This document shows positions 1 to 64,000 of a stretch of 64,000 nt of DNA, in pieces. The stretch is taken from NCBI GenBank assembly GCA_015179125.1, contig WHVA01000453.1, positions 1 through 64,000 on the forward strand, in the 5' to 3' direction. Position 1 is the stretch's first letter. Every line of letters begins with the position of its first letter. The notes under the pieces are model-generated. The model saw nothing but the letters and a program-made list of their open reading frames with translations, did no database searches and was not told the origin of the DNA. Position numbers and translations under genes: made by a program. This stretch comes from Gautieria morchelliformis (Eukaryota > Basidiomycota > Agaricomycetes > Gomphales > Gomphaceae).

Positions 1-1121
1 ACCGCATGTGCTTGTTGGGATCGATGAGGTTGATCTCATGGTTGATCTCCCAGTGGCGGGAGTTCTAATGGAATTCCACTGACTAGGTCAGTGATTCTTT
101 CCATCCATTCCTCGCGGAGGCGAGGAAGGTCATCATCCGTGAGGATGATGGTATGGTTGGCTTAGAAGCCATTAGGCGCTGTTGGCGTCTATTAGGTCCC
201 GCGGCGCACGGGCCCGCTTTTCTTCTCCCATCGCTTTCACCTTGGTGAGAGCGTCTCTCCCTACGACTGTAGGGTGAGTTCGAGGACGAGTCGTCCGCGA
301 CTCGTCCTCCTGGCTTCAATGAGCCAGGTTCGGCGTCGGTGCTTGGGTGATCCTGCTCACCCGTGGCCCTTTGTCCTTCTTCGATTCGTCGTCGTGAATG
401 AGACCTTGCCCGTGGGGATCACTCGTTTCCCTTGCGGATCGTCCCTGGGCTCGAGAAGTCCAGGGTTATGCCGAATCTCCTTAGGAACGGTGTCCCTAAG
501 ATGCGTCGTAATATTCGACGTTTGCTACGTCGAAGTATTCGTCGTATGTCCCACGACCAAACTTGATGGTCGTGTTCTTCCATAGTTGATCGTGGAACGG
601 CTGCCTATGCAGGCTAGCTGCAGCGCGATTGGTTGCTCCAGGGAGAATGTCTTCATCCCTGTAGCTCGCGTGAATTCGGGGGACAGCAGTACCCCTTCGC
701 TGCCGCTATCTAGCAGGCAGTGGGCTTTTACGCCGTTTATTTCCCAGTACCCCATAGGGTACGGTTCTCACTAGCGGACGCGTTGGCCGCGTTCTGTGCT
801 TGCTTCGGTGGTGATACACCGGTTCGGCCCGCCTTGTCTGGCGTGACCAATGTGCGAGCTGCCATGACTTTCGTGGTGGTTTCGTCTTCCAACGCGAATC
901 TGATCGGGCTGGACCTGTAGGTGGTATCCTCCACCTCTTCGTCCCATTCATAGTATTGGACGGCTCAGGGTCCCACTCTTCAGCGGGCGTGTCTCCATTA
1001 TCCGGAGTGTCGTTGGGTTGGGGATCTCCCTCCCCCTCTTCATCAATTTGTTGAAGAGAGTTTTGATCGGGATCCGTCTCCGGATCCTCGGCCTCACCGT
1101 CGTGCCTCACGGCCGCTGTCC
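1..1121 (-). pseudogene. Gypsy (Ty3-like) protease and start of pol, decayed, runs off the left edge
   Basis: Read on the minus strand, about 755-590 encodes a retropepsin-like segment with the active-site string LLDSGSEG (about 720-690). It is followed at about 560-500 by the stretch YFDVANVEYYD, typical of the protease-to-reverse-transcriptase linker of fungal gypsy elements. Between about 150 and 1 the frame reads a stretch containing LPPLREINHEINLID, the conserved lead-in to gypsy reverse transcriptase; the RT itself lies beyond the window. The coding parts sit in several frames and a stop follows YYDAS, so at least three frameshift or nonsense changes separate them. In life this would be the polyprotein part that matures the Gag-Pol precursor and starts cDNA synthesis. 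It continues the gag remains to its right in the same orientation, so both come from one element. Family assignment is firm; exact boundaries are not. Confidence 0.8.
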
Positions 1122-3571
1122 TTATACTGGACCTAAGCCGGGGGCATTCTGCCTTCTTGTGGCCAGGTTGGCCGCACTCAAAGCATGTGGTGCTGCTTTG
1201 GTTGCCGCCGGGCCTGTCATTGGGCCGGCCCGACATTTTCGTCGGTGGAGCAGGTCGCGGGGACGATCCTGACGCTTGAGGCTGTTTAGCTTCAGGCGGG
1301 CGTCCAGTTTGTGCTGGGCGTGGGGCGGCGGCTGCTGCACCGCTCCACTCCTCGAGAACAGGCTGGGCCTGGTCAGGCCCCTCTGTGTCAATGGCTTGCT
1401 CCCTGTAAGCCGGGAAGCGCTTGCCGTTGGTGCTGCCCTTTCTGCGCAGCACATCCCCATATTGTATTGGGATGCTTCCTCTATCATTCGGGCCGTCTCG
1501 AAGAGTTGCTCTATTGAGCTACTCTCGGCGTTGTAGCCCTTTTTGAGTACTTCGTTGCACAGCGTTTCGTGCAGCGCCAACACGAACCGTCTCCGGAATG
1601 TGTAGTCGTCTGGCAGCTGTATCATACGCGCCACGTATTTTGTGAGCTCGTTCAGCATCTCCTGAACGGTTTTCATGCCTTGCATGACCGCGTCGAATTT
1701 ATTCAATGCGTGATGGTATGTCAGTGTGTGCAGGAACCTCTTTTGAAGGCCTTGCATCACTGATTCCAGTGTCCAGCTGCGGACCTGGCGATCAAAGCGT
1801 TCAATGTTTCGAAGGAACCACTCCTGGGCTTCGCCGGTGAGGCCAGTGCCCACATAGCCGACCTGCGTGTCAATGCTGGTTGGCCCTAGGAGGCAGTTCA
1901 TTTTTAGCCATCGTAGGATGGCTGCCACGAAGATTTCAAACTCTTCGAGGTCCGATCCCCCAGCATATGGCTCGGGGTGGGCCAACTTTATGCCGGCCTT
2001 CGCTAGCACAGACTTCTCCGGGTCTGTGTCCGCGGCGTCTGCTAACGCCACGCGGACCATCCGTGTGATCCCGTTGTACGGCTCTATTGGTACGACGTCG
2101 GCCTGGTCGGGGATTCCCTGGCCTTCCGTTGGGGCCATGGATCTCTCGCGCGGTTGTGACGCCGCGCGGGGCAGGCTGTTATATGCCCTGACGGGCCCCG
2201 GGGCCGGGTCGGGCTCAGGATCGGGAGCATTTTGTGCTCTCGGTTCCGGGGGCGTTTTGTGCCTGGTGTCCCCGGTTAGTCCAGCGTTGCGGATCCGTAG
2301 CCTGCTGTTGTAGGCTGCGTGCGCTTGCCGTGCGTCTTGTACGGCTTGCGTGAGCAGCTCGTCGGGTAGCTGGGCGGTGTGGCTGTGGGCCACCGTTTCT
2401 TCAGGGTTCTTCGCTAGTAGTTCGAGTGCCCGTGTGTGGCGGCGTGCGGCTGCGGCTTCTTTACGCTGCCAGTGTGCGACTTCGAGCTCCAAGCTCTCGG
2501 TCGTCGTTTCAGAGTGAAGCTCTGAGGCGACCTGATCCCTAACGATCTGTTGGATCGTTTTACGGCTGTCCGTTGGGGCAGCCGGTTGTTCCTGAGGTTC
2601 GTTTCCGAACCTTACGTCCTGTTCGACCGGGACGGCTGGCGGCGGCATTCGCTGCTTGTTTCGCTCCTTTCGGTTCGCGTCGCGACTGCGTTCGTTAGCT
2701 GCGGACTGTCGCGAGCTCGGACGAGTTGCATCGCGTTCCCCACGTGGGCGGAGTGCTTTCTGGACATCCTCCAGTGTGGCTGCGTCTTGCAGCCTGATCT
2801 CCTCCGCCTGGTGGAGTTCCTTGCCGATTGCCCTTAGGCGTTGTCAAGCTGCGAGGCCAGCTGATCGTGCTTGAGGCGCGTCAGCGTACTTTGGTGCAGC
2901 ACAGCCTGCACCTGTTTGTTCAAGGCCTCTGCTGTCTCGTGGTCGATGGCGTGAGCCCTCAAGCTCTTGCGACTAGAGCTTGAATATTCCGAGTCCTGAC
3001 CATTGTCTGGGGCTCGTCTCTTATGTCGTCATCCTCCTTCAGGGACGATCGTCGTCGCTCTACTTCGTGAGCGTCGGTTTGAGTCGTGGCTTTGTGCCCG
3101 CCTCGACGTTGTTGCTCTACTGTCTGACGACGGCGAGACTTCTCTGCCCTTTCGTCAGGACTCGTCTCTTATGTCGTCGTCCTCCTTCAGGGACGATTGT
3201 CGTCGCTCTACTTCGTGAGCGTCGGTTTGAGTCGTGGCTTTGTGCCCACCTCGACGTTGTTGCTCTACCATCTGACAACGGCGAGACTTCTCTGCCCTTT
3301 CCTTTGTCTTTGGGCAGAGAGAGATGGGGGGCAGCGCCGACTCGTTGCCCGGCGTCGTCTCTTCTTCGGCCATGCTCGACGAGACGTGGTCGGGATTTTC
3401 CTCGTCCTCTGCTGAGGGGACGAGGGCGGTGAGGTCTACGATCTCTCCGTCTTCTATCGTCCTGGTCTCTTGATCCAGGATAGCATCAGCCGTCGTGTCG
3501 CTGGGCTGTGCCTGGGGCGTGGACCTCGAGCTCGTCGCTCGTGTCCATCTTCCACTGCGTGGAATCATCAC
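1122..3571 (-). pseudogene. Gypsy gag, frameshifted
   Basis: Minus-strand Gag of a Ty3/gypsy element. A 508-codon open frame (2648-1122) carries the helical capsid-like core (about 2010-1500) with the usual aromatic, Leu-rich pattern (QEWFLRNIERF). The open frame extends upstream past the Met at 2648 through a basic Arg/Asn/Lys-rich stretch. The C-terminal part with the nucleic-acid-binding zinc knuckle CX2CX4HX4C (CFECGQPGHKKAEC, about 1185-1140) is in another frame (1452-706), so one indel lies near 1450. The acidic N-terminal part sits at 3571-3155 and is interrupted by a 148-bp tandem duplication that cannot keep frame. Gag would form the virus-like particle and bind the genomic RNA. Capsid core plus zinc knuckle followed by protease makes gypsy origin near certain. 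I could not place the 5' LTR to the right of 3571; the 3572-3797 stretch shows nothing I can name. Confidence 0.8.
3013..3303. repeat. 148-bp tandem duplication inside gag
   Basis: The stretch starting at 3013 is repeated from 3161, a period of 148 bases, with only a few differences between copies (for example tcatcc against tcgtcc, and gcccgcc against gcccacc). Since 148 is not a multiple of three, the duplication shifts the gag reading frame. Confidence 0.85.
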
Positions 3572-3797
3572 GCTCGCAGCCGACAGTAGAGGGTCTACTG
3601 GAGGGTCTCAACAATGTTTAGTCGTCGACGCAGCGATCTTTTTCAAGATTGCTTCGAATCCACTATCGGTTGGTCTCGTGGCGATCAACCGCAGGATAGT
3701 TCAAAAAGGTGTAAAGATGTCGATCTTATGCCTTGTATCACAAGGGCACAGCAGAACTTGACCAATATGTGGTATTCTGAATGCTACGTAGTGACAG

Positions 3798-3922
3798 TGT
3801 AAGGGTAAGATGCGATGGGAACCGCTGGCCGGTTCCCACGCATAAACTATACAGTGGGTCCCTAAGGGCCCACTGGGATTATGTAATAACTATTGTACAT
3901 GTAGACACACAGGTTATTTACA
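3798..3922. repeat. Short hairpin-rich segment with TG...CA ends, LTR- or MITE-like
   Basis: A 125-bp block begins TGTAAGGG and ends TTATTTACA directly against the copia fragment that starts at 3923. It contains a perfect 9-bp inverted repeat (3816-3824 with 3830-3838) and a second near-perfect one around 3853-3874. The TG/CA ends suggest a very short LTR or the relic of a hairpin-rich miniature element. I see no convincing target-site duplication. Confidence 0.35.
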
Positions 3923-5866
3923 CCTGAGGATGGAGACTTGAGAGATCACCTGGACAAGGCCCAAGACCTCTATGCTCGTCTCAATGAGATGGGAGCCAGA
4001 ATTTCTGAAGGAGAGTTCACCGACATCATCCTTGCGTCACTTCCACCCTCCTATGAGGCAGTTATGAATGCCCTTACCACGTCGCTCGAAGAATGTGGAA
4101 TGCCCCTAGTGCCTGATGATATTATCAGAGTACTAAAGGCTCGATACGACAGGAGAAAGACCCTCAATATTTCACAAGAAGAGCAGGCATTTATTGGTTC
4201 ATCTACGAAAGGGCAGAAGGGCCAGAAAGACCCGAAGGTGCCTGCATGCACTAATTGCCACAAGCCTGGACATGCTATAGAGAGTTGCTGGGCTAAAGGA
4301 GGTGGTAAAGAAGGCCAGGGGCCACGTCAGAAGAAGAAAGCCAAAGCCAAAAAGAAGAAGGGCAAAGCCAAGGCGAATGTTGCCGAAGAAGTGTCCTCTG
4401 AGGAGGATGAGAGTGGCAGTCCAGCCGCTTTCGCCAACTTCGACTGCTCTAATTTGAGTAGTTTATCTCTGGACACTGTTGTTATCCTCGACACTGGAAC
4501 GACCGCACATATGACCCCTCACAAGAATTTATTGAGGGATTACAGGCCATCCTCACAGCCACGCACCATTCGTGCTGCCAACAAAGGCACTTTTGATGCC
4601 TTCGGTGCAGGCTCACTCGTGCTATCTAACAAGGTTGGAGATAAGACTGTGAACATTACATTGAAGGATACGTTCTACGCGGCAAAAATGGCTGTTACCC
4701 TGATCTCGATCGGCCGGTGCAATGATGCAGGCTATAACACACAAATAGCTGATCAGAAATGCACAATATCCAATCGTAAAGGCAGGATATTGATGCAAGC
4801 ACCGAAGCTGAATGGCTTATATCGATTTGATTTACAACACACAAGTGCCGAAGCGCATATATGCGCATCAGCCATGGAGATACATCAAAAAATGGGGCAC
4901 ATTTCACAAAAGTCCCTACAGCATTTGCTCAACCGTGGCATGATATTAGGCATTGAATTGAGCTCAAAAGGTGACAAGGTTGTTTGCGATGCGTGCATTC
5001 AAGCGAAGATTGCATGTAAATCACTTCCTCAGGAACCCAGAAGCCGATCATCAAAATTCGGTGACAGAATTTATTCTGATGTCTGGGGACCAGCGAGACA
5101 CTCCACAATTGACAAGAAATCCTATTATGTGTCTTTCATCGACGACTACTCAAGGGAATCGGTTATCTATTTGATGGCAAACAAATCGGAAACATTTTCA
5201 AAATACAAACTCTACGAGGCCTTGATGCTTCGACAGAGGAACGTGCACATCAAAGCACTTGTTTCCGACAGAGGGGGTGAATATACAAGCTCGGAATTTG
5301 AACAGCATTTAGCCAAGCAAGGCACGAAGCATCGGCTAACCGTACACGGCACCCCAGAGTCAAATGGTGTTGCTGAACGTTTAAACTGAACTCTAGTTGA
5401 AAGAGCTCGTGCCATGCTATTGGAATAAAGTCTTCCTAAGACTCTATGGGGGCATGCAATTTTGCACGCCAACTATCTTAGGAATCGGACACACACAAGA
5501 GCTTTGCCAGACAAAACCCCTTTTGAAATGATCCATCACAAGAAACCGAACCTGAAGGACATACACGTGTGGGGAATTGAAGTCTACGTTAAAGTCAAAG
5601 AGGGAAACAAACTAGCAGCCCATGCCAAAAGAGCTCGGTGGATAGGAATCTCTGGACAGAGCCATGGTCACTGCATCTACTGGCCTGACTCTCAGAAGGT
5701 TTCTGTCGAGCAGAATGTTATATTTGACTCAGAGATGAAGGGGGGAAAAGCTCCAATCATTTCTATTGAAGAGTCACAGCTACCTACGTCCAGAAAGGTG
5801 ATACAGGCCATTTCGGCGCCAGCACCTATGCCTAGTCGCTTAGTCAGTGAGGAGGCAAAGATCGAG
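3923..5866 (+). pseudogene. Copia gag-pol fragment, truncated at both ends
   Basis: Closely related to the intact copia ORF at 17037-21275 but on the plus strand. It starts abruptly inside Gag (PEDGDLRDHL) and carries in order the zinc knuckle (CTNCHKPGHAIESC, about 4246-4290), the protease active site (LDTGT, about 4488), the pre-integrase zinc region (about 4860-5020) and the integrase core from about 5060. It then breaks at 5387-5389, where the CGA arginine codon of the intact copy is TGA, and again at about 5426 (TAA). The frame resumes past 5470 and runs to about 5866 before similarity stops. Reverse transcriptase and RNase H are missing, as are both LTRs. It would have encoded capsid, protease and integrase; it cannot now. 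Neither end shows a target-site duplication, so it looks like a rearranged or deleted remnant rather than a fresh insertion. Confidence 0.9.
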
Positions 5867-7480
5867 GACAGCGCCAAACTCCGAGTACAGAAACATTACA
5901 GGGACGGCGGCAAGTTGTCGATCACGAGGAAGAACCAAGAAGACTACATAGCCAGCAACCGAAGCTGAAGGAGCAATGCTAGGGACACGTGGCGCCGTGC
6001 GGCCAGTTCCTCTCTCAAGCGCCAGATGTGTCAGGTGGGAGAAACCGTCGTCACCCATATGCTTAGGAGACGCAGGACGTACTCGCAACCGAATCTCCAG
6101 TATTGATGGGTAACGACGACGGCGACAGCTCGAGGTGGCAACTTGAAGGACACCACCGATAGCCTCGCTCGAGCGGAAACGGATGGCTTGGCGGGTATGC
6201 AGGTTGGGGTGCGGGGACAGCGGGCGAGGAGGTGCGGAGGTTGATAAAGGCAATCTGCTCAGCTAGACTGGCGGGGGACGGGGAATATGGGAGAGGCGGT
6301 AGTGGCATCGGAAGGATGGGCTCGACATGTGATAGAGAACGGAATAAGGCGGGGTGGAAGAGATGGGAGTGGGGGGTTGTGTGTTGGTGGGTCAGGAGCG
6401 ACGATACCAGCCGACGGAGGACGGGCTTGTTGGTTGGTTTCGGCAACCCCACGGTAGATCGCATTTTCTGGCCTTTCAAGAATGATTCTGTCTCGGACGT
6501 AGGCGTCGAAAGACTTTCTCGTTTTTTTCCCCGACTTTCTCTGGGTCAATGTTATCCTTACGTTGACTAGAACGTCAACTCAAGAATATGGGGGAGGGTG
6601 GAATATTTGAAATATCAGGTATCCGCCTCACCGAGGGCTTCCCTCCAAGTATGTATAGAACGCAAGTTGTTTACGCTCAACACTATGGCCGAATACCTCA
6701 GACTCACGGCTGGTGGGTTAGGATCAGTGTGGGCTGAATTGATTCAGGATCGACTCATCGACTCCTTGACGCACTGCACTGTCGATGTGTCATCCATCGT
6801 ACTCATTATCTCAAGAGGTTTCGTCGGTCCTTCATCGCTCCTGCGTGGCATTGTCTTACCGTTTCATCGTCCCAGATGATTCTCACATCCTTCCATCTCA
6901 TCCTTCCATCTCATCCGCATCCCGTCGTCCTCTCACCTGATCGTCCCCACCCGCCATTCTCCCTTGTCTCAGAGTCCATGCGGGTGCGAGCGTGGGCACT
7001 TGTTCATCTGACTCATCCCACTCCTCATTGGCTCGTGTTGTCCTCTCACCGTGTCGTTCCATTCTCCCACTGTCTTCAACATCACATCCCCGGCTCCGGC
7101 GACACTCATCAGTACCATTTAACTCCCCTCAACTCCAAGAGCCTACACAAACATAGTGACATAAAGACAGGCGGATGTGAAGCAGCCTTCGACGCCGTCG
7201 AGCTGGATACCAGGATGGGACGCAATGGTTGGAGAGTGTGGGTGAGCGCTCATACTATGCCGTCCTCAACACGTGGGAAGTTACCAGGGAAGGATGCACT
7301 GCAGAATTCCATACTACGCCACACCCGACCTGACAAGGCTGTTAGGCGAGAACGCGAGATGGCTTTGGGACGCGGATATGCAAAGGGAGGACGCCCCCCT
7401 GAAGGAACGCGGGACCCAAGCCACACCACGACACACCCGACGCATGGCGTCTGAGACAGAGGGTCTGATTGCCTTGCGTT
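5867..7480. other. No recognisable gene
   Basis: Past the copia break at 5866 I recognise no coding family on either strand. Open frames here are proline/serine-rich low-complexity readings without motifs. The segment holds a 22-base string (6035-6056) found again at 61129-61150, and a short tandem repeat of a 14-base unit near 6889-6918. Confidence 0.5.
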
Positions 7481-8260
7481 CTACCGGTAATCGTATGGTG
7501 GAGTGGGTGAAGGCGAGAGCAGTGCGTATATGGAAAGTAGTTGCGTGGTGGAACGGGAGGCAGAGCGGGAAGCGGCATGGAGATAGCACCTGTCTGCTGT
7601 ATCACCTCGTTTCTTGCAGACGGCGCAAGCTGCGATGTTGCCCCTCTTTTTGGAGATTGTTGACAGCGCCGCTGCTGATGATGCTGAGGAGGCCTGGCGC
7701 TTCAAGTCCTCGTTCTGGAAGGCTGTGGCGATGGCCGCACGGTCGAGGGTACTGAGCAAGAGGATGGATGATGTGAAGGTGCCATATTCGACGTGGTCAA
7801 GTCCGGCGATTGCAGCGTGTATCCCAATCTCATCGATGATGTTCTGGACGGTAAGTGTGCTCGGTGCAAGTGAAACGAGATCGTTGGTGGCCATATTTAT
7901 TCGGGTAATATAGTCTGTGAGCGATTCCCCATCATCTTTTCGTATGCTTAGCAGCTTCTGCATAGCGTGGAAACGGCTGTTTGCTACCTGCGATCGGTGC
8001 GCGGCTCTCAACCTATTCCACATCTTGATGGGATCGGGATCATCCATGATCCCCTCGATATGGACATACTGCGTTGGAGTTAAGGATTTCAAGATAATAG
8101 CGGCGGCTTCCTCTTGCTTTAGTAGCCATTTTTCTGCCTGTACGGTATCTACCGGCCTTTTGAGGTCTTCGGTGATTATCCGCCATGCATTTACCGCATG
8201 AGTTTCCCTTGCAGAGCCACTGCCCAAACATTATAGTTCAAGCTGGTAAGCTTAACGCTT
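7481..8260 (-). pseudogene. Copia-type gag fragment (UBN2-like)
   Basis: The minus strand encodes a copia-type Gag domain: the opening KLTSLNYNVWAVALQGKLMR (about 8258-8199), then NAWRIITEDL, and the helical region with the LLSIRKDDGESLTDYITRIN signature. The opening and the main 248-codon frame are in different frames, so one base has been lost near 8198. A zinc knuckle follows at about 7625-7575, but its histidine is replaced: the spacing is CX2CX4DX4C (CAVCKKRGDTADRC). Gag of this type coats the element RNA; the aspartate would weaken zinc binding. No protease, integrase or RT follows to the left, so this is an isolated gag remnant of a copia subfamily different from copia A and B. Confidence 0.8.
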
Positions 8261-8339
8261 CTCGCGTGCCTTTCGGTCTCTGAGTCTGACATGACGATAA
8301 TTTTCTTCTTCGGTCAGAGCGTGGCTGTTGCGCGCAGGA

Positions 8340-8385
8340 CTGAGTTCGAAGAGGAAGAACTGTATAGTTCTCTCTTCGAACTCAG
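8340..8385. repeat. 46-base near-perfect palindrome
   Basis: Two 14-base arms (8340-8353 and 8372-8385) are exact reverse complements. Inside them 8356-8361 and 8366-8371 pair again around a GTAT loop, leaving only a two-base bulge. Such a hairpin could be a transposon end or an LTR regulatory stem. It lies just upstream, in minus-strand sense, of the copia gag remnant. Confidence 0.8.
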
Positions 8386-11300
8386 ACGCTAGATTAGGGA
8401 GATCACGTGACTGACTGCGTCATTTGCAGTACTGCAACAGGGCCATATGACCATGCGATGGTTTGAGTCGTCTCGTAGCAGTCGGCTTCAGAAGCAGGGT
8501 GACTTGACATCCGGCTTTCAAGTCCGTCCTTCGGGAATGGGACACTGTGTCTGACGTGTTGAGGGATCGCTGACTGAGGATGCGTGGACTGATTATTACC
8601 ACCCTGATTTACAGAGTAAAGCGTCGCTTACGTAAGGACATAGCGATGCTTGGTTTTGGAAGGTAGTCAAAGGTGAGCGGCTGGACCCACACACGTCTAC
8701 AAGCGCCGCTTTTCAGTTTTTCACATGCGAACGCTTTGATGCAGTCCAAGCACCGGGAACTTGGGTATCACCCTGGTTGTCGATAATTTGCATGTGACCA
8801 TGCGGGGCGGTCGTACCCGCCGGCCTTTGCCGACCCGATCCCCTGATCCACGTGGTTGGCTTGGCATTGTGAGCTTTGATACAGTAGTGCGCCTGGGTTC
8901 TGTATCTCAGGAATGTAGATCCAGAAGCAATATCGACCGTGTGCTCGCGTATCAATGATGCACCAAGCTTCTTACAGACGCCTACAGTTCACCACACGGT
9001 CCGACACAACCGCCGTCATGCTCTGAGGCCTGCATAATGTGGACAATGGGATTCATGCGAGCGGCGACGCTTCCCGAGTTGCTTGTCTGACTCATACCGG
9101 GAGGCACTTGCACTCGTGCTTGTCCAGGTCTGACTACCGAACGTACTGGCGATGTCACCCTGAACAGCTGACTGGCATGACTGAGAAATATGTGCGTCGG
9201 AATACACCAGACACGTGCTACTCACAACCCTTCATCGAAGCTGTCCTCAGCAGCTCCATCCTTCCACGTCCGTAAATAGAGGGATTACCAGGATACGTTT
9301 TTAAACCGCCCCCCTCCAGCGCCACCCCCGCCACCAACGGCAAGCCTCCCCAAATGCGCCACCAACCGGCCGGAGCACGAGCTCCGCACGGTGCGGCATC
9401 CGGCGACCTCGGGGCCGGGCGCGGTTGGCAAGGCCGTCAGAAGCTCGCGGCGTCGCGGTGGCGTGCGGAGAGGAGCGGGAGCAATGAGAAGCTCAGAAGA
9501 AGCGCGCAAGAAGCATGCAGAAACTGACAGAACCTCATTACATAATACGCTCGTGCACGGCACCTCGTCAACGCCACACCTTGGTCAAATGCATCTCCCC
9601 CTGCAGTCGTCGAGAAATTTTGTATGGCGGCATGCGCGCCGTATCCTGGACTATGGGCAGTGCATGGGGTCCGGCGCTTAGGGAGCATGTGCGGGCGCCA
9701 AGCAGTTGCACGCCGCGCGTAGAGCCCGATTAATCGGCGCGCTAAGTACGCACGCGTCACTGCAAGCTGTGCGCGCAACCATGGTTATAAACGCTTCGCC
9801 ATGGCTCAATTTCCACACCGCATCTCATGAAACGCTCCCTCATCTCTGAAAGGGTCGCTTCCATACTATCCCGGGCGACCGCGATGTCGTCGCGGGGGGA
9901 ACACAGGGTAATGGGGAGGGCATCGCGTGTCGCTTTGCACAGGCTGGTGCCGAGGTTTGGATTTTGGGCCGCAATGAGGCGAAAGGTACGCTCCTGCGCC
10001 TTGGTATGATGTATGCCTCCACCTTATTGTCCTGCTGTCCAGCACACGCCGTGCTGGCACGGCTGTAGGAAATCTCGCAGGAGAACGAGATCGGTGCTGC
10101 CCAGAGCACCACTTCATAAATGCGGACTTCAGCCTCTTCGCAGAGGCTAAGCACGTTGCTCACGACATCCGCACACGCGCAGGCCCCGCGGGATCGACTA
10201 ACTCGTCATGTGTCAAGGTGCGCTCTCCACGCACGCTCAGGTCATGCATGCTTGACGTCAGGTTTAGGTGCTCCGCCCAACAGTACATATATACGAACTT
10301 CTGAGGGGATCGAGCAGCATTTTGACGTACAGGTCCTGTCGCGGTTCGTGCTTGGGTATGTGCTTACCGTGGACGCCTACCCTGTCGTGAAGAAGGGGGT
10401 CATGACTGTCATGAAACCTGCGTCCAGGTGATCCGCGCTTGATATTGATGACATTGATATGCCATGGCATGCTATCATGCTGCTCGTGATATTCTCTCAT
10501 TATGGACACGTTTATAGATGCGGGTGTCGCTCTGCTACCTCTCTCGTACGCTAACCTCACCATGTTAGCACTTTTCACGCCGTACTCCCTCCGTAACGTT
10601 CACGCACGTCCAACCAAGTGCCGTGAAGACAGTGTTCGCAAGCAACGCCTCGCTTCCGTGGTATCTCTCTTCGTTCTTGAACGTACGACTCGCCGTCATG
10701 GGCCAGACGCCTGCATGCTATCCCGAAGTCCCTTTCTACCTCCTCGTGAACCCCGTGGGGTTCGTCGCCACCTCCAGCGTGCGCTTTTGGGACGAGCATG
10801 CGGATGAAATGGCAGGCAATCCGGCTTTTCAGGATGAGGGCTCAAGAGCGGCACATTTGTGATTATTTGATGGAAAAGATGAATGCCGTGCTTTAACTAA
10901 GTATTTGAAGTGTCCTACATATTACTATTTGCTGTTCCAAAAGCTTCCCCCGCCTTTTGTGCGTCGTGGTTTCGCTGCATCCGAGATGTGGCGTTCGTCA
11001 CATGGGGTGTTGGCAGCGGGTCCGCTTTACGCTTCTGTCGCAGTGGAAATGATTCCCAGACAATTCCCTCTGCTGACCGGCCAGCCCCTTTGTGAACTTG
11101 ACTAGTTGCATTCCGTGCATTGGTGGACGGTGAGGCTGGGGCGCCGGGAGCGGGGTGAGTCGATGGGGGGCGTGTAGCAGAACAACTTCCGAAACCCCAC
11201 CGGTTCCGGCCCGTGCCTTCATTAACCTGACTCGGGAACTTCTCTGAAGCCGGGTGCGTCATTAGCTTGTTTTCTGATGTGATATCCTGTCTGAGTCTAA

Positions 11301-11963
11301 TTGAACATGATCGTCGCTCATGGTTTCATATCCAGATACATTCTATTTATTCGAATGTCCAAACGGTGTACATCGATGAAAGGGCTTCGATCCAACCTGT
11401 AGGCATCCGATACTTATAAGTGTGAACGCCACAAGCATACAGGGTAACATCTTCGGCGCTTGGACCCACTGGACGTCTGATGCCTCAAGATTGCACTGAC
11501 GGTATATATATATTATATCTATTTTTATCCATTGAGTCGCGTGCTCATGTAGGATAATACATGCCATGTAGCTAGTGAGAGACCATGAGCAGAAAACTAA
11601 ACATACGCCCTAAGGCAAGGGGGTCCCAATCCGGACTAACGACCGAGAAGGTTATTTGCTGTAGCGTAAATTAGTAAATTGTGAGAAAGGGGTTTGGGAA
11701 TGTCCCGAAACACGTTCGAAGGAGCCCATGTTTATATACGAAAGAGACTTTGAAATTCTTGCGTGTGGGCCCTGGTTTGGGCAGTGGGAGGGGCAAGCAG
11801 GTGTGGGTGAGGAGGCTGGCATTGGCTACGGCTACGGGCTCAGTGGGGCGCATGCGTGTGGCCAAGCTGTGTGCGTACGTACAACGGTGGGAAGGACGGG
11901 AGCAGGATGCGGCGGGCAGGTCTGTGGGGGCATGAACTGAGTTAGTACTGTGCGTGTGTTCAG
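8386..11963. other. No recognisable gene
   Basis: Both strands were read; no open frame here shows a family I know and no RNA gene is apparent. A GC-rich patch lies at about 9300-9480 and an AT-rich patch (TATA repeats) at about 11500-11530. It may be decayed repeat sequence or true intergenic DNA. Confidence 0.5.
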
Positions 11964-12529
11964 CTAAGGGTCATGTGCTGGGGAGGTGGGAGGGAGCGGC
12001 AGTGGGGAAGGTAGGGAGGGGGGTGGGTGGATGCACTTGGTTGCATTGACGTAGTCTAACATGTATTCTACGCAAGTGGGATCTGAGAGAAGCTTGGACA
12101 GGTCAAGCACATCATGTCTTAGTGCATTGATCAATGGTTGTTGGTGCTGGGCGTGTGCAATGCAGGATAGTAGAAAGTGTCGGACAGTTTCCTTGTGTTG
12201 GTTGCATGCTGGACACATGGGGGAGGGGCTTGATCCTATTCTGTGCAGATGTTGGTGGAGCTGGGCATGGCCTGTCCGTAACTGTATGGGTATGCTGGAC
12301 TGACGATGCGGGAGTCCCTCTGCTATTTTGCGGAAATTGGGAGAGGGTGCGCTTGGGTTGATGACTTGGAATCTCTGATGTTTGGGGGGACTCAGTGAAC
12401 AGGCATTTTTCATTTTCCCTTACCCATTTGTTGTGCATCATTTTGAGAGCTGATTTGCTGCTGGGCAGCGGCATATGCAGCTTTCTGAGGAGGGCTTGGG
12501 CAGGGCTGCTGCGCCCTTTCACTGTTGCT

Positions 12530-13562
12530 TTGGCTAACTCGTCAGCTTTGTCATTCCCTTTGATCCCTCAATGCCCGGGACCCAGTGGACCCCAAGCGGC
12601 ACTCCTGGATGTCACTCCGCGACTCGCTTCATCTGTCTAAGGAAGTAGTCAGTTATGTGGTGACCCGGGCCGCCCTTATGACTGTTAAGCGCCGTAATTG
12701 CTGCCTGGTTGTCGATGGCGATGGATACCCCATCTAAGAAGTCGTGTCCCTGTAACATTGAGGCTGCAAGTATTAGTCCCACTATCTTTGCCTCACACTG
12801 CAGGCATATAAAAGTTTTCTTGTCTGAAAAACTGTTGAAAAAACTGTAAAGATTTTCCAAATATTTTTAGTGTTTTTTTATATAAAAAAAAACTATAATA
12901 AAATTTTGTGTTTTTATTAGAATGTATTGAGCAAGAAAATTGTAAAAAAATTCAAAGTTTTTTTCAGGGTTTTTTATGTTTTTTTTTGTGTTTTCAAAGA
13001 TACTTATAAAAAGACATAAAAAACCCTGCAAAAAACTTTAAACTTTTTTACAATTTTCTTGCTCAACAAATTCTAACAAAAACACAAAATTTTGTTAAAG
13101 TTTTTTTACTTTCAAAACACTAAAAAAATTTGGAATATCTTTATAATTTTTTGAACAGTTTTTCAGACCAGAAAATTTTTATATGCCTCCAGTGTCATAT
13201 ACCATGTGGACAGTGTCAGACCCTAAGTGGTATTGTAGTTCGTCCCATTGTGTTCTGTTGATGTAGAGTATGGCAGCTGCCCCGACCCCTCCTTCATAGC
13301 TAGACCTGTCTGCATAGATCTTGATGGAGGACGTGTTGGCATTGTCGTATGTGATCGCCTCCTTCTCATTTTTGGCCATTGTTGTGCATATGGGTGGGTT
13401 CCATGCTGGTCCATATTGAACGGCCTGAATGGTTTCTACCGTTCCAACCGTTAGCTTGTGGGCCTGCAACAGCTCAGGCAGGAGCGACTGGTATTGTTGC
13501 ACTTGATGTAAGGCTTTGCATAGGTGAGTGTGTAGTGGGTGCATGGGTGGCAGTGTAAGCAT
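12530..13562 (-). pseudogene. LINE RNase H domain split by a foldback element
   Basis: The right part (13562-13195) contains the first RNase H strand IKIYADRSSYEGGVG with its Asp; a Gly common at the next position is Arg. The left part (12795-12612) continues with EAKIVGLILAASML and IAIDNQAAITAL, giving the expected second Glu and third Asp. The final strand (WVPG, then GIKGNDKADE, about 12580-12540) is broken by a one-base shift and a stop. Between the parts sits the 399-bp element at 12796-13194. With it and one copy of its TCA/TGA duplication removed, the reading becomes VYEAKIVG, the normal RNase H sequence. RNase H would remove the RNA strand after first-strand synthesis. Confidence 0.85.
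12796..13194. mobile_element. AT-rich foldback MITE with CACTG ends, TSD TCA
   Basis: A 399-bp AT-rich element starts CACTGCAGGCATATAAAA and its right end, read in reverse complement, is CACTGGAGGCATATAAAA. The two arms remain alignable almost to the centre (around 12990-13005), so nearly the whole element folds into one long hairpin. It is flanked by TCA on both sides (12793-12795 and 13195-13197). CACTG ends with a 3-bp duplication fit the CACTA/CMC group. It has no coding capacity and so is non-autonomous. It sits in the RNase H domain of the LINE. Confidence 0.9.
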
Positions 13563-14149
13563 GCGCAGTGTATTGTAAGTATGCTATTCCAGGGCTAGCT
13601 GCATAGGTAGAAGGTCAGCATGGATGTTGAGCAGGTCAGTGGGCATGGTGTGGAGAGCTCCCGTGATATATATGGTGGCCGCCCGCTGTACTCTAGCTAG
13701 CTTTGATGCGAATCCCACTGTGGCTCTAGCTTTCTTGTCACTCTCGCCCTTGCAGACTGGTGTGTACCATACGTCAGCCGTATACAGCATTTTGGGGATG
13801 GCAATGCTAAGGTAGAGGTGTCGCATGTTGCGGTAGGACATGCCTTCCATCAGCCTGAACAACCGGCAGAACTGCAACACCCAGTCGGTTCCTTTGGTAA
13901 CTGCGCAGGCCGCTTGTTCCCTGAATCGTAGCTCACAGTCAAGTGTCATGCTGAGTATTTTGTGAGACATTGTCTGTGCTATTGGGATCCCTGCTAAGTT
14001 GAGTGGCCGTCCCTGCAACAGTTTCGTCCTCCCTTTCTGTGCCAGGTCCTTTACCCTGTTCCTGGTAAAGTCAATTAGCTGCATTTTGTCAAGTTTGAAC
14101 CATGAGTTGTGATCTTGTGACCAGTCATTTGCCCCTCCACTTCTTGTCA

Positions 14150-14911
14150 TCATCTAACGAGCTTGGCATGCGTGTGCTTGAAGGTTTTGCCCACAGCTAG
14201 AAAGGTGACATCATCAATAAAGGCTGGCGCCATCTCATCCCTGCTCTGTCTGGCCACTTCTATCAGTCCTGCATTATAGAAGTGGTACAACACCACCGAG
14301 ATCGGGTCTCCCTGATCACATCCATTGTCGATGTGCAGCGGGTCCGACACATAATCGTCGAACTGGATTCTGGTCTGGCGCCCTTGAAGCCTGTTTCTCA
14401 CCCAGTTAGTATATGGCTCCGGCACTCCCTTCATCCGCATATCATGGATCAGCCTGTCCACCTCCACACTCAGGAACGCCCCTTTGATGTCCAAGAACAA
14501 CGCCGATACGACCCTTCCCTTCCTCCACTGATCTTTGAAAAAGTCTACCGTGATATGGAGCATGTCGACTGTGTTTCGCCCCTCTCACCCCCAAAAGTTG
14601 GTTGATGGAAGCATCTGGAGAGTCTCTGCATAATAGGTCAGTGTTTCTGCTATACAACCCGATAACGGCTTGGCAAGGGTTTCCATCAGCGTTATGGGAT
14701 GGTAAGCCTTCGCTACTGTGTAGTCAGGCTTCCCTGGCTTTTGCAGTGCTGCGATCACAGTGGTCCTCCATTGTTGTGGATACATATCGAACCGGAATGT
14801 GGCTTGGTAAATACACCCTAGGTGTGGGGTGAGCAGGTCCACGCACTGGGTCAGCACCACGTTGGCAAGCCCTGATGGTCCTGTGGCCTTGTAAGGGCTC
14901 ATTTTACTCAT
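14150..14911 (-). pseudogene. LINE reverse transcriptase domain, frameshifted
   Basis: Two minus-strand frames together cover the RT. 14911-14585 holds the lead-in KATGPSGLANVVL and the AYHPITLMETLAKPLSGCIAE block. 14563-14150 holds LFLDIKGAF (RT motif A with its Asp), the QGDPISVVLYHFYNAGLI block, and FIDDV (motif C, two catalytic Asp). One frame change near 14570 separates them. RT would copy the LINE RNA at a nicked chromosomal target. The catalytic aspartates survive even though the frame does not. Confidence 0.85.
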
Positions 14912-15449
14912 GGTTCACTGTATCTGTAGTATTCGAATTTGGGGATGGGGAATTGGGTGTTGGGTTCTTGTTGGAGCTGCACACCCTGCTATGGAAAAAA
15001 ACGACTTGAATAATAGCTTGCTTTTCTCTGTGTTGTCTGTTACTTTTGCTTCCATGCCGTTGTCGCCTGTAATTTTGAGAGGGGGTATTCTCGTGCGTGC
15101 CCCATCTGTTGACGGCCATAACACTAGTCGGCTGGCGGTCCACATGCTGGACTCATCTGCGTTCTGCAACCAATCGTACCCAAAGTCTTGTTTGGTGGCA
15201 CGTATCAGGTCTGTGTAGTTGTTTCGCGAGTCTTGGTATTCCTGGTGTGCTGGGTGTAGCGGTTATATCGAGTGCTGCACCTCTTAAGAATTCGGTTTCC
15301 ACAGTCTGTCGCTATACTTTGAGCTCCGACTCACACTTCCTTACATTTTTTACCCTACTCACCGTCAACATCGAACTCGACATGGACTGATCACCCGCTG
15401 TTGAGTACCCAAAATCCAATTTTTTTTTCTAACAACTTGAAACAGGAAC

Positions 15450-16473
15450 ATGGTGACTCACTCTGGAAGAAGCTACGCTGAGCCTCACCACGACCCAACG
15501 GCACCGTCGAACAGTGGAAGCACTCCACGGGACGTCGAAGAATCTTTGAACGATCCCAGAATGACTGAGATTAGCCCACTCACTTCGGTAAGTCGGTCTA
15601 TCTCACCTGTGCCCGACTACGTCGGAAGAGAGGGTGTGCCTGCAACGGCCACCTCTAGATTAGTCGATGACAGCTCGCTCGCTCCCGAGGTCAATGCTGG
15701 AGCAGCAAGCGGTGCTCACGCCCCTGGCGTTTGATGCACGCTCAGTCACCCCCGCATAGCGGACGGAGCAGATGATATGTCCAAGAGGACATCTAGGTAC
15801 CCGCTGCCTGGCATGCCTGACTACACATCCCCCACTGAGAGCGGCTCGGAGCCCGAGGGAAAGCATGATCAGGGTGATGGCTCACCGACAAAAGCCAATA
15901 GTCACAATGAATCGCTATTCTTCCCTGGCTGGTTTTCCAATGACGAGTCAGCGATGGAAGGAACTGAGAAAGGAGAGGAACACTCCTTATCGCCCAGGTG
16001 GTCTGACTACTATGGATCAGAAGACCCTTTTGGGACAATCCCAGAGGGTTGGGCAAACGAGCCAGCTAGGGGCAAATCGAGACGTCGCGCCGCCCGTAGA
16101 CCAAAGGTCGACGAGCTGGACATGTACAAGACCTTCATGATGGGAATAATAGAGGATATGGATTCTGAAACTCTGCGCAATATGATAAGGAGATGGGCTG
16201 ACCTAGTAGAAAACCTGTCCACCGAAAATCATGAGACCTCTGTAACCTCAACAGATAACATCACCTCGGAGCTAACCACGACGTCAAAGAGGCCGCACGG
16301 ACCACGTCTCACGACAAAAGAAAAGGGGAAGTGGAGGGCGACTTCACTCCCCAAAGCAAGGCCTGAGCAATCGGATGAGGACTGCAACATACTACCGGAT
16401 GAGCAAGTCGCCTTGAATCTACACCACATTCTCAATGGCAATGTAAGCGCAGATCCACAGGCAAGGGGTAACT
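15450..16473 (+). pseudogene. Gypsy C gag, first part (one in-frame TGA)
   Basis: Plus-strand Gag N-terminal region beginning with Met at 15450 (MVTHSGRSYAEPHH), a serine/proline-rich acidic segment. A TGA at 15732-15734 interrupts it; the same frame continues through 15777 to 16473, where copia B is inserted. The last codons here (DPQARGN) join directly, after removal of copia B and one TAACT copy, to the frame resuming at 28769. The segment upstream (15291-15449) has a T-run and a CTAAC...CAG stretch just before the Met that resembles an intron end, so the leader may be spliced. I could not place the 5' LTR. Confidence 0.75.
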
Positions 16474-16526
16474 TGTTGAGATGGGCGACAACTTGGTGCG
16501 GTAAGTAGGTTATGCAACGGGTACTT

Positions 16527-17023
16527 TGAAGAGGACAGGAATTATAGGCAGTAGGAATGGACTTCTTGCTCAAAAGAATAGACTAGAAAACAATTCACTC
16601 TCTCAGTGAATTTAGTTGTCACTGTAAATATATTATACACTACCTAGAAAACAATTCACTACAGAGGATTTCTAGGTTAATAAATCGAAAGAATGCTAGA
16701 CTAATTTACTTGCCTCTCTCAGTGAATTTAGTTGTCACTGAGAGAGGGGGAAATTGTTTCACTGCGCGTGTACTACTACCCGGCCCTTTAGCGCCCAAGA
16801 GCTCGCGCGTCGAAGTCATTTCAGACTCCGCTGGGTGCAGCCGCTTGTGAAAGTAGGAATAACAAGATGAAATAGAGAGATAGGGAGTGAGTGGAAAATT
16901 TCGAAAATAACCAGAGAAATGGATGCATGATACAAGAACAACATGAGAAGAAATTGAGAAAGCACACAACAAATTGGATATATTATGCTTGATTTTGGTG
17001 CAGGAGCATCAATGCACCCAACA
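16527..17023 (-). repeat. Copia A 3' LTR
   Basis: 497 bp, nearly identical to the 5' copy. The purine-rich tract that would prime second-strand synthesis reads GAGGGGGCG on the minus strand immediately before it. Confidence 0.95.
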
Positions 17024-17036
17024 CGCCCCCTCAAGC

Positions 17037-20000
17037 TTAATATATTCCGATTTGTTCATTGAGGATCTTCACTCTAGGACTAGGAAGTCCTTTGGTGAGG
17101 ATATCTGCCAACATTTGTTCGGTTGGCAAATAAACGAGCTTGGCTTGTTGATTTTTGATTATATCTCGAAGGAAATATAATCTGATGTCGAAATGCTTGG
17201 TTCTCGTGTGTTGTTGAGTGCCATACGTGATGGCAATGGCTGATTGATTGTCTGAATAAATTTTGATGGGTCTGTTCAGTGGTTGGAATATTTCAGAAAT
17301 AAAATGGCGCATCCAAAGAGCCTCTTTGCCCGCATGGGTCAGGGCGACGAATTCGGCTTCAGTTGATGAGAGGGCTACTATCGACTGTTTCTGGCAACTC
17401 CATGAAACAGTGCCTCCATCAATCTGAAATAAGTATGCCGAATACGAACGCCTATGACTCTGTGAACCCCAATCCGCATCTGAATACCCCATCAAGCCGT
17501 CTCGATTTCTTCCAAGTGTGAGCTTGTAATGCTTCGTGCCTTTCAAATATTTGAAGACACGTTTTACTGCATTCCAATGTGTGCCACCTGGATTTTCGAG
17601 GAATTGCAAAAGCAATGACACCGCAAATGCAATGTCAGGTCGAGTGGCTACAGCTGCCCACATCAGTGATCCTATGGCTTGCCTGTATGGAAACTTCGAC
17701 ATGGCTTTCTTGCCTCTCTCTGTAGAAGGACACTGGTCTTTTGATAATTTAACAGCTGGATCAAGGGGCGTAGCATAAGTCTTTGCATCTTCGAGATTGA
17801 ATTTCTTGATGATCTTCTCGATGTATGCAGGTTGTGAAATTGCAATAGTTTTCTTCTGCCAGTCTCTTTCGATTTTGAGATTCAATAGCCAATGAATCTC
17901 GCCTAGATCTTTCATACTGAAGACCTGAGCAAGATCTCGTTTGACTTCGTCCAGGACTGACTGATTCTCAGCTGTGATGGTGAGATCATCCACAGCTGTT
18001 GCAATGATCACATGCCCCTTTCCGCCACGTCTATAAAATACAGCCCCATCTGTGGCTGACGTAGTGAATCCTAATTTGTGGAATTCACCACTTAGACATT
18101 TGTACCATTCCCTTCCAGATTGTTTGAGGCCATAGAGTGCTTTTTTCAAAAGTAGCACTTCGTCTTTGTCTCTAGACTCATATCCATACGGCTGCTTCAT
18201 GTAAATAGGTTCAGGTAGTGTAGCATTGAGGTATGCATAGTCCACGTCCATTTGATGGATAGGCCAGTCATTCCTAGCAGCAATGGCGCATATGATCCGT
18301 AGGGAGGATAACCGAGCAACAGGTGAGTATGTCTCATCATAGTCGACTCCAAACTTCTGTGTGAAGCCTTGGGCGACCATTCTCGATTTAGGCATTATTG
18401 GTTTCCCTTCTGGATTACGCTTCCAAAGGTAGACCCATTTATTACCGACAATATTGGCTCCAGGAGGTGGTTTGGCTCGTTCCCACACTCCCTTGTCGAT
18501 TAGGGCCTCATACTCTTTGTCCATTGATTTCTTCCATATAGGATTATTCAGAGCTTCGTCTGCATTGCTAGGTTCAATTTGACTCAAATCCGGCGCCTTG
18601 TTATTGTTTTGACCGTCGATTAGAAACGCACTGATGGCACACTCATAGCTACTGATGCCATCAATCTCGGAGGATAATTCTTGGTCGAATAAAACTTCTT
18701 TATGGTCCTCAACGTCCTCGTAAGCTAGCGTAGTCATATGTGTGCCAGCTTGTCTCTGGGTTTGAGATCTTGTTACGGGACCTGATGGGGCCGGCTGCAC
18801 TTGTTGTTGACGGATCCTTTCGCTTCTCCTTATCGGTTCAGCTTCTCTAGGTCTGTCATCAACTCCCTGAATAGGTTGCAGCTTTTCAAGATATTCCTCT
18901 GGTGCACTTTCATCAATTTCTTCGATCTTTGCCTCTTCGCTGACTAAGCGACCGGGCACAGGCACTGATGCCGGAATGGCCTTCTTCTCTTCTCTAGACG
19001 TAGGTAGCTTGGATTCCTCAATAGAAATGATTGGGACCTTTCCCTTCTTCATCTCTGAATCAAACACAACGTTCCGCTCGACAGAAACTTTGTGCGAGTC
19101 AGGCCAATAAATATAATGACCATGGCTCTGCGCAGAAATTCCTATCCACCAAGCTCTCTTGGCACGAGCTTCCAATTTATCTCCCTGAGTGACCTTAACA
19201 TAGACTTCAATTCCCCACGCGTGAATGTCTTTGAGATTCGGTTTCTCATGGTGGATCATCTCGTAGGGCGTTTTATCCGGTAGAGCTCTTGTGTGCGTCC
19301 TGTTCCTAAGATAATTGGCATGCTGTATTGCATAGCCCCATAATATCTTAGGAAGGCCTGATTCTAACAGCATGGCACGAGTTCTCTCAGTGAGAGTTCG
19401 GTTCAGACGTTCGGCAACACCATTAGACTCTGGTGTGTCGTGTACCGTCAACTGATGCTTCGTGCCTTGTTTGGCTAGATGCTGTTCGAATTCAGAGCTC
19501 GTATACTCGCCCCCTCGATCAGAAACAAGTGCCTTGATGTGCACATTTCTCTGTCGAAGCATTAAAGCCTCATAGAGCTTGTACTTTGAGAATGCTTCTG
19601 ATTTGTTCGCCATGAGATAGATCACCGATTCTCTTGAGTAATCATCGATAAAGGAGACATAATATGACTTCTTATCGATTGTGAGGTGCCTTGCAGGTCC
19701 CCAGACATCAGAATAAATTCTGTCACCGAATTTTGATGTTCGGTCTCTGGGTTCTCGAGGAAGAGGTTTGCGTGCAATCTTGGCCTGAATGCACGCATCG
19801 CAGACAATTCTATCGCCTGTGGAGCTCAGTTCAATGCCCAATATCATGCCATGAGATAATAGATGTTGTAGGGACTTCTGTGAGATGTGCCCCATTTTTT
19901 GATGAATTTCCATGGCAGACAAACACATATGGGCTTGAGCACTTGGTGACTGGAGGTCTAGTCGATATAAACCATTGACCTTCGGTGCTTGCATCAATAC

Positions 20001-21275
20001 CTTTCCAGTAGCGTTAGATATTGTGCATTTCTGGCCACCGAGTCGAATGTCGTAGCCAGCATCATCGCACCGACCGATCAAGACAAGGGTAGCAGCAATT
20101 TTTGGAGCATAATATGTATCTTGCAACGTGACTTCTACTGTTTTATCTCCAACCTTGTTGGATAATACAAGCAGTCCTGAACCGAAGGCATCAAAAGTGC
20201 CTTTGTTGGCTGCTCGGATAGTCCTCGGCTGTGAGAATTGACAGTAGTTCCTCAATAAATTTTTGTGAGGAGTCATATGCGATGTCGTTCCGGTGTCGAG
20301 TATAACTATAACTCCTGAGGATGTGCTCAGATTGAAATTAGAGCACTCGTCAAAATTGGTGAAGGCAAGATGCCCATCACCACTTTCCTCAGAAGAGGAC
20401 TCTTCTTCGGCAACATTCGCTTTTGCTTTACCCTTCTTCTTCTTCTTGGCTTTTTTCTTCTGACGTGGTCCTTGACCTTCTTTACCACCTCCTTTAGCCC
20501 AGCAATTTTCGATAGAATGTCCAGGCTTTTTGCAGTTGGTGCATATATGCGCCTTCTGCCCCTTCTGGTCCTTCTTAGTAGATGAACCAATAAACACCTG
20601 CTCTTCTTGCGGGAGTGTTTTCTTCCTGTCATACTGAGCCTTTAGTACCCTAATAATATTATCAGGGACCAATGGCATCCCGCATTCTTCAAGCGAAGTG
20701 GTAAGGGCATTCATGACTGCCTCATAGGATGGTGGAAGTGACGCAAGGATGATGTCCATAAATTCTTCTTCGGAAACTCTGGCTCCCATCTCATTAAAAC
20801 GAGCATATAGGTCTTGGGCCTTGTCCAAATGATCTCTCAAGTCTCCATCCTCAGGACATCTCATACTGCGGAGTTGTCTCTGCAGGCTGGTGAGGACCAT
20901 CTTGGGCTTTTTGGTCATCTCATTGACCAGTGCATCCCAAGTCTCTTTTGCTGTCTTCTGCTTCTGTAGCATCAGGGCTAATGACTCTGACACTGAGACG
21001 ATGATTTGGGTCTTGGCTTGTCCTTCTCTAGCAAGGTATCTCTCCAGCTTCTCCTCAGCCTTATCCATCTGAGTTTCCTCAGCTTCTGTAAGAATATGGC
21101 CTGGGGGCATAACTGGAGGATCAGGAGGTCGAGTGACTCTCCCTTCTACATGCTTGAGTAGATTTTTGGACTCGAAATAGCTGATGAGAGTGGCTCGCCA
21201 CAATGGCCAATTACTTCCATCAGTAGCAAGCTTCTCAACACCCAATAGCTTCTCAGAAGTGTCTCCGGGGCCCAT
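17037..21275 (-). CDS. Copia Gag-Pol polyprotein, intact (1412 aa)
   Basis: A single open frame encodes all copia domains in the Ty1/copia order. Approximate residues: Gag 1-240 (DGSNWPLWRATLISYF near 20); zinc knuckle CTNCKKPGHSIENC near 245; aspartic protease LDTGTTSHMTPHKN near 328; pre-integrase zinc region near 455-505 (HQKMGHISQKSL, CDACIQAK); integrase core 515-690 with YSDVWGP, VSDRGGEYTSSEF and ESNGVAERLNRTL carrying the D, D and E; reverse transcriptase 900-1160 with the catalytic VDDLTI near 1098; RNase H 1260-1400 with YSDADWG, STEAEFVAL and YSDNQSA. The chosen start lies in the primer binding site, five bases from the LTR; no Met closer to the LTR is available. There is no frameshift between gag and pol, so Gag must be released from one polyprotein or made by another route. 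Located in the cytoplasm as particles, with cDNA integrated in the nucleus. Confidence 0.96.
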   Translation of the reverse strand: MGPGDTSEKLLGVEKLATDGSNWPLWRATLISYFESKNLLKHVEGRVTRPPDPPVMPPGHILTEAEETQMDKAEEKLERYLAREGQAKTQIIVSVSESLALMLQKQKTAKETWDALVNEMTKKPKMVLTSLQRQLRSMRCPEDGDLRDHLDKAQDLYARFNEMGARVSEEEFMDIILASLPPSYEAVMNALTTSLEECGMPLVPDNIIRVLKAQYDRKKTLPQEEQVFIGSSTKKDQKGQKAHICTNCKKPGHSIENCWAKGGGKEGQGPRQKKKAKKKKKGKAKANVAEEESSSEESGDGHLAFTNFDECSNFNLSTSSGVIVILDTGTTSHMTPHKNLLRNYCQFSQPRTIRAANKGTFDAFGSGLLVLSNKVGDKTVEVTLQDTYYAPKIAATLVLIGRCDDAGYDIRLGGQKCTISNATGKVLMQAPKVNGLYRLDLQSPSAQAHMCLSAMEIHQKMGHISQKSLQHLLSHGMILGIELSSTGDRIVCDACIQAKIARKPLPREPRDRTSKFGDRIYSDVWGPARHLTIDKKSYYVSFIDDYSRESVIYLMANKSEAFSKYKLYEALMLRQRNVHIKALVSDRGGEYTSSEFEQHLAKQGTKHQLTVHDTPESNGVAERLNRTLTERTRAMLLESGLPKILWGYAIQHANYLRNRTHTRALPDKTPYEMIHHEKPNLKDIHAWGIEVYVKVTQGDKLEARAKRAWWIGISAQSHGHYIYWPDSHKVSVERNVVFDSEMKKGKVPIISIEESKLPTSREEKKAIPASVPVPGRLVSEEAKIEEIDESAPEEYLEKLQPIQGVDDRPREAEPIRRSERIRQQQVQPAPSGPVTRSQTQRQAGTHMTTLAYEDVEDHKEVLFDQELSSEIDGISSYECAISAFLIDGQNNNKAPDLSQIEPSNADEALNNPIWKKSMDKEYEALIDKGVWERAKPPPGANIVGNKWVYLWKRNPEGKPIMPKSRMVAQGFTQKFGVDYDETYSPVARLSSLRIICAIAARNDWPIHQMDVDYAYLNATLPEPIYMKQPYGYESRDKDEVLLLKKALYGLKQSGREWYKCLSGEFHKLGFTTSATDGAVFYRRGGKGHVIIATAVDDLTITAENQSVLDEVKRDLAQVFSMKDLGEIHWLLNLKIERDWQKKTIAISQPAYIEKIIKKFNLEDAKTYATPLDPAVKLSKDQCPSTERGKKAMSKFPYRQAIGSLMWAAVATRPDIAFAVSLLLQFLENPGGTHWNAVKRVFKYLKGTKHYKLTLGRNRDGLMGYSDADWGSQSHRRSYSAYLFQIDGGTVSWSCQKQSIVALSSTEAEFVALTHAGKEALWMRHFISEIFQPLNRPIKIYSDNQSAIAITYGTQQHTRTKHFDIRLYFLRDIIKNQQAKLVYLPTEQMLADILTKGLPSPRVKILNEQIGIY

Positions 21276-21280
21276 AACCC
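21268..21280 (-). promoter_or_regulatory. Copia A primer binding site overlapping gag ATG
   Basis: Minus-strand GGGTTATGGGCCC abuts the 5' LTR end. It is complementary to the anticodon stem-loop of initiator tRNA-Met. The ORF start ATG (21275-21273) is part of the site, leaving a five-base gap between LTR and start codon. Confidence 0.82.
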
Positions 21281-21777
21281 TGTAGAGGACAGGAATTATA
21301 GGCAGTAGGAATGGACTTCTTGCTCAAAAGAATAGACTAGAAAACAATTCACTCTCTCAGTGAATTTAGTTGTCACTGTAAATATATTATACACTACCTA
21401 GCAAACAATTCACTACAGAGGATTTCTAGGTTAATAAATCGAAAGAATGCTAGACTAATTTACTTGCCTCTCTCAGTGAATTTAGTTGTCACTGAGAGAG
21501 GGGGAAATTGTTTCACTGCGCGTGTACTACTACCCGGCCCTTTAGCGCCCAAGAGCTCGCGCGTCGAAGTCATTTCAGACTCCGCTGGGTGCAGCCGCTT
21601 GTGAAAGTAGGAATAACAAGATGAAATAGAGAGATAGGGAGTGAGTGGAAAATTTCGAAAATAACCAGAGAAATGGATGCATGATACAAGAACAACATGA
21701 GAAGAAATTGAGAAAGCACACAACAAATTGGATATATTATGCTTGATTTTGGTGCAGGAGCATCAATGCACCCAACA
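21281..21777 (-). repeat. Copia A 5' LTR
   Basis: 497 bp, minus-strand TGTTGGGTGC...CCTCTACA. It contains a repeated module (CTCTCAGTGAATTTAG, seen twice, with a CACTGAGAGAGG inverted partner) that may be promoter or enhancer sequence. Confidence 0.95.
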
Positions 21778-22117
21778 TACTTGTCAATCTAGACAAGATC
21801 AGACTCCTCAGTGTGGACAGACACTAAGTGTGTATTGGGTATTGCCTAGACAAGATCAGACTACAGAATGATCAGCTGTCTAGGACGATATAACACGACG
21901 GCACTCTACCTCCTCAGTGTGGACAGACACTGAGGAGAACTAACTAGCGCCACTCCACTCCTATATGCAGGCCGGGCATGTCTGCCCAGCCCCACCTGCG
22001 TCTCCTAGAGACGCGAGTACCTAGCCACGACAGTGTACATGTATCTACAACCTAACAGTAATGGAGAATTGACCTGAGGATACTAGTTATTTCCAACACT
22101 CCCCCTCAATTCGAAAT

Positions 22118-22837
22118 TGTTATGATTTACAAGTAACGACGTTAATGACATCACCCAGATCCAAATCTAAAATATACTGACGTCACCGAACCACACGATC
22201 CCCAAAATCCATGCCCGCGTCCATACACAGATATACAGAAATGTCCCCGAATCCCCTGACTCGCATATACATGACGCTGGACCAATACATTACCACGCAC
22301 GCGCACAGGGCACGCCAAGTCGATCAGCATCATATTACACATGTTGATCCCATCAATCTCGATTGAGAGACCGACCCGGGACACAGATCCCCGCTTAGAC
22401 ACCAATTCAATTGCGACCAAGACACGATATGCATCCGATCGTCCCTGAGCGGCTCCGGCCACAGCCCCATGATTTCCCCTATATATCACGCACATGTCCC
22501 TCCACACCATCGCTTTATGTACAACAAATCCTTAGCATTCCCTTGTAACATTCATTCGAGAGTTCACTCCAGACTATACTCCACACCCTCCTATATCTCT
22601 GCATCATATACCGTACGTATCGTATCGACGCCGAGTCCTTTCCAGTAGTTAAATAGTATAAACAAATGTAACTGTCGAACAAGAATAACAATAGTTTTAC
22701 CTCTCCACCATCTCAAGATTCCTGATCGAAATAGTCCCCTTAGTACAAACAGTCCTCTCAGAATTCAGACCTCTACTCGATTCAGCTTCACTCGAAGCTT
22801 GAATAAAACCCAAACACATTTATATCAACTCTTATCA
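22118..22837 (+). mobile_element. Solo LTR, family D, TSD GAAAT
   Basis: 720 bp, TGTTATGAT...CTCTTATCA, flanked by GAAAT on both sides (22113-22117, 22838-22842). It lies in copia B between its 3' LTR and the RNase H end. The same LTR recurs at 31621-32293 with a different TSD. No internal region accompanies it, so it is what remains after LTR-LTR recombination. Confidence 0.88.
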
Positions 22838-23487
22838 GAAATTACCCCGAGTAATGTTCTGAGCCGTTTGAATGAGGGTCGCAGCAGTGCCTTCGTGAAA
22901 ATGTCTGCCACCATGTCTTGCGCAGGGAAATAGCGCAGGTCGATAAGCCCGTTGCTTATGACTTCCCTGATGAAATGGTAGCGAATGTCTATGTGCTTCG
23001 TGCGGGCGTGGTACCTGTCGTTCTGCGCCACGGCGATGGCTGAGGTGTTATCGCAGTAGAGCAGAACGGGCTGCATGAGGGGATGGAATACATTGCTGAT
23101 GAATGCTCTGATCCATAGAGCTTCCTTGCTCGCATGCGTGGTGGCAACGTACTTGGATTAGGTTGTCGACAGCGAGACAAGGGACTGCTTCCTTGAATTC
23201 CAGCTCACGTCTCCACCATCTATGGTGAAGACATAGCCTGATATCGTGTGCCTATGCTCCTGCGAGTTCCCGTCAGCATCACTGAAGCCCTCCAGTCCGT
23301 AGCGGTTCCGCCTGTCTTCGAGTGCCCACTCGAATGTCCCGCCTGTTCCTATCGTGAGCTTGGCTTCCTTCGTGCCCTTCAGATACCTGATGACCCTTTT
23401 CACAGCCTCCCAATGGATGTGTCTGGGGTTCTGCATGAAGCGAGACAGGGACGACACGGCGTATGCTATGTCCGGCCTAGAGCCTAT
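22838..23487 (-). pseudogene. Copia B RNase H region
   Basis: Minus strand, two frames. 23487-23158 carries RPDIAYAVSSLSRFMQNP, the GFSDADGNSQEHRHTISGY segment and DVSWNSRKQSLVSLSTT. A TAA stop follows where STTEAEY is usual. 23150-22838 continues with HASKEALWIRAF, YCDNTSAIAVAQ and the closing HIDIRYHFIREV and DIFTKAL blocks. RNase H degrades the RNA in the RNA/DNA hybrid. In DADGNS the residue after the second Asp departs from the usual DADWA. Its frame joins the RT frame once the solo LTR at 23488 is removed. Confidence 0.88.
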
Positions 23488-23985
23488 TGTTGGGTGCATT
23501 TATGCTCCTGCACCAAAATCAAGCATAATATATTCAATTTACTGTATGGTGTTTCAATCTCTTCTCACATTGTTCTTCTACCATGCATTCATTTCTCTGT
23601 TTATTTTCGAAATTTTCCAGTAACTCTCTACCTCCCCATTCCATTTTGTTATTTCTACTTTCACAAGCGGCTGCACCCAGCGGAGTCTGAAATGACTTCG
23701 ACGCGCGAGCTCTTGGGCGCTAAAGGGCCGGGTAGTAGTACATGCACAGTGAGACAGATTTCACCCTCTCTCAGTGACCACTAAATTCACTGAGAGAGGC
23801 AAGTAAATTAGTCTAGTGTTCTTTCGATTTATTGACCTAGAAATCCTCTGTAGTGAATTGATTTCTAGGTAGTGTATAATATATTTATAGTGACCACTAA
23901 ATTCACTGAGAGAGTGAATTGATTTCTAGTCTATTCTTTTGAGAAACAAGTCCATACCTACTGCCTATAATTCCTGTCCTCTACA
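23488..23985 (+). mobile_element. Solo LTR, copia A family, TSD CCTAT
   Basis: 498 bp, TGTTGGGTGC...CCTCTACA on the plus strand, flanked by CCTAT (23483-23487 and 23986-23990). Closing the gap joins LMYAAIG to SRPDIAYAV in the copia B polymerase frame, which shows insertion after copia B was in place. Confidence 0.93.
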
Positions 23986-23990
23986 CCTAT

Positions 23991-24640
23991 GGCTGCGTAC
24001 ATCAGCGAGCCGATAGCCTCTCTGTAAGGTATGCACTTCATCCTCACTATTTCTTGAGGGGCTTTAGGGCAGTCCTCGACTGACAGGATATCGCCAGGGT
24101 TCATAGGGATTGAGAGCGGTCGAGCATCCTGCAAATTAAAGTGCTCCACTATCTTCTGGACGTACGCGCTTTGGCTGAAGGTGATCGTTCTTTGGTCTCG
24201 GTCTCTGGTGACCTCGAGACCCAATAGCCAGTTCAGATCGCCTAGGTCCTTGATTTTGTAGTGCGTGCTCAGTTGCTCCTTGAACCTGCTGATGCCACGC
24301 CTCGAATCCCCAATGATAGTGATGTCATCTACATCGACCGCAAGCACGGTGGCATCCTGGTCGTATCGGTAGAACATTGCATGCTTGACTTGACACCTTG
24401 TGAATCCCATGGAAGTTAGGGTACCCTTCAAGTCATCATACCATTCACGACCTGATTGTTTCAAGCCGCAGATCGCCCTCTTGAGATGGAACACCTCGTG
24501 CTCCCTTCCTGGTATCTTGAACCCTTTTGGCTGATGCATGTATATTTCCTCCTTGAGCTTTGTGTTCAGGTAAACACCGACGATATCTGTTTGCTCAATC
24601 TCCCAATCGTTCCGGGCCGCTAGCACGACTATGATCCGGA
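23991..24640 (-). pseudogene. Copia B reverse transcriptase, N-terminal part lost
   Basis: Minus-strand frame with the RT core of copia elements: AARNDWEIEQTDIVGVYLN (motif A, with the unusual DIVGVYLN where DVxxAYLN is usual), KRAICGLKQSGREWYDDL, VDVDDITIIGD (motif C, catalytic Asp pair) and LGDLNWLLGLEV. The upstream RT fingers and the integrase-RT linker are absent; a gypsy 3' end sits there instead. RT would synthesise element cDNA. Confidence 0.87.
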
Positions 24641-25190
24641 TAGCTGAAGGAAATCATATACAATGGATTATATTAAATGTCCTTTAATTGTTTAGCATGT
24701 AACATGGAGACCTATTTCCCAGAATTGCTTTTTAATAATAGAATACTTTCAGAAAAGCTATCACTATTTAAAGATGGAGTTTTATGGGAATGTCACTTTT
24801 ATTAGTAAACATCTGATATTATAGTAATTCCAAACACCCTCCTTACTAAGTGTCAAACATGGAAATCATAGAGAGGCCAGGGGTCCTGGCTTGCCAGGGT
24901 AAGACTTGTGAAAGTCTTTGACCAGTTCCAAGGCATGATCAAGCTCAGAAGTGAGGATCCACCACATTTATTTGTCGGTACTCTCATAACCTGTCCACCT
25001 AATGAGGTGGAGTAATTTGCAGTTTTCCATCTATTATCAATTTTGGAGTCGAGGATTTCTGAGACTTCAAAATCGGGTTTGCCAGTGATAACAACTGGAG
25101 GTGGAGGAGGCTGTACTCGGTTTGGAATGGTGTTGGGAAAGGCTGGCTCAAGCATGGATATGTGCAATACTGGGTGGATGTCATGACCTG
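24640..25190 (-). mobile_element. 3' end of a chromodomain gypsy element
   Basis: Minus-strand fragment. 25190-24850 encodes the gypsy integrase tail (HPVLHISMLEPAF, then VSEILDSKID) and a frameshifted chromodomain (RWTGYES). It is followed by the purine tract AAGGAGGG and then an AT-rich LTR beginning TGTTTGGAATTAC at about 24835 and running left to about 24640. Chromodomains steer integration to heterochromatin. The fragment replaces a piece of copia B pol; no target-site duplication is seen, so a deletion or recombination accompanied it. Its layout parallels gypsy H at 37918-40150, but without the antisense gene. Confidence 0.7.
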
Positions 25191-25587
25191 TCTTCTCAAC
25201 CACACGGCGTGATGGATGGCTTCCGGCCACAGGTTCTTCGGCAAGCTTGACGAGATCAGCATCACCCGTGCATGTTCCAACAGAGTCCGGTTAAGGCACT
25301 CGGTGACCCCGTTCTCTTTGGGCGTGTCGTGGACGGTGAGGTTTCTTACTGTACCCCTACCTTTGAGGTGCATGGTGAACTCGTCCAATAAGTATTCGCC
25401 CCCGCGGTCAGACTGTAGGATTTTAATCCTATGGCCATGCTGAGTCTCGAGCCATGCTTCATACTCTTTGTACTTCGTTAGGACTTCACTTTTCCTATTA
25501 ATGCATTCGACCATTGACCAGCGGGTGCAATCATCTGTGAAACTGACATAGTAACTTTTGGAGTTGTAGCTCGAAGGGGTAGTCGGC
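25190..25587 (-). pseudogene. Copia B integrase core
   Basis: Minus-strand frame with YYVSFTDDCTRWSMVE, LQSDRGGEYLLDEF (second catalytic Asp) and TPKENGVTECLNRTL (catalytic Glu), then LPKNLWPEAIHHAVWL, where similarity stops at the gypsy fragment. The first catalytic Asp (SDVWGP) lies on the other side of the solo LTR at 25588. Integrase would insert the cDNA. Confidence 0.88.
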
Positions 25588-26075
25588 TGTTGGGTGCATA
25601 TATGCTCCTGCACCAAAATCAAGCATAATATATTCGATTTACTGTATGGTGTTTCAATCTCTTCTCAGATTGTTCTTGTACCATGCATTCACTTCTCTGT
25701 TTATTTTCAAAATTTTCTAGTCACTCCCTACCTCTCCATTTCATTTTGTTATTCCTATTTTCACAAGCGGCTGCACCCAGCGGAGTTTGAAATGACTTCG
25801 ACGCGCGAGCCCTTGGGCGCTAAAGGGCCGGGTGCAGGTAGATGCATTCTGAGACAGGATTGTACTCCTCTCTCAGTGACAATATATTCACTGAGAGAGG
25901 CGAGTAGTATTCTTCATATTTACATAGCATGTTGACTGAAAATCATGTAGTGTGTTTGATTCTAGGTATTATATCAATATAACAGTGACAATAAATTCAC
26001 TGAGAGAGTGTGTTTGATTCTAGCTTTCTAAGAACTCTACCGAACCTTCCCTGCCATAGCCCCTAGTTGCTAACA
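25588..26075 (+). mobile_element. Solo LTR, copia A-prime subfamily, TSD TCGGC
   Basis: 488 bp starting TGTTGGGTGCATATATGC and ending AGTTGCTAACA, flanked by TCGGC (25583-25587, 26076-26080). It shares its first 300 or so bases with copia A LTRs but has a different 3' end. Closing the gap joins SDVWGP to the rest of the copia B integrase. Confidence 0.93.
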
Positions 26076-26080
26076 TCGGC

Positions 26081-27050
26081 CCCCACACGTCAGAGTGCAC
26101 CTTGTCGCAGGTTTGTCTTGCCGGGTGTCCAGCCTTCTCCTTCGGGACTACTTTCCTCGTCGGCTTTGCCTTGGCGCAGGTCGAGCAGAACATTGGTACC
26201 GATTGCTTGTCCAGCTCGATACCCAACACTATCTGTTGCTCTACTAAGCGCTTCACCGCCAGGTGCGAAATGTGTCCCATCTTCCGGTGGACCTCGTCCA
26301 GCGTGAAGATCCTTATGCCGCTGCACGCTGCAGCGGTCAGGCCGGCCCCCTTGTCTACTCGATATAGACCATTGGTGAGTGGCACTCGGCCAATTCGGCG
26401 ACCCACTTTGTCACTGATGACGCATGCGCGGTCTTTGAGTTGTACCGTGTATCCGGCGGCGTCGCATCTTGCCAGCGAGACCAGGGTGAATGCGAGGTCC
26501 GGGCAGTACAGGACATCCCTCAACGTGACAGTCGTTGTGGAGTCCTCATTCGGTATGTCCACCTGCATGTTTCCTATTTCAGTGGCCATGAACGTCGCCT
26601 TATCCGCAGCCTTCACCGGCTTCGCTCGATTGACCTGAAGTTGCTGAAACCCTGTCGGTCCAGCGACATATGGCTCGAGGCCCCTGAGTCATATATCTCG
26701 GTGCAGGTCCCCTGAGACACTAAGGAGCCCTCTAGAGCGGCGTGCGGACTCGCGACAAAAGCATGGTCATCATGGGTCTGCGCGGCAGTGTTCGAGCTAT
26801 CCTTGTCCTTAGCCTTTGCGCCCTTCTTCTTCTTCCCCTTCTTCTTAGGACAGCTGTACTTGAGATGCCCTCTTTCCCCACATGTCCAGCATTCGACATC
26901 TGACTTCCTGGCACCCGTCGAGTTGCCAGAAGAAGGTGCGGCTTTCTTCTTCCCCCGACCCTTCCCCTTAGCCGTCATGGCCGTTTCGTTGCCCTTCGAG
27001 TGGTCCTCTTCGATCCACAACTGATCGAATTCATCCAGGATCGTCTCAAC
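26081..27050 (-). pseudogene. Copia B zinc knuckle, protease and pre-integrase region
   Basis: Minus strand, two frames. 27050-26613 holds a lysine-rich stretch, the zinc knuckle CWTCGERGHLKYSC and the protease active site (YDSGASSHMS). 26616-26081 holds the remaining protease (DVLYCPDLAFTLVSL), the pre-integrase zinc region (HRKMGHISHLAVKRLV, CSTCAKAK) and SDVWGP with the first integrase Asp. One base shift near 26620 separates them. The upstream gag frame lies beyond the hAT-type element and joins exactly when that is removed. Confidence 0.88.
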
Positions 27051-27739
27051 CAGGGCTGTCCACAATCCAGGTTCCTGCAGGTGACTCGCAGTTCAACCTG
27101 TGATTTTAACCTGCAGATCCAACTCACACAAGTCCAGGTGACCCGGCGCCTAAAAACCTGCCAAGTCCAGGTTTGGCCTTTGGAATTCCACAGGTGACTC
27201 GCAGACCTGCAAGCCTTAAATGCCAAGAATTCATGTCATTTACATGTCATTCAACTACTATTACTTCATTCTGCACAACAGCCTTCTTGACATGCTTACT
27301 CTTATCATGCAGCAACTCTACAACACATTCCTCAGGAACAAGTCCTTCATATGACAGCCATGTGCTCTGAGTATGGTCCCGGCATGTGTCGACTCTTCCT
27401 TCAGAGAGTGACGCATCTGTGATACAGTCAGTCGGCCCTGACTGAATGCACATTTGACATCTGTGGATGTTGCTAGAGGAGCATGGTCAAAATAGGATGT
27501 AAGGATGTGTGAAATAGCTCACCCCCATCCCCACGGGAGGAGACACGTCATGCACTCACATGGGGTGAGTCAGCTTGGAATAATCTTCCAAGTCACTGCA
27601 AGTCACCCGCAGGTTTAACCTGTGGGTCCAAGTCAACCTGCAGAAAAACTCAGGTCAAGTCCAGGTTCCACTTCTGGAAGCTGGCAAACCTGCGAGTCCA
27701 AGTCCAGGTAACCTGCAGGTTGACTCGTGGACAGCCCTG
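27051..27739. mobile_element. hAT-type non-autonomous element, TSD GTCTCAAC
   Basis: 689 bp with perfect 13-bp terminal inverted repeats (CAGGGCTGTCCAC) and an 8-bp duplication GTCTCAAC (27043-27050, 27740-27747). TIRs starting CAGGG and 8-bp duplications are the signature of hAT transposons. Several subterminal copies of an ACCTGCAGGT-like motif lie near both ends, the usual place for transposase binding. I see no transposase frame, so it would depend on one made elsewhere. Removing it restores the gag frame of copia B. Confidence 0.92.
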
Positions 27740-28389
27740 GTCTCAACAACTACTTGGGGGGTGACCGTGTCTGGGGCCGTTCTGTTTTGAAGCGACAGGA
27801 CGTTTATGAGGGGGTGGTATGTCTTCGGGAGTGACCCAAGAACCATGGCAACAAAGTCCTGATCCTCGATCTTATCCCCCATGCCATTCAACTGCTCGTG
27901 CATCGACTTCAGGGATTCAATGTGAGTTCTCACATTCGCCTCATCCTCGCACTTAAGCACGTATATCCTGCGCCTCAGATCAATGCGAACCACCAGGGCC
28001 TTGTCCTCATGCTTCGCACACAACTTGCTCAACATCAGGAACGCCTTGTCCTCGTCCTGGAGCTCCAGGGCGACGCTTTCGTGGACACTGGTGAGTATCT
28101 GAGCTTTGATGATTCTCTCCCTCTGCTCATACTCGTCTTGTCGGCGTTCAGTCTCCTCCAGTGCTTCCTCCTCGTCTGAGGTGAGCGTGTACCCGTCTGG
28201 GTACTGTGGAGTGGCGGGCGGGAGTCTTGCGAGGCCATCAAGGTGTCGCTTGACTCCTTTATGCGCCGATAGTGTGGTGAGGGTCTGTCTCTTCCACATG
28301 CTCCAGTTAGAGCCGTCAGCTGTTAATTTGCTGACCTGGTAGCCTTTTGTGAAAGACACTGAGGGGTTTGATTCGCCAGCGGGGCCCAT
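27740..28389 (-). pseudogene. Copia B gag
   Basis: Minus-strand Gag starting MGPAGESNPSV at the primer binding site, with LTADGSNWSMWKRQTLTTL, IKAQILTSVHESVALELQ and the MHEQLNGMGDKIEDQDFVAMVLGSLP helix region shared with copia A Gag. The frame stays open until the hAT-type insertion and continues beyond it as TILDEFDQLW. This part alone shows no inactivating change. Gag forms the particle shell around the RNA. Confidence 0.9.
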
Positions 28390-28393
28390 AACC
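28382..28393 (-). promoter_or_regulatory. Copia B primer binding site overlapping gag ATG
   Basis: Minus-strand GGTTATGGGCCC directly after the LTR end. It is complementary to the anticodon-arm string GGGCCCAUAACC of eukaryotic initiator tRNA-Met, so priming by a half tRNA, as described for Drosophila copia, is expected. The gag start ATG (28389-28387) lies inside the site. Confidence 0.8.
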
Positions 28394-28763
28394 TGTTGAG
28401 ATGGGCGACAACTTGGTGGGGTAAGTAGGTTATGCAACGGGTACTTGTCAATCTAGACAAGATCAGACTCCTCAGTGTGGACAGACACTAAGTGTGTATT
28501 GGGTATTACCTAGACAAGATCAGACTACGGAATGATCAGCTGTCTAGGATGATATAACGCGACGGCACTCTTACCTCCTCAGTGTGGACAGACACTGAGG
28601 AGAACTAACTAGCGCCTCTCCACTCCTATATGCAGGCCGGGCATGTCTGCCCGGCCCCACCTGCATCTCCTAGAGACACGAGTACCTAGCCACGACAGTG
28701 TACATGTATCTACAACCTAACAGTAATGGAGAATTGACCTGAGGATACTAGTTATTTCCAACA
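28394..28763 (-). repeat. Copia B 5' LTR
   Basis: 370 bp, TG...CA on the minus strand, followed at 28382-28393 by the primer binding site. It matches the split 3' LTR (16474-16526 plus 21783-22098, 369 bp after closing the copia A insertion) with nine substitutions and one single-base indel by eye. Confidence 0.93.
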
Positions 28764-28768
28764 TAACT

Positions 28769-30106
28769 TACATCACCCTAAGAGGACTACAGCGGTGTTA
28801 CCTGGCGTTTACCAGTTGAGGAATATGAAGCCAGGCGATATGGCTCAACAATCCCTACCACACAGATATCAGCCTCCTGCAACTGCGCAGATACCACGGG
28901 AGGGATACCTTGCAAAAACGCTGTTCAGTAAGAAATTCCCCCCCGCGGACATTGACATTGATTCAGACGAGTCTGATACTACTTCCTCAAGTGACTCAAT
29001 GGCAAGATACAGAGCTAAACGAAAGAAACAAGCTTACAAGGAAAAACTAAAACGTCGCGTGAAGAAAGCTTCGAGTGTAAAAATCTCAGAGCCAGATCCA
29101 TGCGACGGCTCTGCTGACTTCGACGTGTTTGAACAATGGACCTTCGAGGTTAACAACTGGTTTGAAATGAATGACTTCCCTAAGAAATTCCGTGTAAGAC
29201 ATATGAAAAAATTCATGAAAGCAAAGGTGGTGAAATACTACATGACCTTCATGGCCCCACAGGCTGACTCATATACGGTCGAGATGCTAGGTAAAGAGCT
29301 GTTTGACTTCTGCTTCCCAGCACGGTTCAGACAACAAATGCGCACCAAGTTCTATGAGGCTTCCCAAGGAAAGAAGATGATCCGGGAATTCATATGGAAT
29401 CTACGCTCCCTAGCAACCAGGCTGCCCGATATAACGGAGTTTCACCTTGTCCAGCAGCTGTGGAACGGCGCAAATAGCTACCTGAGATTAGAATGGACAA
29501 AAGCTGGAATGTCTGATGAATACACGAACCTTGTAACCCTGGAAGAAGCCGCAGAGAGGTTTGAACAAGCGGAACACCTGAGACTGTATGAGGAGTGCAG
29601 GAATTCGCTGCACCCCAAAGAAGACTTCAAAAATACGTGAGAAAACGGGACGACTATCCGCGCCCAGACTCTGGAAATCAACGATCAAAGGAATCAAGGT
29701 CGGAAACAGCAAGGAGCCCGCAAAACTACAAACCGTTCAGCGCAAGGGGGCGAGACCGAGCGGTATCTCCAACCCATAACAAGGCCGGGCCACGACCTAG
29801 GCAAAGTCCGCAATGCTCGAGAACGGCTCCTTGGCTAACCAATGAGCAGAAGGGAAACCTGAGAGCACAGGGATTTTGCTTCCTTTGCAGGCAGCAAGGC
29901 CATCTCTCACGAGACTGCCCTGAGAGAACAACCGTTCCCTGGACGAGGGACGGTAGACCACCCGGGGTACAAGCTGCCATGGTAAACGTGGGCGAAAATG
30001 TCTTGGACCTCGATAAGCTAGCAAAAGAAAATATAGAACTTCAGCTAAACATGATGGGGGATATAATGGAAGAAAATAATACCGGTGGTGCTTGGGCCCA
30101 ACCACA
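28769..30106 (+). pseudogene. Gypsy C gag, second part
   Basis: Plus-strand continuation of the gag at 15450-16473 after copia B. The frame runs from 28769 through Met 28795 and DFDVFEQWTFEVNNWFEMND to ARFRQQMRTKFYEASQGKKM and the LRLYEECRNS end of the capsid core, stopping at 29640. A one-base shift near 29600 moves coding to the frame ending at 30152 (last bases are LTR), which holds the zinc knuckle CFLCRQQGHLSRDC at about 29877-29920. A solo LTR interrupts it at 30112. It would have been the RNA-packaging and capsid protein. Confidence 0.88.
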
Positions 30107-30111
30107 GAGCG

Positions 30112-30598
30112 TGTTGGGTGCATACAAGCTCCTGCACCAAAATCAAGCATAATATATTCGATTTGTTGTATGGTTTCCAATTCTTTCTCACATTGTTCTT
30201 GTACCATGCATTCACTTCTCTGCTTATTTTCGAAATTTTCCAGTCACTCTCTACCTCTCCATTTCATTCTGTTATCTCTATTTTCACAAGCGGCTGCACC
30301 CAGCGGAGTTTGAAATGACTTCGACGCGCGAGCCCTTGGGCGCTAAAGGGCCGGGTGCACGTATATGCATTCTGAGACAGAGTAGTACTCCTCTCCCAGT
30401 GACAATAAATTCACTGAGAGAGGCGAGTAGTATCTTTCATATTTACATAGCATGTTGACTAAAAATCATGTAGTGTATTTGATTCTAGGTATTGTATTAA
30501 TATAACAGTGACAATAAATTCACTGAGAGAGTGAATTTGATTCTAGCTTTCTAAGAACTCTACCGAACCTTCTCTGCCATAACCCCAAGTTGCTAACA
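30112..30598 (+). mobile_element. Solo LTR, copia A-prime subfamily, TSD GAGCG
   Basis: 487 bp, TGTTGGGTGC...TTGCTAACA, flanked by GAGCG (30107-30111 and 30599-30603). It is nearly the same sequence as the solo LTR at 25588-26075. It lies in gypsy C between zinc knuckle and protease. Confidence 0.93.
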
Positions 30599-30603
30599 GA
30601 GCG

Positions 30604-31620
30604 TTTGGGATGAACTGGCGGACAGGCTCTCATCGAGAGTATCTTTAGCAAACTGTGAAATTCCCACACGCATATCAATGGCTGGAAGATATACAATAGT
30701 CCCGGTAACCACTCACTTGGTGCTCACAAACGACCGCATGTTCAACATGCAGTATGTCATAAATAGTTCCCGAATTCTGGATAACCACTTTGACTGTGTG
30801 CAGTGGTTAGAATTCGAAAATATCCGTCGACATGCAGAAATTCTGCCATACCTACTCTGTTACTCGGGAAACATGTGGGCAGACCCATGCCAAACCCTAT
30901 GTACGAATGCAACCGGTTTGAGATGGGACAGCGAATCCTGGTCTGACTTCGCAAACAACCCTAGGAGACTGAACAGGCATCAGTTAGCCACTCAAGAAAT
31001 AGAGAGGACCACTCACAACCGAAGGTGTGACGAACTCCGGGACAACCAAGATAGCGCAAATAGCGGAAATGAATATGAGTTCTTAGAGGACAGAAGTGAC
31101 GAAAATCTCTCACCGATAATGCGCTCAATGAGGAAGCTATTCCCACAGGAAGAGAATCCCGGGGAGGCACCGCCAACACTTACATGGGATATCGACAGTG
31201 CGGACTACGATGCTGAAGTGTATGGGGAGGCCACAGACGACATCTTAATGAATGCATCTGCTAGGCCTATGACCGACACACGCGCTGTAAAATCAAGGGG
31301 AAAATTAGCAAAATCCCCACAGCAAACTCAGAGAATGGAACACAATGCCAGCAAGCCAAAAGACTTCAAAAGGGTAATACCCAAGGCAATTGTAGTAACA
31401 GCAAAGATAAACGGAAAGGATGTACAAGCATTGTTAGACCCGGGCTCTCTGGCCGACTTTGTCTCCACAACACTGGTGGACCAGCTAAACCTACCAGTGG
31501 AGCATCTAGTGAAGCCCTTACCATGCCAATTGGCGGCCTCGGGCTCGAGAACCATGATACCTTGCTTGACAACGGTGAATTTTGCCTATAATGAAATAAA
31601 CGAGCCACGATGATTCAATG
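30604..31620 (+). pseudogene. Gypsy C spacer and protease
   Basis: Plus-strand frame (Met 30678) running through a non-conserved acidic region to the retropepsin domain. The active site reads LLDPGSLADF at about 31433-31460, with Pro where Ser or Thr normally follows the catalytic Asp, which should damage activity. The frame meets TGA at 31611-31613 and is then interrupted by solo LTR D at 31621. With the LTR and one CAATG copy removed it continues FNVINLKNYDVILGTPF, the standard linker to RT. Confidence 0.85.
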
Positions 31621-32293
31621 TGTTATGATACTCCATTTACGACATTAATGATATCACCAAGGCTCGTACCCAAGTTACATACAGATATCCCCGAACCCCC
31701 GACTCGCATACACACGACACCGAGCCAATACACCTTCGAGCACGCATACCAGGCACGCCAAGTGAATCGTCATCATATTGAATGCGTCGATCACATCAAT
31801 CTCGATCGACAGACTGACCCGAGACACTGATCCCCGCTTAGACATCAATTCAATTGGGATCAAGGTACATATGCATCCGATTGTCCCTGACCGGACTCGA
31901 CCGCTGCTCCACAATTCCCCCTCGCACATCACGCACATGTCTCTCCACATCATCGTCTTATGTACAAATAATCCTTAGAATTCCCTTGTCATATTCATTC
32001 GATAGCTCGCTCCAGTCTATACTACACATCCCCCTATATCCCTGCGTCACATGCCACACGTACCGCATCGACGCCGAGCCCTTTCCAGTAGTTAAGTAGT
32101 ACAAACAGATGTAACAATTATACACGAATAACATTAGCTTCACCTCTCCACCGTCTCAAAGTTCCCGATCGAAGTAGTTTCTATAATACAAGCAGTCCCC
32201 TCAGCACTCAAACGTCTACTCGATTCAGCTCCACTTGAAGCTTGAATCAATTCCCAACTCCAAATACAAATCCATTCAGAATAACTCTTATCA
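31621..32293 (+). mobile_element. Solo LTR, family D, TSD CAATG
   Basis: 673 bp, TGTTATGATACTCC...AACTCTTATCA, flanked by CAATG (31616-31620, 32294-32298). Clearly homologous to 22118-22837 over its whole length, with many substitutions and short indels, so both copies are old. Confidence 0.88.
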
Positions 32294-34089
32294 CAATGTC
32301 ATCAACCTCAAAAACTATGACGTTATCTTAGGGACACCTTTCCTCTTTCAGCACAAGGTAATGCTGGGATTCAACCCAGCAAGGGTGTCGGTGGTGTCCG
32401 CAATGTCGGAAAGATTAACAGGTCCTGATGTCGCTGAAATAAGCTCCATGGCAGCGGATGTAGTAGAAGGAGGTTTAGAGAAGCTATGTACCGAATTGAG
32501 GGCCTACGCGAATGACATATGCAAGCCAGCTGGCCAAACGCCGCTCCCTCCTCTACGAGAAATTAATCACATGATACCCATAATAGACGAAAATCTCACC
32601 TACTCGTGGCAACCTTCCAAATGCCCTGGAGCGGTAAAACATCTTTGGAGAGAGAAATGGGGACTCTTACCTAAGCACGAGGAGATGGTGTTTCAGACTT
32701 GGTCGAAACGCTGTACCAATGCTAATAGTATTAAAAAAACCTGGTGAGAATGGAGAAACCAGAATTAGAACTGTACTGGATAAAAGAGAGCAAAATAAGA
32801 ACACGAGGAAGCTGGCAAGCCCCCTCCCAAATATGGAAACAATACTCACAAATGTGCTCCAACACCCATACAGAACCTTGATCGATGGAAGAGATGCCTA
32901 TGAACAAATCCGTGTCATAGACGAGGACATGCACCACACGACCTTCAACACACCGGGCGGAACAATAGAAAGCTTGGTAGTGCAGCAGGGCGATTGCAAC
33001 GGCCCAGCTACATACTAAGCATTGATGAACCACATCTTTGGGCCATATATTGGTATCTTCATGGATGTCTACTTAGATGACATAATAGTGTACTCTACCA
33101 CAATAAAAGAACGCATAGAGCACTGTAAGCTGATTATAGACATTCTAACAAAAGAGAAACTATACCTATCAACGCCCGACAAACTCCAGTTCTTTGCCAA
33201 AGAACTGAAGGTGCTGGGCCACATCATAGATGTATGAGGACTAGTCATCGATCCGGAAAAGGTGGACAAAATACTGAATTGGAAAACTCCACCAGGAAGG
33301 GATCAGCTCGCAGCTTTCATAGGGACTGTGAGTTATATCGCACCTAACTGCAAGGGGATTAGGACCCTGATGGGTGTCCTAGCGGAGAGGATGGGGTCCA
33401 CGTCAATATGGCGATGGGGCCCTACGGAACAACGAGCGTTCGACGACGTAAAGAAAATTGTACAAGACCATAGAGACTCACACAGAATCGCCCTGGACTA
33501 CTCCGCCAATGCTCCACAAATACACCTGGTATGCGACGCTAGTCTAGGAGGTGTGGGAGGCATGGGATCATAGGGAAACGACCCGAAAACCGTGGCTCCA
33601 ATAGCATTCTGGTCTGCAAATTCGATCCTGCGCAACAGAACTATCCAGTGCACGAAAGAGAATTATTAGCCATAGTAGAATCTTTGAAACAGTTCAGGCA
33701 CTTACTTCAAGGGGTACGCTTCCGCATCTTTACAGACCATAAGCCCCTGGAATATATTTTATCTCAGAAAAATCTGTCAGCACGACAACACAGATGGATC
33801 AATGTACTAAGCGATTTCGACTTTGAGATAATATATATGCCTGGTGAAGTGAACATAGTGGCAGATGCGCTATCACGAATGTATAACACAGAACCGGCAG
33901 GAATCATAAGAGCGGCATCGGAATACATAGTTGAAGAAGATGTACCAACGACGATAACTGAAATTAAGAGAAGACCCTGTTCTCTGAAGACCGGACACGA
34001 GGCCAACGCGTCCTTGCTGATGCACCTAAACACAACCGGTATCAATAGTTGGCCCATAATAAAAACACGAGCCGGTCATGCTATACAGC
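32294..34089 (+). pseudogene. Gypsy C reverse transcriptase and RNase H
   Basis: Plus strand: linker and RT lead-in (LPPLREINHMIPIID, about 32546), then a frame change near 32740 into RT proper. This carries LIDGRDAYEQIRV (motif A, with Gly-Arg where Leu-Lys/Arg is usual), the palm YLDDIIVYS (about 33072-33098) and GHIIDV. RNase H follows, with HERELLAIVESLKQFRHLL, FTDHKPLEYI (about 33730) and ARQHRWINVLSDFDFEI. In-frame stops at about 33016 (TAA), 33235 (TGA) and 33571 (TAG), plus shifts near 33590 and 33645, make it dead. The stops look like C-to-T changes in CAA, CGA and CAG. It ends where the LTR of gypsy E starts; the integrase is missing. Confidence 0.88.
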
Positions 34090-34738
34090 TGTTACGACCG
34101 TTCATTTCCGATTTCCGACTCTCAGTTCCGCAACACTTTCCGCCCCTCCGTTATTTCCAACATTCCGCCCATTGTTCTATTCCCTTGTTCTTTCGGATCT
34201 ATTACTCAGACCCACCAGACCCGTTTCATTGTTCATCAAAACCACATATCCGGTCACCCTTGTAATTCGTTGTCAGATATGTTTTTCTGACCCCTTGTTC
34301 TTTGCCATTGTTCTACCTTACCCTGAGCCCCCCTTGTAGTCCCATTGTTCCCAATAGTTAGTTCCCACGCATTGTCTACTCAACTTCCGCTTCCCCCGGA
34401 ATTTGCTTAGTACCATATCATTACCTGTTGTCTCAGCTCTTTGTATAAAACCCCCTCATGTATGTCTGTTATTCTGCAATCAGATAATCACCTTTGATAC
34501 TGGATTTCCTTCGCTCCATCTCCTGTTCTTAGCGCAGCGAGTCTAGCAAGTTCTCAGTCTCTCTCCGCCTTCCGCCTCAGTTCTGACTCAAGTTCCGACC
34601 AAACCTTTGGTTCAGTACTTTCCAACTTCCAACTCAGTTCCGAAATACTTAGGACGATAGTTCATTGGGGGTGCAACCTATAAGTTGAAGCCGCTGTCCT
34701 TTCCAGTTCTGACTTAGCGGAAATCTCGATACGTAACA
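34090..34738 (+). mobile_element. Gypsy E 5' LTR
   Basis: 649 bp, TGTTACGACC...CGATACGTAACA, immediately followed by a leader and the gag start. It has a TATAAAA box near 34443 and pyrimidine-rich flanks. A partial reverse copy lies at 52813-53501. It was inserted in gypsy C RNase H/integrase. Confidence 0.82.
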
Positions 34739-34771
34739 GTATTATCTGATTCCCACCCGATAACTATCACT

Positions 34772-35560
34772 ATGCCTTCTCGTACCACAGCTACTTCAGC
34801 TTGAGCAGGAGCTGTCGAAGCTCTCTCTTATTTTGGCAGTCTCAGATCCGCAGCACCAAGGCACGCGGAACCCTCCGGCAGCTCTCGTGCCAACGATGAG
34901 CTCTCCGATGCTATTCCGCAACGTTTCGAAGAAGTTCCCGACACTAATCCCGACGACAATCCCGACTATGATGGGAATTCAATGAGTAGCAGCGGCGAAC
35001 AAACAGCAGCGTCATTCCGACGCCTAGCTCCACCATGACCACCTCCACCAGGATGACCTCCAGGGGGCCCTCATGGCGGCCCACCCGGCGGTCCCCCAGG
35101 CGGTCCTCCACCTCCAATTCCACCTCAGATTCCCTCCAACCCAGTTCCGCCCGTGCCAGTTCCGGATCTTGCACAAGCCATCGCCATGCTAGCCGGACAA
35201 CTTCAGCGCCCGGCCTAAGCACCACCATGCCCCAAGACAAAGGTCCGCAAACCAGATCAGTTCGACGGTTCCGACCCCAAGAAGCTCCAGCCATTTCTGG
35301 TCCAGCTTCAACTCAATTTCTGTGATCGTCCCGACGCCTTCCCCGACGACGAACGAAAGGTCAATTATGCCCTTTCCTATCTCCGAGGCATGGCTCTCGA
35401 CTACTTCAAACCCGCCCTCATGGATCCGTTCGCTCTTGTCAACTGGGCCGACGATTACCACAACTTCGTTTCCGAACTCTGCAGCAACTTCGGACCATTT
35501 GACATGGAAGCCGATGCGGAAAATGAACTCGATAAGCTTCGTATGAAAGTGTCACGGGAA
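34772..35560 (+). pseudogene. Gypsy E gag, 5' part
   Basis: Plus strand from Met 34772 (MPSRTTATSA). Stops appear early (TGA at about 34802) and in the glycine/proline-rich region (about 35037 and 35050). The frame then reads CPKTKVRKPDQFDGSDPKKLQ and VNYALSYLRGMALDYF, the N-terminal half of a gypsy capsid domain common in mushroom gypsy elements. It breaks off at about 35555 and is followed by a minisatellite, so all pol functions are gone. Confidence 0.82.
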
Positions 35561-35571
35561 CACCAATCACA

Positions 35572-35690
35572 CACTGTGCATGATCGCACTGTGTATGATC
35601 GCACTGGGTAAGATCGCACTGTGCGTGGTCACACTGCACTGTGCATGGTCGCACCGTGCATTATCACACACTGCATCATCGCAGCGTGTT
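35572..35690. repeat. Minisatellite of about 15-17 bp units
   Basis: Imperfect tandem copies of a unit like CACTGTGCATGATCG occur six to eight times. It begins right where gypsy E gag stops. 35691-35838, to the next LTR, shows nothing recognisable. Confidence 0.8.
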
Positions 35691-35838
35691 GTTGGTGCCC
35701 CCTGAGCTTCTCCCAGCCTTTAGCATCCTTCTGTCTTGTGTTCCATTTATTTCCCTTCCTGTTCCGGCCCCTTCCGACATCATTCCTTCCTTATCTGTCC
35801 AGCCCTGTTATCGCTGGCATGATTGCTTATGTAACTCG

Positions 35839-36326
35839 TGTTAGCAACTAGGGGCTATGGCAGGGAAGGTTCGGTAGAGTTCTTAGAAAGCTAGAATCAA
35901 ATGTACTCTCTCAGTGAATTTATTGTCACTATTATATTGATACAATACCTAGAATCAAATGTACTACATGATTCTCAGTCAACATGTTATGAAAATACAA
36001 AGAATACTACTCGCCTCTCTCAGTGAATTTATTGTCACTGAGAGAGGAGTACAATCCTGTCTCAGAACGCATATACCTGCACCCGGCCCTTTAGCGCCTA
36101 AGGGCTCGCGCGTCGAAGTCATTTCAAACTCCGCTGGGTGCAGCCGCTTGTGAAAATAGGAATAACAAAATGAAATGAAGAGGTAGGGAGTGACTAGAAA
36201 ATTTTGAAAATAAACAGAGAAGTGAATGCATGGTACAAGAACAATCTGAGAAGAGATTGAAACACCATACAGTAAATCGAATATATTATGCTTGATTTTG
36301 GTGCAGGAGCATATATGCACCCAACA
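35839..36326 (-). mobile_element. Copia A-prime 3' LTR
   Basis: 488 bp; on the minus strand TGTTGGGTGC...TTGCTAACA. A purine tract identical to that of copia A precedes it on the minus strand (36327-36337). It belongs to the same subfamily as the solo LTRs at 25588 and 30112 and is attached to the coding remains on its right. Confidence 0.92.
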
Positions 36327-36339
36327 CGCCCCCTCAAGC

Positions 36340-37917
36340 TTAATATATTCCGATTCTCTCATTGAGGATTCTCACTCTAGGACTAGGAAGTCCTTTAGTG
36401 AGAAGATCGGCTAGCATGTGTTCCGTTGGTAGGTACACAAGCTTAATTTCTTCATCTTCGACTATATCTCGGATGAAATATAATCTAATGTCGAAATGCT
36501 TGGTCCTCGTGTGTTGTTGAGTGCCATAAACAATGGAAATGGCTGATTGATTGTCTGAATAAAGTTTGATGGGACAATTCAGCGGTTGGAACACTTCAGA
36601 AATAAAGTGGCGCATCCATAAGGCTTCTTTGCTCGCATGAGTCAGGGCAACGAATTCGGCTTCAGTTGATGATAGGGCTACTATGGATTGTTTTTGACAA
36701 CTCCATGATACTGTCCCTCCATCAATCTGAAAAATATAAGCCGAGTATGAGTGCCTGTGCTCTTGTGAAGCCCAATCCGCATCTGAATACCCAATGAGGC
36801 CGTCTCGATTCTTCCCAAGTGTCAATTTGTAGTCCATCGTGCCTTTTAGATATTTAAAGACACGTTTGACTGCATGCCAATGCGTTGGACCTGGGTTTTC
36901 GAGGAATTGAGAAAGTAATGACACTGCAAATGCAATGTCCGGTCAAGTGGCTACTGCTGCCCACATCAATGATCCTATCGCTTGTCTGTATGGAATTCTT
37001 GACATCTTCTGTTTGTCTTCATCTGTGGAAGGGCATTGGTCCCTGGATAATTTGACGGCTGGGTCGAGAGGTGTGGAAAATGTTTTGGCATCATCCAGAT
37101 TGAATTTTTTGATGATTTTCTGGATGTATGCGGCTTGTGATATTGCAATCGATTTGTTATTCCAATCTCTTTCGATTTTGAGGTTCAAAAGCCAGTGAAT
37201 CTCGCCTAGATCTTTCATACTGAAGATCTGGGCAAGGTCATGCTTTACCCCATCGAGGATTGGTTGACTCTCAGCTGTGATAGTGAGGTCGTCTACTGCC
37301 GTTGCAATAATCGCATGCCCTCTCGGTCCACGTCTGCAAAATACAGCTCCATCCGAAGCTGATTTAGTGAATCCTAGTTTGAGAAATTCACCACTCAGAC
37401 GTTTGTACCATTCCCTTCCAGACTGTTTGAGGCCGTAAAGGGCTTTCTTCAGCAGGAGGACATCATCTTTGTCTCTGGTCTCATATCCATACGGCTGTCT
37501 CATGTAAATAGGTTCTGGCAGTGTAGCATTCAAATACGCACTGTCCACATCCATTTGGTGAATAGGCCAGTTGTTCCTGGCAGCAATGGCACATATAATC
37601 CGTAAGGAAGTCATCCGAGCAACAGGTGCATAGGTTTCATTATAGTCGACTCCAAAACTTTGTGTAAAGCCTTGGGCGACCATCCTCGATCTAGGTGTAA
37701 TGGGTTCACCTTCTGGATTGCGTTTCCAGAGGAATACCCATCTATTTCCGACAATATTTGCTCCAGGAGGTGGTTTAACCACTTCCCATACACCTTTGTC
37801 GAGTAGCACCTTGTACTCTTTATCCATCGATGCTTTCCACATAGGATCATTTATGGCTTCATCTGCATTGCTAGGCTCAGTCTGATTCAAATCCGGCAGC
37901 ACATTATTGATGCCGTC
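36340..37917 (-). pseudogene. Copia A-prime RT and RNase H, one nonsense change
   Basis: Minus strand, closely similar to the C-terminal third of the copia A polyprotein. 37917-36943 carries WVFLWKRNPEGEPI, RT motif A (QMDVDSAYLNATL), the catalytic VDDLTI at about 37285 and the YRQAIGSLMWAAVAT block. A TGA (plus-strand TCA, 36943-36945) interrupts it exactly where copia A has CGA in RPDIAFAV. The frame then stays open to its normal end at 36340 through RNase H (YSDADWA, STEAEFVAL, YSDNQSAI). Everything upstream, from Gag to integrase, has been removed by the junction with the gypsy H LTR at 37918. Confidence 0.92.
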
Positions 37918-38474
37918 TGTTACGATACGATCCGTCGTAAGGTTGACCGAGGTCGGGGACGAAACCCGAGTCAAGGTCCGAGGTTACAGGGCGAGGTTTG
38001 GATGGGGAAGTCGGAGAGGGACTTGGCTTCAGCTTATGTGCTGCGCCGAACCTACGCACGAGTCCCAACTTCGGAGGTAAACGAATAAGAGGCGAGGTTC
38101 TAGCTTAAGAGGCGAGGCGTAGAAACTAGCTAGGGATCGAAGGGACACGATAGTTGATTTTCAGACTGAGGAGTAGGAATGCATACAAGGGGGTTATATA
38201 CGGACGAGGTGCAAGTCAGGGGCGAACAGATTAGTGGAGGTCAGGGCGAGGTCAGGAGACCGAGGTCAGGGCGAGGTAATATACGAATGATGCGTGATGG
38301 AGCGGAATCAGTAACTAAGGGGGATACGGGCATGGGATCAAGGTCGGATATGAGTTCAAGCTCGGGCTCGGGCGCGGATAAGTATCATATGTACTCGGGC
38401 ACGGATATCACAAGGCTTGGGGCTCGGAAGAAGGTTCTACCGGTAAGTAGCCGGCCAAAGGCCGGGTCCTTACA
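37918..38474 (-). mobile_element. Gypsy H 3' LTR
   Basis: 557 bp; minus-strand TGTAAGGACCCGG...ATCGTAACA. It is preceded on the minus strand by a purine tract (AAGGGGGGAATAC, 38475-38487), the standard second-strand primer of LTR elements. That identifies it as the 3' LTR of a minus-strand gypsy whose internal sequence lies to the right. It interrupts the copia A-prime coding region at 37917. Confidence 0.85.
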
Positions 38475-38487
38475 GTATTCCCCCCTT
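38475..38487 (-). promoter_or_regulatory. Gypsy H polypurine tract
   Basis: Minus-strand AAGGGGGGAATAC directly abuts the TGTAAGG start of the LTR, as expected for the plus-strand primer of reverse transcription. Confidence 0.75.
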
Positions 38488-38647
38488 ATGGCCGAGACCC
38501 TCGAGGCCGTAATGTGAACAAGGTTCGCCTATCCTTGAATCTAGATCTCGGTCCGATGTTAAGTAGCCGGAAAGGCGAAGCTTAAATCGTAGCCGAGGTT
38601 GGATAAAAGGGTGGGTAGGAAGGCAGCGAACCCCATTGCCAACTAAT

Positions 38648-39788
38648 ATGGTGCGCCCTCAAGCCCTCTTCAGCTCAGCCGTCGACGAGAACAGCGTGAA
38701 CAACGCGTTCGACCAGACTTTGTTGTCTGAGGAGAACGGAGCCTCGGGCGAGGTTACGCCCGAGGATCGACCCGAGGTTGGCACATTGCCAATTGATGAG
38801 ACGGGGGCCATCGACATGCGGCAGCCGTGGCAGGAAGGACCGAGTGGAAAGAAGGTGAGTACCGTAGTTGTCTAATCATGGGCGCTGCTGATTTGTCTAG
38901 TATAAACGCATGTTATTCTCCTACCACCCGACCGACTTGTCCCTATACGGGTACAAGCTCGCCGACGGGGGACCTCGCGAGTGGCAGCTCGCGACCAAGG
39001 CCGAGGCGAGGTGCGCGCGCTGCGAAGAGCGCGACTATACGTGCCTTCAGGCCGTTAGTCTCGACTTCGGCCTCGCCGACCAGGGTGCTTGCGTGTGGTG
39101 CAGGACCCGTTCCTTGGGTTGTAGTATCGCCCAAGGTCGCCGCAGCAAGGCAACCCCAGGCAAGGGTCAGGCGGGTACCGCGAGCAAGAAGCGAGCGAGG
39201 AGCGAGGAGGCCGAGGATGGACCGAGGCCGAGGAAAGAGGCCAAGGTTCAGGACGAAGTTGCAGAGGATGACGACTCGAGTGATTGGGTCGAGAGGAACC
39301 TCGAGATGAGGGTAGAGCGGATGGAAGCGAGGTTGAGCGAGGAGAAGGGTAAGGAGACTGGGGAAGTGAGGCAGCGTGAGGAGACAGAGGTCGGGGAAGC
39401 GAGGCAGACTGAGGGGGAGGAAACCGAGGTTGGAGGTCGGAGGGCGAAAAAGGACAAGAAGACGAAAAGATCGGAGCGAAGTGCGGAGATGAGGGAGTTG
39501 ATAGCGGCGGTGAGGGATGTGGGACAGAAGGTTGGCGAGGTTGGGGAGAGGGTGTGCGAGTTGCTAGGGGAGTTTAGGGCTGCGAATGACAGGATGAACA
39601 GGGCGGATGTGGAGTTCATGAGGATAAGGAGGAGGCGGAATTATTTGAAGCGGATGCAGGGGGCGAGGGACTTGGCAGATCATGGGGGACATGGGGGTCT
39701 GGTGGAGCGAAGTAGTAGTAGTAATGAGGAGGAGTCAGGTGAGGGTAGCGAGGGGAGCGAGGGAGAGGATATGAGGATGGTGGAGTGA
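38648..39788 (+). CDS. Antisense zinc-cluster-like protein gene within gypsy H (2 exons)
   Basis: Two exons on the plus strand, opposite to the host element: 38648-38854 and 38901-39788. The 46-bp intron (38855-38900) begins GTGAGT, has CTAAT as possible branch site and ends TTTGTCTAG; splicing is in phase 0 and gives about 364 residues. Met 38648 is the first ATG of the open frame. Residues about 95-130 hold CARCEERDYTC, a 15-residue linker and CVWCRTRSLGC, i.e. CX2CX6C-X15-CX2CX6C. This is the spacing of fungal Zn2Cys6 DNA-binding clusters except for a longer linker. Basic patches (KKRARSEE, RRAKKDKKTKR) could be nuclear signals. The middle has a charged coiled-coil-like helix and the C-terminus is Ser/Glu-rich. 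It lies between the chromodomain end of pol and the purine tract. I infer a nuclear, possibly regulatory, element-encoded accessory protein; the function is unproven. Confidence 0.6.
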
Positions 39789-39846
39789 ACTAGTAAATGG
39801 AATAATAGGCTTTTCTTGGTTTTTTATCGATTTTTTGTTGTTCGAT

Positions 39847-39873
39847 TGCGAGGGTTTTTTTTTTTTTTTTTTT
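39847..39873. repeat. Long T run
   Basis: A run of more than 20 T on the plus strand lies between the antisense gene and the chromodomain end of pol. It could be the 3' end region of the antisense transcript or slippage. Confidence 0.8.
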
Positions 39874-39915
39874 TTTTTAACTACTGGGGTCATGGGGGTT
39901 AACAAAGGAAAATGA

Positions 39916-40150
39916 TCATAGAGCAGTCAAAGGGCCGGGCTTGCCCGGGTAAGAGTCATGGAAATCCGTGACCAGCTCTGAGGCATGATCAAGCTCGGAA
40001 GCGAGGATCCACGAGGTTTCTTCGTCGGTACCTTCGTAACCAGTCCACCTAACAAGGTAGAGTAATTTGCAGCTCTTGCGTCTATTATCGATCTTCGAGT
40101 CGAGGATTTCGGAAACCTCGAACTCGGTCAGCGCCAGCTTCGGGGCGCCT
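39916..40150 (-). pseudogene. Gypsy H integrase tail with chromodomain
   Basis: Minus-strand open stretch of about 78 codons ending in TGA at 39918-39916. It reads FEVSEILDSKID, then KLLYLVRWTGYEGTDEETSW and LASELDHASELV: a chromodomain with its aromatic and acidic pattern, fused to the integrase C-terminus as in chromoviruses. Chromodomains bind methylated histone tails and guide integration. Upstream pol is missing beyond about 40150, where similarity ends. Its stop, the antisense gene, the purine tract and the LTR follow in order. Confidence 0.85.
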
Positions 40151-40701
40151 TAGACTTGGCCTCTACAGAATTAGACTCTTTACACTGTAGGAAACAAGTA
40201 TACACTTGCTCTTATATATTATATACAAAATTTTTGGCAAAAGATAACCTGTTTCCGGGAGCACCCCGTCCTGTATCTCTAAATGTCGTTGTTTTCCCAA
40301 TTACGTGTATCTGGGTCGCCGCTCAATGGTTTAAGCTATGGGTATTGTGTCAATGGTGGTTCGATTCTGGTGCTGCATTAATAAAATTTCTATTGATTAT
40401 AACATGGAGCAGTTAAGCTCACGAGGCACTCATACTATTTGAAATGCACGAACGAGGCTTTAGCGACTGGTGTGGGGGCGAGGGAGGGTCGGGTCGGTGA
40501 ATGGTCGGTCCTCTTCATGCGCCTGGCAGACGCGATACAAGTGAAAGTACCTTTTCCATTTTTGTCTCATTTTTTATGGTTTATGGTTTATGTTTATTAT
40601 GTTAATTCCCACCCAATGCCATGCCCCGACCACCCCAGCTCCTATGAAAGAACTAAGAGACAATATCTCGAAGTCCCAAAGGTGCTCGGTGAGTGTCTAT
40701 C
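40151..40701. other. Non-coding stretch with a CACTGTAGGAAA motif
   Basis: No coding family recognised. At 40183 the string CACTGTAGGAAA repeats the terminal motif of the element starting at 40702. It may be the end of another copy, but I found no partner end. Confidence 0.4.
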
Positions 40702-43643
40702 CACTGTAGGAAAGATCGGAACTTAAAATACGCGTCCAATGCACTTGCCCCGAATATCAGTTCCAGTTTGTACTGTTATAGCGTTCCAGATTTTCCGAAA
40801 ACATAGAACTTATTTTCAGTACCTATTAGAACTCTAGAAAAGTCCCTTTTTTTTCTTTTGAGACTGTCGCCGGGAACTTTTTTTTAAGTGCAAAAGCGCA
40901 CTTTTTTGCCTCGATGGTCTATATATACAAGTGCCAGCCCACGGGGGAAAGTGGAAGGATCAATTCTATGTGTAAGTGCCAAACATAATATAGTCTAAAT
41001 AATAATTCTGGAATATACCTGCACTACATACCCCGTATGTTCGTATGACCGCCGTATGACCACCGTACCCGTATCCCTGAGCGTTCCAGCAGCCAACATA
41101 TGGTGGAATTAAGATACGTTACAGTCGAGACCGTAATGTAGCCGTACATGTGCTTACTCTTCAAAAATGATCATCAATATTACTATAATTCCAGCAGATA
41201 AGACACACACCTTAAAGGATATCCCTACGGCTAGTCATCGTCATCCTCCGCATCCACGAACACAGTCCGAGCGAAGTCGCCGCTGTGGTCAATTGTACGC
41301 CACTCACGCTCCACCACACATTCCATTGTCCGCAAGTCGATGATGATCGAAGTTGTCGAGTTCCCATACATTGTGACCTCGCGCGTGGCACCCTTACCTC
41401 TGGTCGAACATGGTGTGACCTGCCCCAAAAACTGGATGGTTGCTCAAGGTTGAGCCTGCATGCATGAGAAGTGGAGTACAAGGTCATAAATTGCTTCTAA
41501 TCTGCCATAAAATATTTGCCAGACTTGAGGAGGATGATCATGGCCGTTGACCTTAGCGTGCGTTACCAGATCCTGAAGTCAGTTCAATCTCAGCTCGTCA
41601 CGTGCTAAACGTCTCTCTTCTTATACCACCACCACCGCAACCACTACCGACAACTGCAACCTGTCCCATCGATTTTATTTTGCCATACATACTGACCAGT
41701 CGCCAAAAAATGCAAGTCCAAGCAGGTTCCTAAACAAGGGAGGTGTAAGTGTTTTTTCCGGCCGTGTTATAACCGCATCACTGCACCTCACTGCTCCGCA
41801 ACCCATCCCAGATGTTCTCAACTCTCTCTTTGCTCAGGGTATAGACCCAATGAGCCTGCTCCCTCCCAATGTCTCTGTACAGTGACCCTCTTATTTTATT
41901 TGAGCACATGTACTGAATTATGCATATATCTTATACAGGGACCACGGCCGCAACTCCCCCTGGAATTATTGGAGTCATGCCTAGCACTAAATATGGATCC
42001 CAACACTCTCGCCTTCCCTGAACACCGTCTTTCACCACGGCAGCATCGTGATACAGGGCGTGAGCGCTCTCGATGACATAGCGGAACGGGTGCTGAGAGC
42101 CGGTGCGTGTTACGCTTCAGACTCAGACCATGCCGCCAATCTATAGTACAGATCCTAGTGACCCCGATGCACGCTATGTTCACTTCCATGAAAAAATACC
42201 TTCCGGGTAGGCATTGAATTATATCTTACTTCATGTCTTGTTGATCTCTAGGTGCCCTTGCAGACAGTTAGCTGAGTCGACCATTACGCACGTCCTGCTC
42301 GTTCTTTTGCACGTGGGGGATCGTGCGTTGTTTCCAAGACGAATACCAATTGGCCATGCGTGACTTCACTTGTGCGCTCAAAGAGGCAAGGAACAGCCAA
42401 ACACTCTCATACGATCGCAACTGACTCAAATCGTGGTATCAAAACCAAGGGTAAGAAAGGGAACAAAGCGAAAACTCACGGTCAAGCGCCACCCAATGGC
42501 ACTGCAGTTGCCAAAGGATGTATATGACTTTATATTTATCCATGCATGCTTACCAGCCGCTCGAAGATAATATAGGCCGGACGCGCTCCGACCGCTCTAG
42601 TGAGTCATCCTTGTTCTCATTGTTATTAGCTCACCGTATGGTTCCTTCGTTAGGAGTGCATCGAGTCGGGGCCGCCTAGGAAACTGGCAAGTAAATCGTT
42701 GCTAATCTCATATGCACATTGGTATTGCAATGCAGAGCAACAGAATCTCTAACCCTTCCAAAAGGGTTCTCGCTTGCGTTTGCCCGTGTTCACTTGAGCT
42801 TGAGTCTCTATTGTTCTTGCTGCTTATTATCACACGCACCAGATGAACGAGAACGCACCCTCTGGCTCCAAATCCAAGAATTTATGTATGTCTGGCCACG
42901 GCACTCCGACCTTTCTCCGCATTCATTCGTCCCGCTCCCGCATTCGTGATAAATTTACGTAGGTTCCAGCTCGCACTCACACTAACGCGCAATGGCAATT
43001 GATCATGCTCTCGACTTGAAGCACAGCCTCACCCCTCACACGCCAGATATATGGCTGGCTTCTCGCTCTTGCAAAGCACTTATTAGGCTCTCGACTTGCA
43101 TCCGTACTTGTTCTCGTGCAATCTTGGCTCTTGTCAACTCTCACTGGCAACTCTCACTGGCTTTCACATTGCACACTCGTTCTTGCTCACTCTCTGCTCT
43201 CTTCTGCTTGCACTGGCTTTCGCATCGCACACTTGTTCTTGCACACTCTCGGGTCTCCAGCCTCGACTCACACCGGCTTTGGCATTGCACACGCTCAGCT
43301 CTCGTCGACTAGACTTGCACCCGCATCAGTGTTGGGTATCTCACTTGAAGGACTATGATTATGATGATATCTGGCTCTGTATCCAGTTGATACTGAATTA
43401 TAGAATAAATTGCACTTTTTTCCAGTTCTAAATACCTGAATTACAGTGTCTCCAGAACTGTACTTAAGTGCAAAAAAGCGCATGAAGTGACATTGGTGCT
43501 ATGTAAATTCAGTACGGGTCAAACGAGCCGTCCATATCTCTGCGTACTGTTCTTCAGCCCTGCGGAACTGAACTTCAGTGCATCCAGAACTGATATTTCA
43601 GTTCGTCAGGTACTGAAGTTCAGGTCCCGCGCTTCCTGCAGTG
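40702..43643. mobile_element. Candidate CMC-type DNA transposon (CACTG ends)
   Basis: Left end CACTGTAGGAAAGATCGG; right end in reverse complement CACTGCAGGAAGCGCGG. Further in, AATATCAGTTC occurs at similar depth in both, so an imperfect TIR of about 65 bp is likely. Near both ends are copies of CAGTTC-type motifs and an AAGTGCAAAA...GCGCA string, i.e. subterminal repeats. TATC lies on both sides (40698-40701 and 43644-43647). CACTG ends with short duplications fit the CACTA/Mirage/Chapaev supergroup. No transposase is recognised inside; a small ORF (41231-41428, minus) and a few coding-like patches (for example about 41812-41875 and 42030-42140, plus) could be exons of a decayed gene. Confidence 0.45.
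41231..41428 (-). CDS. Small hypothetical protein in the CACTG-ended element
   Basis: A 65-codon minus-strand frame ending in an acidic tail (VFVDAEDDDD) after TTSIIIDLRTMECVVE, WRTIDHSGDFART. It looks like the C-terminal end of a larger, spliced protein. I have the impression that similar endings occur in mushroom proteins near DNA transposons, but this is recollection and was not checked. No catalytic motif is present. An upstream exon would be expected to the right; I could not define one. Confidence 0.3.
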   Translation of the reverse strand: MGQVTPCSTRGKGATREVTMYGNSTTSIIIDLRTMECVVEREWRTIDHSGDFARTVFVDAEDDDD

Positions 43644-43949
43644 TATCCCCGAAGTATCCTGGCGCTAATTACTATGCGTGTCGCTCGAAAAGGACATCCT
43701 TTGTGCGGCTGTACATCCTCGGCGGCACCGTATGTGGACGCGAAGAGACGGTTCAGGTGAACCGGATGTGGAAGCTTGCACACGCCTGTATGTTACAGCA
43801 GGTTGTACATGTACGTTTCCAGCAGCCGGCGTCTGCTGCCACTTCAACGGGACGCCGGGAACACGTGGCAGCTGTAAGCTTCAAAGTCCAGTGTAATGCG
43901 GCGCCTCGTGTCTTTTTCCATCTACCACTCACCTTGAACACTGCTAACT

Positions 43950-46764
43950 ATGAACAACGTTGAGGGCAACGCCGAGGACAACGTTCAAGGCAACGTGACG
44001 GCACTGTAAGTCCACGATCACTTCTCTAGTGAGCCAACTGTTCACTCTACCCGTTCACTCTCCACCCCGAAGTACTCCTGCAGCAATAAGGGCGATCAGT
44101 GTTACAGGAAAGACTCTTTCGTTTGCGCTGTCTATTGTATACTGACTCTATGCGATCGACAACAGACCTGAAATGCGATCACCTTCCCAATGTGGGACTG
44201 TTCTGCAAACGTCCTGGTAACTACTACGTAAAACTCTTTCTCGATAAGGATGTCAAGAAAACCGCGGTAGCTGCGAGAGGCAATACTGCCTCGTGGAATG
44301 AGACACTCTATTTGTGCGTTTAATTCCAGTGTTATTACCTTCCCGCGACTTGGATCCATGCCCAGCAAAGACTTGCATGGGTCCTCCGTATTACACATCG
44401 AAGTCTACGGGCATCGTATCTTTACACGTGATGAATGCATCGGCTTTGCAAAGGCGAGGATTGAGATACTGGTTGCAGAGGGAGCAACAGGAGGTCAGTC
44501 CTCGTCGCTCGACGATTGAGTGCACACCTAATCATCGAACACAGCAGCCGTTCCTCGCACTCTGCACAAATCCGATAAGGCAGGGAACATGCACAAGGTT
44601 CAGACTGTCGTAGAGTTCACTCTCACCTCTTTCAAGACGTCCGATGAGGCGCAGGAGCCTGAGTTGAGCAAAGCAGTCAACGAAGCGACAGCCGCGGTCG
44701 ATAATATGAACCCCCCGCCATCCCTGCCTATTGGTCCAGGGAATGTGGTCGACTGCGCCACTTCCATCACCAATACTGCCATCTCGATAACGTCGGCTTG
44801 GGGCTCCCTCTTGGACAATATCAGGCTGTTTACCGAGATTGTAGATAAGGCCTCAGAGGTATAGTTCAAACGCCGGGGGTCTCCCAGGTCATCCGATTGA
44901 CACGGTGTGCTTTGATTCTAGATCCATCCTTATGCGAAAGCGGCATGGTCTATTCTGTCTCTTGCACACAAGGTATGTCTGACATCCACCAGTCGGATAG
45001 ATATAGCTGACATCTGGGGTTGACTCTATTTAGACGATCATTGATCAGATGGACCGGGACGATAGCATCCATGGTCTTGCGAAGATTATTGGGGACACAT
45101 ATGCATTCGTCAACTGGCGGAGCCGTTGAAGAAAATTGAATCGCAGAAGCCAATTATCTTAGCCTTGGCGCAACAGACGTTAGAGTGCAGCTACTTTGTC
45201 CGCGCCTACGCAAAAACAGAGGGCTTTTGTATGTTGGACCCACTGTCAGGGGGCCACAGCTGATGACCATCATTCAGGGAAAAGAACCGCGAAAAATCTA
45301 GTGTCGGATGTCGACAGCAAGATCAAACAATACCAGGAATCTTTCGACACACTCCAGTTGGAGTCGCAACGACTTGGCGTGATTCATACTGAAATCATGT
45401 TACAACGTGTTGAAAGCGCTGTACATCGTGTTGAAATCACTGTACTACGGGTTCTGAATGTTGTCGAGGAAATCGGCGAGTTTTCTGATTTTGCGGCCTT
45501 TGCCCAGGCTAATACACTTTGCAACCAGCCGGGGATGTTCAACTTAATGACATGCCCTACGCAAATGGAGCTGGTTTCGATCCTGAAAAAGGATGTCTTC
45601 GGGATACTCGGGAGACAGTTCTTGCGGAGATCTGGGAGTGGGCCAACCAGGAGAGCGAGGACGCCCCACGGATATCTTTCTTGAACGATGTCGCGGGTGC
45701 TGGCAAGTCTACCGTCGCCCACGAGGTCGCTAAGCGGTTTAGTAACATCAAACGACTCGGGTTGTCGTACTTTTTTGACCGGGCTCTTCAGGTACAGCGA
45801 TCCCCCGAGAATGTCTTTAGCACGATTGCTCGTGATCTGGCTGATCTGGATCCACAACGAAAAGCATCGTTGCTGAAAGTGGTCGGGGAGCAGAAATCAC
45901 TTCGGACCACACGCGTACCTCGTGAGCAGTTCCAAAAGTTCATTCTGGACCCCTCCAAGGACCTGACGGCCGTTGGACCGAGCGTGATCGTTATTGATGC
46001 ATTGGATAAGAGCGGAGATGAGAAATCTCGCCATGGTCTTTTGTCTGTTCTTAGCAACGAAGCTGCAAAACTGCCGTCCAATTTTCGTGTTCTAATCACT
46101 TCCCGTGCCGAAGAAGACATACAGGGCGCTCTTAGGAAGAAGCACGTTCTTTCCAGGTCCATAAGGCAGAGTGACCCCAACCCCGATGAGGACATTTCCC
46201 TCTTTGTGCAAGCCCAACTGAGTAACATTCCGGCCCTCGACCAGAAATGGCCCAACCAAGCTTGGTGTACATTTTTAGTCGAGAAATCGGAAGGCCTATT
46301 TCAATGGGCATCCACTGCTTGTCTATTTATAAAAGGAGATGGCTTGAAGGGTTCAGATCCTGTCGAGCAACTTGATATCCTTTTGGCATCGCAGAACATG
46401 CACCTTGGATGGGCTGTATCATACAATACTCACGCAGTTATTTGGGCAGGGGGATAACGATAGCGTTGTGTGTCGATTCCAATCGGTCATGGGCTGCTTA
46501 CTCGCGGCCAAAGAGCCCCTGTCTATATCTGCCCTCCAGAAGTTGCACAACGACGGATCGGGAAATGCGGTGGATCTGATGGTTAGGCCAATGGGATCTC
46601 TGTTGAGCGATGTCACCCAAACATCTGACCCAATTCGTCTGCTACACACGTCTTTTCGTGACTTCTTGACAGATCGCGACCGGAGTGGACCATACTACAT
46701 CGACACATCTTTACACCAAGACCGCTTTGCGCGCTCATCCTTGCGCGTGATGAAGGATGAACTT
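43950..46764 (+). pseudogene. C2-NACHT NLR-type protein gene, frameshifted and truncated
   Basis: Plus-strand remains of a fungal NLR. A C2-like domain (LPNVGLFCKRPGNYYVKLFL, about 44186-44500) is followed by a helical region (about 44640-45420: DNMNPPPSLPIGPGN, IHPYAKAAWSIL, DRDDSIHGLAKI, LVSDVDSKIKQY). The NACHT NTPase follows: Walker A GAGKST at about 45697, Walker B VIVIDALD at about 45988, sensor region VLITSRAEEDI, then winged-helix sequences (VEKSEGLFQWAS, LHTSFRDFLTDRDRS). Met 43950 with a GT-AG intron 44006-44107 may be the start. Frameshifts lie at about 45117 (extra bases) and 46408 (one inserted G). One shift near 45520 may instead be a spliced GC-AG intron. At 46765 the sequence switches to a LINE on the other strand, so the sensor repeats are gone. 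Such proteins serve in fungal self/non-self and immune responses; this copy is dead. Confidence 0.8.
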
Positions 46765-48182
46765 TGTCGCTGCTCCCATGTCCACGGTGTGTCGTTGGGG
46801 AAATATTTATACGTTCCTTCTGGGTCTGTTCTCTCGATGGCTTGGCACGCGGCTGTGAACGCTGGGCACGTGCGATCCCATGACGCGTGTCCGTTTTGGT
46901 CGCAGTTTACGCATCGGTATCGAGTCGGGTCTGTTTCCTCGCACTCTGCCGTTTTGTGCCCCTTTCCGCAAGTCCCGCATACCTCCTCGCTCCTGCATTC
47001 CGCCGCCATGTGTCGTGCATTTTGTCTTTGGCATTTTAGACACCTCCTGGGTTCTCTTTTCATTCGTCTCGCCCAGGTGCGTTTTCCTGCTATTATCAGC
47101 CTGTCCCGTATACTCTGATTTGCAGCTTCTATTGTGGAGAACTTAGCTATTAGGTGCGCTGAGCGCTGGCCTTGGGTTCTCCTGCTCGCTGGTTTTATCC
47201 ATCTGGTCGACAGCAGGGTATCGCTGGGTAGCCTGGAGTCTCTTTCAATTTTCTTGAGTTCTCCCATCGCTTCTGGTGAGTGCGTTAGTGGGACGTATTC
47301 TACTAAAACTGATGCTGCTCTGTCTTTGACCACAGACGTCCCGCCTAGTTTGTCTACGAAGCGCGCTTTGTTGGTCTGGACCCACTTGGCTGCAGCCGGT
47401 TTGTTTAATTCGTAGACTATCCCTCTGTTGGCCAGGATCTTGGCCCCTACGAAGCTGATGTCCTCGAGCGAGTTCGGCTCTCCAAGTTGTTCTAGCGCTT
47501 CGTTGGCCTTTTCAACCAGCTCTCTTTCGGTGAGTTCCCCCAATGCGTTGTGCTCGGCTCTCGGGTCTCTGTCTATCAGCAGCTGGCGCTCTCTGGCCCT
47601 GGCCCTTGCCAGGTTGCTCGGATGTGATAGAGGGACGTTACCTTTGAGGGCTGCCGCGTATGTAGCGCCTTCCGCTGTCGCCTCCTCTCTGACTTCCTCT
47701 CTTAGCTCTACTCTGGCTCTGTGTACACTGCAGATGTCCTCCACCGCCATGTTTGCCTCGTCTGCTGCGGTCCTCGCGGTGTCTGCGATGCCGCGCATGG
47801 CGTCGATGACCGCGTCGACTTTTGTGAAGACGGGCGCTAAGGTCTTTTCGACGTGTTGAAGCAGCACGTTGCTCGCTTCTCTGGCTGCCTCTTCGGTGAG
47901 TAGTATTGCTACTGCTCTGGCTCCCTCCTCGAGTGTTTTGCTGGAGGAGCTGTGGGCGAGGGAAAGGAGGACGTAGCTGAGCTGGTCGGCGGTGGCCAGG
48001 TTCTCCCTTGCGAGGGATCCGTGCTTGTCGAGGAATGTCCGAGCTTGGTCTTTGGTGCGTACTGAGGCGTGAGGATCTGCTAGAAGGTCTGCTTTGCTTT
48101 TGCTGCCTGTTTGCTGGCTGCTGGCCCTTGTGCGCAGTGACGTTGTCGCTGGGGCTGTTTGGGCTTCCGCGCTGGCTGGCAT
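46695..48182 (-). CDS. LINE ORF1 protein, C-terminus replaced by NLR antisense codons
   Basis: A 495-codon open frame from Met 48182. It has an N-terminal Ser/Thr-rich part, a helical region (LSYVLLSLAHSSSSKTLEEGARAV), the conserved ATYAAALKGNVPLSHPSN block, an RRM-like stretch (FVGAKILANRGIVYEL) and three cysteine-rich knuckles near residues 380-440 (CLKCQRQNARHMAAEC, CGTCGKGHKTAEC, CVNCDQNGHASWDRTC). The last 23 or so codons after PWTWEQ read through the antisense of the NLR. ORF1 proteins of Tad-like LINEs bind the element RNA. The frame is intact up to the junction, unlike the ORF1 at 54432-56192. Confidence 0.85.
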   Translation of the reverse strand: MPASAEAQTAPATTSLRTRASSQQTGSKSKADLLADPHASVRTKDQARTFLDKHGSLARENLATADQLSYVLLSLAHSSSSKTLEEGARAVAILLTEEAAREASNVLLQHVEKTLAPVFTKVDAVIDAMRGIADTARTAADEANMAVEDICSVHRARVELREEVREEATAEGATYAAALKGNVPLSHPSNLARARARERQLLIDRDPRAEHNALGELTERELVEKANEALEQLGEPNSLEDISFVGAKILANRGIVYELNKPAAAKWVQTNKARFVDKLGGTSVVKDRAASVLVEYVPLTHSPEAMGELKKIERDSRLPSDTLLSTRWIKPASRRTQGQRSAHLIAKFSTIEAANQSIRDRLIIAGKRTWARRMKREPRRCLKCQRQNARHMAAECRSEEVCGTCGKGHKTAECEETDPTRYRCVNCDQNGHASWDRTCPAFTAACQAIERTDPEGTYKYFPNDTPWTWEQRQSSSFITRKDERAKRSWCKDVSM

Positions 48183-48340
48183 GCCCTTTTTTGTCTTTTT
48201 GTTAGTGCGGGCTTTCAGGCTGTTTGTTAGTGCGGGCTTTCAGGCTGTTATTATCGACAGTCTGGGATGCACTATCTATCGTAGAAGTGTGTGTGTGTGT
48301 GGGATTTGGGTTTTTTATAGTATCGATGGTGATGGTAGGC
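46765..48340 (-). mobile_element. LINE 5' end with ORF1 only
   Basis: Minus-strand 5' region of a LINE related to that at 49059-56200. The 5' leader (about 48340-48183) shares a GT-rich stretch and GCGTGAGAA with the other copy. ORF1 follows and the element stops inside it at about 46765, against the NLR. ORF2 and poly(A) are absent. This is the opposite of normal 5' truncation, so a later deletion or recombination is likely. Confidence 0.8.
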
Positions 48341-49053
48341 GTGAGAACGCTCCTCGCATAGCCTTGTATCTCCAATTCCACGTCCAAATCTTGTCCATGC
48401 TATGCTACATGGAGTACATACATGTGTTTGCTACAATGAACCATAATGCATGCTGAGCATGTGCTCGGAGATAGCATCCAGCCTTCAGCCTCCAGTCTCC
48501 ATATCACCCCACAACACCCGACTCATAGCAGCAACCCAGCATTGCTCTGAACGTTGCCCCCGGGGCATGTAGCACTGCTATCCTTGACACTCAGGTCGTG
48601 GAACATCCCGGGTATTGACTCCGTCAGACGCTTTCGCAGCAGGCTGTAGGCAGTCCATGTGGATGTAGCCGTCGTGCAGACAGGGCCATGACAATCAGGC
48701 CCGGATGAATATTACAGGTGCGTGTTAGAGTAATGGAGAGACGTATTTCCCCACCCATTACATCTAGTCAATATATGGTTGAGTGCTCACAGGTTCCAAG
48801 CCCGGGTAAACAGCAGGCCCTCAACTGATGTAGGATACGTCCCCGGCCCACCGCCGGCAACGAAGCCCATGCCGTAGCTCTGCGTCCTGATGACACCGCA
48901 GCCCTGGTTCGAGTTCGCCTGGAACCTCTCGTAGACTTAAATAAAAGCTAAAGCCCAAGGTTCACGGTCGTGGTATGCCCGGTCTCGGGTCAGGTTGCAG
49001 GAATATTACTAGCCGGCTTGCATGCATCCCTTGACAAGCTCTGCCCCCCAGCC

Positions 49054-49058
<5 letters not shown>
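48341..49058. other. Gap between two LINEs, with one possible host exon
   Basis: Apart from the possible exon at 48791-48935 I recognise nothing here. The right edge abuts the poly(A) end of the next LINE. Confidence 0.5.
48791..48935 (-). pseudogene. Possible exon, weakly like a GH16 glucanase
   Basis: A minus-strand exon-like segment bounded by CTTATTTAAG-type acceptor and GTGAGC donor. It reads ERFQANSNQGCGVIRTQSYG, then GFVAGGGPGTYPTS. The cysteine-Gly-Val, Ser-Tyr-Gly and Gly-Gly-Gly spacing recalls secreted GH16 beta-1,3(4)-glucanases, but catalytic residues are not in this piece. Neighbouring exons were not found, so it is at most a gene fragment. Confidence 0.3.

Positions 49059-49086
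<28 letters not shown>
49059..49086 (-). repeat. LINE poly(A) tail
   Basis: 28 T on the plus strand mark the 3' end of the minus-strand LINE, about 170 bases past its ORF2 stop. Confidence 0.9.
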
Positions 49087-49257
49087 CCATGCTTTACGTC
49101 TTTTGGGGCCGTGCCCTATGTAAGATGGTATATACAGCTTTCGACTATTTCGGTCCCCTTCTCCCTTTTCCTTCTGTCTCCGCTTACGCTCGTGAGGCGA
49201 AGCCCCGAGCTTGTCCATGCCTGTATGGGCAAGGGTGTGGGTGGCATTGTTATCCTC

Positions 49258-49860
49258 TCATTTCCTCTTCCTTCTCCCGTTTCCTTTCTCCTTCCCTCCG
49301 TCTCTTTTCTCTGGTAGCATTAGGTTCCCGTATGGCTTTTCAAACCTCTTCGTGTCATGCACATATTTGAATAGGTGCGGCATTGCTTTGTGTCCTCCCA
49401 ATAGCGTCTTCGTTGACCTCGCTCCTCCCCTCAACTTTCTTTCCAGTTCTCTTCTTTGCTTCCTGTACGCCTTGCATCGGAATAGATAGTGGTGAACCGT
49501 CTCGTCTGCCCTCCCACACGCTGGGCACGTCGGTGAATCTGCCCTTCCTATCTTGTAAAGATACTTGTTGAGTGCTGCGTGTCCCGTTCTGAGCTGCACC
49601 AGTAGACTCGCATGTCTGCGAGGCATGCCCCTTGTGATCTTCGAGAAAGTCGCTGAGTGCATGGTTGGGTCGATCTCTAGTGCGAAACGTGCTCTCGGTG
49701 ATTTGGCGAACATCTCCCTCGCTTCCCTCTTCAGCTCCATGCCTTTCCTCTGGACCTCAGCCGCCCTACTTATTGGCAGCACTCCCCTACATTCGATAGG
49801 TATCTCCCATTCCTTGCTCGACTCCCCTTTCACTGCTTTTTTGGCTTCCTTTGCCCTCTA
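49258..49860 (-). pseudogene. LINE ORF2 C-terminal zinc-finger region
   Basis: A frame following RNase H, shifted by a small deletion near 49860 that removed the usual GNExAD block. It contains LLVQLRTGHAALNKYLYKIG and CPACGRADETVHHYLFRC, a CX2C...HX4C finger found at the end of Tad/I-type ORF2, followed by a basic tail. The finger is thought to help bind RNA or target DNA. Confidence 0.85.
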
Positions 49861-51655
49861 TCCCCTCATGCCCGGGTACCCACCTCATGACTACTCTCGC
49901 TCCTGGTCGATAATCCACGATGCCTTGGACCTGTCTGTGGAGCGTGTTGACTAAATACTGCCCAGATATTGCTTTCTCCCTTCGTGTCATCTGGATCGCA
50001 GCCTGGTTGTCTGTGGCTATTGCATACCTCGTCCCTCTCTCAGCGCGTAGCATCTTGGCTCCGATAGCTGCTCCTGCCAGTTCAGCTTCAAATACCGTGT
50101 GTTCCTGGTCTGTCCCCATGTATAGCCTTGCTGATCGCTGCTCTATGCCATTTCTGTATAGCACTGTGGTGGCCCCTACCCCCCCGTCTATGCAGGATCC
50201 ATCTGAGTATACCACTACGTCCGCCTCTTCTGCCGCGATCTCTTCTGCTGCCTGTGTTTTACTTTTCGGGATCCTTGCGTGGAAAGCTGGTGACCATTTG
50301 GGCCCATGTACCACCGTCTCGACCTTTTCCATCCTGTCTGGTTTTAGCCCGTGAGCATGCAAAATCTTGTGGAGCAGTGAGCGATGTCTTTTCACGTATC
50401 TTCCAGCTGCTTTCCTCACTTTGGTTGCTAGTGGGTGGCTGTGTGGTAGACATGCAAGCTGTACTGCAGCTCTATGTACTATCTTTGAGACCAGCAGCGG
50501 GAACGGGAGTAGGTCGGCGTGCGCATCTAAGGTGTCGTTTGCAGTAGTTCTGAGGGCCCCCGTTATGTCTAATGCCGCTTGTCTCTGTCCTCGCGCTAGC
50601 TTGTTTATGTAGCCTTTAGTACCTTTTCTTTTTCCAGTGTCTGGTATAAGGAAAATGTCAGCTGCGTATAAAATCCTCGGCACTGCCACAGTGAGGTAGT
50701 AGTTTCTCATGTGCTTAGCTGTTACCCCCTGTGTCAGCTTTGAGAGCCTTCTATACTGCGCCATATATGCCTCTCCCTTCCTGAGTGCATAATTTGTGTG
50801 TTCCTTGAATCTCAGCTCCTGCCCCAATAATTTGTGCATCGCTGTGGGCTTTATGGTATGCTGTCCAAATTTTATCGATGGCCTTGCGACTGGTCCGGTC
50901 TTGTTTGGCCTGTCTGGGTCCCTCTCCCATTGCCTAGTAAGTCCCATCAAGCCGAACTTTTCCACGGCGAACTGACAGTCATGCATCGTGGCCCAGCTGC
51001 TCGCACCTTCGATCCTGGTCATGATATTGGCCAGCTTCCCGAATGCTTCCAGGAAGTCTACCCCTTCTGCCACCATCGTCGTGTCGTCCACAAAACCTAC
51101 ACTGTCCTCTCCGTTCTTTCGCCGAACCCCGTCTATCAGATCTCCGTTGTAGAACTGATACGCTATCGCTGTCAAAGGGCACCCTTGGTCCATCCCCCAC
51201 CCTATCGGCCTTGTGGTTGTAGTATAGTTGTCGAAGCTAATTGTGGTAAGTCGCCCCTTGACTTTCCTCTTTATCCAGTCTGTGTATTCGGGTGGGACCC
51301 CCCTTCTGCGCATATTGTGAGTGAGTCTATCCAACATTATGCTCGGGAAAGCCCCCTTGATATCTAGGAAAAGCACCCCCAACACTCTTCCCCTCCTCCA
51401 TGCATCTTTTGCTGCTGCTACCACGTAGTGAATTGTGTCTGTTGTCGTGCGCCCCGGTCGACAGCCGAAATGGTTTTCTGGCAAAAGGTGATGTCTCTCT
51501 GCCATTTTTACCAGGTCTTCCGCTACGCATGCTGATAACACCTTTCCTATCGTGTCCAAGAGCACGATGGGCCTATATGCTCTGGGCACTGTATAATCGG
51601 CTTTCCCCAGTTTGCGAAGGACTCTCGTTATCGAGTCTCTCCATTCGGGCGGGTA
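49787..51655 (-). pseudogene. LINE ORF2 reverse transcriptase and RNase H
   Basis: A 600-codon open frame from 51589, with preceding codons to 51655 (IYPPEWRDS, LGKADYTVPRAYRPI). RT: HFGCRPGRTTTDTIHYVV, LFLDIKGAFPSI (motif A), GMDQGCPLTAIAYQFYNGDLI and FVDDT (motif C, near residue 167). RNase H: VYSDGSCIDGGVG near 468, FEAELAGA, ATDNQAAI and WVPGHEGIEG. All catalytic residues are present, and the only break is the deletion at the RNase H end. Separated from its linker by the solo LTR at 51661. Confidence 0.92.
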
Positions 51656-51660
51656 TATTT

Positions 51661-52097
51661 TGTTGGGTGCATTGATGCTCCTGCACCAAAATCAAGCATG
51701 ATATATTCGATTTATTGTATGGTGTTCCAATCTCTTCTCACATTGTTCTTGTACCATGCATCCATTTCTCTGATTATTTTCGAAATTTTCCAGTCACTCC
51801 CTACCTCTCCATTTCATTTTGTTATTTCTATTTTCACAAGTGGCTGCACCCAGCGGAGTCTGAAATGACTTCGACGCGCGAGCTCTTGGGCGCTAAAGGG
51901 TCGGGTAGTAGTACATGCACAGTGAGACAGATTTCCCCCTCTCTCAGTGACAACTAAATTCACTGAGAGAGGCAAGTAAATTAGTCTAGTGTTCTTTCGA
52001 TTTATTGACCTAGAAATCCTCTGTAGTGAATTAATTTCTAGTCTATTCTTTTGAGCAACAAGTCCATACCTACTGCCTATAATTCCTGTCTACTACA
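51661..52097 (+). mobile_element. Solo LTR, copia A family, internally deleted, TSD TATTT
   Basis: 437 bp, TGTTGGGTGC...CTACTACA, flanked by TATTT (51656-51660, 52098-52102). It lacks about 60 bases present in other copies, between two repeated CTAG-containing motifs, so slippage between them probably deleted the stretch. Confidence 0.92.
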
Positions 52098-52812
52098 TAT
52101 TTTGAGCTCGAAAGCCGCGCGGAAAAGCGGGCCTATGTAGGGCAGCAAAGTGTCAACACACTGTATTAGAAGAACATTTGGGATACCGCTCTCTCCCAGG
52201 GCCTTGAATGGGTTTAGCCTGCCTATCGCCCTTCATACTTGGTTGTCCGTTATTGGTTGGTACTCGAAGGCCGGGCTTGGATATTCATAGTCCGTTGGCG
52301 CCTGCTTGTAGCCCTCACTTGGCTGCGGGAAAAAGGCATTGAACAGCATGTCGGCTTTTTGCTCATTTGTTCTTGCAACTGCGTGTGTCCCATTTGAAGC
52401 GTACTTGTGCGCAGTCCAGATCATCTTCTGGTCGATATTGTCCAGGAAGTCTCTCCAGTGGTCCTTTTTTGATTTTTCAATGTCACTTGCATACTTGTTT
52501 CTAGCGATCCTATATTCCTCATGAGCTGCATCTGATGGGTCATTTCGCCTTGCGTAGGACCGTCAGCCTGCTCGCCGCATCTCTGCCCTTGTTTGGGTGA
52601 GCTGCCGTGACCACCATCGCTCCATGTACGGTGATGGTCTGATCCTTGGAACTAGTTCATCAGTCATATCTGCGATAGCAGTCATCAGTGCGTGCAGATG
52701 TGTATTAAATTGCTGTGGCGTGAGGGGATTTGGCTCGCTGATGTCTGCTTTGAGCCTGGCTTCTAGTTTTTCGTTGTACAGCTTTGTTATGTATTGGAAT
52801 TCCCGGAGGTCG
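52098..52812 (-). pseudogene. LINE ORF2 linker between endonuclease and RT
   Basis: Minus-strand frame reading FQYITKLYNEKLEARLKAD, PSPYMERWWSRQLTQTRAE, a TGA, then NKYASDIEKSKKDHWRDFLD and the start of RT (GRLNPFKALGESGIPNVLL) after another TGA. It matches the arrangement of the linker in the LINE at 14915-15230. The stops show decay. Confidence 0.85.
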
Positions 52813-53501
52813 GAACTGGAAAGGACAACGGCTTCAACTTATGTGTTGCGCCCCTGATGAACTACCATCCTAAGTATTTCAGAATTGACTTGCGGATATC
52901 GGAAAAGGCGGAAGGAAGGACAGAGTACTGAGATTCGAGGGGCGAGGGTCAGAGATCAATGGTCGGAGGAGGCGGAAGAGGCGGAGGACAGGGGATCGAG
53001 AGTGGAGGGAGACAAGACTAGCAAAAATCGCTGTGCTAAGAACAGGAGACAGTGCGAAGGGAATCACGTATTGAAGTCGATTATCTGATTGCAGAAACGG
53101 AGACATACATGAGGGGGTTTTATACAAAGAGCAGAAACAACAGGTAATGGTATGATACTAAGCAAGTTCCAGAGAGTGTGGGAATCGGATAGACATACGG
53201 GGCAAGTAACTAATGCGGAACAATGGGGTGACAAGGGGGGTGCAGGGTAGGGTAAGTACAATGGCAAAGAACAAGGCGAGTAAGTACAATAGGCATCGGA
53301 AGAAGCGGAACCACGGAAATGGTATCTTGCTATGCTCAGGGTTGAGTACGGGGGCCGGTATCTGGAGGTGGCCAGGGGTACTGAAAGAACAAGGGGTCGA
53401 GGTAGAGGGTTGCGGATGTTGCAGATGTCGGAATAGAGTCGGAGGTGGTGTGGAGGATATGCGGAGGTGACGGAGGTGGTTGATTGGAACAGTCGTAACA
53501 A
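52813..53501 (-). mobile_element. Gypsy E-type LTR piece
   Basis: On the minus strand it starts TGTTACGACTG at 53501 and runs to about 52813 with clear similarity to the LTR at 34090-34738, including the TATAAAACCCCCTCATG core. The last 25 or so bases of the LTR are missing at 52813, so no target-site duplication can be confirmed. Confidence 0.78.
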
Positions 53502-54357
53502 GCTTCCAGTCTACTTGTCTGTAGTTTGGTTTTGGCTGTTGTATGCTTGCTCATAGAGTTACATTGAAAGTGGTATCCACTGGGAAATGGTCACTTTTGG
53601 GCGGCTGCTCTTCTGGTTTTGGTCTGCAGCTGGTCAGACTTTCTGCTAAACTAGTAGAAATGAAGACGTTATCTGTGCGAGTAAGGTTTCCTGTTGCCAT
53701 CGCCCTAAGCATGGGTATCCCTTTGGGGAGCGCCATCTGCAGGTCATGTTCAGCTACTGCATCCAATAACGTTTGTGCCACATCCAAATTAGCCCTGGTG
53801 AACAGGTGCGTGTTCTGCAGTTCGTCCCATAGCGGGTGATGTCTGTTAAAGTCACTGACCCATATCATTCCCTCTATGTTGTGCTGTTGGCCATCACCTC
53901 CCCCGGACCTGTCCTGTAAAAACTTCCTTGTGGCCCTCAAGCTGTCTGAGTGTGTGCAATCACAGTATAGATTAAGGAGGAGCACGTTACCCATGTTCAT
54001 CTTTATTTCTATCGCCGTAATGTCTGGTGTCCCTATATCCACGGCCGCCCATGTGTTCATGGCTATTTTCTTGTTTACCAGTATCATCGACCTCATTCTC
54101 TTCTCTTTTTCCTGGTAATGTGTCTTCGGGTATATTGAGTACCAACTATTTGTAGCCCTGGCATTTCCCAAAAAGTCAATATACGGTTCTTGTATTGCTA
54201 GTATATCGTAACAGTCAGGTGAGCACTTAGCTAGCATTTCAGCCGTGGCTGTGAGCGATTTGTTGACGTTCTGTTGTCTGATCCTCAATTTTTTTAACTG
54301 TTTGGTTTCTTCGTTCATTCTTGGCGTGGGTTGTTGTCCCTGTTCTCCTCTGTTCAC
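53501..54357 (-). pseudogene. LINE ORF2 apurinic-type endonuclease
   Basis: Minus-strand frame from Met 54357. Motifs in order: LRIRQQNVNKS (Asn of the first block), DILAIQEPYID (Glu), LLLNLYCD, SDFNRHHPLWDE (usually GDFN; here Ser), and PPKSDHFPV (SDH catalytic end). The frame meets TGA at 53553-53551, but coding continues past it (PKPNYRQVDWKL) to the LTR insertion, so the stop is a mutation. The enzyme nicks target DNA to prime reverse transcription. It starts 75 bases after the ORF1 stop. Confidence 0.9.
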
Positions 54358-54431
54358 GTCTGCTCTCGGTTGCCTGCAAAGTCGTATTCGTCTAGCCGCC
54401 TCTGTTGGACCTCTCCCACGTCTCTTGGTGT

Positions 54432-56192
54432 CTACCCTTGGTCCCTATGGCCTACCCAAGGGTTTGCCGTGCCCCTTCCTCCCCATTCGCTCCTCTCATA
54501 CTCCGTACGCCCTCCTCCTCTTGCTTCTGCCTCTGCCTCCTGCCTCCTTTTGTTCGCCTGTGCGCCGACTTTTTTGAGCAGATCCCCAGCATCTTCCATC
54601 TCCTCCTGGGCTCCTTGCTGCTCCCAGGTCCACGGGTTCTCGTCAGGGAAATATTTGTACGTATGCTCTGGATCTTTTTTCTCCATCGCTTGACATGCCT
54701 CAACGAACCTTGGGCATGTCCTGTCCCACGATGCATGCCCGTGTGTGTCGCAGTTGACGCATTTGAATCTATTTGGGTCAGTTTCCTCACACTCTGCCGT
54801 CCTGTGTTCACCTCCACAGGTGCCACATTTGTCGGTGCTGTCGCACTCTGCAGCAACGTGTCTCATGTTGTATTTCTGGCATTTGAGGCAGCGCCGCGGT
54901 TCCCTTCTCATTCTTCTTGCCCAGGTTCGTTTTCCTGCTATAATTATTCCGTCTCTAATACTTTGGTTCGCTGACTCTGTACTGGCGAACTTAGCTATTA
55001 TGTGTGCCTATCTCTGTCCTGCAGTTCTCCTGTGAACTGGCTTGATCCATCGAGTTTCTAAGAGAGATTCAGTGGGTAACCTCGAGTCTCACTCTATTTT
55101 TCTCAACTCTGAAAGGGCTTCTGGTGAGTGACTTAACGGAACATATTCGACTATCACCGATAGTGCCTGGTCTCTTATCACAGCCGTTCTGCTGAACTTG
55201 TTAAGGAACGTTCGTCTGTTTGTTTGGACCCACTTCACCGCTTCCGCTGTGTCTAGTTCGAGGATTATCCCGCCATTTGCTAACCTCTTAGTGCCAATGA
55301 AGACTATGTCGTTGAGGTTGTGATCGTCTCCCAGCTGATCTATAGCCTCGTTCGCTTTCGCGACCAGTTCTTGCTCTGTCAGTTCTTTGAGCATGTCTTG
55401 TTCCCCTCGTGGGTCCCTGTCTATCATTATTTGCTTTTCTCTTGCCTTTGCCTTTGCTAGGTTGTTTGGATGTGAGAGGGGTACATTACCCTTTAGTGCT
55501 GCCGCGTAGCTCAATCCTCCTGCTCCGCCGTCCATTCTCTGCTGCCCCTGCCAGTCTATTTTTCCGGCATGCTCTATGAGATTGTGGGCCTCTTCTGTTG
55601 TTTCCTTTGCGACCGTGACTGCTTCTCTCGCCGTGTCTGTAGCCACTCCTATCTTTTCTATGATCGGGCTGAGTTTCTGTTTGACCTGGCACAAGACCGC
55701 TGCCACTACATTTTTCGCCACCTCCTCCACCATCAGTATCGCAACCGCTCTGGCCCCTTCCTGCAGCGTTTTCCCAGTGGTGTTGTGTGCGAGGGAGAGC
55801 AGCGAGTAGCTTAGCTGCTCCGCCGACAGCTGGTCATCTTTCGCAAGGTAACTGTGTCTGTCTAGGTAGCTTCTCGCCTGTTCTCTGGTATGTACTGCTG
55901 CTGTCGGTTCTGTCAGAAGCTCTAGCCTGGTTCTATTGGTGGGCAAATGCTGGTTGCTCGACCTTGTCTGGCTTTGTGACATGGCGTGCGTCTGGGCGTT
56001 GACGCTCGGTGGCATCATCTTTTCTTTTGCTTCTTTTGTAGAAGCTATGGTTGTACTGCTGTCTACTGTCAGCAGTATGCTAGCAAGGTGTGTAGTTGCT
56101 GTGTGTTTGTGAGGATGGTTTTTGGGTATTTTGGTGGTGGTGGTTAGCGTGAGAAAGCTCTTAGCCTCCTCTTTGCTTTTCGTGGTCCCCAT
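54432..56192 (-). pseudogene. LINE ORF1, two stretches broken by TGA
   Basis: 56192-55089 holds LSYSLLSLAHNTTGKTLQEG, LSYAAALKGNVPLSHPNN and FIGTKRLANGGIILEL. It stops at TGA 55091-55089, right where the intact relative at 46695-48182 continues ERDSRLP. The same frame goes on with DSRLPTESLLETRWIKPV; later coding is in the frame ending at 54432, with knuckles CLKCQKYNMRHVAAEC, CGTCGGEHRTAEC and CVNCDTHGHASWDRTC. The nearest ATG to the conserved region is near 56010; the upstream codons may be leader. It binds RNA in its active form. Confidence 0.87.
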
Positions 56193-56200
56193 TTACCACC

Positions 56201-58747
56201 CCCATGCACTCCATCCCCTCGTTGCCTCAACAGCGCACAAGTGTGCTGTCTCCACCTCTACTTTCCTCTCAATTCTTTGCCACGCATTATTCCCCAAAGT
56301 CTTCCTCCACACGCAGATCCACCATACTCCCATCTCTGTCCTCATAGCTCCTGGAGTAGAATGTAGTGGGTGTCAACCATAATCGATATTGGTTCACCCA
56401 TGATCCCCATTTTCAGCCTTGTGATTCTGGGTGCCAGTTGTAAAGCACGTCTACTTCCTATACGTTCACAACGTGACGCAGCTCTATCCACATCTTAATC
56501 ATCTGCATTGTTGATCTTCCAGACCACAGCGATGCCGCAACGACCAGAAAATACTAGATGTCTACTACCGCTTTTTCTGACAGCCATTGGTCTTTTCCTC
56601 GTCGGCCCCTGCTACATCTGATAAACAATATGATAATGGGCCCCAGATGCAATCCCCCAGTATGGCCCCACCATCACGAAATCCGTTGCTTCTGAGGTCC
56701 TTAGTGACAATGAGAAACGTTCACTCATCGCGGGTGCTCTTTCCAGAGGTGAGGCCGCTATGTAGCCGGCCTGACACTTCGCGTTCTCGGGTCTACATTA
56801 ATCCCTCTCCATTTTTCTGACAGAATAAACCCGTGCCAGAACACCCTATCGGCCCCCATCGCTCTATCACTATCCAACAGTTTACCTCGCGCAGGATTCT
56901 GCGACGTCCGCCAAATCAGAGTGGCCATGCGTGTGTGGCGTCTGGGAACACTAGAGAAGCCACGTTCTGGCTATGCATGGAACTGGAGATGAAGCTCATG
57001 GTAAAGCGGATGCCTGGCGGACCTTCGATTACGACAACCGCCGTATTATATGTGTACACTGCCGGTTGCATCTCCGCGCCGGGAGAAATTAGTAGCATTC
57101 TTCCTCCCGGGACATGATGTGCATGACGACCAAGAGGCTCGCCCGCCAGCGCACCGCGTCCTTCGACAAGCATGCAGCGGTCACTGCATTACTCCACTGC
57201 CTCCCGTGTCAGGTCATCAATCGTCCATGTATGATCTCTGACACGCTTTTCTCCTACTCATTTCGCTCGACATTGACCACAACAGTGGACAGCTATATGG
57301 ATCGGCTGATGCCATAGTTGAGGAGGTGCATCTGAAGGCCTATTCATGGCGACAATCACACATAAGAAACCATAGCACATGGCAATCTGAGGTGTTGGCA
57401 GCTATGATGCATCCATACTCGTCAGTCCAATAATGGTGCAGTGGTAAGATTCGTACCACGTGAATGCAGTATGTCAGATATCAGGGTAAAATGTGTTATG
57501 AAACCCGAAACACGTCGAGAGCCCCAGACCGATGCCGCGCACATACACGTGCATCGCCCGATTTCCCCACTCCCTTTTCCCGACTGACACTCACCCCACG
57601 ACCCATTCCCATTCTCTCACCCCACCTCCATGCGCTCCACTCAGATCGTAAGTATATACATGTACACTTAGCTACGCATCAGCCCCATGACTCGACTCCA
57701 ACCCCGGGCATCTATCCCCGCACACCCCACCGATCGTTCGCCCGTACATTCACCATTTCTTCCTGCCCCACACCGACCAAAATATCTTCCAGTTAGTGAT
57801 ACTTCAGACCATATAAAGTAGCTATCCCATCTAACAAAGAAGCAGACAGAATTGTCTCTGTCCATCCGCGCGCTCTCCATCGTCTGAGTCCCTCCGTAGT
57901 ACTCACTGCCGATCCTGGTTAAAGGCGGCACATACCACAGGGACATTTGTACACTACGACCCCGTCACTCACTCCCATCGCTTCTGACCCCGAGTGTCCA
58001 CTGGATATGCAGGACCCACAAGGCCGCAGTTGAGATATACCTTAAGCAGCCCCAATCCATCATAGTTAAAAGCACATTTATTAGAAAACGGACTTGCCTA
58101 TTTCGGGGTTGATGCATCTCACCATCTTCGTCCTCTTCAACAATACGTTGAATAGCATCTTGATATGCTGTATTTTTACGGACACGGGGCCCCATGGCTG
58201 GAGGTTGGGGTTCCTGAGGCTTCGGTGACTGATCAGCAGCCTTCTTGCGTGGCATTGGAGGGAAATCTTTTTAGACTATTAGACTTACAAGTCTTGTAGT
58301 AGTTATACCACGGTGTACTTGGAGGGATTGTTGCCAGAATCTTATGGAACCCCATAGAAGCGGATCGTAAAAGCCTGCATCAGATAGCCTTAGTACAAAT
58401 CTACACTTAGCGCTAATAGACTCACCGAAGCCGTCGGACTCCATGGTATACCGCTGCTGCTGAATGCGTCTAAGTGGTCAGCGGCCCATGAGGTGCGCAA
58501 AGAAACACAAAACAACCTTACATAATCGTCCCTATTTAGGCTGTTCCTCGGTGCCCGTAAATCCTGACTTGCATACGCTTTACTAGCCAATCTAAAGGAC
58601 AAGAAATTAGATAACACTGATTGAGATACCAGAGTTATGGGGGACAGATGATCACAAGAATTTCTGGCTATGTAGCACACATTAACTGTTTTGAGATGAG
58701 GAAATATTTACGCAGCTGCAAAACAACTGAGGAGAATTAGATCTACC
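56201..58747. other. No recognised gene; some exon-like minus-strand patches
   Basis: Nothing I can assign. On the minus strand, about 58450-58250 has intron-like GTGAGT...GCAG signals. 58255-58110 opens with Met and a Lys/Pro-rich stretch (MPRKKAADQSPKPQEP), which may be part of an unknown gene. The 56400-57350 stretch has coding-like patches without known motifs. Confidence 0.4.
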
Positions 58748-60691
58748 TCACGCTCTTGTCCTTTGTGACGCTTGACCCATTCGGTTACCTAACCCTTGAG
58801 CAAATCTTGCACCTCGACCTCCTCGAGTGCCTCCTGGATTAAATATGCGTAAGCGAACTGCAGACGTACAAAGGGACAATGGCAGACACGTACCTCTTGA
58901 AGCTGTCCCACCCCGTCGTTCCCCAGTCCGTCGCCTCTCTCCAGCCTGGTCGCCGGTTCTCTTCTCTTGTTTGGTGCCGCCCATGCGGTCTGCCCACGTG
59001 CTCCCACCACCCAATTTGAGATACAGTCTCTTCTCATTCTGCGCGATCATCGTACCAAGCTTGTCTGCCAATGATTGGGCAAGCTGCTGCGCACGCGTGA
59101 CTTCAACACGATGGAAGACAACTACGCCCGACGATTGGTCCAGGGATGCAGCAAGCTCCTCATCCCAAATCATCTTGGAAACTGTTGAAGTTACTGTTCG
59201 CAAAGACAAAGAGAATGTTCGTGACAGAAGGGATAACGACAACGTAGAGTAGTACAGTGCGAATGTGAAGAGGTATGTTCGTAGGCCTTCTTCTTGTATG
59301 CGCCTGGAAAGTCACATTGGGGTCTCGAATATGTCGAATATGTAGCTATAATTCTTTGACTCACCTTGCAAGCATATCCTTGACGGACTGTGCTCCCGGC
59401 ATCAAGCTCCAGATCTTGATGCTCTGAATCAGATCCCTGCATTTCTACCACTCATGGCCCTGAAGAGCTTTACTGGCTTGCATGATATGGTCGCGTGTCG
59501 TTTCGGGAGGGCCAGTGAAGACCTGCCTCTCGGCAAAGTCAAGCAATCGCCCGAAAGGTTTTGAAATAGCCTTACGCTTGAGTTCCTCATTGTCGATGCT
59601 TGCCAGCAGAGGTATTTCCACGAGCATACTGGACACTAAAAATGCGGCTTCCAACAACTTGGTCTGTCTTTGAGCAAGGCGGACAAGTTTGTCGAATTCT
59701 GTTTAAAAGTCAGAATATGCAAGAAGCCCTTGAAGCGACGCACCATTCAAAATAGCCACCCCAGTGATTGATTTTTAAGGCATTATCTATTGCCTTGCCC
59801 TTGCCTTCCATTTCTTCCAACCACTTATCCTTTGTGTTTTTGACGATCCTTTTTACATCGTCTTCGTCCTCGCTGTCGTCTTCTTGATCAGGTCTGGACC
59901 GGGATACCTTTTTCTGCAGCTGGGCCACGTCTCCATCACTGTCACTGGTGGGCTCAAGGTCGGAAAGATTGACTGCGATCACCTTGTCATAGTGCACCCC
60001 TTCGTCAGCTTTAAGATATCCGGCATTTGAGCATGCCCAGTCTGCTGCATCCGCCACTGGACCTCTATCACCTCGTTACATAACATCTTTCGAAAGGTGA
60101 ACTTGATGGCACAAGCATTCACTCACCAACCAGTCGCATGCAGGTACGAGCGCATGGAAGCAGTATATGGAAAAGTTGATGTTGTAGCCCCGACTTCAGC
60201 ACCCATATTGCTTATAGTAGCCAAGCCTCGAGTGATGATAGCGTGAATGAGAGATGATGGATTACATGCCATGCCTTGTACCTGTGCAAGACTGAGATTC
60301 AACACCGGGACCGAAGTACTCCAGTATCCTTCCAGTGCCTCCCTAGGAAGCCTCGGTCTAAAGGTAGGAATCGACGGTTTTGAGTTGAAAACTTACACGG
60401 ACAGTCAACTTTCCCGCCAAATATAAATGACCAGTGAGGTGAATACCTGCGAGACGAAAGTATCGATGATAGAATTTGTGCCATGAGTTCATCATCATCA
60501 GCGCTTTCTGATTCCGAGCTGGAATCATCTGAACCAGCAGTTCGTAGGAAACGAGACATGCCCCTGGCTGGTGCAGCCGCAGGTTTAGCAGAGGGCGCGG
60601 GAGCCTCGTCATCACCACTTGACAGAAGCTCTTCTTCCGACTCTTCAGGGTCAGAGTCCGAATCACCTTCTTGTTTGAAGAAGCGCGACAT
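58748..60691 (-). pseudogene. Chimera: eIF3 subunit c pieces with an embedded aconitase piece
   Basis: Minus strand. 60691-about 60470 is the N-terminus of eIF3c (MSRFFKQEGDSDSD, MSRFLRTAGS). About 60465-59965 is aconitase: IHLTGHLYLAGKLTVR, a 54-bp intron (60343-60396), GGTGRILEYFGPG, then ATISNMGAEVGATTSTFP and DEGVHYDKVIAVNLSDLEP. From about 59960 eIF3c resumes (EDEDDVKRIVKNTKDK, KAIDNALKIN). One extra G near 59760 shifts the frame, and about 450 residues are missing before [20 protein letters not shown] (about 59640). A TAG interrupts at about 59452. The rest of the C-terminus is open: SKMIWDEELAASLDQ, then the RGG-type tail ending at 58748. Retained introns show copying at DNA level. eIF3c normally scaffolds the translation initiation complex and aconitase works in the TCA cycle; this locus can do neither. 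Confidence 0.82.
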
Positions 60692-62215
60692 CGTTGTGTG
60701 GCGAGAGTCAAGAAATTTTGAGTTAGTGTCGATTCCACGGCGAGATCATCACGCAATGGTGTAGCTTAAGACGGGACTTTCATGGAATGTATTATGTAAC
60801 TCCGTTACCGAGCTTCTTAGTCAACGGCTGCCGGCTTAGCCAGTTTGGACACCGGCTGGCAGCCAAGCTAAATAACGCTCAACCACAACCAAAGAGCTGG
60901 CGCGGGTCGGTTAATAAGGAGCTCGGCTGCCAGCTTAAGCCGAACTGAGCGGAGCTGGCGGAAACACTAGAAGCGCCGTCGGGCCCACTTGGAGTTACCG
61001 AGAGAAGGGAAGAAGCAAGGAAGTTACATAACATGTAGCCAGGAACCCGAAGCCGAACGAACAGAGCTTGGACCCGTGGCCATCATGTGGGCGGAATTCA
61101 CTGGGGACGCGTGCGGGTCACGTGGGTCGTGGGAGAAACCGTCGTCACCCGTGGGTGGACGCAGCCAGAATGACATTTGTGTATATAAATAGACCGATCG
61201 CGCCGCAGTACCCGATCGTGCACACTAGACCAAAGCCCCTGTACCCGGGGCTAAATCTGAATACTCCATATCTGTTCCACTCCTGCACCTCGGCCTCGGT
61301 CCTCCTCTGCGCGCTGCGCCATACTCACGTATACACCCTTCTCGCGCCTCAAACAAGCGTGCCATTGTACTTTCTCCCCGTGTCCGAGAGTGTGGTGGCG
61401 AATGCGGGTGCCTGGCGCGCACAGGTACGGTGCGTGAGCGTCGTCACCTCTGAAATTCAAGGGGCAGGATTTCAATTGTCAAGAAATATTCATGTTTCGC
61501 GATCCACATGTATTTAAGCGCCCAAAGAACCTAACTCAGCACATCACGTGACACAAAGTCCGAAGGAAACGGCGAGTCTACTCCTGACCGTCGTCGACCG
61601 TAAGCTCTGCTTCAGACTGTCGTCGACTCCATGTCCATGACTCTCATGGTTTCATTAAAACTAATGCCTAACTGTTACAGCAAGCTGAAAGACTGGAAGA
61701 CATCCCGCTATTGACAATGGCCGGTAGTCAAACGCCGATGTGTTGAACTTGGCCAATTCTTTGTAAGTACGGTGTGAGCGATCCATCACAGTGAACTTGA
61801 GCTGACGTTAACTCGTATCACGGGGGAAACGGCGAATACAAGTATGGTCGTAAAATTTTAGGGAATGGAGCGGTGTTGTATTTGATACAACGGAGACTTT
61901 GTGTCTAGACTAGCCTCCTGCTTAACCCGATGGGCCCGGTAATCTTTCTTTCTGTCACATAAATTTGTTTGAGCTGAAGTGCACTGGTTGTTTCAGCCGT
62001 TATACACTGTTAGTGGCAACAACGAAGTTTTAATACACTATTAGCGGTAACGATGAAGTTTTAACTGTATATATATTGACGGTGAGTCTCACTAATGCAT
62101 GTATTGTGCTGAGCATTGGCTCACTTAGAATTTTCTCTCATCTCTTGGGCAGATCGCAGTTATGCTACGTGGTATAAAACTGGTACGAGTGTGTTGTTCT
62201 TTTCATTGTTCTGCA
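60692..62215. promoter_or_regulatory. Intergenic region upstream of the alpha-kinase-like gene
   Basis: No gene recognised. It holds inverted GGCTGCC/GGCAGCC-type motifs (about 60825-60950), a 22-base string shared with 6035-6056, a TATATAAATA box at about 61184-61193, and a two-copy 31-bp tandem repeat at 62003-62064 just upstream of the gene. The block around 61129-61530 has an LTR-like look (TATA box, C-rich downstream), but no ends were found. Confidence 0.4.
62003..62064. repeat. Two-copy 31-bp tandem repeat in the upstream region
   Basis: 62003-62033 and 62034-62064 are 31-base units (TACACTGTTAGTGGCAAC... and TACACTATTAGCGGTAAC...) differing at a few positions. They sit about 150 bases upstream of the proposed start at 62216. 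Confidence 0.8.
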
Positions 62216-64000
62216 ATGACTCACTGTCAAGGTTGTTCCAATAGGTTCCCTCGCCTCGACTCGATTCTACTTCAATGTGCGAAGTATGACAAACTGCTGG
62301 CCGCAACGTCTGAAACCAAACGCAAAGCAATTGAAGTATGTAATCATGTTGGAATCATCTTTACTTTTACTCATATCCATACAGGTTCTTCCTCAGTGCC
62401 TCGGGTGCGGGGTGGTTTATCCATTCCTGAAATCCAAGTTATGCGGTAAATGCAATGAAGATGCCGAAAAGGGTAAGTCCAGCATATTACTGGCTGTATC
62501 TGCAACTGACTGCGCCATAGAGCCACAACTTTTCAGCGGTGAGTCATTCTCTATCACTGTTAAACCTCTTCTCACAATATTGCATAGGCTGCGATGATGT
62601 GATGAACCATATTCTCAAGCGAACTGCCAAGCACGAGGGCTCTGCATCTGACCATCGTCTAAATAGACGATCACAGAACCCAAGCCTCAAGAAAGGTAGT
62701 GAGATCCTGAAGAAAACTCAAGCCTTGAGGAAGCTTAGCAAGATGGACTCCATCGGCATTAAGCTAACGATTTGGTATTATCCGGCTGTAAGGTCGAGGG
62801 AGGTTGTAAGCCTCGTCAAGTAGGTTATTTTGTGCTGAATTTTTGTGTAAGTTGCTCACAATCACAGTAAGATTCAAATACCAGCAGTAGTCGAAGGTTT
62901 CACTGCCACAACACTTGCCACTGAAATGATAGATCGGCTTCTCGAACATGCTGAAAAGGTGTATGATAAGGCTGCGATTGCTGATAAACCCACACCAAAA
63001 CCGTTCTTTTTGAGGTAAATTTGTCTACCGATTCATGTGTTATCTAATACTGAATTGCCGTGTGTACATTTCTAGAGACAAAGTGGTTTTTGTGGTTGCG
63101 AAGACTGTTCATGAGAGCAGTTACTTAGATATTGACCAGCCTAACCTTTTTTGCACCGTTCAAGCCCTGCATGAAAAGCTGGAGAAGGACAGCTTGCTAT
63201 CGGACAAGGACATCAAGGGTAAATGTATCACGATGCAGCTGCGTCTCTATGAAGTAAAATCTGATACTGTAGGTGATATTTATGTATATTTTCTTGGCTA
63301 GTGATGCTGAAACTTTGAAGACCGATGAAGATATTGAATGTGACTCAAGGCCTATACCACCGTTCCACATGCGCTCAGTGGCTCGTTCATCCAAACGCAA
63401 GCTTTCATCTATATCACACGGTAAATGTTCTTAGTTTAGACATAGTATTATACTAATTCTAGTAGAGGAACCCCTCCCATCAGCAAAACACTACGTGAGT
63501 GCATATCAGCGCCGATCAGGTACAGGTCTTGGGAATGCTAGTGCACCCAAGATTGAATACGACACGTACCCATTTTATTGTGAAACCTATCTTGTCAATG
63601 TGGAAGGGGAGGTCACGGAAAAGGAAGACAGCATAGATATTAAAACAATTTTGATTCCCAAGAACTGGCGAAAATACGTCAATACAGGTAAGAGAGAAGA
63701 AGGATACCTTGGATATGGCTATGCGAATTTGCATTTATGGTGAGCACTCTACCAATGTCCTATTCTATTTTAACTGTCACACAGGGGCATGTTGCAAGTG
63801 ACAGTTTTGCTGTACTTCAGTTGAAAAATTTGAACGGCGATACCGAATATCTGAATAAGTACGACCTCAAATGTGAACTCAAGCTATTAGCATGGGGAAA
63901 GTTTTTCCTTGACTCATTCATACGACGTGCACAGCAGTATGGTGCCAAAAATATTCCAGGTACGTGTATCTGTTTTACTTGTAACAGTACTTGATGTCTA
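62216..64000 (+). CDS. Alpha-kinase-like protein gene, multi-exon, runs off the right edge
   Basis: Plus-strand host gene. Exon 1: 62216-62335 (MTHCQGCSNRF); exon 2: 62385-62472 (QCLGCGVVYPFL, LCGKCNED, a zinc-ribbon-like set); exon 3: 62521-62538, only 18 bases; exon 4 from 62588. Further exons cover about 62872-63016, 63076-63255, 63309-63420, 63465-63723 and 63785-63960. Introns are 46-50 bp with GT-AG ends. The mid part has helical and Lys-rich segments; later come RREEGYLGYG-like and ECELKLL-type blocks (KREEGYLGYGYANLHLW; YDLKCELKLLAWGKFFLDSF). These resemble the region before and at the start of the alpha-kinase (MHCK/EF2K) domain in mushroom zinc-finger/alpha-kinase proteins. The catalytic core lies outside. 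Frame across the introns near 63256 and 63724 does not close perfectly, so exon ends may be wrong or the gene may be damaged. Confidence 0.55.

Follow-up and report, generated by a model that had tools for sequence, protein, structure and literature searches.

Antisense genes in LTR elements

Antisense genes in LTR elements are already known, mostly from plants among the cases in the literature compared here, and further examples come from Botrytis, which is an ascomycete, and from the vertebrate retrovirus HTLV-1, whose antisense product HBZ forms a coiled-coil dimer and is translated, for the most part, from a first exon that lies within the LTR. In plant Ty3/gypsy elements, an antisense additional ORF between pol and the 3' LTR is designated aORF-3R and is represented by gene23 of Grande, RIRE2, ORF4/TRP28 of Retand and PvRetro13, as described in PMC7264820 and PMC11963269. 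According to these sources, gene23 is nuclear and has its own promoter (PMC7264820), and antisense ORFs occur in all Retand clusters studied, 97% with a TRP28 domain that is predicted to bind DNA (PMC11963269). In the Boty-like LTR elements of Botrytis cinerea, the antisense gene brtn (Zhao 2011, as cited in PMC8365987) is described as lying between pol and the 3' LTR (PMC7264820). HBZ is described as the product of an antisense, spliced transcript that starts in the 3' LTR and as an inhibitor of Tax-driven transcription (PMC1459196), as nuclear (PMC11963269) and as a bZIP factor (PMC3185765).

The window, i.e., the whole stretch of 64,000 nucleotides of Gautieria morchelliformis DNA analyzed in this study, holds on its minus strand the 3' end of a Ty3/gypsy element of the chromodomain type, in which a plus-strand gene lies between pol and the 3' LTR. 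This gene resembles the plant aORF-3R genes, as they are portrayed in PMC7264820 and PMC11963269, in position, orientation, presence in most copies and a proposed nuclear or DNA-binding role. It differs from them in that the element is a chromovirus, whereas Retand belongs to a non-chromovirus lineage, in that its product has a cysteine cluster and a coiled coil with no Pfam family above the cut-off, and in that it contains a conserved spliceosomal intron, whereas introns are not mentioned in the consulted text of PMC11963269. What the gene shares with brtn, as far as the descriptions of the latter go, is antisense orientation within an LTR element of a fungus. The comparison with HBZ, which implies no homology, covers antisense orientation as well as splicing, nuclear location and a coiled coil, all three of which are predicted here; in contrast to the bZIP of HBZ, the present protein has a cysteine cluster, and a search for a bZIP domain in exon 2 of 16 members gave no match. 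The protein is best read as a putative accessory DNA-binding or chromatin regulator comparable with HBZ, Grande gene23, Retand TRP28 and Boty brtn. A literature search of titles and abstract openings, covering few subscription journals, showed no fungal LTR element with a zinc-cluster-like antisense gene that is spliced, and none in which such a gene combines a cysteine cluster with a conserved spliceosomal intron.

The host element and its copies

The first-pass annotation of the window had described a gene carried by a gypsy element, with the pol stop at 39918–39916 on the minus strand and the polypurine tract and 3' LTR together at 38487–37918. The pol stop stood, and the latter boundary was refined to an LTR at 37918–38474 (minus strand, TG...CA) and a polypurine side, C-rich on the plus strand, at approximately 38480–38487. 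The LTR gave at least 40 scored matches in the genome among 1100 candidates, and two copies with a complete layout carry the same LTR type, 96.6% identical, at their far end. The insertion site is a copia pol (36943–37983, minus strand; RVT_2, E 2.8e-66), the frame of which continues into the gypsy LTR at 37918. On the other side of the antisense gene, a 3' region common to the convergent gene and pol (39789–39915) is followed by the pol C-terminus with its chromodomain (39916–40127, minus strand), which comprises the last approximately 70 codons (40127–39919) and the stop. The chromodomain tail matches a complete-layout copy as far as approximately 40127, where the window copy breaks off; because it is truncated in pol, this copy would not be capable of autonomous movement. 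The antisense gene is intact despite this truncation, and its exon 2 protein is 100% identical (rounded) to that of two other loci.

The complete layout LTR-gag-pol-antisense gene-LTR was found at two loci, C182 and C360. Their gag matches Retrotrans_gag, with the zinc knuckle below its cut-off, and their pol contains reverse transcriptase, RNase H, integrase and chromodomain in that order, which, together with the LTRs and the short target duplication, are the characteristics of a Ty3/gypsy chromovirus; the chromo domain PF00385 was found in the pol of locus L039. The frames of the two complete copies are not all in one piece, since pol is split in two at one locus and gag is shorter at the other. 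The paired LTRs are identical within each copy (0 mismatches over 562 bp) and are bordered by 5-bp target duplications, GCTGT and GACGG, and both insertions are therefore recent. With many copies and at least two recent insertions in this family, the gene, its intron signals and selection on it are readable from sequence, and direct tests become possible.

At least 133 copies of the antisense gene were scored in the genome (139 table rows), and the matched stretch is free of stops in 107 of the 139 rows and contains stops in 32. As in the aORF-3R class, the gene is thus present and, judging from its dN/dS, conserved in most copies, the count being one of elements that carry the gene, as the copies were collected by searching with the gene itself. 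In 30 loci examined with 1.5-kb flanks, including that of the window, an LTR edge lies upstream and an opposite-strand pol C-terminus lies downstream in 30/30. The first-pass annotation had considered that an absence of homologues from other copies, or homologues unlinked to LTRs, would point to a chance insertion beside a host gene; the opposite outcome was obtained. In a different chromovirus family, a relative of the gene was absent in 8/8 copies (L080–L087, from 150 rows; 1.8–2.5 kb fetched for each), all of which proved to belong to one family, suggesting that chromoviruses can do without such an antisense gene. The SH3 region of that family is 44–48% identical. A search of IMG/VR with the protein and with pol gave no relatives.

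Gene structure and intron

The gene consists of exon 1 at 38648–38854 (69 codons; ATG at 38648–38650) and exon 2 at 38901–39788 (295 codons and the stop TGA at 39786–39788), both on the plus strand, and splicing of the 46-bp intron at 38855–38900 gives a product of 69 + 295 = 364 residues. Exons, frame and splice signals were as first described, namely a plus-strand spliced gene of about 364 residues with a clean 46-bp intron. Exon 2 encodes the cysteine cluster, basic patches, a variable acidic stretch and the coiled coil, and the unspliced frame (38567–38875) stops within the intron, ahead of the cysteines.

Fifty copies, consisting of the best-scoring 30 and 20 chosen for divergence and hence a non-random sample, were aligned. 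Over the first 850 nt of exon 2, frame +0 is stop-free in 46/50 copies and each of the other five frames in 0/50. Codon position 3 is variable at 189 of 364 columns, compared with 85 and 90 of 364 for the other two positions. The spurious-frame explanation, in which a long frame arises by chance in GC-rich DNA or a host gene has been caught at a single insertion, draws on the minus-strand frames of 206 and 172 codons that overlap exon 2 and are stop-free in 29/50 and 38/50 copies, and openness alone is therefore weak evidence at this locus. The case for the gene is made instead by the codon-position pattern, dN/dS and the intron signals, and both versions of a chance origin were rejected as practically negligible in view of the many copies and the LTR and pol flanks at all 30 loci. 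The antisense gene is, from these sequence patterns, genuine, and a chance frame is excluded.

The intron begins with GTGAGT, has the branch sequence CTGAT 13 nt from its end and terminates with TAG. It is present in 50/50 copies at a length of 45–49 bp, and its signals persist in 49–50 of them: the 5' site is GTGAGT in 45, GTAAGT in two, GTGAAT in one and GCGAGT in one and is lost in one, the branch sequence is CTGAT or CTGAC exactly 13 nt from the intron end in 50/50, and the end is TAG or CAG in 50/50. Among 24 distinct introns, identity is 0.90–0.95 at the signals and averages 0.48 in the body. Because the signals were kept while the body diverged, the intron looks to be maintained by selection for splicing, and short introns of this CTRAY type fit a fungus. 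A pattern spanning the boundary of exon 1 and the intron gave 266 matches in the genome, a count of patterns rather than of copies, versus 1 for the reversed control; of three such matches fetched from outside the copy table, two were frameshifted gene copies and one was unrelated. No intron-less copy with a fused exon junction was found in the genome, and a single near-match to the fused junction was rejected as a candidate since it has no similarity to the gene. The intron may have survived because packaged sense RNA carries its reverse complement, which the spliceosome would not recognize. The intron also illustrates that a spliced gene can persist in a retroelement when it is encoded opposite to the genomic RNA.

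Selection and divergence among copies

Of the 50 aligned copies, 38 are intact and 12 are broken. The Ka/Ks comparison among copies proposed in the first-pass annotation gave a median dN/dS of approximately 0.2, i.e., 0.17–0.22 in each dS band (666 pairs from 37 distinct sequences), with single-pair values of up to 0.82 in the closest dS band and values of 1 or more in 0/556 pairs with dS above 0.05. By region, the lowest dN/dS values are those of the start of exon 2 (0.09), the helix (0.12) and the cysteine cluster (0.13), whereas the tail has the highest (0.29). These values indicate that the gene is under purifying selection across copies, which gives it the look of a functional component of the element and not of an accidental frame. 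What the sequence shows directly is the gene with its intron signals, its place in the element and the purifying selection on it, along with the conserved cysteines and the heptad pattern described below.

These results bear on the possibility that the antisense RNA, and not the protein, is what matters, by pairing with element RNA, feeding host RNA interference and so limiting copy number. Sequences of Argonaute, with 9 Piwi matches spread over 3 contigs, and of RNA-dependent RNA polymerase, with 18 matches over 5 contigs, are present in the host genome, and a role in RNA interference is raised for antisense transcripts of plant elements in PMC7264820. An RNA-only role, however, requires neither selection on the protein, as seen in dN/dS and the exon 2 frame, nor splice signals that outlast the intron body, and we consider it distinctly unlikely. 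RNA and protein roles can be compatible with each other.

Divergence is distributed unevenly along the element. Copies L038 and L022 are 98–100% identical in the LTR, the upstream region, the 3' region and the pol end, whereas their exons are 92–93% and their introns 85% identical, and CpG-type transitions account for 17 of the 79 differences of L038. On the gag-pol side, identity in three such copies is 97–100% in most 300-bp comparison windows; it drops to 92–96% in several gag and 5' LTR windows of L038, to 92% in the first window of one other copy and to 76–81% in the last window, which extends into the flank. Across 21 copies, with L025 left out, the mean dS of the gene is 0.106 versus 0.042 for the pol end, a 2.5-fold difference, and the gene value is the larger in 175 of 210 pairs. 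Copies L029, L035 and L033 also show gene divergence relative to L022, and the two halves are unequal in some copies.

Such an island, in which the gene diverges faster than its flanks, is what a gene in an arms race might display, and the Argonaute and RNA-dependent RNA polymerase sequences of the host would provide an opponent if the protein countered host silencing, by anti-RNAi or anti-heterochromatin activity, rather than controlling the element directly. Since silent sites diverge too, positive selection on the protein alone does not account for the pattern; moreover, few parts are as well conserved as the cysteine cluster and no sign of positive selection was seen, so that an anti-silencing role appears very unlikely. 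The island is likely to reflect recombination between elements, and the most economical reading is that older alleles of the gene were exchanged between co-packaged element RNAs by template switching.

The encoded protein

In Zn2Cys6 proteins, the linker is approximately 5–12 residues long and the stretch from Cys 2 to Cys 3 contains basic residues. The antisense protein contains the cluster CX2CX6C-X15-CX2CX6C at residues 107–143 (39012–39122, plus strand), and each of the six cysteines is kept in 37 or 38 of the 38 intact copies. It thus shares with the fungal Zn2Cys6 factors (PF00172) six cysteines in two CX2CX6C halves and a coiled coil after the cluster, whereas it differs from them in its linker of 15 residues, in having EERDYT between Cys 2 and Cys 3 instead of a basic loop, and in its sub-threshold score. 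One host Zn_clus match has a linker of 16 residues, and linker length alone therefore does not exclude the protein from Zn2Cys6. In profile searches, the 55-residue cysteine stretch of the window copy scored 16.2 bits against Zn_clus, below the 21-bit Pfam cut-off, and the same stretch gave a Zn_clus match in 9 of 11 related members (best E 0.0015). With whole exon 2, Pfam gave no domain for the window copy and Zn_clus in only 1 of 16 members (E 0.29). An hhalign comparison with seven host Zn_clus domains, based on shallow profiles, gave a probability of 2%, and sequences of solved structures (PDB) gave no significant match (best E 0.69 and 4.3). AlphaFold without an alignment assigned the first 100 residues of exon 2 a mean pLDDT of 47.5, with blocks of 53–69 over residues 31–70, and in a longer single-sequence model the blocks over these first 100 residues were 29–39. 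Of the zinc-cluster-like character first ascribed to the protein, the spacing of the six cysteines thus holds, while membership in Zn2Cys6 is not borne out, and a zinc cluster identity is a lead only.

The coiled-coil-like middle and the basic patches noted at first reading were both recovered. AlphaFold without an alignment predicted a single long helix at exon 2 residues 186–261, with pLDDT blocks of 80–96 over residues 191–260, and the heptad pattern of its core (residues 204–250 of exon 2; 39510–39650, plus strand) was reached by 0 of 5000 shuffled sequences. Four basic patches, KKRAR, RPRK, KKDKKTKR and RIRRRR, are seen in the protein sequence. The basic patches, the long predicted coiled coil and the retention of the gene alongside pol could also be expected of a factor of the replication cycle, serving in nuclear import of the integration complex, as a nucleic-acid chaperone or as an aid to chromodomain-guided integration. 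Nothing in the data ties the antisense protein to particles or integrase, however, and a separate antisense promoter would be an odd route to a particle component; such a role is possible but doubtful.

Candidate promoter and proposed function

The polypurine side and the region upstream of the gene extend over 38475–38647 (plus strand). A TATA-like sequence, GATAAAA, is located at 38602, 46 bp 5' of the ATG, and AGATAAAAGG or GGATAAAAGG occupies this site in 10/10 copies compared; GATAAAA is a candidate promoter element of the antisense gene. The LTR and the upstream region have in common an 11-bp motif, TAAGTAGCCGG, which was chosen after the sequences had been looked at and was equaled in 6 of 500 shuffles. 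As a hint that is statistically weak, TAAGTAGCCGG would suit a binding site. The distinct LTR type in L069 was considered as a sign of an LTR-independent promoter and rejected, because the upstream side of that copy is partly another repeat. This repeat (L069:300–548, corresponding to C114:152919–153167) has many copies of 96–98% identity and lies upstream of a gene copy from which the LTR is missing.

A possible mechanism is proposed for the element-encoded regulator, whose transcription, splicing in cells, nuclear location, binding of zinc and DNA, and regulatory activity we infer from sequence features. Transcription towards pol could be driven either by the 3' LTR or by an internal promoter immediately adjacent to it within the element. 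The antisense transcript would then be spliced once to encode the nuclear protein of 364 residues, which may dimerize through its coiled coil, and the six-cysteine module would probably bind zinc and DNA or chromatin. The protein could then act in trans, most likely in feedback regulation of element transcription at the LTR and the upstream region. We give about an even chance to this overall reading of the antisense gene as an accessory gene for a trans-acting feedback regulator.

A more far-reaching version, which is tentative and in our estimation rather unlikely, sees in the element a fungal chromovirus that encodes an HBZ-like antisense regulator. Since the zinc module would be formed only after splicing, packaged RNA would never yield the protein, whose only source would be the antisense transcripts that integrated copies produce in the nucleus, and the protein could serve as a built-in sensor of integrated copy number. 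The shuffling of alleles between near-identical elements would then generate regulator types, and these may determine which elements are under mutual control.

Neighboring sequences

Two further frames were noted elsewhere in the window. The minus-strand frame at 46695–48239 has 514 codons with CCHC-like knuckles near its end and no Pfam match at E 0.001; from its sequence, it looks like a LINE ORF1. At 45513–46457 on the plus strand, there is a fragment of a NACHT/nephrocystin-3-type NTPase (PF24883, E 5.9e-22).
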